Positions 1 to 64,000 of a stretch of 64,000 nt of DNA are shown here, piece by piece; positions within the stretch are counted from its first letter, which is position 1; the number at the start of each line of letters is the position of its first letter. Under the pieces are notes generated by a model. It searched no databases. It had not been told where the DNA came from and worked only from the letters and a program-made list of their open reading frames with translations. The position numbers and the translations under genes were made by a program. Where the stretch lies: the NCBI RefSeq assembly GCF_016342705.1, contig NZ_JAEINV010000004.1, positions 1-64,000 on the forward strand, given 5' to 3'. Source of the stretch: Lutibacter sp. (GTDB taxonomy: Bacteria; Bacteroidota; Bacteroidia; Flavobacteriales; Flavobacteriaceae).

Positions 1-3000
1 TACATTGCCTAAACTTACATCATTAGTGGCTACTGGTACATAATCGATTGTAACTGCTACATTATTCGATACATTGCCATCATTATCCTCTATGTTATAT
101 AATACCGGTGTTGGATCATCATCAAACGTTGGTAGCGGTGTAAATGTAATTGCGCCTGTGGTTAAATTTACACTCCAAGTCCCTTCTCCTGGTACTACAA
201 AACTTGTAACATCACCATGGCTATCTATTACTACACTGGTCGCCCCTATTGGTATCACCAAACTTACAGTAGTTGCATCTATCGATCCATCTGAATCACT
301 ATCATTCGAAACTACATTTACCGTTACTGCTGTATCTGGCGTATTAGCTGAACTTAAATCAGCTAACGCTACTGGTGCTATCGCTGTATATGTAATGGTT
401 ACTGTCGCCTGATTCGATACATTGCCATCATTATCACTTACCGTATAGAATATCGGTGTTGGATTTGAGGTAAAGCCTGTAATAGGAGTGAAAGTAATCG
501 CGCCTGTACTGCTATTTATACTCCACGTTCCTTCACCTGAAACTACTAATGAAACGCCTGCACCTGCAGTGCCTACTATCTGCACAGTTGATGGTTCTAA
601 CGTTCCATCTGAATCATTATCATTATTCAATACAGCTACCGTTACTGCCGTGTTTGTTGTATTGCCCGTACTGCTATCATTTAGCGCTACTGGTGGTCCA
701 TTAACAATAATAGCTTCTGTCAAATCATCATTCACGATTGTTGGATCTGATTGATTTCCTCTAGCTGCTGTTGTTGAATTGGTGATTGTTTGTCCTGACG
801 TTCCTGCATCAACTGTGGCTGTAATGTTTAAGGTTACAGAGTCTCCACTAGCCAAGGTGTTTGATGTGGTACTAAGAACAACATTATCTAAAGCAAATTT
901 TGCTGGACCTGTACTATTTTCAGGAATATTTTGCCAAAAAGCAATTCTAATGGTTTGCCCACTATATGCTGAAAGATTAGCTGTAAAACTATTCCAAACA
1001 TTATCATTCTCTGTATTTCCGCTAACTGCAGTTACTTGCCTTAAAACTTCCAATACATTATTACTTAAATCTCGCACTTGAACCTCATATATTCTATCAA
1101 TAGAAGCTCCGAATGTTAAATCATAATCAATATTTTCATCCCAACTTAAAGTTGTTGTTCCTGAAACCGCAATGTCTTGATATAAAATAGCTTCTCCAGT
1201 ATCTCCATCAAAACCGTTACCTGCAAGGAATCCACCCTCAGATGGTAATGCCTCAGAGAAATTACCTAATCCATTATTTGATGCATACACCCCGTAAGCA
1301 AGAAATGGATTTGGATTATCAATTGCTGTCCAACCTGTAAAATCTCCACTCTCAAAACTTCCATTAACTAATTCTGTCTCAATACCAACAGACCATAATC
1401 CTGAACCATGATTATATGCTCCAGCTGCGTCATCACTCACATAGGTTACACCCGCCGGTAATAAATCTGTTAAACTAATACCTGTGGCATCACTTGGTCC
1501 ATTATTTGTAACTGTTACCGTATAAACAATGGTATCACCTTCATTAGGCGTAGCATTATCAACCGTTTTAGTCGTTACTAAATCTGTACTTGTTACGGTA
1601 ATTGATGCATCTAAATCATTTCCAGCATTGGTTGGATCTGTTTCATTACCAATTGCAGCTGTTGTAGAATTTACAATTGCTGTTTGAGCTACAGTCCCTG
1701 CTACCGCAACCGTAGAATCTACTATCAATGTAGCTGAAGTATTATTATTAAGAGTACCAATATTCCAAATTCCAGTAACAGCGTCATAGGTATTTAAAGT
1801 ACCACCATAAGCAACATGTGTACTATAATTAATACCAATAGGTAAAATATCTGTTAAACTAACTCCTGTAGCATTACTAGGACCATTATTTACAACAGTA
1901 ATAACATAAGTAATCATATCTCCTAAGTTTGGATTACTTCTATCCACCGTTTTTGTAGTCACTAAATTTGAAATAGGCACCTCCAAAATAGTGGCATTAT
2001 CCTGATCAATCTCTCCAGATGTGTAATTTCCATGAACTACACCATTTGGATCTCGTTGATCTGCATCTGTTACTTCTGCTATATTCGTATAATTTCCTGT
2101 CGCATTAATAGTTGCAACAACGGTAAGCGTTGCAACCGATGAATTTGTTAATGAGCCAACGGTCCATGCACCTGTTGTTTCATCATAAGTACCATTAGCT
2201 GTTGAAGCGCTTACAAAGCTATACCCACTAGGTAATTGATCTGTGACATCAATATTTGTAGCATCACTTGGACCATTATTAGTAACCGTAATAGTAAAGG
2301 TTACATTCTCTCCCACATTATAAGGTCCTGCACTTACTGTTTTCGTTAATTTTAATTCCGCAGTTTCAATAACTACAACAGTTACCGTACCCGTATCACA
2401 GTTTGTTGGATTTGCATCCTCACAAATAGTATAATTAATAAAATAGGTACCTGGTGTCGTATTTGGATCAACCGTTACTGATCCATCACTATTCACTGTT
2501 AAAGGTCCTGTTGGGACACTTGATAAGGTAACATCCGCAGGAGTTAAAACTAAATTATTTAATAAATCATTATTAAACACATTTGAACCAGACACAATTC
2601 CTCCTGTAGTTTCATTCACTGGGCTTGCACTATAATCGTCATCATTTGCACAAATAACATTATTTATAACAATATTAGGTGTTAAAGCAGATGTACATCC
2701 AGCACTATTAGTTACTGAAAAATTGTAAGTTCCAGAAGCTAAAGAAGGAACAATATATGAAGCGCCAGAACCGGCGTAAGAATCTGTGGAAGTACCACTT
2801 TGGTTAATTGTCCAATTTCCAGATGGTAAATTATTAAAATCTACACTTCCTAAAATAGAAGAACATAAACCTTGATTGGTTATGTAGGTAAAGTTTGGCC
2901 CAGAATTTACAGTAATATCAACATTAATTGGTGAACCTGTACAAGTTCCAATTGAAGGCGTTATCTTATATCTTACAGTAGCAGGTGAAGTTGTAGAATT

Positions 3001-6000
3001 AAAAAGTGTTTCTGAAATTGTAGTTCCAGACCCAACTGAAAATCCAGAAGCACTTCCACTTGTAACTGCTGCCGTCCATGAATAACTTACAGTTGCTCCT
3101 GTTGTATTGGTTGATAAATCTATTGATGTAGTTCCTCCACTACATATTGTTTCAGCTATTGGTGTTGCAATTGCATCTGGAGTTGGATTCACGGTAACAT
3201 CTAAGTTAAATGGAGTTCCAACACAATTTGTTGAGTATGGTCCTTTTGGTGTAATTACATACCTTACAACTCCTGTAGTGTTTGTAGCATTCACTAAAAC
3301 ATCATTTATGGTAGCTCCTGATCCACTAGCATTAATGCCAGTTACAGTTCCACTAGTTAAAGACGCTGTCCAAGTATAAGTAGCTCCAGAAACATTTGAA
3401 GTTGGACTGTAAGCTACGCTAGAATTAGCACATACATCCTTAGTACTTACACTCGTTACAATTGGGATAGGATTCACTGTAATTTTTACTTCAGTAGTCG
3501 CACCTACACAACCAGACGGACTTGTTGGTGTTACAAGATATACAAGTGTTAAAGGAGCATTTGTGTTATTTACCAATACATCTGTAATTGGTGATAAACT
3601 TCCAACAGTTCTTGCAGTACCTCCAGAAATAGTTCCTGCAGATCCTTCCGTAGTTGGTGCAGGCCATGTATATGTTGTAGCCGAAACTGCCGGAGTGCTT
3701 GTTATAGAAAGATTTGCCGCAGTACCACTACAAATAGCCTGTGTTAAACCTGCTGTTACTGCTGGAGTTGGATTTACACTTACCACTAAAGTTGAAGGTG
3801 TGCCCGCACAACCCGTTGGTCCTGTAGGTGTTAAAATATATGCAACATTAATGGCAGATGCTGTGGTATTTACCAATGTTTCTTCAATTAAATTTGAATT
3901 TCCTGATCCTGAACTATTGCTTATTCCTATAACTGCCGCCCTAGACCATGTAAAAGTTGAACTTGCTACATTACTAGTAATAGTATATGAAAATAGGTAG
4001 TTACTACAAGCCGCATCCGTAAGTGGACTGTTAATTCTTGAACGTGGGTATACTGTAATTACCACATCTGTAGGTGTACCAGGCTCACAAGCTCCTAAAA
4101 TTCCAGGAGCAATTGGTGTCACCGAATAGGTAGCAGTTTGAACAGTATTTGTAGTGTTTACAAACGTATTTTGAATTGGATCTACACTAGGTATTGCTCT
4201 TTCTGTTGCTCCTCCTACTATTGTTAATCCTGGATCTGAAAGTGTTGGTGCTGGATACGAAAATAAAGCACCCGCCATATCTGGATCTGTAGTTAATAAC
4301 AGATTCGATTCCGCTGTAGTATTTGAATCATCTACACATAATTCTTCTGTTAAACCAGTAGTAAGTACTGGAACTGGATCTACAGTGATTACAACTACTT
4401 CTGGTGTACTTGATACACAACCACCATAAACTGCATATATGGTATACGTTGCTGTTTGAATTTCGGCAGTTGTATTTAGTAACGTATCTGTAATTGGGTC
4501 AATATTTCCTGGTGAAGTCCTCAATGAGAATCCTGTAATACTTCCTGCTACTCCTGAAATTACAGGTGCATCATAATAATACGTAACACCTGGAACTGTA
4601 ATCGATGAACTTAACGCAATAGAAGTAGTTCCTCCACTACAAAATGATTCCACATCTGGTGTAGCTAAAGGAATTGGATCTGGATTTACAATAACTACCA
4701 AATTAAAAGGTGTCCCTGGACAATCAGTTGTTGTCGGTCCTGTTGGTGTAATGGTATAAGTAACTTCTCCTGGTGAAGTTCCTGAATTTACTAATATGTC
4801 ATTTATATCGATTGCCGTATTTGTTCCTGTAGCATTTGGATTAAACCCTGTAATTGAGCCACCCGCTGGTGCTGTGGTTTCTGAAACTGTCCATGTAAAT
4901 GTAGTGCCTGTAGTGGCTGAAGTGATGTTATATCCTACACTTGTATTATCACAAATTGTTTTGGTTGTTGCGCTATTTACCGTAGGTGTTGGATTCACCG
5001 TAATTGTAAAATCTACTGGTGTTCCTGTACAACTTTCTCCTCCGTTTGAATACGTAGGTGTTACCGTAATTGTTGCAGTCACCGGAGCTGTTCCTGTATT
5101 TACTGCTGTAAAAGACGGAATTGTTCCACCACTTCCAGAAGCTGCTAAACCTATGGATGTTGTGTTATTTACCCAACTATATGTAGTAGTTCCTCCTGTA
5201 TTATTTGTTCCAAAAGTTATTAATGAAGTAGCATCTGAATAACATAATTCTTGATCTCCCGGATCATTTACTTGACCCCTTGGGTTTACTGTTACTACTA
5301 ATGACGAAGGTGTTCCAATACAACTCGTTGGCGCTGGTCCTGTAGGTGTTAATACATACGTTACATCTATAGGAGCTGTTGTTGTATTTATCAATGTTTC
5401 ACTAATAGACGCTGAAGTTCCTGATCCTACAACATTACTTATTCCTGCAACTAACGCCCTTGACCATGTAAAAGTTGAATTAGCTACATTACTAGTAGCT
5501 GTATACGTATATAAACTATTACTACAAACAACAGCTGTAAGGGCACTAGTAATTCTTGAACGTGGGTATACTTTAATTATAACATTTTTAGCAATACCTG
5601 TATCACAACCTCCTAAACCTGCAGGCGCGATTGGCGTAACTATATAGGTAGCTGTTTGAGCTGTATTTGTTGTGTTTACAAATGTGTCTGTAATTGGATC
5701 TGATGTGGCTACTGTTCTTGCTGAACCACCAGTCATTCCGCCCGTAAGAGTCGGTGCCGAATACGTAAATAAAGCACCCGTCATTGATGGAGTTGTGGTT
5801 AATGTAAGATTTGCAACTGCTGTATTTGAATTATCTATACATAATTCTTGTGTTAAATTATCAGTAAGCACTGGAATTGGATCTACAGTGATTACAACTA
5901 CCGCTGGTGTACTTGATACACATCCATTATAAATTGCATATACGGTATACGTTGCTGTTTGAATAGTGGCAGTTGTATTGATTAACTTATCTGTTATTTT

Positions 6001-9000
6001 AGCAGTATTCCCTGGTGAAGTCCTTGATGAGAACCCCGTAATACTTCCGGCCCCTCCTGAAAGTGTAGGTGCAGCATAATAATAAGTAACACTTGGAGCG
6101 GTTGAACTTAACACTATATCAGTAGTTCCTCCACTACAAAATGTAGTTTCTGCTACTGTGGCAGCCGGAACTGGATCTGGATTTACGGTAACTACCAAAT
6201 TAAAAGGTGTCCCAGGACAATTAGTTGTTGCAGGTCCTGTTGGTGTAATGGTATAGGTAACAGCTCCTGGCGTAGTTCCTGTATTTTGTAATACTTGATT
6301 TATACTTGCGCCTGATGCATTACTAAAACCTGTAATGGAGCCACCTGTTGGTGCTGTGGTTTGTGAAACTGTCCATGTAAATGTAGTACTCGCAGTTGCT
6401 GAAGTAATGTTATATCCCACACTTGTATTGTCACAAATAGTTTTGGCTGCTGCACTATTTACCTTTGGTGTTGGATTCACCCTGATTGTAAAAGTTTCTG
6501 GTGTTCCTGTACAACTTCCTCCACCACTGGAATTGGTATAAGTAGGTGTTACCGTAATTGTTGCAGTCACCGGAGCTGTTCCTGTATTTACTGCTGTAAA
6601 AGATGGAATTGTTCCACCACTTCCAGAACCTGCTAAACCTATGGATGTTCTGTTATTTACCCAACTATATGTAGTAGTTCCTCCTGTATTCGTTGTTGCA
6701 AAAGTTATTAATGTAGTAGTAGCTGAATTACATACTACTTGGTCTGCAGGATCATTTACTTGACCTGTTGGGTTTACAGTGATTGTAAAAGTTTCTGAAT
6801 TCCCTTGGCAACTTACACCACCATTGGTAAAGGTTGGTGTTACTGTGACATCTCCTGAAATTGGAGCTGTTGTTGTGTTTGTAGTTGTAAAAGATAAATT
6901 ACCTGTACCCGATCCGCCTAATCCAATAGCTGTATTGGTATTCGTCCAAGCATACGTAACTGTACCACCCGTATTTGGGGTCGTAAAGTTCACGGTTGAA
7001 AGTGTGCTATTACAGAAAATTTTATTTCCTGGTGCATTTACCTTACCTGTTGGGTTTACTGTAATTGTAAAAGTTTTTGGATTCCCTGTACAACTTACAC
7101 CGCCATTGGTATAAGTAGGTGTAACTGTAATGGTTCCTGAAATTGGAGCATTTCCAGCATTTGTTGCATTATCACTCACAAAATTAATAGCTCCACTCCC
7201 TGATGCTGGTAATCCTATACTTGTATTGGTATTCGCCCAATTATAGGTAGTTGTTCCATCTGTATTTGTAGTTGAAAAAGCTATAAAGGTAGAATTATCT
7301 AAATTACATACTACTTGATTTGAAATACTATCTACCTGTTCAGCTGGATTTACTGTAATATCTACGGTAATTGCTGCTCCGTCACAACCACCTATTGATG
7401 GTGTAATGGTGTACCTAACAACGCCTTGGATAGGTCCATTGTTAACTAGCGGTTGATTAAGAGTACTTCCACTTCCAGTTGAAAAACCTGTAACTGTACC
7501 ACTTTGTAATGCTGCTGTCCATGAATAGTTAACAGTAGTGCCTGTTATATTTGTACTAAAAGAAATTGATGGTGTTGCTCCACTACAAATAACCTCAGTG
7601 GATGATGATGCAATAGCATCTGGTGTTGGATTTACAGTAACTACCAAATCAAAAGGTGTCCCTGGGCAATTGGTTGGTGCTGGTCCGGTTGGTGTTATAG
7701 TATAAGTAACAACTCCTGGTGTAATTCCTGAATTTACTAATACATCATTTATATATGTATTTGTTCCTGTAGCATCTGAATTAAACCCTGTAACTGAGCC
7801 GCTCGTTAATGCTGCAACCCAAGTAAAAGTTGTGCCTGCTGTTAATGATTCAATATCATAATTTAAATTTGTATTATTACAAATTGTTTGGGTAGGTGCA
7901 CTGCTTACCAATGATGTTGGATTTACAACTATTGTTGCAGTAACGGGATCTCCTTCACAAAATGTAGGTGCAGGACCGGTAGGAGTAATTGTATACGTAA
8001 CTGTTATTGGATTTGGCGTTGAGTTGTTAAACACGCCTCCTGTAATTGTAGTTCCCACTCCAGAAATTGCCGTCCCAGATGTAATACCTGCTGGTTCATC
8101 TCTACTCCACACAAAGGTACTTACAATACTATTATTGATTGTAAGAATCATATCATTAGTACTAGTGCCATTACAAATTGTTTGTGATGAAGGTGTAATA
8201 GCTGCATCAGGTAATGGATTCACGGTAATTATTTTTGAAATAGTAGCATCACAACCTCCTGGAACAATTCCATTTCCAACATATAAAGTAGCTGTATAAA
8301 TACCTTCAGTTAAATAAGCATGTGTGGGGTTTTTTTCCGTTGAGTCTATGGTGCCATCAGTTTCAAAATCCCATTGCCAGGAAGAAATTGGATAACGAGG
8401 GTCTACTCTAGTGGAAAGGTCGGTAAATTGAATATTCGAACCTTGACAATTCTCATTAGCACTTTTTGTAGTAAAAGAAAATTCTGGAATAGGTTTTTCA
8501 GTTGTATTTATCCTTCGGTTAATTCCATAAAGATATGAGTAATTACCACATGTTGTACTATGTAAAATTAAAATAGGCAATCTACTACCATAACTTGTAT
8601 AGGTATGTGTTGTTGTTGCTGAAGTAACTCCATTAGCAATAGGAGAAGATTCGGTAGTACCATCACCAAAATCCCAAATTAAAGCATCCGCTCCCTCAAG
8701 GTTTTCAACAAGAAATGTTACTTCATGCGGTGCGCAACCAGGAGTATCATCATAGGTGAATACCCCTATTGGACCATCAACATAAACGAGTATTGTATCA
8801 CTTTTGGTACAGCCCCCAGTTAAGGTTTCAGTTAATGTTACGGTATAAGTTCCTGGTTTTAAATAATAATGAAACGGGTTTTGTTGATTTGAAGTAGTTC
8901 CATCTCCAAAATTCCAGAGATACGAAGAAACCGCTCCTGTTGGGTCTGTAGTTGAAAATGCTCCTTGACTTGGTGCACAACCCAAATTTACATTTGCTAT

Positions 9001-11991
9001 AATAATATCAACTGCATCATCAACAATTGTGATACTTTTAGTAGTTGTATCTGAACAACCTAAATTATTTGTAACTCTCAACCCCACGGTTTTAATTCCT
9101 GTTCCTTGCGAACTAAAATCTATTGTTTGACTTGAAGAAGGCCCAGATATTTCATAAGAACCATCATTATCTAGGTCCCATTCATAAAGATCAATAGTTC
9201 CAAAACTAAGTGTTGAAGAACTTGTGAAAGTAACATTACCTAAACAATAAATATTTCTGGTGGTTGCTATACCTGCAGTTAAAGCAGGAACACGCACACT
9301 CGCTGTTTTGCTTTCGGTAGCAGAACACCCCAAATTATCTGTAACGGTAAGTGTAACCGTATAATCACCAACAGCAGCAAAAATATTTGTAGGGGTTTCG
9401 ATAGTTGAATCTATCGTACCATCATTTTCAAAATCCCATTCATAGGTGTATGAGGTAGACGGATCAGATGGAAGACCTCCTCTTTTTGTAACAGTTGGAG
9501 TAAATGTAACGTCACCACCTGGACAAATTTCTGATACATTAGTAGTAAAATCCAAAATTATTGGTCCATTTACCACAATATCAGCTGGGTATGTATATGT
9601 TTTCACGCAGCCGTGCTCTTCTGTCACTGTTAAGCTTGCCGTATAAATACCTGGTGTTGGGTACGTATATGTTGGGTTTGCAGCTGTTGATGTTCCTCCA
9701 TCTCCAAAATCCCATGCATAACTTGCTGCACTAAAATTGGCAGATGAATTTGTAGCCAATTGATTTGTAAAAGTAAAAGTACTACCTGCACAAATAGGAT
9801 TTGTATCAGAAACCGTAAAAACAGGGTCAAAAGTTGTTACATAAATAGTGCTTGTAGTAGTGTCTGAACAAGCCGCTGACCCGCTATCCGTAACTGTAAG
9901 TGTAACTGTATAATCTCCTGTAGCAGCATAAATATGGGTTGGATTTTTTAAGGCTGAAGTAGTTCCATCACCAAAATCCCACGCATATACAGGAGTAATA
10001 TTATCAATAATACTATTATTAGTGAATGTAATTGTATTGGTTGGTACAGAACATTCAGAATAAGAATCTGCTACAAAAATTGCCCTTGGTTCTAGAATTG
10101 TTACAGTTATCTGATACGCATCAGACTCACATCCATTATAAATAGTAGTTGCAGAAATGTTATAAACACCCGGATCGCTATAACTATGGCTCACACTATT
10201 TACAGTGGCATTAGTAACATATTCTGTTGACGTATCTCCATCACCATAATCCCATAACACCTCAGTTGTTAAATTTGTTATGGTAGCAGTAAGCTCTACA
10301 GAATTATTTTCAAAACAATAGTTCGGCAGGTCAGAAACAAAGGTAATAGGTTGTTTGTCTCCCACCAAAACATATGCTGGTTTAGTACTTGTTAAAGTAC
10401 ATCCATTAGTAGTAGTTACATTTAAAGTTACTGTATAATCTCCTGCAACAGTATAGTTATGCGTTGGTGCAGGTAAGTTAGAAGAATTTCCATCTCCAAA
10501 ATCCCAACTATAAGAGGTTATAGGATCTGAAGCATTGTTATAAATAGTTGAAAAAGAAGTAGCAAGTGTTGCGCAGCCTGTTGTATTCACTGCTGAAAAA
10601 TCCACCACTGTCGGTGTTATACTTACACTTGAATTTAACGTATTGGTACATCCATCAGCAGTAGTTACTTCTAAACTAACAGGGAAAAATCCAGCGGCAC
10701 CAAAGTTATAAGAAGGGGTTTCAATAGTTGAATCGGTTATACTATCATTATTAAAATCCCAAGCATAACCCGTTATTGTTGTGCCAGATACTGTTGAAGT
10801 ATTTGTAAAATTAATTGTATAATCTGGTGCACATGCGTTGGTTGCCGTATATGTAAAAGAAGGAGTTGCTCCAATAATTGTTATGGGTTTTGTTGTAGAT
10901 AATACACAACCATCAGAAAACGTTGTTGTTAATGTCACGTTATAATCACCTGGTGAAGTATAGGCATTAGAAGGATTTTGAGAGGTAGAAGTATTTCCAT
11001 TTCCAAAATCCCACACCCAACTTACTGCGTCAGCACTTGAAGCATCTGTAAAAGCAACAGGTATATCCAAACAGTTACCCGAAAACCCAAAATCAGGAGT
11101 GCTTCCAGCATTAAAAGAAACAGTTTTAGTAACCGGAATTGATTCACATAAATTATCTGATATAGCTTTAAATGTAACATCATAATCGCCAAATGCCGTA
11201 AAATTATAGGTGAAATTCTGGTCTGTAGAAACTGGAGTTCCATCTATTTCCCATAAATAATCTATAACACTTCCAGAACTAATTGCAGAAGCTCCAGAAA
11301 ATGTAACGTTTCCTGGACCGCAAACACTCTCTTTCACAAAAGTAAAGTTAGCAGTTGGTATTGGGTTTACAATTATAGCCGCTTGCTTAAATATGGTGGT
11401 TGAACATCCATTAACATCAGCAACGGTTAATAATAAATCGTAACTACCAACTGGCACATTTGTTAAGCTAATTGTTGGAGAGGCTTGGGGACCTACTGTA
11501 GGCAAGGCCCCTAAAAAATTAAATGTATATGAAGTTACGCTACCTCCTGTTATCCCCCCAACAGTTGACGAGCCAATTATAAAAGGCGCAACTACAATAG
11601 GCGTTGCACTAATAGTTAAATCACCCGTATAATTTCCACAACCAACTATTGATGGTATTATTGGAGCTGGTGAAGGATACACCTCTATTGTTTGTGTTGA
11701 TATCAACTCGGCACTTCCTCCTCCATTAATAGTAAGTGTAACTGTATATATACCTGGCTTTGGGTAATTTGCTGATGGATTTTGAACTGTAGAAGTATTT
11801 GAATTCCCAAAATCCCATAACCATGAAGTTACAGTTGCACCTCCTGTTGAAGTATCTGTAAAACTTACGTTAATAGGAGAACAGTTTCCATCAAGAGTAG
11901 CTGTAAATGATGCTGTTTGGCCAAATAAAGTTGAAGAACTTAAATTAATTATTACAATTAGAAGGAACGATAGAAGGTAATTTTTTTTCAT
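1..11991 (-). CDS. Giant multidomain surface adhesin, PKD/PKD-like/DUF11/CshA repeats (partial, C-terminus off window)
   Basis: One open frame runs without a stop from an ATG at 11991 to the window edge (3,997 codons); the ORF track omits it because its stop lies outside. It begins with a signal peptide (MKKNYLLSFLL, cleavage near FGQ-TAS). Reading inwards: about 14 PKD domains of ~90 residues (11.9-8.35 kb; WDFGDG-type motifs near 11.80, 11.00, 10.50, 9.98, 9.71 kb), about 18 PKD-like modules of ~100 residues separated by VNPTP-type linkers (8.2-2.9 kb), a short Cys-containing stretch, three DUF11 domains (NNGPSDAT...LPAG, 2.35-0.76 kb), then CshA-type repeats (TPIFYTVSDNDGNVSN). This is the design of SprB-like gliding adhesins and other T9SS cargo; the sorting domain, if present, is off window. 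Exported and probably cell-surface attached; ligand unknown. The many plus-strand ORFs here share one phase and are its shadows. Confidence 0.9.
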   Translation of the reverse strand, partial: MKKNYLLSFLLIVIINLSSSTLFGQTASFTATLDGNCSPINVSFTDTSTGGATVTSWLWDFGNSNTSTVQNPSANYPKPGIYTVTLTINGGGSAELISTQTIEVYPSPAPIIPSIVGCGNYTGDLTISATPIVVAPFIIGSSTVGGITGGSVTSYTFNFLGALPTVGPQASPTISLTNVPVGSYDLLLTVADVNGCSTTIFKQAAIIVNPIPTANFTFVKESVCGPGNVTFSGASAISSGSVIDYLWEIDGTPVSTDQNFTYNFTAFGDYDVTFKAISDNLCESIPVTKTVSFNAGSTPDFGFSGNCLDIPVAFTDASSADAVSWVWDFGNGNTSTSQNPSNAYTSPGDYNVTLTTTFSDGCVLSTTKPITIIGATPSFTYTATNACAPDYTINFTNTSTVSGTTITGYAWDFNNDSITDSTIETPSYNFGAAGFFPVSLEVTTADGCTNTLNSSVSITPTVVDFSAVNTTGCATLATSFSTIYNNASDPITSYSWDFGDGNSSNLPAPTHNYTVAGDYTVTLNVTTTNGCTLTSTKPAYVLVGDKQPITFVSDLPNYCFENNSVELTATITNLTTEVLWDYGDGDTSTEYVTNATVNSVSHSYSDPGVYNISATTIYNGCESDAYQITVTILEPRAIFVADSYSECSVPTNTITFTNNSIIDNITPVYAWDFGDGTTSALKNPTHIYAATGDYTVTLTVTDSGSAACSDTTTSTIYVTTFDPVFTVSDTNPICAGSTFTFTNQLATNSSANFSAASYAWDFGDGGTSTAANPTYTYPTPGIYTASLTVTEEHGCVKTYTYPADIVVNGPIILDFTTNVSEICPGGDVTFTPTVTKRGGLPSDPSTSYTYEWDFENDGTIDSTIETPTNIFAAVGDYTVTLTVTDNLGCSATESKTASVRVPALTAGIATTRNIYCLGNVTFTSSSTLSFGTIDLYEWDLDNDGSYEISGPSSSQTIDFSSQGTGIKTVGLRVTNNLGCSDTTTKSITIVDDAVDIIIANVNLGCAPSQGAFSTTDPTGAVSSYLWNFGDGTTSNQQNPFHYYLKPGTYTVTLTETLTGGCTKSDTILVYVDGPIGVFTYDDTPGCAPHEVTFLVENLEGADALIWDFGDGTTESSPIANGVTSATTTHTYTSYGSRLPILILHSTTCGNYSYLYGINRRINTTEKPIPEFSFTTKSANENCQGSNIQFTDLSTRVDPRYPISSWQWDFETDGTIDSTEKNPTHAYLTEGIYTATLYVGNGIVPGGCDATISKIITVNPLPDAAITPSSQTICNGTSTNDMILTINNSIVSTFVWSRDEPAGITSGTAISGVGTTITGGVFNNSTPNPITVTYTITPTGPAPTFCEGDPVTATIVVNPTSLVSSAPTQTICNNTNLNYDIESLTAGTTFTWVAALTSGSVTGFNSDATGTNTYINDVLVNSGITPGVVTYTITPTGPAPTNCPGTPFDLVVTVNPTPDAIASSSTEVICSGATPSISFSTNITGTTVNYSWTAALQSGTVTGFSTGSGSTLNQPLVNNGPIQGVVRYTITPSIGGCDGAAITVDITVNPAEQVDSISNQVVCNLDNSTFIAFSTTNTDGTTTYNWANTNTSIGLPASGSGAINFVSDNATNAGNAPISGTITVTPTYTNGGVSCTGNPKTFTITVNPTGKVNAPGNKIFCNSTLSTVNFTTPNTGGTVTYAWTNTNTAIGLGGSGTGNLSFTTTNTTTAPISGDVTVTPTFTNGGVSCQGNSETFTITVNPTGQVNDPADQVVCNSATTTLITFATTNTGGTTTYSWVNNRTSIGLAGSGSGGTIPSFTAVNTGTAPVTATITVTPTYTNSSGGGSCTGTPETFTIRVNPTPKVNSAAAKTICDNTSVGYNITSATASTTFTWTVSQTTAPTGGSITGFSNASGASINQVLQNTGTTPGAVTYTITPTGPATTNCPGTPFNLVVTVNPDPVPAATVAETTFCSGGTTDIVLSSTAPSVTYYYAAPTLSGGAGSITGFSSRTSPGNTAKITDKLINTTATIQTATYTVYAIYNGCVSSTPAVVVITVDPIPVLTDNLTQELCIDNSNTAVANLTLTTTPSMTGALFTYSAPTLTGGMTGGSARTVATSDPITDTFVNTTNTAQTATYIVTPIAPAGLGGCDTGIAKNVIIKVYPRSRITSALTAVVCSNSLYTYTATSNVANSTFTWSRALVAGISNVVGSGTSASISETLINTTTAPIDVTYVLTPTGPAPTSCIGTPSSLVVTVNPRGQVNDPGDQELCYSDATSLITFGTNNTGGTTTYSWVNNTTSIGLAASGSGGTIPSFTAVNTGTAPVTATITVTPTYSNGGESCTGTPVDFTITVNPTPTVNSATTKTICDNTSVGYNITSATTGTTFTWTVSETTAPAGGSITGFNPNATGTNTAIDINDILVNSGTSPGEVTYTITPTGPTTTDCPGTPFNLVVIVNPDPIPLATPDVESFCSGGTTSIALSSSITVPGVTYYYDAPVISGVAGSITGFSLRTSPGNIDPITDTLLNTTAEIQTATYTIYAVYGGCVSSTPEVVVITVDPVPVLTTGLTEELCVDDSNTTAESNLLLTTDPDMAGALFSYPAPTLSDPGLTIVGGATERAIPSVDPIQNTFVNTTNTVQTATYSVTPIAPGILGACEPGTPTDVVITVYPRSRINSPLTDAACSNYLFSYTITSNVASSTFTWSRAAVIGISNSSGSGNSNLIEETLVNTTASAINVAYILTPTGPTGCAGTPSTLVVSVNPTPAVTAGLTQAICSGTAANLSITSTPAVSATTYTWPAPTTEGSAGTISGGTARTVGSLSPITDVLVNNTNAPLTLVYLVTPTSPSGCVGATTEVKITVNPIPIVTSVSTKDVCANSSVAYSPTSNVSGATYTWTASLTSGTVTGINASGSGATINDVLVNATNTTGVVRYVITPKGPYSTNCVGTPFNLDVTVNPTPDAIATPIAETICSGGTTSIDLSTNTTGATVSYSWTAAVTSGSASGFSVGSGTTISETLFNSTTSPATVRYKITPSIGTCTGSPINVDITVNSGPNFTYITNQGLCSSILGSVDFNNLPSGNWTINQSGTSTDSYAGSGASYIVPSLASGTYNFSVTNSAGCTSALTPNIVINNVICANDDDYSASPVNETTGGIVSGSNVFNNDLLNNLVLTPADVTLSSVPTGPLTVNSDGSVTVDPNTTPGTYFINYTICEDANPTNCDTGTVTVVVIETAELKLTKTVSAGPYNVGENVTFTITVTNNGPSDATNIDVTDQLPSGYSFVSASTANGTYDETTGAWTVGSLTNSSVATLTVVATINATGNYTNIAEVTDADQRDPNGVVHGNYTSGEIDQDNATILEVPISNLVTTKTVDRSNPNLGDMITYVITVVNNGPSNATGVSLTDILPIGINYSTHVAYGGTLNTYDAVTGIWNIGTLNNNTSATLIVDSTVAVAGTVAQTAIVNSTTAAIGNETDPTNAGNDLDASITVTSTDLVTTKTVDNATPNEGDTIVYTVTVTNNGPSDATGISLTDLLPAGVTYVSDDAAGAYNHGSGLWSVGIETELVNGSFESGDFTGWTAIDNPNPFLAYGVYASNNGLGNFSEALPSEGGFLAGNGFDGDTGEAILYQDIAVSGTTTLSWDENIDYDLTFGASIDRIYEVQVRDLSNNVLEVLRQVTAVSGNTENDNVWNSFTANLSAYSGQTIRIAFWQNIPENSTGPAKFALDNVVLSTTSNTLASGDSVTLNITATVDAGTSGQTITNSTTAARGNQSDPTIVNDDLTEAIIVNGPPVALNDSSTGNTTNTAVTVAVLNNDNDSDGTLEPSTVQIVGTAGAGVSLVVSGEGTWSINSSTGAITFTPITGFTSNPTPIFYTVSDNDGNVSNQATVTITYTAIAPVALADLSSANTPDTAVTVNVVSNDSDSDGSIDATTVSLVIPIGATSVVIDSHGDVTSFVVPGEGTWSVNLTTGAITFTPLPTFDDDPTPVLYNIEDNDGNVSNNVAVTIDYVPVATNDVSLGNV
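3785..6775 (-). repeat. Tandem duplication of a five-module PKD-like block inside the adhesin
   Basis: Five successive PKD-like modules with distinct linkers (VNDPxDQ, VNSAxxKTICDN, VNPDPxP, VDPxPVLT, RSRIxS) occur in the same order twice, once at about 5285-6775 and again at about 3785-5285. The DNA is still very similar: the stretch from 6542 matches the stretch from 5054 for about 60 consecutive bases, offset 1,488 bp, and the RSRI linkers at 5552 and 4034 are 1,518 bp apart. This points to recent duplication or gene conversion. Boundaries are approximate. Confidence 0.8.
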
Positions 11992-12408
11992 AAAAAAGAT
12001 TTTTATTGTCAAGTACACGCCCTAATAAGCTCATAAATAGAATTAGGCAAGGTGAGACTTCAATCAAAAGTAAAAATCCTTTTTAAATAAAGGCGTGATA
12101 TTTGTCAGAAAAATTAATAAAGTCTTTAAAAAACTGCAGGAATTATTAAATATTTGATTTGAATAATACTATAAAAGGGAGTTTTTATTGAAAATTACAA
12201 CAATAATATAACAACACTACAATACTGTTTTTGTTTAATTTCAATTAAAACATTAACAAAATTTAAATATATAGACCTTTTAAAATACTGTATTGTTTTT
12301 CAATGACTTAGTAAAAAATACTATTATATAAATCAAACTTTTTAAAAAAATCGCCCTTTTAAACTCAGGGTAACAGTACTAATTTGCTTTTTAAATTATT
12401 TAAAAACA
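11992..12408. other. Intergenic leader region of the giant adhesin gene
   Basis: A gap of 417 bp between the start of the adhesin and the stop of the serine hydrolase gene, both on the minus strand. It is AT-rich with no convincing ORF. Reading on the minus strand, TACTTTTG (12072-12065) fits the TAnnTTTG element, but I found no matching TTG at the right distance. Between it and the start codon an imperfect hairpin can form (CCTAAT at 12021, ATTAGG at 12042). The region therefore probably holds the adhesin promoter and a short structured leader, but this is weakly supported. Confidence 0.4.
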
Positions 12409-13758
12409 TTATTCATTTTTAATTGCTCCTAATAAATCACTTAAAAATTCGTCAATATTAAACTTGTGATTATCATCTGATAATCCAAAGCGCACAATTA
12501 TTATATCTTTTGAAGGAATAATAAACACATATTGCCCTTGGAAGCCATTACACGAGTATAAATCTTTTGGAACATTTGGGTATACACCGCCCGCATTTAA
12601 CCAAAATTGCGCTCCATATTCACCTTTTGAAGTATTGGTTGTTGTTTTTGTATAGTTTACCCAAGATTTGTTTAGAATTTGTTCGCCGTTCCAATTACCA
12701 TTGTGTATGTACAATAAGCCAAACTTTGCCCAATCTCTTGCTGTTGCCCAACCATAACTAGAACCTATATAATTTCCTGAAACATCGGTTTCTATTACCA
12801 TACTATTCATTCCAATTTTGTCAATGAATGCTGCATACCAAAAATCTAAATATTCTTGATGTGTTTTAAATTGATTTCTAATAAAACCTGAGAGTAAATT
12901 GGTGGTTCCAGATGAATAATTCCAACTATTATTTGGTTTGCCAACAAGCTGTTTATTTAGCTGTGTTTTGGTCATATCCTTATCTAAAAACAACATTTTT
13001 GTTACGTCGGATATTTTGTTGTAATCTTCCAACCATTCCAAGCCGCTATTCATTTGTAATAAATTATTTAAGGAAATTTTAGAGCGTTCATCTTGTTCCC
13101 ATTCTGGAAATAAATTTGTTTGATTTACATGAATTTTACCTTGTTTTTCTAGAACACCCAAAACGGCACTTGTAATACTTTTGGTCATAGACCAACCCAA
13201 TAATTTTGTTTCTTTGGTAAATCCATCTGCATATTTTTCAGCAATAATTTGATCTTTATAAATTACCAAAACAGCTCTTGTTCTTTTTTCAACTTCACCC
13301 TTACAATCAAACGCTTTTTCAACAGCAAAATCTAATAATTTATAATTAATGTTGTTAAATAAAGTATCTTTTTGAGGAAGATTTCCATATGGATATGGTA
13401 AATTGGATTCAATGCTAATTCTTTTTGGTTGGAATGAGTTAGTTTGTTTGTAATCTTCCGGAACCAATACACAACCTATACCGCTTTTATATATGGCTTT
13501 TCTTTTTTTAAGCCCAAATACCGTTGAAATAACCGATTTTTCTTCAAAATTAATTTCGTTTTTAGCCAAATTCACAGGGCTTATATCATTATCTCCAGCT
13601 TCAATAGATTCCAAATCTCTATTAGCTTCAAAAGTGCAAGAACACACACTTTTTGCCGCAAAACCAGTAATAATATTTAAACGAGGATAATTAAAAACTA
13701 CCACTGCAATTAGGATAATAAGTATTGGAATTACTCCAAATTTAACAATTTTTTTCAT
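12409..13758 (-). CDS. Serine hydrolase of the beta-lactamase/penicillin-binding protein-like family
   Basis: 449 residues with an N-terminal hydrophobic anchor (residues ~6-24), so the enzyme domain sits in the periplasm. The class C beta-lactamase-type fold is indicated by SxxK (S190-M-T-K193) and the second-motif tyrosine in NYSSGTTN (Y281), as in 6-aminohexanoate-dimer hydrolase and esterase-like relatives. An HxG-like third motif is not obvious; GFQGQYVFI near the C-terminus is the probable equivalent. Substrate unknown; a true antibiotic-degrading activity is not implied. It stands alone, divergent from tetR and upstream of the adhesin on the same strand. The start at 13758 leads directly into the hydrophobic anchor. 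Confidence 0.8.
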   Translation of the reverse strand: MKKIVKFGVIPILIILIAVVVFNYPRLNIITGFAAKSVCSCTFEANRDLESIEAGDNDISPVNLAKNEINFEEKSVISTVFGLKKRKAIYKSGIGCVLVPEDYKQTNSFQPKRISIESNLPYPYGNLPQKDTLFNNINYKLLDFAVEKAFDCKGEVEKRTRAVLVIYKDQIIAEKYADGFTKETKLLGWSMTKSITSAVLGVLEKQGKIHVNQTNLFPEWEQDERSKISLNNLLQMNSGLEWLEDYNKISDVTKMLFLDKDMTKTQLNKQLVGKPNNSWNYSSGTTNLLSGFIRNQFKTHQEYLDFWYAAFIDKIGMNSMVIETDVSGNYIGSSYGWATARDWAKFGLLYIHNGNWNGEQILNKSWVNYTKTTTNTSKGEYGAQFWLNAGGVYPNVPKDLYSCNGFQGQYVFIIPSKDIIIVRFGLSDDNHKFNIDEFLSDLLGAIKNE

Positions 13759-13798
13759 TAGAATATTTATTTATAATTTGTTAAAAGTAACATTTATT

Positions 13799-13828
13799 TT
13801 GTCAGTTCAAAAAAAGAATTTACTTTTG
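13799..13828 (+). promoter_or_regulatory. Promoter of the tetR/efflux operon
   Basis: TTG (13799-13801), a 19-base spacer and TACTTTTG (13821-13828) match the Bacteroidota sigma-A pattern TTG-N17-21-TAnnTTTG. Transcription would begin near 13835, about 27 bases before the TetR start codon and inside the palindromes listed next. Confidence 0.55.
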
Positions 13829-13857
13829 TTAACCATTTGGTTAAACTATTTAGTTAA
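13829..13857 (+). promoter_or_regulatory. Two tandem TetR-type operators
   Basis: Two palindromes of one design follow the promoter directly: AACCATTTGGTTAA (13831-13844, extended to TTAACC/GGTTAA arms from 13829) and AACTATTTAGTTAA (13844-13857), 13 bp apart. They cover the predicted transcription start, the classical position for repressor autoregulation. Binding by the adjacent TetR protein is inferred. Confidence 0.55.
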
Positions 13858-13861
13858 TATA

Positions 13862-14473
13862 ATGAAAAAAACAAAAGACACTACCACTGAAACATCTATA
13901 TTAAATGCAGCTAAAACTATTTTTCAACAAAAAGGAATGGATGGTGCACGTATGCAAGAAATTGCTGATGAAGCTGGTATAAATAAAGCGTTGTTACACT
14001 ATTACTACAGAAGTAAACAATTGCTTTTTGAAGCCGTTTTTAAAAGCGCTTTCTCACTATTAGCACCACAAATGAATAAAATATTAAATGATGATTCTAG
14101 CATTTTTGATAAAATTAAAAATTTTTCAAACAACTACATTTCCTTTATTATAAAACATCCGTATTTGCCAAATTTTATAATTCAAGAATTAAATAAAAAC
14201 CCAGAATTCGCCATCCATATTTTAGCTGAAAATAAGTTTCCGAATATTGAAAAGTTTAAAAATCAAATTTCAGAAGAAGTTTTAAAAGGAACTATAAAAC
14301 CAATAAAAGCTGATCAATTATTCATTAATATTTTATCATTAAATATTTTCCCTTTTATTGCCGCACCATTGTTTAAAGGATTTTTAAATTTAAATAATGA
14401 TGAGTATAATTTAATGTTAGAACACAGAAAAACTGAAGTCGCTGAATTTATAATTAACGCTATAAAAGTTTAA
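13862..14473 (+). CDS. TetR/AcrR-family transcriptional repressor of the efflux operon
   Basis: The ORF is open from 13778, but the promoter and operators lie at 13799-13857, so the ATG at 13862 (MKKTKDTTTETSIL) is the real start, giving 203 residues. The N-terminal TetR DNA-binding domain is clear: AAKTIFQQKGMDGARMQEIADEAG followed by INKALLHYYYRSKQLLFEAV. The C-terminal ligand-binding half is all-helical and variable, so the inducer cannot be guessed. It heads the operon encoding TolC, fusion protein, ATPases and permeases, as CecR/YbiH does beside ybhGFSR in E. coli, and probably represses it and itself. Confidence 0.88.
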   Translation: MKKTKDTTTETSILNAAKTIFQQKGMDGARMQEIADEAGINKALLHYYYRSKQLLFEAVFKSAFSLLAPQMNKILNDDSSIFDKIKNFSNNYISFIIKHPYLPNFIIQELNKNPEFAIHILAENKFPNIEKFKNQISEEVLKGTIKPIKADQLFINILSLNIFPFIAAPLFKGFLNLNNDEYNLMLEHRKTEVAEFIINAIKV

Positions 14474-14499
14474 CATAGATTCCAGCCTTTACAGGATTT

Positions 14500-14523
14500 G
14501 TCATTCCTGCGCAGGCAGGAATC
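14500..14523. repeat. Hairpin repeat upstream of the GIY-YIG gene
   Basis: GTC followed by ATTCCTGC, loop gcag and GCAGGAAT (14503-14522): a perfect 8-bp stem with a 4-base loop. It is the mirror image of the hairpin after the GIY-YIG gene, which ends in GAC. Confidence 0.7.
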
Positions 14524-14539
14524 CAAAACGAACAAAAAA

Positions 14540-14854
14540 ATGAAAACAAAACACCAATATTATGTCTATATCTTATCAAGTAAAATTAGAGGGACATTGT
14601 ATGTTGGAATGACGAACGATTTACAACGCAGAATTAATGAACATAAAACACGAATAAAAAAAGGTTTTACGGAAAAATATGGCGTTCATAAATTGGTTTA
14701 TTTTGAAACTTTTCAATTTGTAAAAGACGCAATTACCAGAGAAAAAAATATTAAAAAATGGAAACGAGATTGGAAAATTGAATTAATTGAAAAAGAAAAT
14801 AAAAAATGGTTAGATCTTTCAAAGGATTGGTATGACCCTATTCCAGTTATATAG
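14540..14854 (+). CDS. Small GIY-YIG nuclease-superfamily protein (URI type)
   Basis: About 104 residues. The GIY-YIG motif is visible as YVYILSSK...LYVGMTNDLQRRINEHK, with the conserved arginine in LQRR and a glutamate in REKNIKKWKR further on, so the active site looks intact. The track begins at 14498, but its first 14 codons lie in the hairpin repeat; ATG 14540 gives a normal start. Such short proteins are common in Bacteroidota; cellular role is uncertain (DNA repair or selfish-element function both possible). The gene sits in the efflux operon between tetR and tolC, bracketed by mirrored hairpins, so it looks like an insertion. Confidence 0.85.
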   Translation: MKTKHQYYVYILSSKIRGTLYVGMTNDLQRRINEHKTRIKKGFTEKYGVHKLVYFETFQFVKDAITREKNIKKWKRDWKIELIEKENKKWLDLSKDWYDPIPVI

Positions 14855-14859
14855 TATAG

Positions 14860-14882
14860 ATTCCTGTTTTCACAGGAATGAC
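14860..14882. repeat. Hairpin repeat downstream of the GIY-YIG gene
   Basis: ATTCCTGT, loop tttc, ACAGGAAT (14860-14879), then GAC: a perfect 8-bp stem with a 4-base loop. Same core as the upstream hairpin, in inverted orientation. Confidence 0.7.
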
Positions 14883-14902
14883 AAAATAAAACTCATAAAA
14901 AA

Positions 14903-16159
14903 ATGAAAAAAACAATCACATTTATAATTCTTCTCTTTTCGCTTTCCGCAATTGCTCAAGATAAATTACAGTTAACAGATTTATACAAGTTACTAAATAA
15001 AAATTATCCGTTAACACAACAAACAGAATTGCTGGAAAAACAAAACCAACTAGATTTAGAAGTTATTAATACCGAAAATTTACCGAAATTAGAATTCGCA
15101 GCACAAGCAACCTATCAATCGGATGTAACACAAATTCCAATAATAATTCCAAATTCTACCATTGAACCGCCAAATAAAGATCAGTACAAAGCAACAATTT
15201 CTGTAAATCAATTAATTTATGCTGGCGGATTAGTAAAAGCATCTAGCGAAGCAAAAACAGCTGCTTTAAAAACTAATTTGAAACAGGTAGAAGTAAATTT
15301 ATATCAGCTAAAAAAACAGGTAAATCAACTGTATTTTTCCATTTTATTTCAACAAGAAAAAAAGCAATTAATAACCTCTAAAAAAGAATTGTTAGAAGCT
15401 AAATTAAAAGAAGTAAAAGCTGGTATAAAATACGGTGCAATACTACCTTCATCAGACAGTGTTTTGGAATCCGAATTGTTAAAAATTAATCAACAATTTA
15501 TTGAAATTGAAGCCAATAAAAAAAGTTTATTTGAAACACTTTCTAAATTAGTAGGAATAGAAATTTCATCAAATAAAACGTTAGAAAATCCAGAAACAAT
15601 TACTGCGGAAAATAACGAAATTAACAGACCAGAACTAGCTTTGTTTCAACTAAAAAAAGAACAAATTGACACTAACGAAACCGTACTTTCTAAACAAAAT
15701 GCTCCAAAAATACTGAGTTTTGCAACTGGGGGTTACGGAAACCCAGGATTAAACGCATTGGATAACTCATTTCAAACATTTTATATGGTTGGTGTTAAAT
15801 TAAACTGGAACGTTTTTGATTGGAACGCCAACAAAAAACAACGCGAATCTTTAAAAATAAATAAAGAAATTATTGATACAGAGGAAGCTGTTTTTAAACT
15901 AAACACAAACATTGAATTAGACCAAAACAAAAGCGAAATCGAAAAAATTTCAGCGTTTATACCTAATGACAATTCCATAATAGCTTTACAAAAAAACATT
16001 TTAAAAACTGCCGAATCGCAATTAAAAAATGGTGTCATCACTGCATCTGCTTATATAACTGAATTAACCAATTTATATGAAGCAGAAAATAACTTAAGTA
16101 CACATAAAATTCAATTATTACTAGCGCAAACAAATTACAATACAACTAAAGGAAATTAA
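14903..16159 (+). CDS. TolC-family outer-membrane efflux channel
   Basis: 418 residues with a signal peptide (MKKTITFIILLFSLSAIAQ). The body is mostly long helices rich in Q, N, K and E, with the internally duplicated TolC layout: KLEFAAQATYQSD beta segment early, VGVKLNWNVFDW strand near residue 297, ending in paired helices (TAESQLKNGVITASAYITEL). It would form the trimeric outer-membrane duct of the exporter. Its stop is 3 bases before the fusion-protein start, so the two are translationally close. Length is near the lower end of the family, as usual in Bacteroidota. Confidence 0.88.
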   Translation: MKKTITFIILLFSLSAIAQDKLQLTDLYKLLNKNYPLTQQTELLEKQNQLDLEVINTENLPKLEFAAQATYQSDVTQIPIIIPNSTIEPPNKDQYKATISVNQLIYAGGLVKASSEAKTAALKTNLKQVEVNLYQLKKQVNQLYFSILFQQEKKQLITSKKELLEAKLKEVKAGIKYGAILPSSDSVLESELLKINQQFIEIEANKKSLFETLSKLVGIEISSNKTLENPETITAENNEINRPELALFQLKKEQIDTNETVLSKQNAPKILSFATGGYGNPGLNALDNSFQTFYMVGVKLNWNVFDWNANKKQRESLKINKEIIDTEEAVFKLNTNIELDQNKSEIEKISAFIPNDNSIIALQKNILKTAESQLKNGVITASAYITELTNLYEAENNLSTHKIQLLLAQTNYNTTKGN

Positions 16160-16161
16160 TT

Positions 16162-17049
16162 ATGAAAATTATAAATAAAATAGCAGGAACAGCCTTTCTT
16201 ACAATTGCATTAATTTCTTGTAACAACAACAATAAAGCAGATGGTTACGGTAATTTTGAAGCTGTTGAAATTACAGTTTCTGCAGAAAATAACGGGAAAC
16301 TAAATCAATTTTCTGTGGAAGAAGGACAAACTATTGCAAAAGGCAAAATTGTTGGTGTTATTGACACCATTCCATTAGCACTTAAGAAAGCACAATTAAT
16401 GGTTTCAAAAAATATTATTTCATCAAAATCAAGTGGCGTTTTATCTCAAATTAGTGTGTTAAACGCGCAATTAAAAACTGCTAAGATTTCTCAAACCAGA
16501 ATTCAAAATCTGATAAAAGAAAATGCCGGAACACAACAACAATTAGATGCTATTAACGGGCAAATTGATGTAATAAATCAACAAATTAGAAGTGTTGAAA
16601 TTCAAAATGCGCCAGTTGTAAATGAACTAAAAAGTATTGATGTTCAAATAAGTCAATTAGAAGATCAACTGCAAAAAAGTTTAATTACCAATCCAATTGA
16701 TGGAACGGTTTTGGTAAAATATGCCGAGGCAAATGAAATTACTTCTTTTGGAAAACCGCTATATAAAATTGCGGATTTAAACACCATGCAATTAAAGGTT
16801 TATATCAGTGAAAAACAATTAGCTTCCATTAAAATTGGACAAAAAGTAACTGTAAAGATTGACAGTAATAAGGATTTAAAAAATTATGAAGGAACTATTT
16901 CTTGGATTTCCTCAGAAGCAGAATTTACTCCTAAAATAATTCAAACAAAAGAAGAGCGAGTAAACCTTGTGTACGCAGTAAAAATAGATGTGCAAAACGA
17001 CGGAAGTTTAAAAATTGGCATGCCTGCTGAAATGTGGATTTCAGAATAA
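16162..17049 (+). CDS. HlyD/YbhG-type periplasmic membrane fusion lipoprotein
   Basis: 295 residues. A lipoprotein signal ends at Cys20 (FLTIALISC-NNNN). Next comes the split lipoyl domain (AVEITVSAENNGKLNQFSVEEGQTIAKG ... LITNPIDGTVLVKYAEANEI), a coiled-coil hairpin (residues ~95-170, Q/I-rich), and a beta-barrel domain (LKVYISEKQLASIKIGQKVTVKI). It bridges the inner-membrane ABC permeases to the TolC channel. Co-transcription with tolC and the downstream ATPases is likely, although a 125-bp hairpin-containing gap follows. Confidence 0.88.
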   Translation: MKIINKIAGTAFLTIALISCNNNNKADGYGNFEAVEITVSAENNGKLNQFSVEEGQTIAKGKIVGVIDTIPLALKKAQLMVSKNIISSKSSGVLSQISVLNAQLKTAKISQTRIQNLIKENAGTQQQLDAINGQIDVINQQIRSVEIQNAPVVNELKSIDVQISQLEDQLQKSLITNPIDGTVLVKYAEANEITSFGKPLYKIADLNTMQLKVYISEKQLASIKIGQKVTVKIDSNKDLKNYEGTISWISSEAEFTPKIIQTKEERVNLVYAVKIDVQNDGSLKIGMPAEMWISE

Positions 17050-17065
17050 TTTTCTAAACTACGTC

Positions 17066-17140
17066 TACCTGAACTTGATTCAGGTTCTCATCAAGATTAG
17101 GAAAGAAATTGTGAGATTCTGAATTAAGTTTAGAATGACG
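17066..17140 (+). repeat. Composite two-hairpin intergenic repeat, copy 1
   Basis: Hairpin 1: ACCTGAA-cttga-TTCAGGT (17067-17085). Hairpin 2: ATTCTGAA (17116-17123) and TTTAGAAT (17129-17136), one wobble pair, then GACG. The same order and sequence occur at 19321-19397, so this is a dispersed element rather than two unrelated terminators. Confidence 0.75.
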
Positions 17141-17174
17141 AAATTTTTCCATAAAAAAATTAATAAATATTTCC

Positions 17175-17540
17175 ATGAAACATTTACATAAAATAGCATC
17201 CCTACTTGCCTTTTCCATTGGAATTATGTCCGTAATTGCAGGCTCAAAAGTATTGTTAGGCATTGATACAAAAAACTATACAGTGCTTAATTGGTTAGTT
17301 ATTTATAATGTAATTTTTGGGTTTATATCAATTGTTGCAGCATATTTAATTTGGACAAAACATATATTTACTAAAAAAGTTATTGCTTTTGTTCTAACAT
17401 CTCATGTGCTGCTACTTATTTATCTCAATTTTTTAAATGAAAATGTAGCTTCAGAAAGCATTAATGCCATGGTTTTTAGAGTAAGTGTCTGGAGTATAAT
17501 TGCTCTTATTGCTTTAAATTATAACACCGTTAAAAAATGA
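17175..17540 (+). CDS. Small integral membrane protein in the efflux operon
   Basis: 121 residues with four hydrophobic segments (about 8-28, 41-61, 70-88 and 101-115). No family recognised. Its last four bases overlap the start of the next ATPase gene (ATGA), a sign of translational coupling and of membership in the exporter operon. It may be an accessory subunit or be unrelated to transport; nothing in the sequence decides this. Confidence 0.7.
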   Translation: MKHLHKIASLLAFSIGIMSVIAGSKVLLGIDTKNYTVLNWLVIYNVIFGFISIVAAYLIWTKHIFTKKVIAFVLTSHVLLLIYLNFLNENVASESINAMVFRVSVWSIIALIALNYNTVKK

Positions 17541-18439
17541 GTATTTCTGTACAAAATATCAGCAAAACTTTTAAAGATAAAACCGCTTTAAAAAATATTT
17601 CTTTTGAAGTAAAAGAAGGGGAACTATTTGGTTTAATTGGTCCAGATGGCGCAGGAAAAACAACACTTTTTAGAATTTTAACCACGCTTCTTTTTGCGGA
17701 TAGCGGAACTGCAACTGTCGCCAATTTTGATGCCATTGATGATTATAAAAAAATTAGAAATAATGTTGGTTATATGCCAGGGAAATTCTCGTTGTATCAA
17801 GATTTAACCGTGGAAGAAAATTTGGAGTTTTTCGCAACTATTTTCGGGACAACCATAGAAGAAAACTACGATTTAATAAAAGATATTTATGTTCAAATTG
17901 AGCCTTTTAAAAACCGTAGAGCAGGAAAATTATCTGGCGGAATGAAACAAAAATTAGCCTTATGTTGTGCTTTAATTCACAAACCAAAAGTGTTGTTTTT
18001 AGATGAACCTACTACAGGTGTTGACCCAGTTTCGCGAAAAGAATTTTGGGAAATGTTAAAACGTTTACAAACCAAAGGAATTACCATGTTAGTTTCTACG
18101 CCGTATATGGATGAAGCAGCCTTGTGCGACAGAATTGCGCTAATTCAGGATGGTAAAATTTTAGAAATTGATACACCACAACACATTGTAAAACATTATC
18201 CAAAAAACATTTATAATGTAAGCGCCAACAATATGTACCAATTGATTAATAGTTTAAAAAATTACGAACACAACTATAGCGTATATCCGTTTGGTGAATT
18301 TGTCCATTATTCTGATAAAAGAAATGATTTTAATCCAACAGATTTAAAACTTTACTTAGAAAAACAGCAGTTACAAAACATACAAATAAGTAAAACGGCA
18401 GCAACCATTGAAGATACTTTTATGGAATTGGCTAAATAA
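17537..18439 (+). CDS. ABC transporter ATPase, first of a pair (YbhF N-terminal half-like)
   Basis: 300 residues. Walker A GPDGAGKT (35-42), Q-loop in YMPGKFSLYQ, signature LSGGMKQK, Walker B VLFLDEPTTGVDP, and the H-loop position in VSTPYMDEAALCDR, which carries Pro instead of His (STPYMDEA), as is common in this subfamily. A C-terminal extension of ~80 residues follows the nucleotide-binding domain. In E. coli YbhF the two ATPase domains are one fused chain; here they are separate genes. It should pair with the next ATPase to drive the two ABC-2 permeases. Confidence 0.9.
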   Translation: MSISVQNISKTFKDKTALKNISFEVKEGELFGLIGPDGAGKTTLFRILTTLLFADSGTATVANFDAIDDYKKIRNNVGYMPGKFSLYQDLTVEENLEFFATIFGTTIEENYDLIKDIYVQIEPFKNRRAGKLSGGMKQKLALCCALIHKPKVLFLDEPTTGVDPVSRKEFWEMLKRLQTKGITMLVSTPYMDEAALCDRIALIQDGKILEIDTPQHIVKHYPKNIYNVSANNMYQLINSLKNYEHNYSVYPFGEFVHYSDKRNDFNPTDLKLYLEKQQLQNIQISKTAATIEDTFMELAK

Positions 18440-18445
18440 ATAATA

Positions 18446-18523
18446 CGTCACTTCGAGTGATTTTTGCAAAAAATTATATTGAAAAGTTCTCGATACTTCG
18501 GCTAAAGCCTCAACTCGAACTGA
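18446..18523 (+). repeat. Hairpin-rich intergenic repeat, second type
   Basis: The 99-bp gap between the two ATPase genes starts with CGTCACTTCGAGTG (small palindrome) and carries a nested hairpin, GTTCTCGA...GGCTaaAGCC...TCGAAC, ending in TGAC. The GTCA/TGAC borders resemble those of the other hairpin elements in this operon. Confidence 0.6.
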
Positions 18524-18538
18524 CTAAAAGCATTAAAA

Positions 18539-19267
18539 ATGAAAGAAGATACCGTAATAATAGTTGATAATTTAACCAAAATGTTTGGTGACTTTACGGC
18601 TGTAAATAATATTTCTTTTGAAGTTAAAAAAGGAGAGATTTTTGGATTTTTAGGTGCAAACGGCGCGGGAAAAACTACCGCTATGAAAATGCTAATCGGA
18701 ATTTCAAATCCAACTTCCGGAAATGCACAAGTAGCAGGTTTTGACGTGTATAAAAACCCAAACGATATCAAAAAAAATATTGGCTATATGAGTCAAAAAT
18801 TTGCCTTGTATGATGATTTAACTGTAAAAGAAAACATCACTTTTTTTGGTGGAATTTATGGTTTAACGCGTAAAAAAATTGAAGAAAAAAGATGTCAATT
18901 AGTTGAAGAATTAGGGCTGCAAGAAATTGTAAATGAATTGGTTGGCTCACTACCATTAGGGTGGAAACAAAAAATATCCTTCTCAGTTGCATTGTTACAC
19001 AACCCAAAAATTGTTTTTTTAGATGAACCAACAGGTGGTGTAGATCCAATAACACGCCGTCAATTTTGGGAAATGATTTATAAAACCGCACACGAAGGAA
19101 CCACCATTTTTGTAACTACACATTATATGGACGAAGCGGAATATTGCGATCGGGTTTCCATCATGGTAAACGGTAAAATTGAAGCGTTAAACACTCCAAA
19201 AAAATTAAAAGAACAGTTTAAAGTAGAAAATATGAACGAGGTCTTTTTAAAACTAGCCAGAGGTTAA
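18539..19267 (+). CDS. ABC transporter ATPase, second of a pair (YbhF C-terminal half-like)
   Basis: 242 residues. Walker A GANGAGKT (39-46), Walker B IVFLDEPTGGVDP and H-loop TTHYMDEAEYCDR are intact. The ABC signature is degenerate: LPLGWKQK replaces LSGGxxQ, as in the second domain of YbhF-type proteins. One of the two ATP sites of the heterodimer may therefore be weaker. Spacing to the first ATPase is enlarged by a hairpin repeat, and to the permeases by another. Confidence 0.9.
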   Translation: MKEDTVIIVDNLTKMFGDFTAVNNISFEVKKGEIFGFLGANGAGKTTAMKMLIGISNPTSGNAQVAGFDVYKNPNDIKKNIGYMSQKFALYDDLTVKENITFFGGIYGLTRKKIEEKRCQLVEELGLQEIVNELVGSLPLGWKQKISFSVALLHNPKIVFLDEPTGGVDPITRRQFWEMIYKTAHEGTTIFVTTHYMDEAEYCDRVSIMVNGKIEALNTPKKLKEQFKVENMNEVFLKLARG

Positions 19268-19320
19268 AATAACTAATAATGAAAATAAAAAAATAACATA
19301 TCCAAAAGTAAATATTACAT

Positions 19321-19397
19321 CAACCTGAACTTGTTTCAGGTTCACATATTGATTGATAATCAGCATGATGAGATTCTGAAATAAATTCAGAATGACG
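19321..19397 (+). repeat. Composite two-hairpin intergenic repeat, copy 2
   Basis: Hairpin 1: AACCTGAA-cttgt-TTCAGGTT (19322-19342). Hairpin 2: ATTCTGAA-ataaa-TTCAGAAT (19373-19393), then GACG. Both stems are perfect here, whereas copy 1 has one wobble pair. Confidence 0.75.
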
Positions 19398-19436
19398 AAT
19401 TTAAAAACTCAATGGATGGCATATTAGAAAAAGCTT

Positions 19437-20543
19437 ATGAAACGATTTATAGGATTTATTAAAAAAGAGTTTTACCATATTTTTAGAGATAAACGCTCAT
19501 TGTTTATCCTTTTCGGTATGCCAATTGCTCAAATTATGTTGTTTGGATTTGCAATTACTAATGAAATTAACAACGTAAATATTGCCATTTTAGATCATTC
19601 AAAAGATGAAACAACAAAGGAAATCATTCATAAAATAGCATCTTCAAAGTATTTTACAATTGCAGCATCTATTTTAAACGAAACAGAAATTGAAACCGCC
19701 TTTAAAAAAGGACATGTAAAAGCGGTACTTATTTTCGAAAAAGATTTTAGTAAAAATTTAGGCAAGGAAAACAACGCTACAGTTCAAGTAATTGCAGATG
19801 CAACAGATCCAAATACAGCAAATACAATTAGTAATTATGTTAGTGCCATTTTACAAAATTATCAACAACAAATTAATGTAGCTGTAAAAACTCCGTATCA
19901 AATAATACCAAAAACCCGAATGGTTTTTAACCCTGAACTTAAAAGTGTTTTTATGTTTGTACCAGGAGTTATGACCATTATTTTAATGTTGGTTTCTGCA
20001 ATGATGACTTCCATATCTATCACTCGAGAAAAAGAATTAGGCACTATGGAAATTTTGTTGGTTTCGCCTTTAAAACCATTTCAAGTAATTATTGGTAAAG
20101 TTGTTCCGTATATTTTCTTATCAATTATAAATGCCATTGTAATTGTATTACTGGGTATTTTTGTTTTTAATATGCCTGTTCAGGGAAGTTACTTTTTACT
20201 AGCCGCAGAAAGTGTTTTATTTATCATAACTTCATTATCCTTAGGAATCTTAATTTCAACGGTTTCAGCATCTCAACAAACTGCTATGATGATTTCATTA
20301 ATGGCTTTAATGTTGCCAACAATATTATTATCGGGCTTTATTTTTCCGGTTTCAAGTATGCCGCTTCCGCTTCAAATAATTAGCAATATTGTACCTGCAA
20401 AATGGTTTATCATCATTTTAAAAGGAATTATGTTAAAGGGTGTTGGAATTCAATTTATTTGGAAATCGACATTAATTTTAGTGGGTATGACCTTGCTTTT
20501 TATAGGTTTAAGTGTTAAAAAATATAAAATACGATTAGAATAA
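19437..20543 (+). CDS. ABC-2 type permease of the efflux system (YbhS/YbhR-like)
   Basis: 368 residues with the ABC-2 plan: one N-terminal membrane helix (FILFGMPIAQIMLFGFAI), a large extracytoplasmic domain to about residue 170, then five more membrane segments with the family motif EKELGTMEILLVSPLKPFQVIIGK before the second helix group. Its last base is the first base of the following permease start (TAATG arrangement), so the two are tightly coupled and probably form a heterodimer energised by the preceding ATPases. Confidence 0.88.
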   Translation: MKRFIGFIKKEFYHIFRDKRSLFILFGMPIAQIMLFGFAITNEINNVNIAILDHSKDETTKEIIHKIASSKYFTIAASILNETEIETAFKKGHVKAVLIFEKDFSKNLGKENNATVQVIADATDPNTANTISNYVSAILQNYQQQINVAVKTPYQIIPKTRMVFNPELKSVFMFVPGVMTIILMLVSAMMTSISITREKELGTMEILLVSPLKPFQVIIGKVVPYIFLSIINAIVIVLLGIFVFNMPVQGSYFLLAAESVLFIITSLSLGILISTVSASQQTAMMISLMALMLPTILLSGFIFPVSSMPLPLQIISNIVPAKWFIIILKGIMLKGVGIQFIWKSTLILVGMTLLFIGLSVKKYKIRLE

Positions 20544-21664
20544 TGAATACAATTCTATTTATCATACAAAAAGAGTTCAAACAAATCTTTAGAAATAAAG
20601 GAATGTTGCCTATTATTTTTGTATTACCAATCATACAATTAGTCATACTTTCTAACGCGGCTACTTTTGAAATAAAAAATATTAAATTCTCCTATATTGA
20701 TAATGATAAAACTTCCTTTTCAAGAGAATTAATTCAAAAATTTGATGCGTCCACGTATTTTAATGTTTTAACTGATTTTCCTTCCAATAAATTAGCAACC
20801 GCCGCCATGTTAAATGGCGAAGTTGATGTAATTTTAGAAATTCCTGAAAACTTTGAACGAAATTTAGTTAAAGAACAAACCACAGATTTATCTGTAATAA
20901 TCAATGCTATTGATGGCGCTGCAGCTGGAGTAGAAAATGTGTATATCAATCAAATCATCAAAGATTTTAACAAAAATGCACAAACAACATTAGTGCAACC
21001 TTCCAACCAAATAAATAAACCTGTTAACATTACAAGTATTCCTTCTTTTTGGTATAATGAAACCTTGAATTATAAAACTTTTATGGTGCCTGGGATTTTG
21101 GTTCTGTTAGTTACTATGATTACGCTTTTCTTATCTGGAATGAACATTGTTCGCGAAAAAGAAATTGGAACTTTAGAGCAAATAAATGTAACGCCTATAA
21201 AAAAACATCAGTTTATCATTGGAAAATTATTCCCCTTTTGGATAATTGGATTTGGACTTTTAACAATTGGACTTATCATTGCAAAACTGCTGTTTAATGT
21301 GCCAATAGTTGGTAGTATTTTTCTGCTATATTCATTTACTTCCATATACTTATTAGTAATTTTAGGAATTGGTTTTTTCATCTCCAACTTTACCGATACA
21401 CAACAACAAGCTATGTTTATTTCTTGGTTTTTTACGGTAATTTTTATTTTAATGAGCGGTCTTTTTACACCTATTGAAAGTATGCCAGTTTGGGCACAAT
21501 ATATAACAGAATTCAACCCAATTAAATATTTTGTTGAAGTCATGCGTATGGTAATGTTAAAAGGATCAACCTTTACTGATATTATTCCTCAATTTACAAA
21601 AACATTGGCGTATGCAATTATTATGAATGGTTTGGCGGTAATTAGTTATAAAAAGTCAACGTAG
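20543..21664 (+). CDS. ABC-2 type permease of the efflux system, second subunit
   Basis: 373 residues, paralogue of the preceding gene: N-terminal helix (MLPIIFVLPIIQLVIL), extracytoplasmic domain, then membrane segments with REKEIGTLEQINVTPIKKHQFIIGK. Last gene of the exporter operon; sufS follows after 50 bp with its own promoter. Substrate of the exporter is unknown; the YbhGFSR comparison suggests cations or amphiphilic drugs, which is inference only. Confidence 0.88.
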   Translation: MNTILFIIQKEFKQIFRNKGMLPIIFVLPIIQLVILSNAATFEIKNIKFSYIDNDKTSFSRELIQKFDASTYFNVLTDFPSNKLATAAMLNGEVDVILEIPENFERNLVKEQTTDLSVIINAIDGAAAGVENVYINQIIKDFNKNAQTTLVQPSNQINKPVNITSIPSFWYNETLNYKTFMVPGILVLLVTMITLFLSGMNIVREKEIGTLEQINVTPIKKHQFIIGKLFPFWIIGFGLLTIGLIIAKLLFNVPIVGSIFLLYSFTSIYLLVILGIGFFISNFTDTQQQAMFISWFFTVIFILMSGLFTPIESMPVWAQYITEFNPIKYFVEVMRMVMLKGSTFTDIIPQFTKTLAYAIIMNGLAVISYKKST

Positions 21665-21679
21665 TTTATTTCAATTTTG

Positions 21680-21687
21680 TAATTTTG
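21680..21687 (+). promoter_or_regulatory. Possible -7 element of sufS
   Basis: TAATTTTG fits TAnnTTTG, 28 bases before the sufS ATG. No TTG at the expected distance upstream, so support is partial. Confidence 0.35.
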
Positions 21688-21689
21688 TA

Positions 21690-21706
21690 TTTAGAATCAT
21701 TCTAAA
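21690..21706 (+). promoter_or_regulatory. Fur-box-like palindrome at the sufS transcription start
   Basis: TTTAGAATCATTCTAAA is a perfect inverted repeat. Its inner part, TTAGAAT-C-ATTCTAA, has the 7-1-7 layout of Fur-family boxes. It lies 3 bases after the -7 element, over the predicted start of transcription. Iron-responsive repression of sufS is inferred. Confidence 0.5.
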
Positions 21707-21714
21707 AAAGAAAA

Positions 21715-22929
21715 ATGATAGATATTGATAAAGTAAGAGCCGATTTTCCGATTTTAAAAGAAAAAGTAAACGGAAAACCATTAGTTTATTTTGATAATGC
21801 AGCAACAAGTCAAAAACCACAAGTGGTAATTGATAGCATTGTAAACTATTATAGCACAATAAACTCAAATATTCATAGAGGTGTTCATACTTTAAGTCAA
21901 AAAGCTACCGATGCTTATGAAGCAGCTCGGTTAAAAGTTCAACAACATTTTAATGCAAAAAATAGCTACGAAATTATTTTAACAGCCGGTACAACACATA
22001 GTATTAATATTGTTGCTACTGGTTTTACTTCGCTTTTAAATAAAGGTGATGAAATTATTGTTTCCGCACTTGAACATCACTCAAATATAGTTCCTTGGCA
22101 AATGTTATGCGAGCGAACTGGCGCTATTTTAAAAGTAATTCCCATGAATTTAGAAGGCGAATTGGTGATGAGTGAATACGACAACTTATTATCAAACAAA
22201 ACCAAATTAGTTTTTGTAAATCACGTTTCCAATGCTTTGGGAACCATTAATCCTATTGAAGAAATTATTGAAAAAGCTCATAATATTGGTGCCGCTGTTT
22301 TAATTGATGGCGCACAAAGTTGTCCACATATTAAGCCAAACGTTCAAGCGTTAAATGTTGATTTTTATGTGGCATCTGCACATAAATTATGTGGGCCCAC
22401 AGGTGTTGGTGTTTTATACGGAAAAGAAGAGTGGTTGAATAAACTCCCTCCTTATCAAGGCGGTGGAGAAATGATTAAAAAAGTTACTTTTGAAAAAACT
22501 ACGTATGCAGATTTACCTCATAAATTTGAGGCTGGAACGCCAAATATTTGTGGAGGAATTGCCTTTGGAACTGCATTAGATTATATGAATTCCATCGGAT
22601 TTGACAACATTGCAGCTTATGAACACAAATTGTTGGAATACGCAACAAAACGTTTATTAGAAATAGAAGATTTAAAAATTTATGGCACTTCCAAAAACAA
22701 AACTGCAGTAATTTCATTTAATATTGGTAACATTCATCCTTTTGATATTGGTTCTATTATTGATAAATTAGGAATTGCGGTTAGAACTGGTCACCATTGC
22801 GCACAACCCATCATGGATTTTTATAAAATTCCAGGTACTATTAGAGCTTCGTTTTCTTTTTACAATACTTTTGAAGAAATTGATTCCCTAATTTCAGCCT
22901 TAACTAAGGCAAAAATGATGCTGAGTTAA
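21715..22929 (+). CDS. sufS: Cysteine desulfurase SufS
   Basis: 404 residues, the normal length for class II desulfurases. It removes sulfur from cysteine as a bound persulfide for iron-sulfur cluster assembly. The pyridoxal phosphate lysine is K224 in ASAHKLCGPTG, close to E. coli SufS K226; the catalytic cysteine is C362 in RTGHHCAQP. The short cysteine loop marks SufS rather than IscS. No other suf gene is in the window; in many Bacteroidota sufBCD lie just upstream, but here the efflux operon occupies that place. A Fur-like palindrome precedes the gene. Confidence 0.93.
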   Translation: MIDIDKVRADFPILKEKVNGKPLVYFDNAATSQKPQVVIDSIVNYYSTINSNIHRGVHTLSQKATDAYEAARLKVQQHFNAKNSYEIILTAGTTHSINIVATGFTSLLNKGDEIIVSALEHHSNIVPWQMLCERTGAILKVIPMNLEGELVMSEYDNLLSNKTKLVFVNHVSNALGTINPIEEIIEKAHNIGAAVLIDGAQSCPHIKPNVQALNVDFYVASAHKLCGPTGVGVLYGKEEWLNKLPPYQGGGEMIKKVTFEKTTYADLPHKFEAGTPNICGGIAFGTALDYMNSIGFDNIAAYEHKLLEYATKRLLEIEDLKIYGTSKNKTAVISFNIGNIHPFDIGSIIDKLGIAVRTGHHCAQPIMDFYKIPGTIRASFSFYNTFEEIDSLISALTKAKMMLS

Positions 22930-23015
22930 TTATTTCACGTTTTTTGATTTATCTCTAATTAGCTTTATTTTATTGCGTTTTATATAACTTATTTAATATT
23001 TTATTACACACTTAT

Positions 23016-23045
23016 TTGGTTGTTAACATTTTTTTAATATATTCG
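23016..23045 (+). promoter_or_regulatory. Candidate promoter of the M43 metalloprotease gene
   Basis: TTG (23016-23018), 19-base spacer, TATATTCG (23038-23045), one mismatch to TAnnTTTG. The predicted leader is about 50 bases. The rest of the 171-bp gap shows nothing else clear. Confidence 0.4.
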
Positions 23046-23100
23046 ACAATCTTTAAATTAAAGATTTCGTCCTAATATTAACTAAAATCAAACCAAAAAA

Positions 23101-24150
23101 ATGAGAAAAATTATTCTATCCTTTGCCATCCTAGCATTGGCAATTGTTGCTTGTCAAGACAATTCTGAAGAAAATGTTCCAACACAAGAACTTGCAAAAG
23201 TTGACATGAGCGACTTTTATGTGTACACAGATGATGATTTATCATCTAGAGGAACAGAAAATTCAGCTGGAGACAAGTGCTATTCTATGAAAGTTTTAAA
23301 TGAGCAGTTAAAAAACAATCCAGGATTGGAAAAAAGAATGTACAATATTGAAAAACATTCAAGAACCGTAATCTCCTTTAAAGGCAAACCTACTAACCCT
23401 GGTGGTGGTGGAGGAACTACTCCAACTCCATATACAGGAACAATTACTATCCCAGTTATTGTTAATATTTTAGAAGATTCTGCTCATCCTGTTACAACAG
23501 CCCATATAAATTCTCAAATTGCTATTTTAAATGCAGATTTCAACAACAACAATTCAAACACAAGCAGTGTTCCAGCAGAATTTGCAAGTCTTGTAGCTAA
23601 TGCTAACATAACTTTTACACTTGCTGGAGTAAATAGAAAAACTTCAACAAAAACTACTTGGGGAACAAATGACGCTATGAAATATGCAAGTCAAGGCGGT
23701 ATTGACGCAACGGACCCAACAAATTACTTAAACCTTTGGGTGTGTGAAATTGGTGGTGGAATATTAGGCTATGCACAATTCCCTGGAGGAACAATTGCAA
23801 CTGACGGTGTTGTAATTGGTTCAGATTATTTTGGGGAAAATGCTGCTGGTGATGTATATGGCCACGGAAGAACTGCAACTCATGAAATTGGCCACTGGCT
23901 AAACTTACGTCATATTTGGGGAGATGGTAGATGCAAACAAGATGATTTTGTTGCTGATACCCCAAGTTCTGACGGACCAAACTATGGTTGTCCTTCATAT
24001 CCTACTGTAAACTGCCAATCTGCTGATATGACTATGAATTACATGGATTACGTATATGATGATTGCATGTATATGTTCAGTTTAGGTCAAAATGATAGAA
24101 TGAGAGCAATATTTGCGACTGGAGGCGCAAGAGAGAGTTTTGTACAATAA
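23101..24150 (+). CDS. Secreted M43-family (cytophagalysin-like) zinc metalloprotease lipoprotein
   Basis: 349 residues. Lipoprotein signal ending in LAIVAC-QDNSE, a propeptide-like region to about residue 98, a Gly/Thr/Pro linker (NPGGGGGTTPTPY), then the M43 catalytic domain: HEIGHWLNLRHIWGD holds the extended zinc motif HExxHxxxxxH (H261, E262, H265, H271), followed by a Cys-rich segment (CKQDDFVADTP ... YGCPSYPTVNC) and the Met-turn in MNYMDY. The chain ends at the usual end of the catalytic domain (MRAIFATGGARESF), with no T9SS sorting domain, so surface display is by lipid anchor. Monocistronic, with its own terminator. Confidence 0.9.
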   Translation: MRKIILSFAILALAIVACQDNSEENVPTQELAKVDMSDFYVYTDDDLSSRGTENSAGDKCYSMKVLNEQLKNNPGLEKRMYNIEKHSRTVISFKGKPTNPGGGGGTTPTPYTGTITIPVIVNILEDSAHPVTTAHINSQIAILNADFNNNNSNTSSVPAEFASLVANANITFTLAGVNRKTSTKTTWGTNDAMKYASQGGIDATDPTNYLNLWVCEIGGGILGYAQFPGGTIATDGVVIGSDYFGENAAGDVYGHGRTATHEIGHWLNLRHIWGDGRCKQDDFVADTPSSDGPNYGCPSYPTVNCQSADMTMNYMDYVYDDCMYMFSLGQNDRMRAIFATGGARESFVQ

Positions 24151-24169
24151 AAAATATTGAATAATACTA

Positions 24170-24199
24170 TTAAAAAGGAGCTTTAAAAGCTCCTTTTTT
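24170..24199 (+). terminator. Rho-independent terminator of the metalloprotease gene
   Basis: GGAGCTTT/AAAGCTCC stem with flanking A and T runs, ending in TTTTTTG, 20 bases after the stop codon. Confidence 0.85.
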
Positions 24200-24227
24200 G
24201 TATTTTTAAGTTTCAAATTTTAACTAA

Positions 24228-24635
24228 ATGAAATCGTTACTGCATATAATGCTAGTTTTTATCACCATATCTTCTTCTTGTCAAAATCAAGAAACTATTA
24301 AGCAATTCTCGCTATCGTACAAGGCGCAAACAAGAGGTTTTCTATATAAAATAAACATACATAAAGATACTTTAGAAATTAACAATAACGGTATTATTAA
24401 AAATAGTGTTCTTAACAATCAACAACTATCAGAAATTGAAAAATTAGTGTCCAATTTAAATTTTGATGAGATTAAAAGCAATATTTCAATAGCTGATTTA
24501 GCGGTTGACAAGGCAATTGAAGGTGTTTTTACAACATATATTAATGATAAAGAACAACTGATTAAAATAGACCATAACAATCTTCCAATCCCAATAAGAG
24601 AATTATTTAATAAATTAGAAGAATTCGTAGAATAA
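24228..24635 (+). CDS. Small hypothetical lipoprotein
   Basis: 135 residues. Lipobox at ITISSSC-QNQ. The rest is a compact alpha/beta-looking domain with no motif I recognise (FSLSYKAQTRGFLYKINIHKDTLEINNNG; VSNLNFDEIK). It follows the metalloprotease terminator by ~30 bp and ends 2 bases from the stop of the convergent RNase H gene. Probable envelope protein of unknown function. Confidence 0.7.
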   Translation: MKSLLHIMLVFITISSSCQNQETIKQFSLSYKAQTRGFLYKINIHKDTLEINNNGIIKNSVLNNQQLSEIEKLVSNLNFDEIKSNISIADLAVDKAIEGVFTTYINDKEQLIKIDHNNLPIPIRELFNKLEEFVE

Positions 24636-24637
24636 CT

Positions 24638-25270
24638 TTATTTTCTACCAAAATCTGCAGGAATTTCACCCCAAGCTTTGGTTTCCCATTTTAAAATTTG
24701 GGTAGTATATTTATTTTCTTTCAACCATTTTTCAGCGCGTTTCACCAAATCAAATAATTGCTGATTTTCAGAAGATATCGGTAAATTTGTTCTACACTGC
24801 CCAGTTTGCACCCATTTTATCGCAATTTTAGAATCGGAATAAATAGGATAACTTAACTCTTTTTGTTTTAAATAACCTAAACCGTGTACCAACGCTAAAA
24901 ATTCTCCAATATTATTGGTTCCCTTTTCAAAAGGTCCTTGAATAAATAATTGTCTTTTAGTTTCAGAAACAACTCCACGATACTCCATTCTACCAGGATT
25001 TCCAGCGCATGCGGCATCTACAGAAAGTGATGGAAAAACAGGCTTTCCATATTTTTTTAATTCTTCAGAGGAAAGCATCACTTTTTTAGTCTCCTTTCCT
25101 TTATAATCTTCATACCTACCTTTAAAAGCCTTTTCAGCTTCATCTTTAGAAACAAATGCTTTGTATTGCGCACCTTTAAAATTCTCTATTTGTTTTTTAC
25201 AAACATTCCAAGAAGTAAAAACACCTTTTTTGTGTCCTTCCCAAACTACATAAAACTTTTTTTTAGCCAT
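24638..25270 (-). CDS. Ribonuclease H with N-terminal viroplasmin (RNA/DNA-hybrid-binding) domain
   Basis: 210 residues. The N-terminal ~45 residues form the viroplasmin/hybrid-binding domain (KFYVVWEGHKKGVFTSWNVC ... FVSKDEAEKAF). The RNase H1 domain follows, with the acidic residues in SLSVDAACAGNP (first Asp), NNIGEFLALVHGL (Glu), YPIYSDSKIAIKWV (second Asp) and IPADFGRK (last Asp). It degrades RNA in RNA:DNA hybrids. Seven bases separate it from the upstream purN gene, so the two are probably co-transcribed. Confidence 0.9.
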   Translation of the reverse strand: MAKKKFYVVWEGHKKGVFTSWNVCKKQIENFKGAQYKAFVSKDEAEKAFKGRYEDYKGKETKKVMLSSEELKKYGKPVFPSLSVDAACAGNPGRMEYRGVVSETKRQLFIQGPFEKGTNNIGEFLALVHGLGYLKQKELSYPIYSDSKIAIKWVQTGQCRTNLPISSENQQLFDLVKRAEKWLKENKYTTQILKWETKAWGEIPADFGRK

Positions 25271-25277
25271 AAAATAT

Positions 25278-25844
25278 TTAGTGCTCTAAAATAACTTTTT
25301 CTATAATTTTTGGAAAATGTTTATACTCTAAAGTATGAATTCTTTCCGCAACGTCTTCCGCAGAATACGACGATACTACGTTAAAACTTTCTTGAAAAAT
25401 GATGGCTCCTTCATCATAATTGTCATTTACATAGTGAATTGTGATACCAGTTTCCATTTCTTTATTAGAAACCACTGCATTATGCACATGCATTCCGTAC
25501 ATTCCTTTTCCACCATATTTTGGCAACAAAGCTGGATGAATATTTATAATTTTATTTGGAAAAGCTTCAATAATTTTTGAAGGAACTTTCCATAAAAATC
25601 CTGCTAAAATAATATAATCTGCATTCATCTTTAGAAAATTCAAAACAAAATCGGAATTATTTAACATCTCCCTATCAAAGTATAAACTATTAACTTTCAA
25701 TCTTTTAGCGCGTTCAAAAACTTTGGCATCCTTCTTGTTACACAAAATATAATCAACAGAAATTAAATTGCTATTTTTAAAATACTTAATTATATTTTCA
25801 GCATTAGAACCAGAACCGGAGGCGAGAATAACTATACGAGTCAT
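25278..25844 (-). CDS. purN: Phosphoribosylglycinamide formyltransferase
   Basis: 188 residues from ATG 25844 (MTRIVILASGSGSNAENII); the track extends to a GTG at 25868, which adds eight unlikely residues. The enzyme transfers a formyl group from 10-formyl-tetrahydrofolate to GAR in purine synthesis. The catalytic region NIHPALLPKYGGKGMYGMHVH holds the Asn-His pair, and GITIHYVNDNYDEGAIIFQ the catalytic Asp. Length matches the family. Divergent from acpP, upstream of the RNase H gene. Confidence 0.92.
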   Translation of the reverse strand: MTRIVILASGSGSNAENIIKYFKNSNLISVDYILCNKKDAKVFERAKRLKVNSLYFDREMLNNSDFVLNFLKMNADYIILAGFLWKVPSKIIEAFPNKIINIHPALLPKYGGKGMYGMHVHNAVVSNKEMETGITIHYVNDNYDEGAIIFQESFNVVSSYSAEDVAERIHTLEYKHFPKIIEKVILEH

Positions 25845-25962
25845 AAATTTAATAGAATGTTGTAGCACAAATAAAACAAATAATTAGTAACTTATTCCCT
25901 TAAAATACAAAAACTTTATCTATTTTTATTCTAAATATATCATCTTTTGCAATTAAAAGATT

Positions 25963-25990
25963 TTGATTTAAATAAAGTTTTATATTTTTG
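25963..25990 (+). promoter_or_regulatory. Promoter of the acpP-fabF-rnc operon
   Basis: TTG (25963-25965), 17-base spacer, TATTTTTG (25983-25990): a full match to the Bacteroidota consensus, 31 bases before the acpP start. Confidence 0.6.
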
Positions 25991-26021
25991 CCGAGTAATT
26001 AAATTTAAAAATTAAAGAATT

Positions 26022-26258
26022 ATGTCAGACATTGCATCAAGAGTAAAAGCCATTATCGTTGATAAATTAGGCGTTGACGAGAATGAAGTAACAACAGAAG
26101 CTAGCTTTACTAATGATTTAGGAGCAGATTCACTTGATACTGTTGAATTAATCATGGAATTCGAAAAAGAATTTGATATTCAAATTCCAGACGATCAAGC
26201 AGAGAATATTGGAACTGTAGGTCAAGCAATTAGCTATATAGAAGACGCAAAAAAGTAA
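26022..26258 (+). CDS. acpP: Acyl carrier protein
   Basis: 78 acidic residues. Ser37 in [11 protein letters not shown] takes the 4'-phosphopantetheine arm. Carries growing acyl chains in type II fatty acid synthesis. First gene of the acpP-fabF-rnc cluster, 7 bases before fabF. Confidence 0.97.
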
Positions 26259-26265
26259 ATTTTAT

Positions 26266-27516
26266 ATGGAAATTAGACGAGTTGTAGTAACTGGACTTGG
26301 GGCATTAACACCAATTGGAAATAACGTTGAACAATATTGGAATGGACTCATTAACGGAGTTAGCGGGGCCGCTCCAATAACTTATTTCGATGCATCCAAG
26401 TTCAAAACTCGTTTTGCATGTGAACTCAAAAATTTTGATGTCACACAATTTATTGATAGAAAAGAAGCTCGAAAAATGGATAGATTCACTCAGTATGCAA
26501 TGGTTGCATCTGATGAAGCCATTTTAGACTCAAACTTAGATATTGAAAATATTGATAAAGATAGAGTTGGTGTAATTTGGGGCGCAGGTATTGGCGGTTT
26601 AGAAACTTTTCAAAATGAAGTTTTAAACTTTGCTTCCGGTGACGGCACTCCTAGATTTAACCCTTTCTTTATTCCAAAAATGATTGCAGATATTGCACCA
26701 GGTCAAATTTCTATTAAATATGGATTTAGAGGACCTAATTTTGCAACGGTATCTGCATGTGCATCCTCATCAAACGCTATTATTGACGCTATGAATTATA
26801 TCCGATTAGGATATGCAGATGTCATGGTGTCTGGTGGTTCTGAAGCAACTATTACCATTGCTGGAATTGGAGGTTTTAATGCTTTACAGGCACTTTCTAC
26901 AAGAAATGAAGATCCTGAAACCGCATCTAGACCATTCGATAAAGACAGAGATGGTTTTGTATCAGGCGAAGGAGCAGGAGCGCTAATTTTAGAAGAGTAT
27001 GAGCACGCCAAAGCAAGAGGCGCTAAAATTTATGCTGAAATTGCTGGGGGCGGATTATCCGCAGATGCATATCACATTACAGCTCCACATCCTGAAGGAT
27101 TAGGTGCTAGAAATGTAATGTTAAACTGCTTAAAAGATGCTGGTTTAAAACCAGAAGATGTTGACGCTATAAATATGCACGGAACTTCAACTCCTTTAGG
27201 AGATATTGCTGAAAGTAAAGCAATTTTAGAAGTTTTTGGTGAACATGCTTATAAGCTAAACATAAATTCAACCAAGTCAATGACAGGTCACTTATTAGGT
27301 GCAGCTGGAGCTGTTGAAGCAATAGCTTCAATTTTAGCTATTAAAACCGGTATTGTACCTCCTACTATAAATCATTTTACTGATGATGACCAAATTGACA
27401 GTAAATTAAACTTTACGTTTAACAAAGCACAAAAACGTACTGTAAATGTTGCCATGAGTAATACTTTTGGCTTTGGTGGACACAATGCTTGTGTACTGTT
27501 TAAAAAACTAGATTAA
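26266..27516 (+). CDS. fabF: 3-oxoacyl-[acyl-carrier-protein] synthase II
   Basis: 416 residues, standard length. The condensing-enzyme triad is complete: C165 in VSACASSS, H305 in MHGTSTPLGD and H342 in MTGHLLGAAGA. It extends acyl-ACP with malonyl-ACP, and FabF-type enzymes also adjust the saturated/unsaturated ratio with temperature. Sits directly after acpP and 9 bases before rnc, the usual order in Flavobacteriia. Confidence 0.96.
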   Translation: MEIRRVVVTGLGALTPIGNNVEQYWNGLINGVSGAAPITYFDASKFKTRFACELKNFDVTQFIDRKEARKMDRFTQYAMVASDEAILDSNLDIENIDKDRVGVIWGAGIGGLETFQNEVLNFASGDGTPRFNPFFIPKMIADIAPGQISIKYGFRGPNFATVSACASSSNAIIDAMNYIRLGYADVMVSGGSEATITIAGIGGFNALQALSTRNEDPETASRPFDKDRDGFVSGEGAGALILEEYEHAKARGAKIYAEIAGGGLSADAYHITAPHPEGLGARNVMLNCLKDAGLKPEDVDAINMHGTSTPLGDIAESKAILEVFGEHAYKLNINSTKSMTGHLLGAAGAVEAIASILAIKTGIVPPTINHFTDDDQIDSKLNFTFNKAQKRTVNVAMSNTFGFGGHNACVLFKKLD

Positions 27517-27525
27517 CACAACTGA

Positions 27526-28266
27526 ATGAATTTCATTCGAAAAATTATTAAAACTCGCTCTAAAGAAGATGAGGTGTTTTATACTGATATTAAAAAAATA
27601 ATAGGCTTCACTCCTAAAAATATTTCCTATTATAAAAAAGCATTTACCCATAGATCTATAAAAGAATTTGATGAGGAAACTGGAAATCCTTTAAATTATG
27701 AGCGTCTAGAGTTTTTAGGAGACGCCATGTTAAGCGCCGTAATAGCTGCTTATTTATTTAATGAAGTTCCTTCGGGTGATGAAGGGTATTTAACCCAAAT
27801 GCGCTCAAAAATTGTTAGTAGAGAACATTTAAATGAGCTGGGGAGAGACTTAGATTTACTACGGTTTGTGAAAAGCAATATTGCAAGATCTAAATTTGGA
27901 GAAAACATTCACGGAAATATTTTTGAAGCACTTGTAGGAGCTATTTATTTAGATAGAGGATATAAATTTTGCAATAAATTTATTGATAAAAGAGTGATCG
28001 CACCTTATGTAGACGTTCCAAAATTAGAAGGGAAAATAACCAGTTATAAGAGTTTATTTATTGAATGGTGTCAAAAACAAAAAAAAGAATTCCTGTTTGA
28101 TGTATACGATGACACAGGTAACGACACCATAAAACATTTTAGCGTAAAACTTTTTTTAGATGGCAATTTAATTGCTAAAGGTAGGGCTACTTCAAAGAAA
28201 AAGGCAGAAGAAACAGCTTCTAAAAGAGCCTATTTTGCATTTCAAAAAAAGTTATCTAATAATTAA
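27526..28266 (+). CDS. rnc: Ribonuclease III
   Basis: 246 residues. The nuclease domain shows the signature YERLEFLGDAMLSAVIA and the later acidic residues in NIFEALVGAIYLDRG; the C-terminal double-stranded-RNA-binding domain is visible as YKSLFIEWCQKQKKEF ... GRATSKKKAEETASKRA. It cuts double-stranded RNA in rRNA maturation and mRNA decay. Third gene of the acpP operon. About 18 extra N-terminal residues are basic, as common in this phylum. Confidence 0.95.
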   Translation: MNFIRKIIKTRSKEDEVFYTDIKKIIGFTPKNISYYKKAFTHRSIKEFDEETGNPLNYERLEFLGDAMLSAVIAAYLFNEVPSGDEGYLTQMRSKIVSREHLNELGRDLDLLRFVKSNIARSKFGENIHGNIFEALVGAIYLDRGYKFCNKFIDKRVIAPYVDVPKLEGKITSYKSLFIEWCQKQKKEFLFDVYDDTGNDTIKHFSVKLFLDGNLIAKGRATSKKKAEETASKRAYFAFQKKLSNN

Positions 28267-28323
28267 TTTCTACAAATCGAATACGATTTCGTAAATTAAT
28301 TAGTTACTACAATTAAACAATAG

Positions 28324-28331
28324 TACTTTTG
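28324..28331 (+). promoter_or_regulatory. Possible -7 element before the IPExxxVDY gene
   Basis: TACTTTTG matches TAnnTTTG, 24 bases before the ATG. The -33 position reads TTA rather than TTG. Confidence 0.4.
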
Positions 28332-28355
28332 TAGCAATTTATATTCATTCTTTAT

Positions 28356-28814
28356 ATGCAACTATTATCATGTGATTTTGAAGATGATTATTCACTAATT
28401 GGAATTCATTCAACCGAAGAAGATTACCGGTTGGCTTATTTAATTAACAAGCACTTAAAAACTAAATTTAACAGGTTTAAACACCCCCTTGACTTTAAAG
28501 ATTCTGATGCTGAATTTCCATTATTTGAATATAAAGATGAAGCTAATTTTATGAATTACTATTTAATAAACAACAAACATATTCAATATGTAAATAATAC
28601 TGAAACCGGAGGCTTATTTGGAGGTAATTATACTTCAACTTCATATTTAATTCCTGAAAAAAAGAAGATAGACTTCTTTTTGAAAATTGAAGGGGGAGAC
28701 CATGAAAATTACATTCAAGAAATTATTGGAAATTTAAAATCAATCAGTCAAATAATAACCTCCTACTCAGTAGAGCTAACAACATTAAAATCAAAAGATC
28801 ACCTAATATTTTAA
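28356..28814 (+). CDS. IPExxxVDY-family protein
   Basis: 152 residues. The family's naming motif appears as LIPEKKKIDFFLKIEG (variant I-P-E-x-x-x-I-D-F). This Bacteroidota-specific family has no known function and is habitually found directly upstream of pyruvate kinase, as here (2-base gap to pyk). Acidic N-terminal half with DFEDDYSLIGIHSTEEDYRLAYLIN. No signal peptide or membrane segment, so probably cytosolic. Confidence 0.85.
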   Translation: MQLLSCDFEDDYSLIGIHSTEEDYRLAYLINKHLKTKFNRFKHPLDFKDSDAEFPLFEYKDEANFMNYYLINNKHIQYVNNTETGGLFGGNYTSTSYLIPEKKKIDFFLKIEGGDHENYIQEIIGNLKSISQIITSYSVELTTLKSKDHLIF

Positions 28815-28816
28815 CT

Positions 28817-30253
28817 ATGGCACTAAATAGAAAACGCACAAAGATTGTTGCAACCCTTGGACCAGCAACTGATACAAGAGAAATTATTGAAACAATGATG
28901 GATTGTGGCGTAAATGTTTTTAGAATTAACTTTTCACATGCAGATTATGCAGAAGTTGAAAAACGCGTAAATATAATTAGAACTGTTAACAAAGAAAAGA
29001 ATTACAATGTAGCTGTTTTAGCAGATTTACAAGGCCCTAAACTTCGAGTAGGTGTTATGGCAGAAAACGTAATGCTTCATCCTGGTGATACCTTTACATT
29101 TACAACAGAAAAATGCGAAGGTACTTCAGAAAAAGCCTACATGACTTATCAAAATTTCCCAAATGACGTTCAAGTTGGTGAACACATTTTAGTAGATGAT
29201 GGTAAATTACTTTTTGAAGTTACTGCTACCGACAGAAATACGGAAGTAACTACCAAGGTTTTACGTGGTGGTCCGTTAAAATCTAAGAAGGGAGTTAACT
29301 TACCAAATACCAATATTTCAGTTCCAGCTTTAACAGAAAAAGATGTAAAAGATGCATTGTTTGCAATTAAAATAGAAGTAGACTGGATTGCACTATCTTT
29401 TGTTAGAACTCCAGAAGATTTAATGTTATTAAGAGATTTAATTGCTAAAAACTCTTCATACAGAATTCCAATTGTAGCTAAAATTGAAAAACCAGAGGCT
29501 ATAAAAAATATTGATAAATTAACACCATATTGTGATGCTTTAATGTGTGCACGTGGTGATTTAGGTGTAGAAGTACCAATGGAAACTGTGCCTTTATTGC
29601 AAAAGAAATTAGTACTGAAGGCTAAAAAAGCGCATATTCCAATCATTATTGCTACACAAATGATGGAAACTATGATTGATAATCAAGTTCCTACTAGAGC
29701 AGAGGTAAATGATGTGGCAAACTCAATTATGGACGGTGCTGATGCGGTAATGCTTTCAGGGGAAACTGCTATGGGAAAATATCCTGTTGAAGTTATTAAA
29801 CAAATGAGAAGAATTATTGAAAGCGTAGAAAATTCTCCACTTATTACGCCTCCACAAGAATATGTGCAATGTATTAATGATCGTTTTATTTCAAAAACCA
29901 TTTGTCACCAAGCCGCTTTAATGGCAAAAAATATTGGTGCTGAAGTAATTACAACGTTAACAGATTCTGGTTTTACGGCATTTCATATTTCATCTTGGAG
30001 ACCGACATCAAATATATTAGTATTCTCTTCAAACAGAAGAATATTAGCCATGTTAAATTTATTATGGGGTGTAAAAGGTATTTATTACAATAAATTTGTA
30101 AGTACAGACCAAACCATTGAAGATATTAATAATTTAGCGCACGAACGCGGTTATTTAAAAGAAGGTGATTACGCCATTAACATTACCTCAATGCCTGTTA
30201 AAGCAAGAGGTATGGCAAACACAATGCGTATTACTGAATACGGAAAAGGTTAA
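28817..30253 (+). CDS. pyk: Pyruvate kinase
   Basis: 478 residues, full length. Makes pyruvate and ATP from phosphoenolpyruvate and ADP in glycolysis. Conserved blocks: TKIVATLGPAT at the N-terminus, VFRINFSHA, PIVAKIEKPEAIKNID (active-site Lys/Glu), MCARGDLGVEVP and ATQMMETMIDN. Follows the IPExxxVDY gene by 2 bases. Its stop shares a 4-base TTAA overlap with the stop of the convergent DUF2891 gene, so no separate terminator fits between them. Confidence 0.96.
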   Translation: MALNRKRTKIVATLGPATDTREIIETMMDCGVNVFRINFSHADYAEVEKRVNIIRTVNKEKNYNVAVLADLQGPKLRVGVMAENVMLHPGDTFTFTTEKCEGTSEKAYMTYQNFPNDVQVGEHILVDDGKLLFEVTATDRNTEVTTKVLRGGPLKSKKGVNLPNTNISVPALTEKDVKDALFAIKIEVDWIALSFVRTPEDLMLLRDLIAKNSSYRIPIVAKIEKPEAIKNIDKLTPYCDALMCARGDLGVEVPMETVPLLQKKLVLKAKKAHIPIIIATQMMETMIDNQVPTRAEVNDVANSIMDGADAVMLSGETAMGKYPVEVIKQMRRIIESVENSPLITPPQEYVQCINDRFISKTICHQAALMAKNIGAEVITTLTDSGFTAFHISSWRPTSNILVFSSNRRILAMLNLLWGVKGIYYNKFVSTDQTIEDINNLAHERGYLKEGDYAINITSMPVKARGMANTMRITEYGKG

Positions 30254-31365
30254 TTACTTTTTAGTATAGCATATAAAGCAAACGAAGCTAACCAATGGGC
30301 TCCGGCATATTCGCCAGAGTCCATTTTTTTGTAACTATAATTAAAATGCTTATTTGCTAAATTTAACATTTTATCATTATTTAAAGCGCTACCCATTTCA
30401 TATAAACACCAAGCTCGGCTAAAGTTTAAACCATCTAAATGGGCTAATTTACCATCTGACCTGTCGGTGACTTCCGCAACTTCTAAATAAGATGCTGGAT
30501 TGTTTCTAAAATCGGGCAAAAAAGCATCTAACCAAGTAATAAATTCTTCCTTCGGTAATACTTTCAACATAAGTGAAGCTTCTTGCAAACAAGGCGACAA
30601 AAAATCAAATCCGCCAGGCTCCCAAGTTATTGGACAGCCTTTATCATTTAAATAATATTCTTTTGCCTTTTCAATAATTAAAGCTTCTAATTTAGGTGAA
30701 TATTTTTTGGCATAATCTAAGGCAAAAGACATTCCAAATGCGGTGTTTGGATGCTCTCCAACACGAATTGGATATTTTAATTTAGGTAAAAATTCTATGT
30801 ACTTGTTTTCAATTAAAGTAACCAATGGCTGTAAATTTTTATGAAGATTTTTGGCTTCTGGAGTATCCCAATCTTGTAAAGTTTCAGATATTTTTAATAA
30901 CCAAGCCCATCCGTACGTTCGTTCAAACGTGTTATTATGAACATCATCAAAATACATCACTTCCTTTAAAACATTTTCTTTCGTTATATTTTTTTGAAGT
31001 TTTTTTAAAATGGAATCTCGTCCCTTAAAATTTGGTAATTCCTTTATAATATTTAGCAATGCCCAATGTCCGTGTACGGAAGAATGCCAGTCAAAACAAC
31101 CATAAAATGCTGGATGTAATTCAGCTGGTTCTTTTAAATAGGTGCTATCGCCTAAAACTTGACCCAATTTATTTGGATATTCTTGATCTATACATTCATA
31201 GGCAAAATGATACAAATAAGCGGCGCTTTTTTCAGTGAATTGCGGTTTTTCATAAATAGTATCCTTTATAATAACTGCAGAAACTTCTTCTAGTATAGGT
31301 TTTTGAATTTTTCGACAAGAAATTGTTGTAATAACAAGAAGTACAATTAAAAATAATCTTTTCAT
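30250..31365 (-). CDS. DUF2891-family lipoprotein
   Basis: 371 residues. Lipoprotein signal ending at ITTISC-RKIQK. The body matches what I know of DUF2891 (HPAFYGCFDWHSSVHGHWALL, RTYGWAWLLK, EPGGFDFLSPCLQEA, DGLNFSRAWCLY), a helical fold resembling alpha/alpha-toroid enzymes; catalytic activity has not been assigned to my knowledge. Two bases downstream of the M28 peptidase stop, so likely last in a four-gene operon that begins at 34630. Confidence 0.82.
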   Translation of the reverse strand: MKRLFLIVLLVITTISCRKIQKPILEEVSAVIIKDTIYEKPQFTEKSAAYLYHFAYECIDQEYPNKLGQVLGDSTYLKEPAELHPAFYGCFDWHSSVHGHWALLNIIKELPNFKGRDSILKKLQKNITKENVLKEVMYFDDVHNNTFERTYGWAWLLKISETLQDWDTPEAKNLHKNLQPLVTLIENKYIEFLPKLKYPIRVGEHPNTAFGMSFALDYAKKYSPKLEALIIEKAKEYYLNDKGCPITWEPGGFDFLSPCLQEASLMLKVLPKEEFITWLDAFLPDFRNNPASYLEVAEVTDRSDGKLAHLDGLNFSRAWCLYEMGSALNNDKMLNLANKHFNYSYKKMDSGEYAGAHWLASFALYAILKSN

Positions 31366-31367
31366 AG

Positions 31368-33680
31368 TTAAAATGTTATGTTGGTTTTTATCACAGTGGC
31401 ATCATTTAAAACAAAAGGCATTGGCATCATCACTTCACTTCGTTGTTTCATTTTAATAAACGGATTTGACAATAAATCAAATTTAATTTCTAATACATCC
31501 ATATCAAACTTTTGTTGTTTCGCTACCAAAAACTCCAGTTCAATTAGTTCATGTTCTTGAGTTAAAAAGTAGCTCATAATAGTTCCATTTTTAACTTCAA
31601 AAGCCAATTTAGAAGTCGCATCTATTTTTAAAGCTTCATTATTTACTTTAAATGCTTTAAACTGAATTGGAGTTTTTGTAAGTAATTCCACTTTGTTTGC
31701 ATTTCTATTGCTTGAAATTTGCAAAACTATTTTTCTATTGTTTCCAATTAAAGTATCAGTAACAATGTTAATGGAAGGTTTTTGTAAATTTATAATTGGC
31801 GCTTTTGAATGTAATTGAATATTGGTTTTATACTTACTAGCCGAGGTGTTCGCATCATAACTTCCAATTGTTGGGTTTTTCCCTAAAAATTGTTCAGTAA
31901 ATTCATCAGTTTTTGAATTATAGCTTGCCCAAAAAGCTTCATTTTTAGCAGCGTCTAACACGTACAACATACTATTGGGCAATTTCCTTTCAGTACTATA
32001 TGATGAATTTATGGATGCTGAAATAAATGCCATTCCAGCAATTAACAAAAATAAATTACCTATATTTTTATTATTTCTATACGATTGAAAAATTGGAAGT
32101 AACAATCCTAAAATTAATATTGTAAATGCCGAACTTATCACCAACATTTTCAATCCCAAACCAACTGGAAACATAACTATAAAAGGTGAAAAAATAAACA
32201 ATATTGGAATGGTTAAAAAAGTAAAAAACAAGGTGTTATTTTTAGTGTTTGCCGAAAAAATATAAACAGCTAAAACAATTAAAGTTAAAATTACTGGAAT
32301 ACTAAAAAATCCTGCTCCTTGTAAATAAAAAACAATACCTCCGTTTATTAAAATCCAAAAAGTTAGTGGAGCTATTAATAAATCTTGAGTTTTTTCTTTT
32401 TTAAAAAAACGTTTATAAAACCAAAAGAAAATAGCGATGCTGAGCGCCACAAAAAAGACAATGTAATAAGATCCGTTGTAGGTGAATCCTTGTAAAATAT
32501 CTTGATATTTCGGATATATTTTTAGTAATAATTTCCATCCAAAAAAAGCAAGGAGTCCACTTGTAAATAATGACAGTTTAAAAGGAATAAATCCTTTAAT
32601 TACACCAGATAATGTCAGTTTTTTCTTTTGAAAACCAACAAATAGCAATGCAAAAAACACGATTAAGCAGCCGATAAATATGGGCATTACCCAAGAAAAT
32701 GGATAAAAAACCAATCCAAAATATGGAAAATTAAAATACACATCATCTTCATGTGCTTTTAATTGTGTTAAATCGATATTCGCAAAATAATTTAACCCTG
32801 CAATTAAATATGAAGCTTGGTGATTTAAAGATTGTAAATCCATTCGTTCAAAAGAATCTTGGGCTGTATGATAGTCAAAATGATCGCCGATAAAGGCAAA
32901 ATTAAATCCTTCAATATTTCCATCTTCTCTAAAAACAGTTAAATCGGTATCATTTGGCAACATTTTATAAATGCTGTACATAAATGAATTCCCGACTGGA
33001 AAAGCAGTATTGGCGTTTTTAAAAGCTTCCACCAACTTTTTATTTCCGCCATTCGTTTCCAACAATAAATAACTTGGCCCACCACTTCCTCTGGCTTCAA
33101 AATTTAAAACAACACCTACATCTTTTGCCCACGGATGATGATTTACAAAAGCATTGGCACCTAACAAACCTAATTCTTCCGCATCGGTAATACAAATAAT
33201 AATATCGTTTTTAGGAACTTCATTTTTAGCTAAAAAAGCGCGAATTCCTTCTAAAATAACCACTACGCCACTTCCTGCATCACTGGCGCCTAAAGATGAA
33301 TGTGGATTAGAATCATAATGTGATAATAACAACAATGCTTTCCCTTTTTCACTTCCATTAATCCGTGCTAAAATATTTCGAGTATTTGTGGCGGCTCTCC
33401 ATTTTTTGTTAACGGCTACTTGTTCTTGAATTTGAACCTGTAAGCCTAATTTTTCTAATGCTGAAACTATATAATTTCTAACCACAACGTGTTCTGTTGA
33501 ACCTGTATAATGCGGTTTTTTAGAAATTTCTTTTAAAAGAACCAATGCATTTTCTGTTGAAAACTCCGTTTCAACAGTTGATGTATAATTTTTGGAAGGC
33601 GTTTGAGCATAAAAACTATAATAAACGGTTGCCACTATAATTACGATAGAAAACAACTGAATGTATTTTTTTGAAAGCAT
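31368..33680 (-). CDS. M28-family zinc aminopeptidase with C-terminal membrane domain
   Basis: 770 residues. An N-terminal membrane anchor is followed by an M28 peptidase domain: metal ligands H121 and D134 (SHYDSNPHSSLGASDAGSG), the catalytic/ligand glutamates E168-E169 (TDAEELGLLGANAF), and a later HFDYHTAQD. Then come about eight to nine membrane segments (~310-560) and a C-terminal beta-rich domain. The layout resembles eukaryotic ER metallopeptidase 1 (Fxna) and its Bacteroidota relatives. The active site faces the periplasm. Gap of 22 bases to the Zn-ribbon gene upstream and 2 to DUF2891 downstream. Confidence 0.88.
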   Translation of the reverse strand: MLSKKYIQLFSIVIIVATVYYSFYAQTPSKNYTSTVETEFSTENALVLLKEISKKPHYTGSTEHVVVRNYIVSALEKLGLQVQIQEQVAVNKKWRAATNTRNILARINGSEKGKALLLLSHYDSNPHSSLGASDAGSGVVVILEGIRAFLAKNEVPKNDIIICITDAEELGLLGANAFVNHHPWAKDVGVVLNFEARGSGGPSYLLLETNGGNKKLVEAFKNANTAFPVGNSFMYSIYKMLPNDTDLTVFREDGNIEGFNFAFIGDHFDYHTAQDSFERMDLQSLNHQASYLIAGLNYFANIDLTQLKAHEDDVYFNFPYFGLVFYPFSWVMPIFIGCLIVFFALLFVGFQKKKLTLSGVIKGFIPFKLSLFTSGLLAFFGWKLLLKIYPKYQDILQGFTYNGSYYIVFFVALSIAIFFWFYKRFFKKEKTQDLLIAPLTFWILINGGIVFYLQGAGFFSIPVILTLIVLAVYIFSANTKNNTLFFTFLTIPILFIFSPFIVMFPVGLGLKMLVISSAFTILILGLLLPIFQSYRNNKNIGNLFLLIAGMAFISASINSSYSTERKLPNSMLYVLDAAKNEAFWASYNSKTDEFTEQFLGKNPTIGSYDANTSASKYKTNIQLHSKAPIINLQKPSINIVTDTLIGNNRKIVLQISSNRNANKVELLTKTPIQFKAFKVNNEALKIDATSKLAFEVKNGTIMSYFLTQEHELIELEFLVAKQQKFDMDVLEIKFDLLSNPFIKMKQRSEVMMPMPFVLNDATVIKTNITF

Positions 33681-33702
33681 TCTTTATAAAATTAAGTGCT
33701 AA

Positions 33703-34083
33703 TTATTCGCTTTTTATCAATAAATAATAATCGTTTTCCAACGGTAAATACCCTTGATCGTAAATATAATAATAGGTGTTTCCTGTTTTTGTGGTGTAAA
33801 TAGCTGTAAAATAACTAAAATCAAAATTACCATCTAATAATTTAGTTCTGGTGACTTTAGTTTTTCCTGAAATATTTAACTCACTCAGTAATTTATGATT
33901 TTTCCGAAGGCGGTTATTTACATTTCTAATTAAATTTTTACTCTCTTTGTTTACTTTGTTATTATAAGAATTTCTACAATAATCTGAACAAAATTTTTTG
34001 TCAACCCTTCCATTTAAAGGTTCACCACATTCTAAGCACTTTTTTTTCATAGCTTTTTTTAGTTCTTTTTTTTTAATCATCAA
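33703..34083 (-). CDS. Zinc-ribbon protein (DUF2116-like)
   Basis: 126 residues from 34083, or 115 from a second ATG at 34050. A four-cysteine zinc ribbon stands near the N-terminus (CLECGEPLNGRVDKKFCSDYC), followed by a basic helix (NKVNKESKNLIRNVNNRLRKNHK) and a small beta-rich C-terminal part with YTTKTGNTYYYIYDQGYLPL. Likely nucleic-acid or protein binding; function unknown. The longer form overlaps the upstream HNH gene by 11 bases, indicating translational coupling. Confidence 0.75.
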   Translation of the reverse strand: MMIKKKELKKAMKKKCLECGEPLNGRVDKKFCSDYCRNSYNNKVNKESKNLIRNVNNRLRKNHKLLSELNISGKTKVTRTKLLDGNFDFSYFTAIYTTKTGNTYYYIYDQGYLPLENDYYLLIKSE

Positions 34084-34630
34084 TGTTTACATTTCCCCAA
34101 TTTTCGCCAGATTTTATTCTGTACAATTGCATTTCCGAAATTCCAAATTGCTTGGCTATTAAACGCATTCTAGTTTTTCGGTTGGGATCTAATATTTTCT
34201 TTTTTATCATTCTAACTCTACCTTCGGTTAATTTAGAATAGGTGCGTTTTCCTAGCTTTTTTTCATGAACCGGATTCTTTTTATTATGTTCATTTAATTC
34301 GATTCTGTTTACCCATTGTAAATTTTTGGCCCTATTATTCAACTTATCAAAATCTAAATGAATCACAAAATTTTGATCTGAACGTTTTTTGCAATAAATT
34401 TCTGCAACCACTCTATGAATATAACTGGAGGACGTATTTTTACTTCCCTTTTTTCGAATCCAAAAGGAATCATACCCGCCAATTAATGATGTTTTAGATA
34501 AACTCCAAGTTTCCTCACCTACTTTTCTTCGCTGAACTCTTCCGTAATCAGAAATCATTAACTCATCTTCCTCTCTCCATTTTTCATTAAAATAAGGAGT
34601 CCAGGTTTCCTGTCTAAAATTAACAATCAT
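34073..34630 (-). CDS. NUMOD4/HNH endonuclease-like protein with C-terminal helix-turn-helix
   Basis: 185 residues from ATG 34630. The track's ATG at 34660 lies inside the predicted -7 element, so the later start is preferred. Domains: NUMOD4 (ETWTPYFNE...LMISDYGRVQRR), an HNH-like core (YIHRVVAEIY ... VIHLDFDKLNNRAKNLQWV, keeping His, Asp and the two Asn), and a DNA-binding repeat (IAKQFGISEMQLYRIKSGENWG). These are hallmarks of phage/intron homing nucleases, but such stand-alone copies also occur in Flavobacteriia chromosomes. It heads the operon with the Zn-ribbon gene and diverges from ssb. Confidence 0.8.
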   Translation of the reverse strand: MIVNFRQETWTPYFNEKWREEDELMISDYGRVQRRKVGEETWSLSKTSLIGGYDSFWIRKKGSKNTSSSYIHRVVAEIYCKKRSDQNFVIHLDFDKLNNRAKNLQWVNRIELNEHNKKNPVHEKKLGKRTYSKLTEGRVRMIKKKILDPNRKTRMRLIAKQFGISEMQLYRIKSGENWGNVNIDD

Positions 34631-34657
34631 AAGTATCTCATTTAGTATGTAGTTACT

Positions 34658-34686
34658 CAAATATACAAAAAATTATCCGTTTACAA
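34658..34686 (-). promoter_or_regulatory. Promoter of the HNH/Zn-ribbon operon
   Basis: On the minus strand TTG (34686-34684), an 18-base spacer and TATATTTG (34665-34658) match the consensus fully. This places the transcription start near 34650 and argues for the start codon at 34630. Confidence 0.55.
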
Positions 34687-34720
34687 ACGACTACAAACAT
34701 TTACATACGAAAGTAAACAT
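34682..34720. repeat. Array of about four degenerate 10-bp direct repeats in the HNH-ssb intergenic region
   Basis: TACAAACGAC, TACAAACATT, TACATACGAA and a final more divergent GTAAACATA follow each other at a 10-base period, one helical turn. The first unit overlaps the -33 element of the HNH operon promoter, a position suited to regulation of that operon or of divergent ssb. Confidence 0.55.
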
Positions 34721-34808
34721 ATAACAACCGAATATCAGTATTTATTCACCCCATATTTGCATTGTTGAATTGAACGGATGATATTCAGCCTATTAAAAAC
34801 CTTATCTT

Positions 34809-35144
34809 ATGAATACGTTAAGAAACAAAGTACAATTAATTGGAAACTTAGGAAACAAACCAGAACTAATTACTTTAGAATCTGGAAAAAAATTAGCAAA
34901 ATTTTCAATCGCTACAAATGAAACCTATAAAAACGCACAAGGCGAAAAAGTAACAGAAACGCAATGGCACAATGTGGTTGCCTGGAACAAAACTGCAGAA
35001 ATAGCAATACAACATTTAGAAAAAGGAAGAGAGATTGCCATAGAAGGTAAATTAACAACCCGAAGTTATGATGATGTAAACGGTGTAAAAAAATACATTA
35101 CAGAAATTATAGCGAATGAATTATTACTTTTAGGAAACAAATAA
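34809..35144 (+). CDS. ssb: Short single-stranded DNA-binding protein without acidic tail
   Basis: 111 residues consisting only of an OB fold: VQLIGNLGNKPEL, KLAKFSIATNETYKN, TQWHNVVAWNKTAEIAIQHLEKG and IEGKLTTRSYDD. The typical C-terminal tail with the acidic DDDIPF tip that recruits other replication and repair proteins is absent; the chain stops at LLLLGNK. It is therefore probably a second, specialised SSB, not the main replicative one. No full-consensus promoter was found; CATATTTG at 34752 has one mismatch. Confidence 0.88.
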   Translation: MNTLRNKVQLIGNLGNKPELITLESGKKLAKFSIATNETYKNAQGEKVTETQWHNVVAWNKTAEIAIQHLEKGREIAIEGKLTTRSYDDVNGVKKYITEIIANELLLLGNK

Positions 35145-35168
35145 ACTAAAAATTGCTGTGAAAAAATG

Positions 35169-35196
35169 AAAAGAGCACATAACGGTGCTCTTTTCT
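35169..35196 (+). terminator. Rho-independent terminator of ssb
   Basis: AAAAGAGCAC, loop ataacg, GTGCTCTTTT: a perfect 10-bp stem, starting 24 bases after the ssb stop. Confidence 0.85.
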
Positions 35197-35555
35197 TATA
35201 TAACATATGTAGCTTAAAATTAAGTAAATTCCTCTTTTTTAGGTAAAAAAAAAAACTATAAGCCTCTTGAAAAAAAAATTATTTTTTTAACATAAATTTG
35301 AAAAAAAATTGAAAATCTGACAATAATAAAAAGGAAAACAGTGAGAATAACATAATAATAATGCAATTAAACATAAATATTTCGTAAACAAACAATAAAA
35401 TACTACCCAAATTTCACTTAAATAACAATATTAACCGGAACATTAAAGCAAAGAATTTTAATCCTAACTAATTATTTTTTAATGTTTTATATTATAATAA
35501 TAGAAAATATTACTATTTTAGCAGTAAAAATTAAGGAGTTTTACTAATTCAAATA
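35197..35555. other. Long AT-rich upstream region of the coiled-coil lipoprotein gene
   Basis: About 360 bases without a gene. Very AT-rich, with several A-runs (such as around 35250 and 35270) that could bend DNA. I looked for inverted-repeat arms that would allow promoter inversion, as known for BT1927 in Bacteroides, and saw none by eye. Confidence 0.4.
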
Positions 35556-35586
35556 TTGCATAATAAAAATTATATGTGTAGTTTTG
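35556..35586 (+). promoter_or_regulatory. Promoter of the coiled-coil lipoprotein/beta-barrel operon
   Basis: TTG (35556-35558), 20-base spacer, TAGTTTTG (35579-35586): full consensus match. The predicted leader is about 65 bases and AT-rich. Confidence 0.6.
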
Positions 35587-35658
35587 TTCCCTAATTGTAA
35601 TAACACAAGTTTATTAACCTATTTAAATTTTAAAGAATATTAATTAAAAAGTTACAAA

Positions 35659-38121
35659 ATGAAACATTTAAAAAAATTGTCGGTAGTTCTGATGATGACT
35701 ACCCTATTCAGTGTGAGCTTTACGTCTTGTATAGACAATGAAGTCTCTCCAATTGTAGAAGCTATTTACGAAGCTCAAGCCGATTTAATTGCTGCGCAAA
35801 CTGCAGTACAAAATGCTGAAGCATCTTTATTAGCTGCTCAAGCACAAGCAGAACAAGCGCAAGCTGCTTACTTAGAAGCGCAAGCTCAAGTAGCATTAGC
35901 AAACGCAGCATCTATTGATGCAGGTACTGCTAACCAATTAGAACAAACAGCATACAATGCTTTAGTTCACGAACAACAATTATTGTCTTTAGTTGCTCAA
36001 ACAACTGCTAACGTTGCTGCAACTGAAAATGCTGCTGCAATTGCTCAAGCTAATTTTGACATTCAAATGGCAAATTTAATGGCTCAATTAGAATCAGCTG
36101 GTGCTCAATTAGCTACTCAGTATGCATATGCTTATGCAAGTGCAATGAATACTGCTAATAGCATTTTATCTGATAAATTATCTGTTGAAACTCAATTAGC
36201 TGCTGCTAACTTGTTCCAAACTTGGGATGGTAGTAACTATGTTTCTCAAGCTTATTATTTAGCTCAAATGGAAGGCGCTGTTACTAATGCTGAAGCAAAC
36301 AAAGCAAGTATTGAAGCTGCAATAGCTGATATGGAAGCTTACATTGCTAACCCTTCTACTCCAGAAGCTATGGTTGCTGCTTTAGAAGCTACTAGTGCTG
36401 ATTTACAAGCACAATTAGATGCTTTAGCTATTTCTATGCAAGAGCAATACAACAAAATCATGGCTATCTATGATGAAAACGGCGTTAGAAATGAAGTTGT
36501 TGACAGATATATGGAAGCTTTAAACGATTTAGAAGATGCTCAAGCTGACAAAACTGATCGTGAAGATTGGATTGAGTCTGCTAATGACAATATCGCTTTA
36601 TGGGAAACTCAATTAGCTGATTATCCTGCTGCTTTAGCTGGCTTTGAAACTGCTGTTGCTGACGCTGAGGCTGCTGTAACTGCTGCTGAAGACGCTTTAG
36701 AAGCTGCAAACGAAGCAAAATGGGCTTCTGATGATGTATTAGCTGATGCTAACACTGCTTTAACTGAAGCGCAAGATGCTTTAGATGCTTTAAACCTTGA
36801 ATTAACTGGTTTAAATACCTCATACCAAGATGCTATTCAAGATTTAGCTGACGAAACTGCTCTTTACGCAGCTGGTTTACCAGGTGTTACTGCTGCTTTA
36901 GCAAGTGCTGAGGGTGATTTAACTGCTGCAGAAGCTGATTTAGCTGCTGCTCAAGCTGATTACGATGCTAAAAAAGCTGCTTTTGAAGCTGACCCAACTG
37001 GATTTGTATGGACAGGTGGTACAAATGGAGCTGTTGGTTTACACGCTGATGCTGTAACTGCAACTGATTCTTACAGAAATTATGATGATACTGCATCTAC
37101 AATGTCTGCATTATCCTTAACTAATAATGGTGGTACTGATGAAACAGGAAACTATACAACTTATGCTGCTTATGCTGCTGATGCTCCAACTTTAGGGTAT
37201 GATTCTTTCTACAATGTAGGTGGTGATGACGTTCCTGCTGGAACTAAAGCTGACCGTTTAGAACTTGCTGCAGATGTGTTAACTCTTGCAATTGATGCTA
37301 TTGCACCATTAGAAACTGCTGTTGCTGATGCTCAAGATGACGTTGATAACTTTGGAGATGATTTAGATGCTGCTCAGTTAGTTTATGATCACCAAAAAGA
37401 TTTATATGAAAATCAATTAGCACTAGTTGCCGCTGCTGAGGGTGTAGTTGACGCTGCACAAGACGCTGTAGATGCTGCTGTAATTGTTAATGACGATGCT
37501 ATTGAAGCTGTAGCTGATGCAGACAATGCATTAACTGATGCTGAAGCTGATTTAGTAGATGCTGAAGATGACTTAGCTGCTTTTGAAGCTACAACTGAAG
37601 AAGATATCCAAGGATGGATTGATGAAGCTAACGATGATATCGCTGATTGGACAACAGAAATTGCTGCTATCCAACCTATTATTGATGCTAAACAAGCTGT
37701 AGTTGATGGTTTACAAGCTGAATACGATGAGTATGTTGCTAACACTGGATTCTTAAGTTCATTATATGCTGACTTACACGCTGAAATTATTGCTGAATGG
37801 CAAGCTTATTGGGCTATGGAGCAACAAGAAACTGCTTTAAACAACCAATTAGACTTAAATGATGACTTAATTAGCGCTTACGGATCAGTAGATGATTTAG
37901 CTACTATGTTGTCTGACTTACAAGATGATTTAACTGATGCTATTTACGACATCGAAGTTGCTGAACAAGCTTTAGCTACTGCACAAGCTGATGCTAATGC
38001 TGATGTTGCTTACATTGCTTACTTAGAAGCTAAAATTGCTACTTTAACTGCAAGACACGCAAATGCTATGGCAATTGCTGCTAAATACAAAGCATTAATG
38101 GATGCTGCTTTAGCAAGCTAA
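35659..38121 (+). CDS. Alanine-rich coiled-coil surface lipoprotein, S-layer-like candidate
   Basis: 820 residues. Lipoprotein signal ends at C24 (VSFTSC-IDNEVSP); the acidic residues just after the cysteine could favour surface export. Nearly all the rest is alanine-, aspartate- and glutamine-rich heptad sequence (AQADLIAAQTAVQNAEASLL), expected to form long coiled coils, broken by one globular, glycine/tyrosine-rich insert at about residues 445-530 (FVWTGGTNGAVGLHADAV). Codon use is biased to GCT and GAT, as in highly expressed genes. The next gene is a BT1926-type barrel, the partner of the Bacteroides surface-layer protein BT1927, which suggests an abundant surface-layer or spacer role. 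Exact family not confirmed. Confidence 0.7.
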   Translation: MKHLKKLSVVLMMTTLFSVSFTSCIDNEVSPIVEAIYEAQADLIAAQTAVQNAEASLLAAQAQAEQAQAAYLEAQAQVALANAASIDAGTANQLEQTAYNALVHEQQLLSLVAQTTANVAATENAAAIAQANFDIQMANLMAQLESAGAQLATQYAYAYASAMNTANSILSDKLSVETQLAAANLFQTWDGSNYVSQAYYLAQMEGAVTNAEANKASIEAAIADMEAYIANPSTPEAMVAALEATSADLQAQLDALAISMQEQYNKIMAIYDENGVRNEVVDRYMEALNDLEDAQADKTDREDWIESANDNIALWETQLADYPAALAGFETAVADAEAAVTAAEDALEAANEAKWASDDVLADANTALTEAQDALDALNLELTGLNTSYQDAIQDLADETALYAAGLPGVTAALASAEGDLTAAEADLAAAQADYDAKKAAFEADPTGFVWTGGTNGAVGLHADAVTATDSYRNYDDTASTMSALSLTNNGGTDETGNYTTYAAYAADAPTLGYDSFYNVGGDDVPAGTKADRLELAADVLTLAIDAIAPLETAVADAQDDVDNFGDDLDAAQLVYDHQKDLYENQLALVAAAEGVVDAAQDAVDAAVIVNDDAIEAVADADNALTDAEADLVDAEDDLAAFEATTEEDIQGWIDEANDDIADWTTEIAAIQPIIDAKQAVVDGLQAEYDEYVANTGFLSSLYADLHAEIIAEWQAYWAMEQQETALNNQLDLNDDLISAYGSVDDLATMLSDLQDDLTDAIYDIEVAEQALATAQADANADVAYIAYLEAKIATLTARHANAMAIAAKYKALMDAALAS

Positions 38122-38143
38122 TAAATTCTTTAGGAAACTAAAA

Positions 38144-38172
38144 AAAGGGCTGCACAACAGCAGCCCTTTATT
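38144..38172 (+). terminator. Terminator-like hairpin between the coiled-coil gene and the barrel gene
   Basis: AAAGGGCTGC, loop acaaca, GCAGCCCTTT: a perfect 10-bp stem, followed by only a short T run and A-rich sequence. Placed in the 85-bp gap, it could act as a partial terminator or 3'-end stabiliser, yielding more lipoprotein than barrel mRNA. Confidence 0.65.
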
Positions 38173-38206
38173 AAACAAAATAAGAACTCTTAAAGAACTA
38201 AAACAT

Positions 38207-39025
38207 ATGAAAAAATATTTAATTTTATGCTTTATTTTTGCCTTATCGCTAACAAGCGTTAATGCTCAAGATAAAGATTCAGACCACGTTTGTAAGGATG
38301 CTTGTTGCGCTGTGAGTACTTTCGCACCACAAAAAGGAGATTTTACAGCCGCTATGGTTTTTGGACGAGGAGCATATCTAAATGGTGGTTTAGTTGTACC
38401 TAATTCTTATCCAAGTACTGTTGATGGAACGTCACCTTACGATAATACCGTAAGTGCTAACAGCAATAGTATTACAAATATGATAGGAGCAGAAGGTAGA
38501 TATTACGTTGGAAACAGATTCGCTCTTACCCTTAGTGGTGGTGCAATTATGCGTAATACTCCTGCTGTATTAGCAATTCCTGGAGTACCAAACTCAAGTG
38601 TACCAGCATATGCTGCCGTTGATTCTTCTGAAGAAATTGACGTTACAGCTACTATTGGTGGACAATGGTTATTTAAAACAAAAAATGATAGATTATTTCC
38701 TTACTTAGGATTTGCTTTACCATTTGATTATGCAAGACAATCTTTGTATGATCCAACAATAACTGTTGATAACTTAGGAAATGTTACTATTACTGACTTA
38801 GGTGCTCGTCACGCAGATATTACCGCATTTGGTGTACAAGCTGTTGCTGGTGTTGATTATTATATTGCTAAAGATGTATTTCTTGGCTTTGATATTAAAC
38901 CAGTATCATACACTTATGCTGTTAGTGTAAAAACACCAGGTCCAGGGTTAATGAACCTTGAATCTGAAAATAATACTGTTTCTTTCTTTGCTCAATTTTC
39001 TTTCAAACTTGGGTTTAAATTCTAA
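38207..39025 (+). CDS. BT1926-family outer-membrane beta-barrel protein
   Basis: 272 residues. Signal peptide (MKKYLILCFIFALSLTSVNAQ), a short Cys-containing stretch (HVCKDACCAVS), then the stretch I associate with this family: KGDFTAAMVFGRGAYL and NSITNMIGAEGRYYVG, followed by alternating amphipathic strands and a terminal aromatic residue (FKLGFKF), as in outer-membrane barrels. Probably 8-12 strands. In Bacteroides thetaiotaomicron the homologue is encoded with surface-layer protein BT1927; here it follows the coiled-coil lipoprotein, so it may export or anchor it (inference). Confidence 0.78.
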   Translation: MKKYLILCFIFALSLTSVNAQDKDSDHVCKDACCAVSTFAPQKGDFTAAMVFGRGAYLNGGLVVPNSYPSTVDGTSPYDNTVSANSNSITNMIGAEGRYYVGNRFALTLSGGAIMRNTPAVLAIPGVPNSSVPAYAAVDSSEEIDVTATIGGQWLFKTKNDRLFPYLGFALPFDYARQSLYDPTITVDNLGNVTITDLGARHADITAFGVQAVAGVDYYIAKDVFLGFDIKPVSYTYAVSVKTPGPGLMNLESENNTVSFFAQFSFKLGFKF

Positions 39026-39055
39026 CTTGTAGATTATTATAAGAAACTATTAAAG

Positions 39056-39084
39056 AGAGGCTATTTTAAATAGCCTCTTTTTTT
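39056..39084 (+). terminator. Rho-independent terminator of the lipoprotein/barrel operon
   Basis: AGAGGCTATTT and AAATAGCCTCT form a near-continuous stem (39056-39078), followed by a run of T residues. Confidence 0.9.
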
Positions 39085-39250
39085 ATGCCTTAAAATTAGT
39101 TAAATTACTCGTACTTTATTAAAGGTCTACATTTTTTGAAGTTCATTCAAATCTTCTGCTCCACTAGAAACTATTTAAAAAGATAGCGATCCTATTCCAA
39201 TAAAATTTAAATGTTCTATAAATTATTGGTACTTAAATAGTATCGTTAAA

Positions 39251-39375
39251 AACTCCTTAGCTAATTTATAAAACTGCTTAGCAATATTCTAAAACTGCTT
39301 AGCTATTTTACCAAACTCCTTAGCAATATTTCATAACTACTTAGCTAATTCATAACATTGCTTCGTAATTGCGCC
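39251..39375. repeat. Intergenic 21-bp tandem repeat (five regular units plus one degenerate)
   Basis: Units begin at 39251, 39272, 39293, 39314 and 39335, exactly 21 bases apart, with consensus AACTnCTTAGCnAT; a sixth shifted unit starts near 39354. Read on the minus strand each unit encodes a heptad like NIAKQFx (KIAKQF, NIAKEF, KLAKEF), but stops interrupt the frame. The array lies in a 405-bp gap between the barrel-operon terminator and the 3' end of tex; the rest of the gap shows no intact ORF. Confidence 0.85.
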
Positions 39376-39490
39376 ATTGTTATTGTTTTCCACCAAAATA
39401 CCACTCTTGTAAGCTTGAACACATTAAAGGTTCACAAACCCACCAACCTGAATATCCCTTATTTACAGTCCATCAGCATACCAAAACACG

Positions 39491-41620
39491 CTATTTATAA
39501 TTCATAGAAAGTTGTATACGTTTTCTAGCAATGTCTATTTCTAAAACTTTTACAATAACTTGTTGATGTAAACTTACTATGGAATTAACATCACTTACAA
39601 ATGTATCAGATAAATTTGACACGTGTACCAAACCACTTTCTTTAATGCCAATATCTACAAAACAACCAAAATTGGTGATATTATTTACAATTCCAGGTAA
39701 TAATTGTCCTTCGTGTAAATCATTTATAGTTCTAATATTTTGGTTAAACGTAAAAACTTTCGCAGTTTGACGCGGATCTAAACCGGGTTTTTCTAATTCT
39801 TTAACAATATCTTTTAATGTTAACACACCTACAGTTTCTGTAACGTATTTTTGAAGATCAATTTTTTGAAGTTGCAATTTATTCCCAATTAAATCAGAAA
39901 CATTCAATTTTAGGTCCTTTGCTATTTTAGTGACAACAGCATAACTTTCTGGGTGCACAGCAGAATTATCCAACGGATTTTTTCCGTTTTTAATTCGTAA
40001 AAATCCAGCGCCTTGTTCAAAAGCTTTATCTCCTAATCTCGGCACTTTTTTAATATCATTTCTAGAAGTAAAAGAACCATTTTTATCTCTATAAGCTACC
40101 ATGTTTTCAGCCAATTTTGGACCGATTCCAGAAACGTAACTAAGCAAAGATATACTAGCTGTATTCACATTTACACCAACGGTGTTTACACAACTCTCTA
40201 CCACCGCATCTAAAGAGTTTTTTAATTTATGTTGATCCACATCGTGCTGATATTGACCAACGCCAATAGATTTTGCATCAATTTTCACCAATTCAGCTAA
40301 GGGATCAGCTAACCTCCGTCCAATAGAAACAGAACCACGAACTGTAACATCATAATTTGGAAATTCATCTCTCGCAATTTTAGAGGCTGAATAAATACTG
40401 GCTCCTGCTTCACTCACCACAAAAACCTGCACATCTTTATTAAAACGCATTTTACGAATTAATTGTTCCGTTTCTCTAGATGCAGTTCCATTTCCAATGG
40501 CAATCGCTTCAATTTTGTAAGCATCCACCAAACTATTAATTTTTTTCATTGCTCCTATTGAATCGTTTTTTGGAGCGTGCGGATAAATAGTTTCGTTATA
40601 CTCTAAACCACCTTGTGCATTTAAACAAACAATTTTACAACCAGTTCTAAACCCAGGATCAATGGCTAAAATATTTTTTTCACCCAAAGGTGCGCCTAAT
40701 AGCAATTGCTGTAAATTTTTAGCAAAAACCTGAATGGCACTTTCATCGGCTTTTCCTTTTGAACTATTTAAAGTTTCATTAGATAAAGCCGGAAATAATA
40801 AGCGCTTATAGGAATCTTGAATTGCTAATTTTAGTTGTTGCGTACAAGCATTGTTAGAATTTAATATTCGATCTTCAATTTTATCAATAGCCTTTTCATC
40901 ATCAATTTCAATTTTGACACGAACAAAACCCTCTTTTTCTGCTCTTAAAATAGCTAATAATCGATGCGAAGGACAACGACTTAAACGTTCTGACCAATCA
41001 AAATAATCTCTAAATTTTTGCGCCTTTTCTTCGTCTTCTTTTCCTTTTACAACTTTGGTGGTAATATTTGCGAATTTTTCTAATTGATAACGAATGTTGT
41101 TTCTAACATCGGTACGTTCATTTACCCATTCCGCAATTATAAAACGTGCACCTTCCAGCGCAGCTTCTTCTGTTTCAACTTCATTATTTACATATTTTAC
41201 TGCAATAGATTCAATATCTGTAGCACGCTGACTCATTATAATCTTCGCCAACGGTTCTAATCCATTTTTACGCGCTATTTCAGCCTTTGTGTTGCGCTTT
41301 TTCTTAAATGGTAAGTAAATATCTTCTAACACTATTAAGCTAGTTGTAGCTTCTATCTTATGCTTTAATTCTTCGGTTAAAACCTCTTGCTCTTCTAATG
41401 CTTTTAAAATAGTTGTTTTCCGTTTTTCTAACTCTTCAAATTGCGCTTTAAATTTTACAATATCACCTATTTGAACTTCATCTAAATTTCCTGTACGTTC
41501 TTTTCTATAACGTGATATAAAAGGAATGGTACAATCTTCATTTAAAAGTTGAATGGTGTTTTTTATGGCTGCTTGCGGTAATTGAGTTTGTGATAAAATA
41601 TATTGAATTAAAGGCGTCAT
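39491..41620 (-). CDS. Tex-family RNA-binding transcription accessory protein
   Basis: 709 residues. Order as in Tex: helical N-terminal domain (FISRYRKERTGNLDEVQIGDI), YqgF/RNase H-like domain (NILAIDPGFRTGCKIVCLN ... IAIGNGTASRETE), helix-hairpin-helix region (VNTASISLLSYVSGIGPKLAENMVAYR) and a C-terminal S1 domain (LPGIVNNITNFGCFVDIGIKESGLVHVSNLSD). Cytosolic, binds nucleic acid, linked to transcription and translation robustness. Transcribed alone; convergent with the barrel operon, divergent from the MORN gene. Confidence 0.93.
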   Translation of the reverse strand: MTPLIQYILSQTQLPQAAIKNTIQLLNEDCTIPFISRYRKERTGNLDEVQIGDIVKFKAQFEELEKRKTTILKALEEQEVLTEELKHKIEATTSLIVLEDIYLPFKKKRNTKAEIARKNGLEPLAKIIMSQRATDIESIAVKYVNNEVETEEAALEGARFIIAEWVNERTDVRNNIRYQLEKFANITTKVVKGKEDEEKAQKFRDYFDWSERLSRCPSHRLLAILRAEKEGFVRVKIEIDDEKAIDKIEDRILNSNNACTQQLKLAIQDSYKRLLFPALSNETLNSSKGKADESAIQVFAKNLQQLLLGAPLGEKNILAIDPGFRTGCKIVCLNAQGGLEYNETIYPHAPKNDSIGAMKKINSLVDAYKIEAIAIGNGTASRETEQLIRKMRFNKDVQVFVVSEAGASIYSASKIARDEFPNYDVTVRGSVSIGRRLADPLAELVKIDAKSIGVGQYQHDVDQHKLKNSLDAVVESCVNTVGVNVNTASISLLSYVSGIGPKLAENMVAYRDKNGSFTSRNDIKKVPRLGDKAFEQGAGFLRIKNGKNPLDNSAVHPESYAVVTKIAKDLKLNVSDLIGNKLQLQKIDLQKYVTETVGVLTLKDIVKELEKPGLDPRQTAKVFTFNQNIRTINDLHEGQLLPGIVNNITNFGCFVDIGIKESGLVHVSNLSDTFVSDVNSIVSLHQQVIVKVLEIDIARKRIQLSMNYK

Positions 41621-41726
41621 AGAATACTAAAATTAGAAAACAAATATAATTACTTACTACATCTTAAAACATACAATTCACAAAAAATACGGCAAATGCC
41701 CTATAGTGGTATAAAAAGTTGGTACT

Positions 41727-41734
41727 TATATTTG
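41727..41734 (+). promoter_or_regulatory. Possible -7 element of the MORN gene
   Basis: TATATTTG matches TAnnTTTG, 19 bases before the ATG. No clear TTG at the usual -33 distance. Confidence 0.4.
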
Positions 41735-41753
41735 ATACTAACAAAAATTACTT

Positions 41754-43715
41754 ATGAAAAATATTTTTGCAATTTTAGCCCTTGTAATTTCCATACAGCT
41801 ATTTGCTCAAAACGTAGATATGGAAAATGCGCCAGAAAATCCAGTTGCCTTACCCTACAAGTTAGCCCATTTTAATTTAAAAGGCGACGTATATAATTAC
41901 GATTCCAGATTGTATTTTAACAAAGAGGGTTTTCTTATAAGAAAATCAGACTACACTGGAGAAAATACGTATACCTACAAAAATGGTAAATTAATTGGCG
42001 ATGCGTATTCAAATGAATTAAAAGTAAGCGATAACGGATTGATAACTCTGAGAAGCACTAATTATTCTACTATTGACTATTCCTACAATGATAAAGGCTT
42101 ACTAATTTCCGTTATTGAAACAAAACCTGAAGCCTATAATTCACCTCTTAAAATTGATAATAAAAAATATGTTTACGATGCACAAAATAGAGTTATTAAA
42201 GAGGAAATATACAGTTCTCAAATTTTAAAAGAAACAACAACATACACCTATAAAAAAATTGGAAATACCGTTCAGGTATTTGCAGAGGTTACTAAAACTG
42301 ATGAAAAACCATATCATACAGAAAAACATTATATAAATGGAAGACTCATACTATCCAATGATCAATATGATGCTATTCCATTAAAAATAGCATCAAAACT
42401 AGATTCCTATGGGAATAGTATTGAAGATAAACATATAAATGGTGGAACATTAACAGATACGTTCAATTATACTATAATTTATTATTCTGAAGCCAACAAT
42501 CCAAAAAACTATACAGTATTTATAAAAAAAGCATATAATGGCTCTATAATTCCTCAAATTCAAAAAAATGGCGGGTATTTCTATACAAAGTCAAATTCTC
42601 AACTTGAATCTACATTGGATATGTTGTTTTATGACGATTTAACCAAAAATTATTACATAGCAAAAAACGCCTACGATAAAACATTACCAGAAGGAACAAC
42701 CATTAAATTTGAACTTATATCAAAAAACAATGAAGTACTTTCTTATATTAATTCAAAGGAAGAAATTATTATATTTAATAACTGTGAAAATGTTTTAAAA
42801 AATTCAGAAGAAAAGGCAGCCTCCTTCAACATAAATCACTTATTCGTTTACACAAAAAATACCAAAACAAAACAAGAACAAACATTTTTCTTTAAAGATG
42901 CTAAAGGGAAAACTTTTACTTCTGGAATTTTACTTCCCGAAAATAAAGCACCTTTATATTATTATCATGATAAAACCACAGATGGTGTAGTACTCGTTTT
43001 TAAAGGCCAACTAGTTAAAAACGTTTCCTTAAATAATACTAAAAAAATAGGAGACTGCGGTATAGTTATCAACCAAGAAGGCAAACCTACCTACGTTTTG
43101 CCAGATTACTGCAAACTAGAAATAGATAAAATTTATGCAGGAAGATTTTACGATGCAACGCTTGATAAAGTAGTTGAAAATGAAAACCAAGAAATTACCA
43201 ATTCCATTGCAACAAACAAAAATTGTATTTCTGGTAATTGTACAAATGGATATGGCAAATATAAGGCAATAAACGGTGATATTATTGAAGGATTTTTTAC
43301 AAATGAAAAAGTTAATGGGTTTGGTAGCCAAACATATACTACAGGAGATACCTATACAGGAAACTATATTGATGGAAAAAGAGAAGGCTATGGCATCTAT
43401 ATTTGGAAATCTATAAACACACAATATTACGGAGAATGGAAAAATGATAAAATACATGGATATGGCTATTTAGTTAACAAAAATGAGATTACTCAAGCAG
43501 GAATCTATACAAATGGAAAGCTAACCACAGATCTTTTAATAGATTATAAAAACAAAAAATATTCAACCAGCAACTGTTTAGGCGACTGTAATAATGGTTT
43601 TGGGAGTATAAAATATTCTGGAGGAGATTCGTATACAGGATTCTTTATCAATGGAAAATCCGCCAAAGTAGGAAAACATATGTGGATAAAGTTTGACAAG
43701 GTTTTTGCTGAATAA
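41754..43715 (+). CDS. MORN-repeat exported protein, N-terminal part of a nonsense-interrupted gene
   Basis: 653 residues to an in-frame TAA at 43713. Signal peptide (MKNIFAILALVISIQLFAQ), then a YD-like beta-repeat region (YSYNDKGLLISV; KYVYDAQNRVIKEEIY), a middle domain without recognised family, and from about residue 485 MORN repeats (GDTYTGNYIDGKREGYGIYIW; YYGEWKNDKIHGYGYL) inside a module that starts CISGNCTNGYG and contains CLGDCNNGFGS. The frame continues beyond the stop into the next entry, so this product is probably truncated. Function unknown; MORN repeats usually mediate membrane or protein contact. Confidence 0.75.
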   Translation: MKNIFAILALVISIQLFAQNVDMENAPENPVALPYKLAHFNLKGDVYNYDSRLYFNKEGFLIRKSDYTGENTYTYKNGKLIGDAYSNELKVSDNGLITLRSTNYSTIDYSYNDKGLLISVIETKPEAYNSPLKIDNKKYVYDAQNRVIKEEIYSSQILKETTTYTYKKIGNTVQVFAEVTKTDEKPYHTEKHYINGRLILSNDQYDAIPLKIASKLDSYGNSIEDKHINGGTLTDTFNYTIIYYSEANNPKNYTVFIKKAYNGSIIPQIQKNGGYFYTKSNSQLESTLDMLFYDDLTKNYYIAKNAYDKTLPEGTTIKFELISKNNEVLSYINSKEEIIIFNNCENVLKNSEEKAASFNINHLFVYTKNTKTKQEQTFFFKDAKGKTFTSGILLPENKAPLYYYHDKTTDGVVLVFKGQLVKNVSLNNTKKIGDCGIVINQEGKPTYVLPDYCKLEIDKIYAGRFYDATLDKVVENENQEITNSIATNKNCISGNCTNGYGKYKAINGDIIEGFFTNEKVNGFGSQTYTTGDTYTGNYIDGKREGYGIYIWKSINTQYYGEWKNDKIHGYGYLVNKNEITQAGIYTNGKLTTDLLIDYKNKKYSTSNCLGDCNNGFGSIKYSGGDSYTGFFINGKSAKVGKHMWIKFDKVFAE

Positions 43716-43823
43716 ACCGGTCAATTTGATGCCAATGGGCAAACCAATGGTACCGCTAAATATGTACAAGGAAATTCGACCTATTTTGGAGAAATACTAC
43801 AGGGTAAACTCACAGGCAAAGCT

Positions 43824-44633
43824 TTGAAAATAAATACACAAACAAATAAAGAAACGTATGGTGAATTTATTGATGATAAATTAGTAAAAGATTATAGCAT
43901 CTATTCAAACACAACTTCTAACAATACAAATATCCCTATAACAAATTCATTCCCCACAGAAACCTGTATATCTGGTAATTGCATTGATGGGTATGGAATT
44001 TTAAAAACTAAAGACACATCTACAATTACAGGGTTTTTTAAAAATTCACAACCTAATGGCTACGGAATAGAAGTATACAATGATGCAAGTGCATATTATG
44101 AAGGAACATTTAAAAATGGTTTAAGAGATGGCTATGGATATTATAAATGGGTGAAAACAGGTCTAAATTATATAGGATTATGGAAAGAAGGATTGCAGCA
44201 TGGTTATGGATACTATAGTAATAATGGTATTGTAACTCAGGCAGGGTATTACGAAAAAGGAAAGCAAATACAAAATATGTTAACGCCAAATTATATTAAC
44301 AAAATATTAAAAGACAATTGCCTTGGAGATTGTAATAATGGTTTTGGCAGTTTAAAATATTCGAATAATGACATGTATACTGGATTTTTTAAAAATGGTG
44401 AAAAAAACTATGTTGGTGGTTATCTTTGGGCAAATGGAAATGGTTATACAGGGGAATATTACAATGGAATTAGAAACGGGGAAGGCGAAGAATTTTACGG
44501 AAGTATCGAAACTACCTACCACGGAACATTTGTTAACGGACAACGACAAGGTAATGGAGCTTACTTTAACAAAAGTGGTGACCTACTAAATAAAGGTTAT
44601 TGGGAAAATGGCGAGCTCAAAACATCTTATTAA
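43824..44633 (+). pseudogene. C-terminal part of the nonsense-interrupted MORN-repeat gene
   Basis: Same reading frame as the preceding ORF; codons from 43716 on read as MORN sequence without interruption (TGQFDANGQTNG). The track opens this ORF at a TTG, and no in-frame ATG lies near, so it has no credible start of its own. It repeats the upstream module: CISGNCIDGYG, GYGYYKWVKTGLNYIGLWKE, CLGDCNNGFGSLKYS, VGGYLWANGNGYTGEYYNG. Aligning both copies puts Tyr of NGYTGEY at the position of the TAA in E-stop-TGQF, so a single change from TAT or TAC explains the break. Restored, the protein would have 959 residues. Confidence 0.8.
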
Positions 44634-44732
44634 GCTAAAAAATAAAACTTGAAGTCCTTAAAATTAAGCCCTAACTTTTTAGTATGGTTTTTTTAAACTG
44701 AATAGCATTTAAAACAAAATAACTTATAAACT

Positions 44733-45596
44733 ATGAAAATTAAATATTTAACAATTATTCTATTATTTAGTGGAACTCTTTTTGCACAATCATTTAAATA
44801 CCATCCTGACGATTGGAAGTATACTATTGATGTTGAAAATTATGACCAATTAAAAAGCATTACAACTACAAATTACACCATTAAAAATGGAATAGAAACA
44901 CCCGTTTTAGAAACCTATATGGATTGGAATTATACACAACAACTCAATTCCATTTCCTTTCACGATTTTACTTTAAGCAAAGTAAATTATACCGTTACAA
45001 TAAACTACATGGAACCTGACAGCAACTTATTAAATTTTATAGAAGTTACTAATCTAGAAAATAATACACCTATAGAAAGTTACATCTACCACTATAGTCC
45101 AGACGGATATACCATTGAAAACATAAAAGTAGAACGTTATTCTAATAACGCGCTTATAAGTCAATTTGATATTAAATATGTATATGACGATGATTGGAGT
45201 AGAACAACCGAAACTATTTTCACGCCAACCGGAACTATTGAAAAACAGACTAAATTTTCCTCCATAAACGGAAATGATGAAAACAGATCCGTGAAAAATA
45301 TTTTCTTAGGTGCTAATTTAGCTTTTGATCATTCCTTAGAAGAAATATACGACAAAGAGTGGATAACAAACTTTGGAAACGACTATAAAAATAATGAAAC
45401 CACAAAAAAAACACGTTTTAAATACAATGAGCATAATTTATTAGAAGCTATAACAGAAAACGGTGTAGAAGTGCAGCGTTTTGAATACACCTTGGATGAT
45501 AACAACAATTGGATAGAGCGCAAAACATTAGAGAAAAAAAATAATTCATGGAACCTTGTAAATATTACTAAACGCACTATTACATATCGTGCATAG
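44733..45596 (+). CDS. Hypothetical secreted protein with YD-like beta repeats
   Basis: 287 residues. Signal peptide (MKIKYLTIILLFSGTLFAQ). The mature part consists of repeated aromatic beta segments (YIYHYSPDGYTIENIKVERYSNN; IKYVYDDDWSRTTETIFTPTG; RFKYNEHNLLEAITENG; RFEYTLDDNNNWIERK), similar in style to the N-terminal region of the preceding MORN gene and to RHS/YD repeats, but without a toxin core. The last segment, NNWIERK, is typical of small Bacteroidota YD-like exported proteins. Function unknown; probably cell-surface. Confidence 0.7.
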   Translation: MKIKYLTIILLFSGTLFAQSFKYHPDDWKYTIDVENYDQLKSITTTNYTIKNGIETPVLETYMDWNYTQQLNSISFHDFTLSKVNYTVTINYMEPDSNLLNFIEVTNLENNTPIESYIYHYSPDGYTIENIKVERYSNNALISQFDIKYVYDDDWSRTTETIFTPTGTIEKQTKFSSINGNDENRSVKNIFLGANLAFDHSLEEIYDKEWITNFGNDYKNNETTKKTRFKYNEHNLLEAITENGVEVQRFEYTLDDNNNWIERKTLEKKNNSWNLVNITKRTITYRA

Positions 45597-45642
45597 TCTT
45601 AACAAAATTATTCAGGGTTTCAGCCTAAATTTAAGCGAAATG

Positions 45643-46275
45643 TTATATTTTGCTATCCATTTCATTGGTGTTGTTTGATTTTACCAAGAGAATTTCAAAA
45701 AACAATTTTAACAATAAAAAAGGAGCAACAATAAGACCTGATAATAAATTAGAATTGGAATTTTCATAAAAATCTTTGGGAAGAAATCCCCAAATAAACA
45801 TTCCAATAATTATAGAAATATGTAAAATAATAATTTCTCTAGATAACATACTATTTTTATTAATAGTATGAAATTCATTTTTAAAATACAGTATCATTTC
45901 TCTAACTAAAAAGGTAATTATTGTAAAATTAAATAATGAATTTTTAAACATCAAAACTTCAAAATTTATAAAAATTAGGTTTGTGTTTTTCCAATCTAAT
46001 ATGAGTCCAAAAAAAATGAAGATAAAAACAACGTACAAAAATAATAAGAACATTTTACTTTTTGCCGCCGCAAAATACGCTTGTGGTAGCTTAAGTTTTT
46101 TTCTTTTAAAAAAATAACATATAAAACTAGAAACAGTTCTTAAAAACTCATCAAACCAAAATAAATAAATTAAATAAAAAACACTTATTTGATTATTAAT
46201 TACCGCTAATGCCGTAAATATTGACATGAACACTAATGATATATAATTTGATAAAGGAGTGGTTTTAAGCTGCAT
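45643..46275 (-). CDS. Hypothetical integral membrane protein
   Basis: 210 residues with about five to six membrane segments (near 10-28, 30-55, 73-93, 100-125, 147-165 and 178-198). A basic loop (FFKRKKLKLPQAYF) follows the second. No family recognised with confidence. Transcribed in the same direction as metG, but separated from it by a strong terminator, so independently expressed. No promoter recognised. Confidence 0.65.
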   Translation of the reverse strand: MQLKTTPLSNYISLVFMSIFTALAVINNQISVFYLIYLFWFDEFLRTVSSFICYFFKRKKLKLPQAYFAAAKSKMFLLFLYVVFIFIFFGLILDWKNTNLIFINFEVLMFKNSLFNFTIITFLVREMILYFKNEFHTINKNSMLSREIIILHISIIIGMFIWGFLPKDFYENSNSNLLSGLIVAPFLLLKLFFEILLVKSNNTNEMDSKI

Positions 46276-46323
46276 AAATAAAAGTTTTTCAAATTAAATG
46301 AATTTAACCTGATTTTAATAATG

Positions 46324-46353
46324 AAAAAGCCATATTTCTCAATATGGCTTTTT
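46324..46353 (-). terminator. Rho-independent terminator of metG
   Basis: AAAAAGCCATATT, loop tctc, AATATGGCTTTTT: a perfect 13-bp stem. Being symmetric it would work in both directions, but it sits 22 bases after the metG stop codon. Confidence 0.88.
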
Positions 46354-46375
46354 AAAATATTTATAGATTAATTGT

Positions 46376-48436
46376 TTAACTCACTTGCTCACCATTAGCA
46401 ACGGAATCATTTTCTGGTTCAATAAAAGCCAATTTTCCGTCAGGAGTATCCGTCATTAAAATCATTCCCTGACTCTCAATTCCTTTTAAAACACGTGGCG
46501 CTAAGTTTACCAAAACAGTAACTTTTTGACCAATAATTTCTTCTGGTGAAAAAGATTCTGCAATACCAGAAACTATGGTTCTAACATCTAACCCAACGTC
46601 TACTTTTAATTGTAGTAATTTTTTAGTTTTTGGAACTTTTACAGCTTCTAAAATAGTTCCAACACGCATGTCTAACTTTGTGAAATCATCAAACTGAATG
46701 GTTTCTTTTTGTGGTTCTACCGTTTTATTTTCAGCTTCATTAGCTGCTTTTGTAGCTTCTAACTTATCTAATTGCGCCTGAATTTCTTCATCTTCAATTT
46801 TAGCGAATAGTAATTCTGCTTGTCCAATTTTATGACCAGCCTTAATTAATTCAGTAGTTTCAGCAATTGATTTCCAAGCAACACTCTCCGAAATATTTAA
46901 AATTCCTTTTAATTTTGTTGATGTAAATGGTAAAAAAGGTTCGCAAACCTCCGCCAAACCTGCAGCAATTTGTAATGCAACATACATAACGGTTTTAACA
47001 CGTTCTGGAGCTGTTTTTATTGCTTTCCAAGGCTCCTCGTCTGCTAAATACTTGTTTCCTAAACGCGCTAAATTCAACATTTCTTGAGAGGCTTCTCTAA
47101 AACGGTAACGCTCAATTGAACTTGCAATAATGGCTGGAAATTTTTGTAATTGCTCTAACGTTTCATCGTCAATAGCGCTAAATTCATTAGGTTCAGGTAT
47201 AACTCCTTCGTAATATTTGTTGGTTAACACCACTACTCTATTAATGAAATTTCCGAAAATTGCCACCAACTCATTATTATTTCTAGCTTGAAAATCTTTC
47301 CAAGTAAAATCGTTGTCTTTTGTTTCTGGTGCATTTGCTGTTAAAGCATAACGCAATACATCTTGCTTTTCAGGAAAATCAATTAAATATTCGTGTAACC
47401 AAACTGCCCAGTTTTTAGACGTTGAAATTTTATTTCCTTCTAAATTTAAAAACTCATTTGCCGGTACATTTTCCGGTAAAATATAGCTTCCTTCAGCTTT
47501 TAACATTGCTGGAAAAATAATACAATGAAACACAATATTATCTTTACCAATAAAGTGAATTAGCTTGGTGTCTTTATCTTTCCAATAAGGCTCCCAGTCT
47601 TTTCCTTCCCTAGCTGCCCATTCTTTGGTTGATGAAATATAGCCAATTGGCGCATCAAACCAAACATACAATACTTTTCCTTCAGCTCCTTCAACAGGCA
47701 CAGGAATTCCCCAATCTAAATCACGCGTTACTGCACGTGGTTTTAAACCATCATCTAACCAAGATTTAACCTGTCCCAATACATTTGTTTTCCAATCGTT
47801 TTTATGACCTTCAACAATCCATTCTCGCAACCAAGTTTCGTATTTATCTAACGGTAAATACCAGTGTTTGGTAACTTTCATGGTTGGAACATTTCCGGTA
47901 ATGGCAGATTTAGGATTGATTAAATCTGTTGCATTATGACTTGTTCCACATTTTTCACACTGATCTCCGTAACTTTCTTCATTTCCACATTTTGGGCACG
48001 TTCCAACAACAAATCTATCTGCTAAAAATTGATTTGCCTCTTCATCATACAATTGTTCCGTAGTTTCTTCAATAAATTTACCTTCATTATATAATTTCTT
48101 AAAAAATTCAGAAGCCGTTTTATGATGAATTTCAGCTGAAGTTCTAGAATAATTATCAAAAGAAATACCGAAATCGGAAAATGATTTTTTTATAATCGCA
48201 TGGTATTTATCAACCACATCTTGTGGTGAAACACCTTCTTTCTTTGCTTTTATGGTAATTGGCACACCGTGTTCATCCGATCCGCATATATATAAAACAT
48301 CATTTCCAATGTTGCGTAAATAACGTGCATAAATATCTGCAGGCACGTAAACTCCTGCTAAATGACCAATATGCACTGGGCCATTAGTATAAGGCAATGC
48401 CGCTGTAATTGTATATCTTTTTGAATTGTTCATCAA
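46376..48436 (-). CDS. metG: Methionyl-tRNA synthetase
   Basis: 686 residues. Charges tRNA-Met with methionine. HIGH motif in [10 protein letters not shown], zinc knuckle [22 protein letters not shown] loop as KISTSKNW, and a C-terminal EMAPII-like tRNA-binding/dimerisation domain ([31 protein letters not shown]) after a Lys/Glu-rich linker. Two adjacent methionines begin the chain; either could be the start. On the minus strand TATTTTTG (48462-48455) is a possible -7 element. Confidence 0.96.
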
Positions 48437-48501
48437 AATTTATTTAAGAAAGCACAAAAATAGGCATTATTGTTGATTTTAATAGTTGTTTAAGCGCTGT
48501 T

Positions 48502-48533
48502 TTGTAATAAATTCATTGTAATTTATATATTTG
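48502..48533 (+). promoter_or_regulatory. Promoter of the LD-carboxypeptidase/yraN operon
   Basis: TTG (48502-48504), 21-base spacer, TATATTTG (48526-48533). It overlaps the track's start codon at 48531, so translation must begin further downstream. Confidence 0.5.
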
Positions 48534-48569
48534 ACAATTTGCTTATTTATAGTATTTTTACTAAAAACC

Positions 48570-49601
48570 ATGGGAATGTTCAACAAAAATAAATTATGGC
48601 TTTGCACAGTAATGCTTTTAAGTATGTATTGTCATTCTTTTATGTATGCAACAAACCCACAACAAGCGCTTCAACAAATGACCAAAACACTTATAAAACC
48701 TCCGTATTTAAAAATTGGAGATACCATAGCTATTGTAGCAACTGCGGGAATTATTAAAGATAAATCTCCTATTTTAAAAGCTAAAGCATTGGCTGAAAGT
48801 TGGGGTTTACACGTAATTATTGGAAAAAATACGTTTAACCAAGCAAATCATTTTGCAGGTAAAGATGAAGAGCGTTTGAGTGATTTTCAAGAAGCACTAG
48901 ACAATAAAAACGTAAAAGCAATTTGGTGTGCCAGAGGCGGTTATGGTACCGTTAGAATTATTGACGATGTTGATTTTAGCAATTTTAAAGAAAATCCGAA
49001 ATGGATTATCGGTTATTCAGACATTACAGTGTTGCATAGCCATCTTCATAATTTAGGGTTTGAAACCATACACGCAATTTTAGGAACAAGTATGGATTTT
49101 AATGAAGAAAAAAACAAACCTTCTATCGAATCGTTTAAAAAAGCCTTATTCGGAGAACCACTTAACTATACTGTAAAAGAATCTAACTACAACAAAATGG
49201 GCCATGTAAAAGGACAACTTGTGGGTGGTAATTTATCTATTTTACAAAGTTTATTAGGCTCTAAATCATCTATAAATACAGAAAATAAAATTTTATTTAT
49301 GGAAGAAATTGGTGAATATCACTACCAGATAGATAGAATGCTATATGCGTTAAAACGCGCCGGATATTTTGATAATTGCAAAGGGTTAATTGTTGGTGGA
49401 ATGACTAAAATTAGAAAAAATACCACTCCTTGGGGACAAAGTATTGAAGACTTGATTTTAGCCATCACTAAAGAATATAATTTTCCAATTTTATTTGATT
49501 TTCCTGCTGGACACGATGTTGAGAATAACGCTTTAATTTTAGGAAGAACTATTGATTTATATGTTACCAAAGAATTTTCAGTGGTAAAATTTAGCGAATA
49601 A
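48570..49601 (+). CDS. LD-carboxypeptidase, peptidase family S66
   Basis: About 343 residues from ATG 48570; an ATG at 48576 is equally possible, while the track start at 48531 lies in the promoter. An N-terminal hydrophobic stretch (LWLCTVMLLSMYCHSFMYA) suggests export, unlike cytosolic E. coli LdcA. S66 serine nucleophile in IIGYSDITVLH, catalytic Glu in LFMEEIGEYHYQIDRM and His in FPAGHDVENNAL. It removes the terminal D-alanine from murein tetrapeptides in cell-wall recycling. Three bases before yraN. Confidence 0.88.
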   Translation: MGMFNKNKLWLCTVMLLSMYCHSFMYATNPQQALQQMTKTLIKPPYLKIGDTIAIVATAGIIKDKSPILKAKALAESWGLHVIIGKNTFNQANHFAGKDEERLSDFQEALDNKNVKAIWCARGGYGTVRIIDDVDFSNFKENPKWIIGYSDITVLHSHLHNLGFETIHAILGTSMDFNEEKNKPSIESFKKALFGEPLNYTVKESNYNKMGHVKGQLVGGNLSILQSLLGSKSSINTENKILFMEEIGEYHYQIDRMLYALKRAGYFDNCKGLIVGGMTKIRKNTTPWGQSIEDLILAITKEYNFPILFDFPAGHDVENNALILGRTIDLYVTKEFSVVKFSE

Positions 49602-49604
49602 AAA

Positions 49605-49964
49605 ATGGCAACGCACAACGACCTAGGTAATAAAGGAGAAGAAATTGCAGTAGATTTTCTTCAAAAAAACAACTACAAAATAGTAGAAAAAAATTGGCGT
49701 TTTAAAAAAGCGGAAGTTGATATTATTGCCCTTAAAAAAGGTGTGCTAGCTGTTGTGGAAGTAAAAACACGTTCTTCCGATTATTTTGGAGACCCACAAG
49801 ATTTTGTAAACCAAAAGAAAATTAAACTATTGGTGGAAGCCATTAATGAATATGTAATCTCTAAAAATTTAGATGTTGAAGTTCGATTTGATATAATTGC
49901 CATTTTAAAAAATCAAGAGAAATTTGATATTAAACACTTAAAAGATGCCTTTTTCTATTTTTAA
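49605..49964 (+). CDS. YraN family protein (UPF0102), predicted nuclease fold
   Basis: 119 residues. Endonuclease-like core GNKGEEIAVDFLQKNNYKI ... EVDIIALKKGVLAVVEVKTR, containing the E-x-D and E-V-K of the PD-(D/E)xK type. Role not established; family members are often near genes of ribosome or cell-wall metabolism. Follows the S66 gene by 3 bases. Its stop overlaps the convergent thioesterase stop by four bases (TTAA). Confidence 0.88.
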   Translation: MATHNDLGNKGEEIAVDFLQKNNYKIVEKNWRFKKAEVDIIALKKGVLAVVEVKTRSSDYFGDPQDFVNQKKIKLLVEAINEYVISKNLDVEVRFDIIAILKNQEKFDIKHLKDAFFYF

Positions 49965-50356
49965 TTTTTTTGCAATATAGCAGCAATTGCAATTGGCTTA
50001 TTTTCATTATTAAGCGCCGCAAACGTAAACTGCCCAGTAATTACTTTTTGTCTACAATCATCATACATTTCTTCCATATAAATATCCACCAAAACATCTA
50101 TTTTAACAGTACCCACATTTACTATTTTTCCAACAACTTCAACAATTGTCCCAGATTTTACAGGTTTTAAAAATTTAATTTTATCTGTAGATACAGTAAC
50201 CATTTTATTTCGAGTAAAACGAACCGCCGTAATATATGCAACCTCATCCATCCATTTTAAAGCTTCTCCACCAAACAACGTTTCGTGATTATTTAAAGTA
50301 GTTGGAAAAATGACTTTAAACTGACTTGTTCCTGAATTTTCAATAGTATTTGACAT
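49961..50356 (-). CDS. Hotdog-fold acyl-CoA thioesterase (YciA/BACH-like)
   Basis: 131 residues, one hotdog domain. The family sequence NHETLFGGEALKWMDEVAYITA holds the acidic catalytic residue, followed by TVSTDKIKFLKPVKSGTIVEV. Hydrolyses acyl-CoA to free acid and CoA; chain-length preference cannot be read. Monocistronic, divergent from the DUF134 gene. Confidence 0.88.
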   Translation of the reverse strand: MSNTIENSGTSQFKVIFPTTLNNHETLFGGEALKWMDEVAYITAVRFTRNKMVTVSTDKIKFLKPVKSGTIVEVVGKIVNVGTVKIDVLVDIYMEEMYDDCRQKVITGQFTFAALNNENKPIAIAAILQKN

Positions 50357-50391
50357 TTAAAAAATATTTCCGCAAATATAAATAATAAATA

Positions 50392-50422
50392 TTGTTTTAT
50401 GAACCTACGTTCATTATATTTG
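50392..50422 (+). promoter_or_regulatory. Promoter with central operator before the DUF134/NifX-like pair
   Basis: TTG (50392-50394), 20-base spacer, TATATTTG (50415-50422). The spacer contains a perfect palindrome, ATGAACCTACGTTCAT (50399-50414; 6-bp arms, 4-bp centre), directly between the two promoter elements, the position where a repressor blocks polymerase. Confidence 0.6.
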
Positions 50423-50459
50423 TACCTGAAATTAAAAACAATTATTTAAAACCCAATAA

Positions 50460-50867
50460 ATGCCACGACCAGAAAAAAACAGAACCATCTCCCAACCACC
50501 TTTAATGAAGGGTTTTAAACCGTTTGGGATTCCACGCTGTAAGGTTGAAGCTGTTAAATTAACTTTTGAAGAATACGAAAGCATACGGTTAGTAAATTAT
50601 GAAAATCTTGATCAAAAAGAAGCCTCTATTTTAATGAATATTTCTAGACCTACACTTACTAGAATTTACAACAAAGCATTAAAAATTATTGCCAAAGCAT
50701 TTGTTGAAGGCAAAGCAATTGTAATTGAAGGCGGAAATTATGAATTAAGTCAAGATTGGTACCGATGTAGAAAATGCCATAAACTCATTGAAGCTGATAA
50801 AAACCAATCGGATTGTGAGAATTCTGAAGATTGTCACCCAAATGAATTAGTAAATTTAAACAAATAA
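50460..50867 (+). CDS. DUF134-family DNA-binding protein
   Basis: 135 residues. Begins MPRPEKNRTISQPP, then FKPFGIPRCKVEAVKLTFEEYESIRLVNYENL and a sigma-70 region 4-like helix-turn-helix (DQKEASILMNISRPTLTRIYNKALKIIAKA), the hallmarks of DUF134. A four-cysteine tail (CRKCHKLIEADKNQSDCENSEDC) may bind a metal. It is paired with a NifX-like gene 25 bases downstream, a common pair, and may regulate it, possibly through the palindrome in its own promoter. Confidence 0.88.
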   Translation: MPRPEKNRTISQPPLMKGFKPFGIPRCKVEAVKLTFEEYESIRLVNYENLDQKEASILMNISRPTLTRIYNKALKIIAKAFVEGKAIVIEGGNYELSQDWYRCRKCHKLIEADKNQSDCENSEDCHPNELVNLNK

Positions 50868-50891
50868 TAAATCGCTAAAAATAATTTTAAA

Positions 50892-51272
50892 ATGAAAAAA
50901 ATAGCAATACCAGTTGATATTAATAATCAATTAGAAGATCACTTTGGACATTGTGATCATTATGAAATTTATTCAGTTTTCGAAAAAAAAATAGTAGCTG
51001 TAAAATCTTTAACTGCAGAGCAAGGTTGCGGATGCAAGTCTAACATTGCCAGTGTTTTAGCTGAACACGGTGTTACTCTTATGTTGGCAGGTGGTATTGG
51101 CGCTGGCGCAATTAATGTGCTTAATAAATGTAATATTGATGTTGTTAGAGGCTGCTCAGGAACTATAAATGATATAGTTACTAATTTTATTGAAGATAAA
51201 TTAATTGATAGTGGCGAAAGTTGTTTACACCATGAACATGAGCATGGTCACGGACATCAATGCAGTCATTAA
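50892..51272 (+). CDS. NifX/NifB-like iron-molybdenum cofactor-binding domain protein
   Basis: 126 residues. Dinitrogenase iron-molybdenum cofactor family: MKKIAIPVDINNQLEDHFGHCDHYEIY, a cysteine pair in EQGCGCKSNIASVLAEHGVTLMLAGGIGAGAINVL, and a C-terminal His-rich tail (HHEHEHGHGHQCSH) suited to metal binding. No nitrogenase genes are in the window, and small proteins of this type are widespread in non-diazotrophs, so a general metal or Fe-S cluster handling role is more likely. Co-transcribed with DUF134 and followed by a strong terminator. Confidence 0.88.
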   Translation: MKKIAIPVDINNQLEDHFGHCDHYEIYSVFEKKIVAVKSLTAEQGCGCKSNIASVLAEHGVTLMLAGGIGAGAINVLNKCNIDVVRGCSGTINDIVTNFIEDKLIDSGESCLHHEHEHGHGHQCSH

Positions 51273-51293
51273 AATTTAGAAACTAACTTAATA

Positions 51294-51334
51294 AAAGAGG
51301 CTGTTTAATGAGTAATTTTTAAAACAGCCTCTTT
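51294..51334. terminator. Bidirectional terminator between convergent genes
   Basis: AAAGAGGCTGTTT (51294-51306) and AAACAGCCTCTTT (51322-51334): a perfect 13-bp stem with a 15-base loop, flanked by T-rich sequence on the outgoing side for each strand. It serves the NifX-like gene and the thioredoxin-fold gene. Confidence 0.85.
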
Positions 51335-51340
51335 GTTTAT

Positions 51341-52699
51341 TTATTTAGGCGAACTATGCTCCAACAAAAAAGCTTTTACATCTTGAAGATGTGCTGGTTT
51401 TGCAATAATCTTTTTTGAAGCATCTAAAATAAAATACGTTGGTGTAGATGTAATATTGTATTGTTGCGCAATGTTATTTTGCCATTTTTCAAGTCCTAAA
51501 ACATTGGTCCATTTTGTAAATTTCTCCGAATAAACTTTAAAACCTAATTCGTCATTTTCTAAAGAAACAGCAATTACCTGAAGGTTTTTAGTGTTTTTAG
51601 TATACTCATATAACTCTGGCACTTCAAGTAAGCAATGAGAGCAAGTGGTACTCCAAAAAACCAACATGTAAGTATTTGCATTAGAAATACTAGATAATTT
51701 TTGTTGCTTTCCTTTTACATTCCAAGAAAAATCTGGTGCTACTTTACCAATAGCTAATTTAATTTTACTCTCAACTTCCAATACAACTGCAGCATCAACA
51801 TATTCTTTTGGTAACTTTTTATAAATAGATTCTAACGTGAAATCTACCAAAGTAACATTCTGAATTTGTGTAAAAGCAAACATTAACGTAGCACAAACTT
51901 CACTTGCTAAAGAATTATTATCACCAATTTTTTGCATCACTTCAACTACAGCATTTTTATACAAAGCTGTTTGAACTTGTGCATCATCAGACTGACTTAA
52001 ATAAAAAACATAGTCTATTACTTTTTGATTTATTAAAACTGAATTTCTAAGTTCATTATCATTAAAATCTATAAAATCAAAAAAATGTACTTTTTCACTA
52101 TTTAAATATTCTTGTGGAGCATTTATAATTTGCGGTGCATAATATTTTTTATTAGCTTTTATAAAATGATGCGCTAATTTACCCACTGAATTAGCTTCAT
52201 AATTGGTTTGTAAATTTGTATAATTTTTAAAAGTTAAATTATATAGTTCTTTTAACCCTTCTTTTTGTTCTTCTTCAACAGATTTAAAAAAGGTTAATTG
52301 AATGGAATCTAAATTTTGACGGATTAGCTCTACTTCATTTACATAATTAGCAAATAACTTATTTTCCTCTGAAGTTATAAAATGCAAGGTTTCAAGCTGA
52401 TTTTTTGGATCAAATTCCATGTCTACAGATTCATTATTATGAATAAAATCTACATATCCATTGTTTTGTAAATCATAAGATATTCTATACATACCTTTAG
52501 GAGTATTTTCCGGTATTGTTATTTTAAATACACCCGAAACAACGTCTACATTTGCAATATAGTTTTGACTTAAACCTTTTAACTGATACAAAATAACCCA
52601 TTCGTAATTATTGTCTCCTGTCATTGTTCCTTTAACAACATGTTGACTTTGGGCTATGTATGATATAAAAAATAAACTGAAAAGAATTTTTTTGAACAT
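51341..52699 (-). CDS. Exported thioredoxin-fold (TlpA-like) protein
   Basis: About 452 residues from the internal ATG (MFKKILFSLFFISYIAQSQ, a signal peptide); the track's start at 52732 is a TTG and adds 11 polar residues. The N-terminal part (VVKGTMTGDNNYEWVILYQLKG) is a DUF4369-like beta domain, the middle is helical, and the C-terminal ~130 residues form a thioredoxin domain with active site TTCSHC and cis-proline motif TSTPTYFILD. Periplasmic thiol-disulfide role expected; partner unknown. Monocistronic. Confidence 0.82.
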   Translation of the reverse strand: MFKKILFSLFFISYIAQSQHVVKGTMTGDNNYEWVILYQLKGLSQNYIANVDVVSGVFKITIPENTPKGMYRISYDLQNNGYVDFIHNNESVDMEFDPKNQLETLHFITSEENKLFANYVNEVELIRQNLDSIQLTFFKSVEEEQKEGLKELYNLTFKNYTNLQTNYEANSVGKLAHHFIKANKKYYAPQIINAPQEYLNSEKVHFFDFIDFNDNELRNSVLINQKVIDYVFYLSQSDDAQVQTALYKNAVVEVMQKIGDNNSLASEVCATLMFAFTQIQNVTLVDFTLESIYKKLPKEYVDAAVVLEVESKIKLAIGKVAPDFSWNVKGKQQKLSSISNANTYMLVFWSTTCSHCLLEVPELYEYTKNTKNLQVIAVSLENDELGFKVYSEKFTKWTNVLGLEKWQNNIAQQYNITSTPTYFILDASKKIIAKPAHLQDVKAFLLEHSSPK

Positions 52700-52776
52700 T
52701 GTGTTTTTTTTGTTGAAATTATCAATAATCAATCCAAATGTAACTATTTTTATGTTTTTGAATAAAACAACTTTGC

Positions 52777-53571
52777 ATGAATTTTACAAATAAAGTAATT
52801 TGGATAACTGGTGCTTCTTCTGGAATTGGAAAAGCGTTAGCAATTGAGCTCTCAAAATTAAACACGAAACTAATTTTATCTTCCAGAAATGAAACGGAAT
52901 TAGAAAAAGTTAAAAATGAATGTCATTCATCCTCTGAAGTAAAAATTATTCCACTCGATTTAGAAGCATACCAAAGTTTACCTTTAAAAGTTGCAGCGGC
53001 CATTTCACTTTTTGGAAAAATAGATATATTATTTAACAATGGCGGCATTAGTCAACGTTCAAAAGCTATAGATACTGCTATTGAGGTAGATAAAAGAATA
53101 ATGGATGTTAATTATTTTGGAACCATTGCCTTATCCAAAGCACTTTTACCACATTTTATAAATCAAAATTCAGGGCAATTTGTTGTTATTACCAGTGTTG
53201 TTGGCAAAGTTGCAACACCAGTACGTTCATCATATTCAGCTTCAAAACACGCATTACACGGCTTTTTTGATAGCTTACGCGCCGAAACCCACCAACATAA
53301 CATAAAAGTAACGTTAGCGTGTCCTGGTTATGTGAGAACCAATATTTCTATAAATGCTTTAACAGGAAGTGGAGCTGCACAAAACAAAATGGATATTGCT
53401 ACTAATAATGGTTTATCTCCAGAGTATTTTTCAAAAAAATTATTGATAGCCGTTTCCAAAGAAAAAAATGAAGTGTACATAGCAGGTTTCAGAGAAAAAT
53501 CTGCCATTTATTTAAAACGCTTTTTTCCTAAAATTTTAGCAAAAATGATTCGAAAAATGGCTGTTACCTAA
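52777..53571 (+). CDS. Short-chain dehydrogenase/reductase
   Basis: 264 residues. Classical SDR: cofactor motif ITGASSGIGKA, NNGG in ILFNNGGISQRS, catalytic Ser in VVITSVVGKVA and the Tyr-Lys pair in YSASKHAL. The arginine after strand 2 (SSRNETELEK) suggests NADP(H). A basic C-terminal stretch (LKRFFPKILAKMIRKM) may touch the membrane, as in DHRS7-like enzymes. Substrate unknown. Its stop overlaps the convergent neighbour's stop by four bases (CTAA). Confidence 0.88.
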   Translation: MNFTNKVIWITGASSGIGKALAIELSKLNTKLILSSRNETELEKVKNECHSSSEVKIIPLDLEAYQSLPLKVAAAISLFGKIDILFNNGGISQRSKAIDTAIEVDKRIMDVNYFGTIALSKALLPHFINQNSGQFVVITSVVGKVATPVRSSYSASKHALHGFFDSLRAETHQHNIKVTLACPGYVRTNISINALTGSGAAQNKMDIATNNGLSPEYFSKKLLIAVSKEKNEVYIAGFREKSAIYLKRFFPKILAKMIRKMAVT

Positions 53572-53921
53572 ATAAGTTCCTGTGCTTTAAAATAGAGCAC
53601 AATTGCTTCTTTTATAAGTACAGTTTGTTCACCCGTTTTTAATGGAGGTAATTCTTCTAAAACTTTATAATGTGGCCAACCATCGGCATCAAAAAAATCA
53701 AATTCGTAATATCCGAAAGGTTCTAACAAGCGGCAAATAGCAATATGCATTAAATTCACTTTGTCATCTTTTTGAAACGTCCTTGCGCCTTGCCCTAACT
53801 CTTGTACGCCAATTAAATAAATAATAGCATCTACATTTAATTTTTCTCCATCGCCAAATTTGGCCGCTAAAATATCGAGAATAGCATCGTATTCTTCTTT
53901 TAATTTTTGATCTCTAGACAT
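53568..53921 (-). CDS. Conserved hypothetical protein
   Basis: 117 residues, acidic, no signal peptide or membrane helix. Predicted mostly helical, with an aromatic/acidic patch (YYEFDFFDADGWPHYKVLEELPPL) and a terminal helix. The sequence looks like a real, constrained protein, but I do not recognise the family. Monocistronic; starts 64 bases from the divergent CvpA gene. Confidence 0.65.
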   Translation of the reverse strand: MSRDQKLKEEYDAILDILAAKFGDGEKLNVDAIIYLIGVQELGQGARTFQKDDKVNLMHIAICRLLEPFGYYEFDFFDADGWPHYKVLEELPPLKTGEQTVLIKEAIVLYFKAQELI

Positions 53922-53985
53922 TTGAATTTTTTAGTTTGATGGCAAATATACAAATCGATTCATGTATATTTACAAAAACAACGAA

Positions 53986-54510
53986 ATGAATACTTTTGAC
54001 ATCATAATTTCGGCACTTTTACTCTTTGGTTTTATAAGAGGATTATTTAAAGGTTTGTTTGTTGAAGTTGCCAGTTTAGTAGCATTAATTGCTGGTATTT
54101 ACGGCGCAATTCACTTCTCCTATTTTGTAGGGAATTATTTAGCAAACAGCGTTTCTTGGGATGAAAAATTTGTAACAATAATTTCGTTTTCTATCACTTT
54201 TGCCATTATTGTTTTAACAATTACTTTAATTGGAAAACTATTTACCAAAATAGCTGATTTTGCTTCGTTAGGTTTACTAAATAAAATTCTTGGAGGCTTT
54301 TTTGGCAGTTTAAAAATTGGATTAATTTTAAGTATTGTACTCATTGTTTTTTCAAAACTAAATAACACCATTCCTTTTGTTTCAGAAGAAGAACAAGAAA
54401 ATGCTATTTTATTTAAACCAATTAAAATGTTAGCTCCGGCTATTTTCCCTAACTTTTTAAAAGTTGGAGAAGATAAAGAAGATGAAATTATAAATACTTC
54501 TACTAATTAA
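53986..54510 (+). CDS. CvpA family membrane protein
   Basis: 174 residues from ATG 53986 (MNTFDIIISALLLFGFIRGLFKG); the track's upstream ATG at 53962 adds eight polar residues. Four membrane segments in the CvpA pattern, with the family's G-x-x-RG-xxKG motif after the first and LGLLNKILGGFFGSLKIGLIL before the last. In E. coli CvpA is linked to colicin V production and bile resistance; in Bacteroidota the role is open. Followed by a thioredoxin lipoprotein gene on the same strand. Confidence 0.85.
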   Translation: MNTFDIIISALLLFGFIRGLFKGLFVEVASLVALIAGIYGAIHFSYFVGNYLANSVSWDEKFVTIISFSITFAIIVLTITLIGKLFTKIADFASLGLLNKILGGFFGSLKIGLILSIVLIVFSKLNNTIPFVSEEEQENAILFKPIKMLAPAIFPNFLKVGEDKEDEIINTSTN

Positions 54511-54560
54511 TGTTAGTTTTTACAAAAACTAGCGTCAAAGTTTAAAATCAATTTAAAAGT

Positions 54561-55673
54561 ATGCGTACATTTTTACAGTTAATTTTTGTGTTATTTTTTA
54601 TAATTTTAAGCAGTTGTGCAGATAAAAATGAAGCATCGTTTAGTATTTCGGGGAAAGTTTTAAATTTAAAAGAAAATTATGTGGTCCTTTCCATAGTAGA
54701 TGATTTTCAAAACAATACTACCACTGTTATTGACACTTTAAAAATTAATAAAAAAGGGGAGTTTAATTCGGTTTATTTTTTGGAACCTGCCCTATATAAC
54801 TTAACTTTTGATACTGAAAAAACTGTTTTATTAGCCATTGATAAAGGACAGCATATCGTTTTAAATGGTAAAAATATTGAAGCTATTACCGTAAAAGGTT
54901 CTGTTGATACCGATTTACTAAATGCGTATGAAGATTTTAGAAAAAAATCGTTAAACCGATTGGTGAATTCCGTTAGAACCCAAATTAAAGAAGTGCAAAA
55001 AACAGCTAGTGAACAAGAAATTACTGAATTAAGAGAGCTTGAAGTTGAAAACTATAAAAAGCATATAAATGAACTAACCGCTTTTATTAAAGAAAAAATG
55101 GGAACTTCAATTGCTATTTACCCAACATCAATTCGTTGGAATGGTGAAGAAAATTTATTGTTTTATAAAGAATTAACTGCCAGTTTTGAAGAAAAATATC
55201 CAACCATAGCAATTACTACTAAATTAAAAAAACGCGTTCAACTGTTAGAAAAAACAAGTGTTGGACGTGTAATTTCAAACATTAAAATGCCAAATGCTGC
55301 TGGAACAATTATTGAGCTTGATAGCCTTCGTAAAAAATACACGTTAATAGATTTTTGGGCAAGTTGGTGTCCACCGTGCAGAGCTGAAAGTAGTTTGTTA
55401 AATGAATTGTATGCAAATTACAACAAGAAAGGATTTGAAATTTATGGAATTTCATTAGACTCTAAAACCGAAAGCTGGCTAAAAGCGCTTGAGAAAGACC
55501 AGCGAATTTGGCCAAATGTTTCCACTGTAGAAGGGTTTAAAACACCTATTTCCATTGAATACGGCATAGCAGCATTACCAACCAATTTTTTAATTGATGA
55601 AACCGGAAAAATAGTTGCAACAAACCTACACGGAAAGCATTTAAAAGCTAAAATAGAAACACTTTTTAATTAA
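54561..55673 (+). CDS. TlpA-family disulfide reductase lipoprotein with DUF4369 domain
   Basis: 370 residues. Lipobox IILSSC-ADKNE. N-terminal DUF4369 domain (FSISGKVLNLKENYVVLSIVD), a charged helical middle part, then a TlpA/ResA thioredoxin domain with active site FWASWCPPCRAE and cis-proline loop AALPTNFLIDETGKIVA. Likely keeps periplasmic cysteines reduced, for example in cytochrome c maturation. Its stop overlaps that of batE by four bases (TTAA). Confidence 0.9.
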   Translation: MRTFLQLIFVLFFIILSSCADKNEASFSISGKVLNLKENYVVLSIVDDFQNNTTTVIDTLKINKKGEFNSVYFLEPALYNLTFDTEKTVLLAIDKGQHIVLNGKNIEAITVKGSVDTDLLNAYEDFRKKSLNRLVNSVRTQIKEVQKTASEQEITELRELEVENYKKHINELTAFIKEKMGTSIAIYPTSIRWNGEENLLFYKELTASFEEKYPTIAITTKLKKRVQLLEKTSVGRVISNIKMPNAAGTIIELDSLRKKYTLIDFWASWCPPCRAESSLLNELYANYNKKGFEIYGISLDSKTESWLKALEKDQRIWPNVSTVEGFKTPISIEYGIAALPTNFLIDETGKIVATNLHGKHLKAKIETLFN

Positions 55674-56422
55674 ATTTCTTTCAACTTATTGGCTGTTGTC
55701 CACCCAATTTTTCCGTCAGCTAATTTAATTTTTCTCCAATTATCAAGTTCATCTAAAATTTGAACTTTAGTACCTTCGTGTAACTCAAAAACATCTTCAC
55801 TAGTATTTGTAGGCGCATTTTTAACATCTACTTTATCCTTAAAAATAATGGCTGTTTTAGTGTTTTTAACAATGTCGTAATTTTTAAATGCAAAAAACGC
55901 ACTGAGTACCATCATAAAACCTACTAAAATAGACGTATTAAAAAACAATAATTTAACTTTTGTTTCAGATGAAAAATAATAGAATAAAAACAACAAAGCT
56001 GCAATAAATGAAGCAGTTACAGCAATAATTGCCCAAGTATCAAAAGAGAATTTTTGAATTACATTGGCGGAAAATCGTTGTAAAAAAGATTTAGGTAACT
56101 CTTCAATAACATCAATCGTCATTCTTTTCGCAAAAGCTAAATTAGAAATAGCATCTTCATTTGCAGGGTTTATTTTTAACGCCTTTTCATAGTAATAAAT
56201 AGATGGCGCCACTTTATTTAATTTGTAATACGAATTTCCTAAATTATAAAACAACTCATCCGATTGAAATCCTTGCTTTTCAATAGACAAATACCCTTCA
56301 ATTGCTTTGGAATAGTTACCGTTTTTATAAAAAGTATTCGCTTTAGAAAACAACTTTTCTGGCGTTTGTGAATACGACAACACACTAAAAAGTACTACAA
56401 AACAAATCACTAATTTTTTCAT
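55670..56422 (-). CDS. batE: BatE: TPR and SH3-like domain protein of the Bat operon
   Basis: About 250 residues from ATG 56422, which follows the batD stop by one base; the track start at 56440 lies inside batD. Signal peptide (MKKLVICFVVLFSVLSYSQ), three TPR-like units (EKLFSKANTFYKNGNYSKAIEGYLSIE; ELFYNLGNSYYKLNKVAPSIYYYEKALKINP), two membrane helices (~140-190), and a C-terminal SH3b domain ending KIGWTTANKLKEI. Last gene of the Bat aerotolerance operon. Confidence 0.88.
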   Translation of the reverse strand: MKKLVICFVVLFSVLSYSQTPEKLFSKANTFYKNGNYSKAIEGYLSIEKQGFQSDELFYNLGNSYYKLNKVAPSIYYYEKALKINPANEDAISNLAFAKRMTIDVIEELPKSFLQRFSANVIQKFSFDTWAIIAVTASFIAALLFLFYYFSSETKVKLLFFNTSILVGFMMVLSAFFAFKNYDIVKNTKTAIIFKDKVDVKNAPTNTSEDVFELHEGTKVQILDELDNWRKIKLADGKIGWTTANKLKEI

Positions 56423-56423
56423 A

Positions 56424-58187
56424 TTACAAATGTTTATCAATTTTAGTAATCACCTCTTTTGCTTTTTCAAACTCCTGTTCCATCATTACATTTGTTGTTG
56501 GCGTATATCGCGCAAAATCACAATCATTTAAAACATCCATAAAATCTTTTATGGTAACTTCTTCAATACCTTTATTTTTTAATATTTCTGAAATTTTTTC
56601 TTTTGAAATATCAGAGGTTTCTATTTGTAATTTTGCCTTTAAGAAATTATGTAATGCCTTCTCTAACGCAATATAAAACGCTTCTTTTTTACCCAATTGT
56701 TTTTTAGCTTGTGATAGATATTTTTTAGCCAATCTGTCCGCTACTCTAATTTTATTTCCAAAAATATCTCCAGCACGTTCTGCACGTTTTTTACCTATAA
56801 AAATGGCAATTGGTATGGCTAAAAATGGTAACAATAACAATAAATAAAATGCTGTTGAATGTAAAAATTCTGGCTCTTTAATTGGTTTAAATTCCGTATC
56901 TAAATCAATATACCTAAAGTTGTTGTTATTAGCAACCACTTTTTGCTTTATAGTTGAAGTTGAATCTACTGTTGAAGGCAAATCTTTACCTTCTAGCACT
57001 TCCATAATAATAGCGTCTACCTGAATGGTTTTATACTTCTTTTCAGTAGTGTTAAAATAGGAAAAACTAACCTCAGGAATTTTATACTTTCCTTTATATT
57101 GCGGTACCACCGTGTAAATATCTGAAATACTTCCTCTTAAACCATTTAAAGATGTTGAAACTTCTTCTTTATGTTCTGGGGTGTACACTTCCAATTCTGT
57201 TGGTGTGGTTATTTTAGGGATTTCGAATAATTTTAAATTTCCTCTACCTGTAACTTCTACTATTATTTGAGCTGCGTCATTTGCTTTTAGCTGATTTTTA
57301 TCTGCTACAACTTTAAAATCAAATTCACCAACTGCACCCGTAAAATCAATTGGTTTCCCAGCTTCTGGCAACTCTTTTACTTTTACATTTCTTATAGCTG
57401 AAGCAGTTGAATAGTTAATGTTTCTGGTAATCATATTCCCAAAAAAGTCGCCTCTTCCTGTAGGAATTCCTACAGAAAAGTCCATTATCATTGGTTCAAT
57501 AATTAATTCTCCGGCTCTTTGTGGAATTAAAACGGCTTTTTTAAGTACTATATATCTATAATCTTCTCCATTATATTTTCCTTTTTGCACATTGATTTCA
57601 CTCACCTCAATATCTTGATTCCAAAATCCGTTATATTGTGGAGATTCCGTAACTCTCCAATCATTTACGCTTATGTTTTCACTAACAAAAAGTTTGTACA
57701 CCACATAAATTCCCTCACCTACATACGGGCTTAAATTTGAAACTTCCGCTACCAAATGGATGTTTTGTTGTGCTACATACTCTGGATTATTTGGATCTTT
57801 TGGAATTTCTACCGCTTTAGAAACGGTAATTTTTACAGGATTAGATTTAATGGTTTCTCCTTCATATTCAATAGTTGCAGGTTCAATAATAAATTCCCCT
57901 TCACTTTTAGGCTCTACAATATAAATATACGATTGTGAAAAACTTGCTTTACCGTTAATCCACGATTGATTTACAGATGAACTTGGGCCACCTACCACTT
58001 TAAAATTATTAAAAGATGGCGGTCTAAAATTATCTGCACCTTGTTTGTTTACAGAAAATTCTACTCTAAAACGTTGATTTACGCCTAAAGTATTTTTGCT
58101 CACAGATGTTTCAAACTCAATTTGAGCAAAAAATACTTGTGATGTAAGTACTAAAAAACCTAGTATGTAAAACTTCATTAATTTCAT
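56424..58187 (-). CDS. batD: BatD family protein
   Basis: 587 residues. Signal peptide (MKFYILGFLVLTSQVFFAQ), several immunoglobulin-like beta domains (IEFETSVSKNTLGVNQRFRVEFSVN; ENISVNDWRVTESPQYNGFW), one membrane segment near residue 440 (FYLLLLLPFLAIPIAIFIG), and a cytoplasmic helical tail. This is the usual BatD plan. The Bat proteins affect oxygen and stress tolerance, and are thought to form an envelope complex with the VWA proteins BatA and BatB. Starts 28 bases after batC. Confidence 0.9.
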   Translation of the reverse strand: MKLMKFYILGFLVLTSQVFFAQIEFETSVSKNTLGVNQRFRVEFSVNKQGADNFRPPSFNNFKVVGGPSSSVNQSWINGKASFSQSYIYIVEPKSEGEFIIEPATIEYEGETIKSNPVKITVSKAVEIPKDPNNPEYVAQQNIHLVAEVSNLSPYVGEGIYVVYKLFVSENISVNDWRVTESPQYNGFWNQDIEVSEINVQKGKYNGEDYRYIVLKKAVLIPQRAGELIIEPMIMDFSVGIPTGRGDFFGNMITRNINYSTASAIRNVKVKELPEAGKPIDFTGAVGEFDFKVVADKNQLKANDAAQIIVEVTGRGNLKLFEIPKITTPTELEVYTPEHKEEVSTSLNGLRGSISDIYTVVPQYKGKYKIPEVSFSYFNTTEKKYKTIQVDAIIMEVLEGKDLPSTVDSTSTIKQKVVANNNNFRYIDLDTEFKPIKEPEFLHSTAFYLLLLLPFLAIPIAIFIGKKRAERAGDIFGNKIRVADRLAKKYLSQAKKQLGKKEAFYIALEKALHNFLKAKLQIETSDISKEKISEILKNKGIEEVTIKDFMDVLNDCDFARYTPTTNVMMEQEFEKAKEVITKIDKHL

Positions 58188-58215
58188 TGGTTCAAAAATT
58201 GGTTATTGTTATAAA

Positions 58216-58995
58216 TTACCAGTCTTTTTCTTGTTTAATTTTTCTACCTTTTGATTTTTGCTCATTCATCTTTTGTTGTGTTTTATTTTCTTCATTATTC
58301 ATAGCATCCAACAATTGTTTCATTTGCTCTGGCGATAATTGATTTGGACGCGGTTGTGGTTGCTCTTTTTTCTCAGGATCTTGTTTATCATCCTTCTTTT
58401 CATCGCCTTTATCATCTTTTTTGTCCTTTCCTTTATCTTTATCGTCTTTTTTATCTTGATTTTTATCTTTATCGCCGCCGTCTTTATCTTTATTATCTTT
58501 ATTCTTATCGTCTTTATTATCCTTATTATCTTTATCTTGTTGGTCTTTCAAAAGTTTTTGAGCCAATGCTAAGTTATAGCGAGTTTCATCGTCTTTTGAA
58601 TTATTTCTCATAGAGTTTTTATAAGCTTCAACTGCTTGTGCATATTGTTTTTCTTTCATAAAAGAATTTCCCATATTATGAAAAATCTCCGCTTTACTCA
58701 TTTTATCTTTAGTTGCTTTTGCTGACAATTCATAATTTGCAATCGCTTCTTTACTTCTTCCTTGTTGATAAATGGTGTTTCCTAAATTATATGCCGCTTT
58801 ACCATAATTTGGGTTTTTAGAAAGTGCTTTTTTATAAGCAACTTCTGCATCGGAAAATTTTAATTGATTGTACAGTTTATTTCCTTCCCTTACCTCAGTT
58901 CTTGCTTCGCGCTCTAATTGTTCTTGATTAGGCTGTTGGGCAAATAACATTGTTGTAAACGTTAAAAATACTATGATTAAACTATTTCTTTTCAT
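58216..58995 (-). CDS. batC: BatC: TPR protein with extremely charged Lys/Asp tail
   Basis: 259 residues. Signal peptide (MKRNSLIIVFLTFTTMLFAQ), three TPRs (GNKLYNQLKFSDAEVAYKKALSKNP; AAYNLGNTIYQQGRSKEAIANYE; FHNMGNSFMKEKQYAQAVEAYKNSM), then a low-complexity tail of ~70 Lys/Asp/Asn/Glu residues and a final QLSPEQMKQLLDAMNNEE motif typical for the family. Its start overlaps the end of batB by 14 bases. The plus-strand ORFs opposite the tail are artefacts of the GAT/AAA repeats. Confidence 0.9.
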   Translation of the reverse strand: MKRNSLIIVFLTFTTMLFAQQPNQEQLEREARTEVREGNKLYNQLKFSDAEVAYKKALSKNPNYGKAAYNLGNTIYQQGRSKEAIANYELSAKATKDKMSKAEIFHNMGNSFMKEKQYAQAVEAYKNSMRNNSKDDETRYNLALAQKLLKDQQDKDNKDNKDDKNKDNKDKDGGDKDKNQDKKDDKDKGKDKKDDKGDEKKDDKQDPEKKEQPQPRPNQLSPEQMKQLLDAMNNEENKTQQKMNEQKSKGRKIKQEKDW

Positions 58996-60019
58996 TGAAT
59001 AAATTTAATTTTTGAATCCATTTCGTTTTCTTCTCTAGCAATAATACATCTATTAAAAGGAATAATAAGCCAAAACCTATAAACCACTGAAATTGGTCTT
59101 TATAATCTGAAAATTGTTTAGTTTCAAATTCGTTTTTTTCGGCTTTTAACAATAAATCTTCAATGGTTTTAATAGTTTCTTGAGTTCTATTTCCATCAAT
59201 GTATTTTCCGTTTCCTTCCGAAGCAATTTCACTTAAAACCTCTGGCTTTAATTGCGTAATAACAACTTCTCCTTTATTGTCTTTTTTATAACTTATAACA
59301 TTTCCATTTTCTTTAATTGGAATTGGACCACCTTTTTCTGTTCCAATACCAATAGTGAAAATTTTAATTCCTGCTTTGGTAGCATCTTCAGCCGCGTAAG
59401 CAACATTTTCTTCGTGATCTTCACCATCAGAAACAATAAATAAAAATCTATTGGTTCTTTCTTTCATATCAAAATACGTAATTCCTCTGTTAATGGCTTC
59501 GTTAATAGCAGTTCCTTGGCTTGACACCATATCTGGATCAGCATTTTGTAAAAACATTTTTGCTGCAGCGTGGTCAGTTGTTATTGGTAATAATGGATAG
59601 GAATTTCCCGCATAAATAATAACTCCAACTCTATCACTTCCTAAATTATCTATAATTTTAGTAATTATTTGCTTGGCTTTTTCCAATCTACTTGGCGCAA
59701 TATCTTCTGCTAACATACTTTTAGAAACGTCTAAAGCAAAAACAATATCAACTCCTTGTCGCTTTATAGTTTCCAGCTTTGTTCCCATTTTTGGATTAAC
59801 CAATGCTATAACCAAAAATGCTAAAGCAACGCAAATTACTCCAATTTTTAAGAAAGATTTGAAGGTAGACATTTGTGGACTTAATTTTTCCATTAAACCA
59901 CTGTCTGCAAATTGTTTTTGTTTTCTTTTTTTCCACCACAACACCAACAAAAACAACACAAATATTACTGGAATACTTGCTAAATATATAAAATATGTTG
60001 GTTCTTCTAATTGATACAT
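58982..60019 (-). CDS. batB: BatB: membrane-anchored von Willebrand factor A protein
   Basis: 345 residues. Membrane helices at both N-terminal positions (~12-28, 58-75) and near the C-terminus (~312-330) enclose a VWA domain with the metal-ion-dependent adhesion site FALDVSKSMLAEDIAPSRLEKAK (DxSxS), the later Thr in SSQGTAINEAI and Asp in FLFIVSDGEDHEE. A paralogue of BatA, from which it is separated here by an inserted S23 gene. Confidence 0.92.
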   Translation of the reverse strand: MYQLEEPTYFIYLASIPVIFVLFLLVLWWKKRKQKQFADSGLMEKLSPQMSTFKSFLKIGVICVALAFLVIALVNPKMGTKLETIKRQGVDIVFALDVSKSMLAEDIAPSRLEKAKQIITKIIDNLGSDRVGVIIYAGNSYPLLPITTDHAAAKMFLQNADPDMVSSQGTAINEAINRGITYFDMKERTNRFLFIVSDGEDHEENVAYAAEDATKAGIKIFTIGIGTEKGGPIPIKENGNVISYKKDNKGEVVITQLKPEVLSEIASEGNGKYIDGNRTQETIKTIEDLLLKAEKNEFETKQFSDYKDQFQWFIGFGLLFLLIDVLLLEKKTKWIQKLNLFNEKK

Positions 60020-60025
60020 TTCTTA

Positions 60026-60412
60026 TTAGTTTAATGGTTTAATAGTTGAATGGTTTATTTGCGCTTTTCGTAAAGCATTTAACATTCTCGATATTTTACC
60101 TATTTCTACCCTTACTTTGACATAATTTTCTTCTGAAATAAAATTTAATTCTTTTGATATAATTACTTGATTTAAAACTTCCATTAATGAGCTAAAAGCC
60201 AAAGTTGTAAAATGAGCTTTATCCTTATTAGTTTGTCTTGAAGTTCCTTCAGCTAAATTAGATGCAATTGAAACTGATGCTCTTCTTAACTGACTTACCA
60301 ATCCATACTTTTCATTTTCTGGAAAATTAGTTGTTAATTGATATATTGTTTTTGATAAATCAACAGAACACTTCCAAACTTCTAATTTTTCAAATGAAAA
60401 TTCATACTCCAT
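60026..60412 (-). CDS. Four-helix-bundle protein of the S23/23S-rRNA-intervening-sequence family
   Basis: 128 residues from ATG 60412 (MEYEFSFEKLEVWKCSVDLSK). Family hallmarks: F-EKLEVWK, LRRASVSIASNLAEGTSRQTNKDKAHF, then a helix SLMEVLNQVIISKELNFI. Such proteins are encoded in 23S rRNA intervening sequences and, as Avd, in diversity-generating retroelements; free copies are frequent in Bacteroidota and their function is unknown. Here it interrupts the Bat operon between batA and batB and is flanked on both sides by 16-bp tandem repeats; the last residues (NHSTIKPLN) are encoded by the repeat itself. No RT or variable repeat is present nearby. Confidence 0.9.
   Translation of the reverse strand: MEYEFSFEKLEVWKCSVDLSKTIYQLTTNFPENEKYGLVSQLRRASVSIASNLAEGTSRQTNKDKAHFTTLAFSSLMEVLNQVIISKELNFISEENYVKVRVEIGKISRMLNALRKAQINHSTIKPLN
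60028..60059 (+). repeat. 16-bp tandem repeat at the batB side of the S23 gene
   Basis: AGTTTAATGGTTTAAT and AGTTGAATGGTTTATT, two adjacent units differing at two positions. Overlaps the S23 stop codon. Confidence 0.75.
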
Positions 60413-60419
60413 AACTTTT

Positions 60420-60451
60420 ACACTTTTCAACTAAAACACCTATCAACTAAA
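60420..60451 (+). repeat. 16-bp tandem repeat at the batA side of the S23 gene
   Basis: ACACTTTTCAACTAAA and ACACCTATCAACTAAA, two adjacent 16-base units, filling the space between the batA stop and the S23 start. Confidence 0.75.
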
Positions 60452-60452
60452 T

Positions 60453-61457
60453 TTAAATAAAACTTTTAAAAATTGTGTGTTTTAATAACATTTCAATAAA
60501 AATTAGCAGACCTGCTAATAGTACTAAAATTCTATAATCTTCTTGATAATTATAATATTTAAACTCTTCAATTTCTGTTTTTTCTAGCTTATTTATTTCA
60601 TTATAAATAGCTTTTAACTTTGTGTTATCAGTAGCTCTAAAATATTTTCCCCCGGTTTCTTTAGCAATATATTTTAATAAAGCTTCATCAATTTCAACGG
60701 GTGAATTTCTAAATAATAACTGACCCGTTCTTGGATCTTTTGCATAAGGAAAAGAAGCCATTCCGTTTGTTCCTAATCCAATGGTGTATACTTTAATTCC
60801 AAGTCCAATCGCTAATTCTGTAGCCGTTTTAGGATCAACAAAACCTGTATTGTTTACACCATCTGTTAATAAAATAATTACTTTGCTTTTAGCTTTGCTA
60901 TCTTTTAATCTGTTTACAGCAGAACCCAATCCCATTCCTATCGCTGTTCCGCCATCTAGCTCTCCCCAATTTAGTTCTGAAATTGTTTTTTGAACAATTC
61001 TTTTATCACTTGTAATTGGTGTTTGTGTAAAACTTTCACCCGCATATACTACAATTCCAATTCTATCATTTGGACGTTGATTTACAAATTGTGCTGCTAC
61101 TTTTTTTAGTGCTTCTAGTCTATTTGGTTTTAAATCTCGCGCTAACATACTTGCAGAAACATCTATTGCCATTACAATATCAATTCCTTTATTAGTTTTA
61201 GTATGCTGACTCACTGAAACTATTCTTGGTCTAGCCAAAGCAATAATTAACAGCGCAATTGCCAATATTCTTAAAATTGCCAATATTGGTTTTAGCTTGG
61301 CAACAATAGACGTTTTAGCTTGAAAACCTTTGGTGCTTGACACCAATAAACTTGTACTATCATTTTTTCTAATTAAAAAATACCAAACAGCTAACAATGG
61401 TATTAATAGTAATAACCATAAAAACTGCGGATGTAAAAATTCAAAATTTCTTAACAT
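60453..61457 (-). CDS. batA: BatA: membrane-anchored von Willebrand factor A protein
   Basis: 334 residues. Two N-terminal membrane helices (FLWLLLLIPLLAVWYFLI; ILRILAIALLIIALA), a VWA domain with a complete MIDAS motif (VMAIDVSASMLARDLKPNRLEA; DGGTAIGMGLG; ILLTDGVNNTG), and a C-terminal helix (ILVLLAGLLIFIEMLL). Starts 3 bases after the BatD-like gene. Core component of the Bat aerotolerance system. Confidence 0.93.
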   Translation of the reverse strand: MLRNFEFLHPQFLWLLLLIPLLAVWYFLIRKNDSTSLLVSSTKGFQAKTSIVAKLKPILAILRILAIALLIIALARPRIVSVSQHTKTNKGIDIVMAIDVSASMLARDLKPNRLEALKKVAAQFVNQRPNDRIGIVVYAGESFTQTPITSDKRIVQKTISELNWGELDGGTAIGMGLGSAVNRLKDSKAKSKVIILLTDGVNNTGFVDPKTATELAIGLGIKVYTIGLGTNGMASFPYAKDPRTGQLLFRNSPVEIDEALLKYIAKETGGKYFRATDNTKLKAIYNEINKLEKTEIEEFKYYNYQEDYRILVLLAGLLIFIEMLLKHTIFKSFI

Positions 61458-61460
61458 TGG

Positions 61461-63053
61461 TTATGGTTTTATACGCACAGAATTGATAATTCGTTCACTT
61501 ATTTTATTAGCATTAGTTTCATTTTTTAAATTTGAAACTATTACTTGTCTCATACTTTTAGTATCAGCAAAAAATAACATTGTTAATTTATAATCTGTTA
61601 ATTCAGACGTTAATAAACTTTTTCTTTGATAATTTACAGTTACTTTTTTTCCTTCCAATCCGTTATTTGTAATTGATTCTTCTTCATAATTTGAAAAAAT
61701 TGTACCCATACTTTGTTCCATTTCTTTTAATGATCCCTTTACGCCTGCATCCAAATCTATATTTCCCATTTCTCTTAGAAAATTTGTTGAATTAACAGCA
61801 ATATAAAAATCACTAATTAAACTACCAAAGGTATGAATTGTATAATCTCCAACAACCGACATTACGCTTTCTGGCAAGTGAACCGATTCTAATTTTAATA
61901 ATTCTGGAGTTTCTATTGTAACTTCAGGAAAACCATAACTAGCTGTGTACCATTGGCTATCTATCATTTCAGATGTTGTAGATCCAATCACATTTTGTTT
62001 TACATATTTATAGCCAAAATAGCCCAGTACACTTAGAATTAAAATAAGAACTGCAACAATTATTAAAATGTACTTTACTACATTATTTTTCTTTTTCTTA
62101 ACTAGCTTTTCTATTGATTGAATCGCAGTATCTATGTTGCTTTCAACTTCCACAGGATCGTTTTTATGAACCGCAACTTGTGTGTCTTTTAAAATTAATT
62201 CAACCGTATTTCTATCCTCTTTAATTTCTTCAACAATTGGGTTAGATTTGGCGAATTTCACTAAATCGGCACTTTGCAATACTCTTTTTAACTGTTGAAT
62301 TGTTTCTTTAGAAATACCTATATTACTAGATTCATTAAAATCATTAATTGTTTCAATTAACTCATTTGTGGTAGATTCTAACGCTGGAATATTAATGTCC
62401 TTTTCTATATAAGTTCTAACAATATCTGTTAATTCTGAATAATAAATTTTAACTTTATTTTGTTGCAATAACTGTTTTTCATCTAATTCTTTTAAACGTT
62501 TAAACGCTTCTTGAATTGGTGCTACATACACAACAATTTCTTTCTCTTTTTTCTTTCTGAAAATAAAATACAATGCAACTCCAATTAATGCTACTAATAA
62601 AAGCAACCACCACAATAAATGCTTGTAATCATCAAAAGTTTTTGGTTCACTTTTAATGGATTTAATTTCAAACATTTTTTGCTTAAGCGTATCAACTTGT
62701 ACGGTTGCAACATTAATCAACAAAGAGTCTGTTAAATATTTTGAATTATTAATTAAAATTTGTTGTCTTGGAATAATATATACCCCGCTATCAAAACTAG
62801 TTAATAAATACTTTTTTTCAAGTTGGCTTTTTAAAGTGTCTGTTGGTAAAGCTTCTACAAGTTCTACTTTTCCTAAACTATCTAATTTTATCGTTGGAAA
62901 AACAATATTGCTATTGCCTTTAACTGCAATTTTAAATTGAATTTGTTCTCCAATTTTAATGGAAGTTTTATCAACTGAAATTGACACAGGATTTTCTTGA
63001 GAATAGCTCAATAATCCTATAAAAAATATGCTAAATAAAAAAAGTTTTTTCAT
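61461..63053 (-). CDS. BatD-like membrane protein of the Bat operon with extra C-terminal domain
   Basis: About 530 residues from ATG 63053 (MKKLFLFSIFFIGLLSYSQ, signal peptide); the track start at 63083 overlaps the preceding coding region's spacer and adds ten residues. An N-terminal BatD-type beta domain (VSISVDKTSIKIGEQIQFKIAV) is followed by a membrane helix (~160-180), a cytoplasmic helical part (KIYYSELTDIVRTYIEKDINIPALESTTNELI) typical of this operon position, a second membrane helix (~345-365) and a C-terminal beta domain (WYTASYGFPEVTIETPELLKLE) I do not recognise. Confidence 0.8.
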   Translation of the reverse strand: MKKLFLFSIFFIGLLSYSQENPVSISVDKTSIKIGEQIQFKIAVKGNSNIVFPTIKLDSLGKVELVEALPTDTLKSQLEKKYLLTSFDSGVYIIPRQQILINNSKYLTDSLLINVATVQVDTLKQKMFEIKSIKSEPKTFDDYKHLLWWLLLLVALIGVALYFIFRKKKEKEIVVYVAPIQEAFKRLKELDEKQLLQQNKVKIYYSELTDIVRTYIEKDINIPALESTTNELIETINDFNESSNIGISKETIQQLKRVLQSADLVKFAKSNPIVEEIKEDRNTVELILKDTQVAVHKNDPVEVESNIDTAIQSIEKLVKKKKNNVVKYILIIVAVLILILSVLGYFGYKYVKQNVIGSTTSEMIDSQWYTASYGFPEVTIETPELLKLESVHLPESVMSVVGDYTIHTFGSLISDFYIAVNSTNFLREMGNIDLDAGVKGSLKEMEQSMGTIFSNYEEESITNNGLEGKKVTVNYQRKSLLTSELTDYKLTMLFFADTKSMRQVIVSNLKNETNANKISERIINSVRIKP

Positions 63054-63086
63054 TTTAAATGCGTTCAACCCAATCAATTTCATTTA

Positions 63087-63959
63087 TTATCTTGTTCCTT
63101 TTTGTTTAAAATAACCCAATAATTTTTTTACATAACTCTCATCAATTCTAGAGCTAATAGTTCCTGCGCCACTATGGTTAAAAGATTTTTCGAAATAATC
63201 TACAGATTTTAAATAATGCTCCGCATAACCATTTCTCACACTTTTTGAAGCAGTATTCACTAACATTGTTTTTCCTGTTTCGGCATCTAACATTGGTACC
63301 AAACCTACATTTGGCATTTCTACATCGTGTTTATCAAAAACTCTAATACCAGTTACATCGTGTTTTCTACCAACAATTTTTAATGTATGCTCGTAATGAT
63401 CATCCATAAAATCAGAAAGTACAAAAACAATGGCTTTTTTCTTCATGACACTCGATAAAAATTTCAACGCTCCGTTAATACTTGTTTTGGTGCTTTTTGG
63501 TTGAAATTCTATTAATTCTCTAATTATTCTAAGTACGTGACTTTTTCCTTTTTTTGGTGGAATAAATAATTCTGCTTCATCTGAAAAAAGTAATAAACCT
63601 ACTTTATCGTTATTTTGAATTGCTGAAAAAGCTAAGGTTGCAGCAATTTCTGTAATGGTATCTCTTTTAAATTGTAGTGTAGTTCCAAAAAATTCTGAGC
63701 CACTCACATCCACCATCAACATCATTGTTAATTCTCGTTCTTCTTCAAAAACTTTTACAAATGGTTCGTTATAACGTGCAGTAACATTCCAGTCAATCGC
63801 TCTCACATCATCACCATATTGGTACTGTCTAACTTCAGAAAAAGTCATACCACGCCCTTTAAATGAACTGTGATATTCACCTGAAAATATATGATCAGAC
63901 AAACGACGTGTCTTAATCTCTATTTTTCGAACTTTTTTAAGTATTTCTTTAGTATCCAT
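63087..63959 (-). CDS. DUF58 domain protein of the Bat operon
   Basis: 290 residues. DUF58 signature GRGMTFSEVRQYQYGDDVRAIDWNVTARYNEPFVKVFEEERE followed by a VWA-like region with DVSGSEFF (DxSxS). In related operons this gene lies between a MoxR-type AAA ATPase gene and the batA region; that ATPase would be off the window to the right. Three bases separate it from the BatD-like gene. Its start codon is preceded by the 16-bp repeats at the window end. Confidence 0.92.
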   Translation of the reverse strand: MDTKEILKKVRKIEIKTRRLSDHIFSGEYHSSFKGRGMTFSEVRQYQYGDDVRAIDWNVTARYNEPFVKVFEEERELTMMLMVDVSGSEFFGTTLQFKRDTITEIAATLAFSAIQNNDKVGLLLFSDEAELFIPPKKGKSHVLRIIRELIEFQPKSTKTSINGALKFLSSVMKKKAIVFVLSDFMDDHYEHTLKIVGRKHDVTGIRVFDKHDVEMPNVGLVPMLDAETGKTMLVNTASKSVRNGYAEHYLKSVDYFEKSFNHSGAGTISSRIDESYVKKLLGYFKQKGTR

Positions 63960-63966
63960 TGTTTAA

Positions 63967-63998
63967 AGTTTGAAAGTTAAAAAGTTTGAAAGTTGAAA
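63967..63998 (+). repeat. 16-bp tandem repeat upstream of the DUF58 gene
   Basis: AGTTTGAAAGTTAAAA and AGTTTGAAAGTTGAAA, two adjacent units, with the array running on to the window edge. Same period and AGTT opening as the repeat beside the S23 gene at 60028. Confidence 0.75.
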
Positions 63999-64000
63999 AG

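Follow-up and report, generated by a model that had tools for sequence, protein, structure and literature searches.

Both genes of a two-gene operon in a marine Lutibacter, encoding an Ala-rich coiled-coil lipoprotein of 820 amino acids and a small outer-membrane barrel, are by sequence comparison homologous to the phase-variable BT1927-BT1926 pair of Bacteroides thetaiotaomicron. The pair is probably the Lutibacter branch of a Bacteroidota coat system typified by BT1927-BT1926, forming an always-on outer coat of packed lipoprotein with the barrel as its anchor. B. thetaiotaomicron cells in the Bt1927-ON state carry a lattice-forming surface layer, for which Bt1926 putatively serves as anchor or secretion partner (PMC12578637). 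The Bt1927 layer leads to resistance to phages and complement, and intact cells can be stained for BT1927 (PMC12548429).

The locus and its two proteins

The window, by which we mean the whole stretch of 64,000 nucleotides analysed, belongs to a 3.6 Mb genome of Lutibacter (Flavobacteriaceae). Among named relatives, Lutibacter maritimus DSM 24450 is the closest, with a barrel identity of about 94–95%. The two open reading frames, for the lipoprotein (35659-38121, +) and then the barrel (38207-39025, +), were found as originally described, and the parts of the locus are as follows.

35556..35586, + strand: promoter, with TTG at 35556-35558, a 20-nt spacer and TAGTTTTG at 35579-35586
35594..35658, + strand: 5' untranslated region from the presumed transcript start, strongly kept across Lutibacter and alike in all Lutibacter loci
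35659..38121, + strand: 820-aa Ala-rich coiled-coil lipoprotein, signal peptide 1-23, Cys24 at 35728-35730
35728..35877, + strand: N-terminus of the mature lipoprotein, CIDNEVSPIVEAIYEAQADLIAAQ..., homologous to the BT1927-type N-terminus CIDTDEPEGIVDLRGAKSELIKAQ, with acidic residues resembling an export signal
36247..36990, + strand: heptad coiled coil, presumed ascending arm, residues 197-444, period 3.5, with a continuous AlphaFold2 helix at 235-444
36991..37248, + strand: beta-rich insert, presumed distal tip, residues 445-530, AlphaFold2 strands, the most variable part
37249..38115, + strand: heptad coiled coil, presumed descending arm, and C-terminal helices, residues 531-819, period 3.5, helices in the model
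38122..38206, + strand: intercistronic RNA element, a GC-rich hairpin (38144-38153/38160-38169) within a long-range helix (38126-38135/38188-38197)
38207..39025, + strand: 272-aa 8-stranded outer-membrane barrel, PF16961, long loop 1 at 38366-38479
39052..39085, + strand: intrinsic terminator of the operon, fold of -16.5 kcal/mol followed by a T-run

The terminator at 39052-39085 is absent from the list produced by a consensus terminator scan.

The lipobox of the 820-aa protein ends in Cys24, and the mature lipoprotein (83.7 kDa, pI 4.05) consists of 24.5% Ala and 11% Asp. The description of this protein as almost entirely heptads was a slight overstatement; a Fourier test on large hydrophobic residues gave a strong period of 3.5 in residues 197-444 and 530-819, but no heptad periodicity in residues 31-183. 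The AlphaFold2 model, built from 22 homologues (mean pLDDT 72.9, pTM 0.35), has a helix over residues 31-444 with few interruptions, then beta structure at about 449-529 and a helix again to 819, and thus agrees with the single globular insert that had been predicted. This order would suit a hairpin with the beta domain at its far end, which is a guess, the geometry of a model with a pTM of 0.35 being unreliable. Foldseek matches of the lipoprotein to SMC/MukB structures were set aside as coiled-coil resemblance only.

Conservation along the lipoprotein is uneven. Median identity across Lutibacter is 64% in the N-terminal part, 51% in the C-terminal part and 24% in the beta domain, and the length ranges from 796 to 1093 aa between species. 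Since dN/dS against L. maritimus is below 1 throughout, the fast change of the beta domain is no proof of positive selection. The residues from the lipidated Cys onwards read C-I-D-N-E, a partial match to the surface-export signals SDDFE of F. johnsoniae or SDDDD of B. fragilis, which follow the Cys (PMC5080379). Lipoproteins of the BT1927 type start C-I-D-T-D-E.

The window barrel scores 67.6 bits against Pfam PF16961 (gathering cut-off 26.6) and lies under the curated Pfam cut-offs of the OmpW and OMP_b-brl families. Predicted as a monomer by AlphaFold2 (mean pLDDT 72.5, pTM 0.67), it has the 8-stranded closed barrel and large loop 1 (residues 54-91) expected of the BT1926 superfamily, a group of barrels arranged as radial tetramers to hexamers around loop 1 that also includes CHU_0007 and Tanf_04855 (PMC12228718). 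Foldseek likened it to the small barrels OmpA, OmpW, OprG and Ail, with E-values of about 1e-4.

Relationship to the BT1927-BT1926 loci of Bacteroides

Searches of 396 genomes of the phylum with a Lutibacter barrel profile and a mixed profile returned only weak generic barrels. Bacteroides relatives were thereafter found by combining the published inverted repeat of the BT1927 loci, CCGTTACCTABVRAGTAAC (PMC12118408), with PF16961. This yielded 11 Bacteroides loci (L107-L117), in which an Ala-rich lipoprotein of 807-997 aa precedes a PF16961 barrel of about 288-324 aa. Five of these (L108-L111 and L117) have a tyrosine-recombinase-like gene upstream, the recombinase domain having been tested in L108, and two repeats that bracket about 280-310 bp ending some 100 bp before the lipoprotein gene, as described for BT1927. 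The inverted repeats were not found in L107 and L112-L116, and are thus not universal even among these Bacteroides loci. Another lipoprotein, L083, was the first to be found behind flanking repeats; it is collagen-like with an OmpA-domain partner, and was discarded as a BT1927 stand-in because it represents a different locus.

The L108 lipoprotein scores 1518.8 bits against NF053619, the 'BT1927 family outer membrane S-layer protein' (cut-off 1300), and the adjoining barrel belongs to PF16961 with 65.1 bits. The published BT1927 qPCR primers (PMC12548429) match L108 at 28/28 and 23/25 positions (0 and 2 mismatches). Together with the inverted repeats and the recombinase, the NF053619 and primer matches indicate that BT1927 is the same kind of Ala-rich lipoprotein. 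Of 15 Bacteroides lipoproteins found with NF053619, 14 adjoin a PF16961 barrel, and the 15th lies at a contig edge.

The window lipoprotein itself falls outside the BT1927 family as NF053619 draws it, with no match at E<=1 in the NCBIfam scan. This model is a narrow BT1927 equivalog; only 3 of 101 Bacteroides genomes pass its cut-off, and even Bacteroides homologues behind a repeat-flanked promoter fall short of it. An HMM of the first 50 mature residues of the Bacteroides lipoproteins, on the other hand, gave scores of 22.7-38.1 bits for the N-termini of Lutibacter and of one further genus (G030), above the 880 composition-preserving shuffles (at most 8.4 bits) and the 681 internal coiled-coil segments (at most 11.2 bits) used as controls. 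The homology of the lipoproteins is therefore not just a matter of composition. Furthermore, the full lipoprotein profiles align over their first 265 positions, the N-terminal third, with an hhalign E-value of 1.3e-20 in which coiled-coil bias may have a part.

The barrels of Lutibacter and of the BT1926 type align end to end as profiles (hhalign probability 99.8, E 3e-28). In a barrel tree rooted at its midpoint only, three deep branches are seen, one of which holds Lutibacter and G030 apart from the barrels of the BT1927 loci. The assignment of the window barrel to the BT1926 family consequently stands for the superfamily, by PF16961, the full-length profile match and the 8 strands, but not for the BT1926 clade. 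The N-terminal motif KGDFTAAMVFGRG, assigned in the original prediction to the BT1926 family, is present in the window protein, but its KGDFT is common to Lutibacter barrels and the core PF16961 branch of Bacteroides, whereas barrels of the BT1926 type have KGQWQ.

This core PF16961 branch (L118-L124) offers a second comparison. Its barrels also lie behind Ala-rich lipoproteins with a matching N-terminus, starting C-V-D-N-N-E, in all six loci with upstream sequence, and align with the Lutibacter barrels at an hhalign E-value of 1.6e-26. The lipoproteins are shorter, at 504-662 aa, and the barrels score 240-374 bits against PF16961, compared with 67.6 in Lutibacter.

Within Lutibacter, the barrel was found in 23 of 38 genomes and the lipoprotein, sought by its N-terminus, in 22, all of them among the 23 and each with a single copy. 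The barrel lies directly behind the lipoprotein in all 22, separated by 78-93 bp in every locus with both genes; the 23rd barrel (G170) begins 131 bases from a contig end. Linkage is likewise complete in the two Bacteroides branches (11/11 for the BT1927 type and 6/6 for the core PF16961 type), so that the two genes, expected to be conserved neighbours, adjoin in every locus with enough sequence. Both are missing from 15 of the 38 Lutibacter genomes, which implies that the coat is dispensable; among good assemblies the barrel is missing from 8 of 29. Outside Lutibacter the pair occurs in G030 alone among about 200 sampled genera of the family, and no homologue was found in a plasmid collection.

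The original proposal of a flavobacterial counterpart of BT1927-BT1926 is thus borne out by homology of both partners, in the form of a separate branch. The Lutibacter locus has what characterises the Bacteroides loci, an N-terminally homologous Ala-rich lipoprotein followed directly by a PF16961 8-stranded barrel, and its lipoprotein is near the BT1927 type in size (820 versus about 940 aa). It differs in the tree position of the barrel and the missing NF053619 match, in having a fixed, conserved promoter in place of an invertible one with a recombinase, and in having a long structured intercistronic RNA and no third (DUF4369) gene.

Expression and the RNA between the genes

The promoter proposed upstream of the lipoprotein is a good match to the Bacteroidetes consensus (TTG-N20-TAGTTTTG, 35556-35586). 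A promoter of the form TTG-N20-TAnnTTTG is found at about -80 and in the same orientation in 21 of the 22 Lutibacter loci, L046 being the one that departs. As had been reported, there are no invertible promoter arms upstream in the window, nor are any conserved among the 22 Lutibacter loci, and no recombinase lies adjacent to the Lutibacter loci. With a single promoter orientation, no inverted arms and no recombinase, these sequences give no sign of phase variation in Lutibacter. A conserved hairpin in the 5' untranslated region was considered and rejected, as it folds in some species only and not in the window.

Of the 51 genes in the window, that of the lipoprotein comes closest to ribosomal proteins in codon usage. 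Its mean log ratio is 0.088, against -0.094 (sd 0.038) for the other window genes, which is 4.8 sd higher and inside the range of EF-Tu and ribosomal proteins (0.03-0.16). Codons ending in C make up 34% compared with 18% (p 1e-8). Such codon usage does not predict a scarce lipoprotein, and the protein may well be abundant.

The 85 nt between the genes (38122-38206) have a folding energy of -23.4 kcal/mol (z -7.9). Standard pairs fill 97.1% of the pair cells across 22 species, a share that falls to 54-65% when the partners are slid by one column, and four inner pairs of the hairpin have changed on both sides. In three divergent species the inner stem is wholly replaced and the hairpin is still formed. 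The outer helix hides TTAAAGAA immediately upstream of the barrel start, which follows closely on the 3' arm of the helix. No Rfam family scored above threshold for this element, and no such hairpin was found in six Bacteroides loci examined, which have 21-46 nt between the genes. The element would protect or end part of the lipoprotein message and lower translation of the barrel.

The coat model and its alternatives

In the coat model, an acidic signal at the N-terminus of the lipoprotein would direct its export and its flipping to the external face of the outer membrane. Its lipid would keep it there, together with conserved helices at its N- and C-termini that dock on an oligomer of the 8-stranded barrel, and it would project as a coiled-coil hairpin with the hypervariable beta domain outermost. 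Packed copies would make up a proteinaceous outer coat, produced constantly and without a switch. The intercistronic hairpin and the enclosed barrel leader would keep lipoprotein output high and barrel output lower, a ratio that would suit a coat whose many subunits share a small number of anchors or assembly sites. For Lutibacter, the position of the lipoprotein on the surface, its abundance and its lattice are all presumed.

Scattered coiled-coil hairpins held by the barrel could instead act as a stalk or adhesin without any lattice, with the diversifying beta domain used for attachment or as a decoy for phages or predators. The insert being the most variable part of the lipoprotein and the variation in length between species are consistent with this, as are the Foldseek architectural matches, which include the surface coiled-coil protein PrgA, albeit at unreliable geometry. 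We nevertheless consider it unlikely, as the nearest studied homologue makes a visible lattice (PMC12578637, PMC12548429) and the codon usage of the lipoprotein suggests a mass product.

Envelope spacers such as Lpp and OmpM typically have long Ala-rich coiled coils. The lipoprotein might accordingly face the periplasm, as a spacer or tether that reaches from the inner side of the outer membrane towards the peptidoglycan and is stabilised by the barrel; that the export signal is matched only in part (PMC5080379) would fit. This is very improbable, given that Pfam and NCBIfam scans found no peptidoglycan-binding domain in the lipoprotein, that its BT1927 homologue is stained on intact cells (PMC12548429), and that variability peaks in what is presumed to be the distal region, as exposure would predict. 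There is a slighter chance still that radial oligomers of the barrel, enclosing a hydrophobic chamber, form a lipid- or ligand-handling complex with the lipoprotein as accessory. BT1926 has been modelled as a radial pentamer around loop 1, which forms a hydrophobic central chamber (PMC12228718), and loop 1 of the window barrel is similarly long, but gene order, codon bias and promoter place the lipoprotein first and in excess.

The constitutive coat related to BT1927-BT1926 remains our preferred reading. Whether it extends further is evenly balanced in our judgement: PF16961 barrels and Ala-rich coiled-coil lipoproteins may form an obligate pair across Bacteroidota and thereby an alpha-helical, coiled-coil class of surface coats. 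The gut S-layer would then be just the phase-variable form of this class, and the Lutibacter pair would make a constitutive major surface coat with its subunit ratio set by the intergenic RNA.

The architecture and evolutionary breadth of the Bacteroides S-layer are little described in the literature we found. By the comparison presented here, BT1927 itself belongs among the Ala-rich lipoproteins and is probably a coiled coil, linkage to the barrel partner recurs in three divergent branches, and a version with a variable domain but no switching persists in marine relatives. Structure and anchoring would be simpler to study in a homologue that is independent of a host and apparently always on. 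The older role of the coat may have been defence against phages or predators rather than complement, and the Lutibacter pair suggests that such protective coats are far from confined to gut bacteria and that their production can be constant.

RNA element between the lipoprotein and barrel genes

The lipoprotein and barrel genes are separated by a conserved structured RNA:
38122-38206, intercistronic RNA, hairpin enclosed by a long-range helix
No Rfam family was found for this element. Its inner stem shows covariation, and in three divergent species (L047-L049) it is replaced entirely.

The interval separating the barrel terminator from the convergent gene that follows holds an AT-rich stretch with repeated units like 'aactgcttagc' or 'aactccttagc' (39250-39370). 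Elsewhere in the window, a 349-aa lipoprotein-like putative metalloprotease with a HEIGHWLNLRHIWG motif (23101-24150) ranks second among the window's genes in C-ending codons.

Related pairs and inverted repeats in Bacteroides

Alanine-rich lipoproteins, starting C-V-D-N-N-E, also precede the core PF16961 barrels of Bacteroides (L118-L124), with two tandem lipoprotein genes in L120 and L124. These pairs are apparently a sister system to the S-layer locus, as yet uncharacterised.

Inverted repeats are absent from the BT1927-type pairs L107 and L112-L116, most of which have in their place an upstream gene of approximately 160 aa (METLLTKNTDKILFERDIQ... or similar), perhaps encoding a regulator. 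A BT1927-type inverted repeat adjoins a separate Bacteroides locus:
L083:2479-6687, 994-aa collagen-like repeat lipoprotein, then OmpA-domain barrel
Therefore, a BT1927-type switch may also govern an unrelated surface pair.
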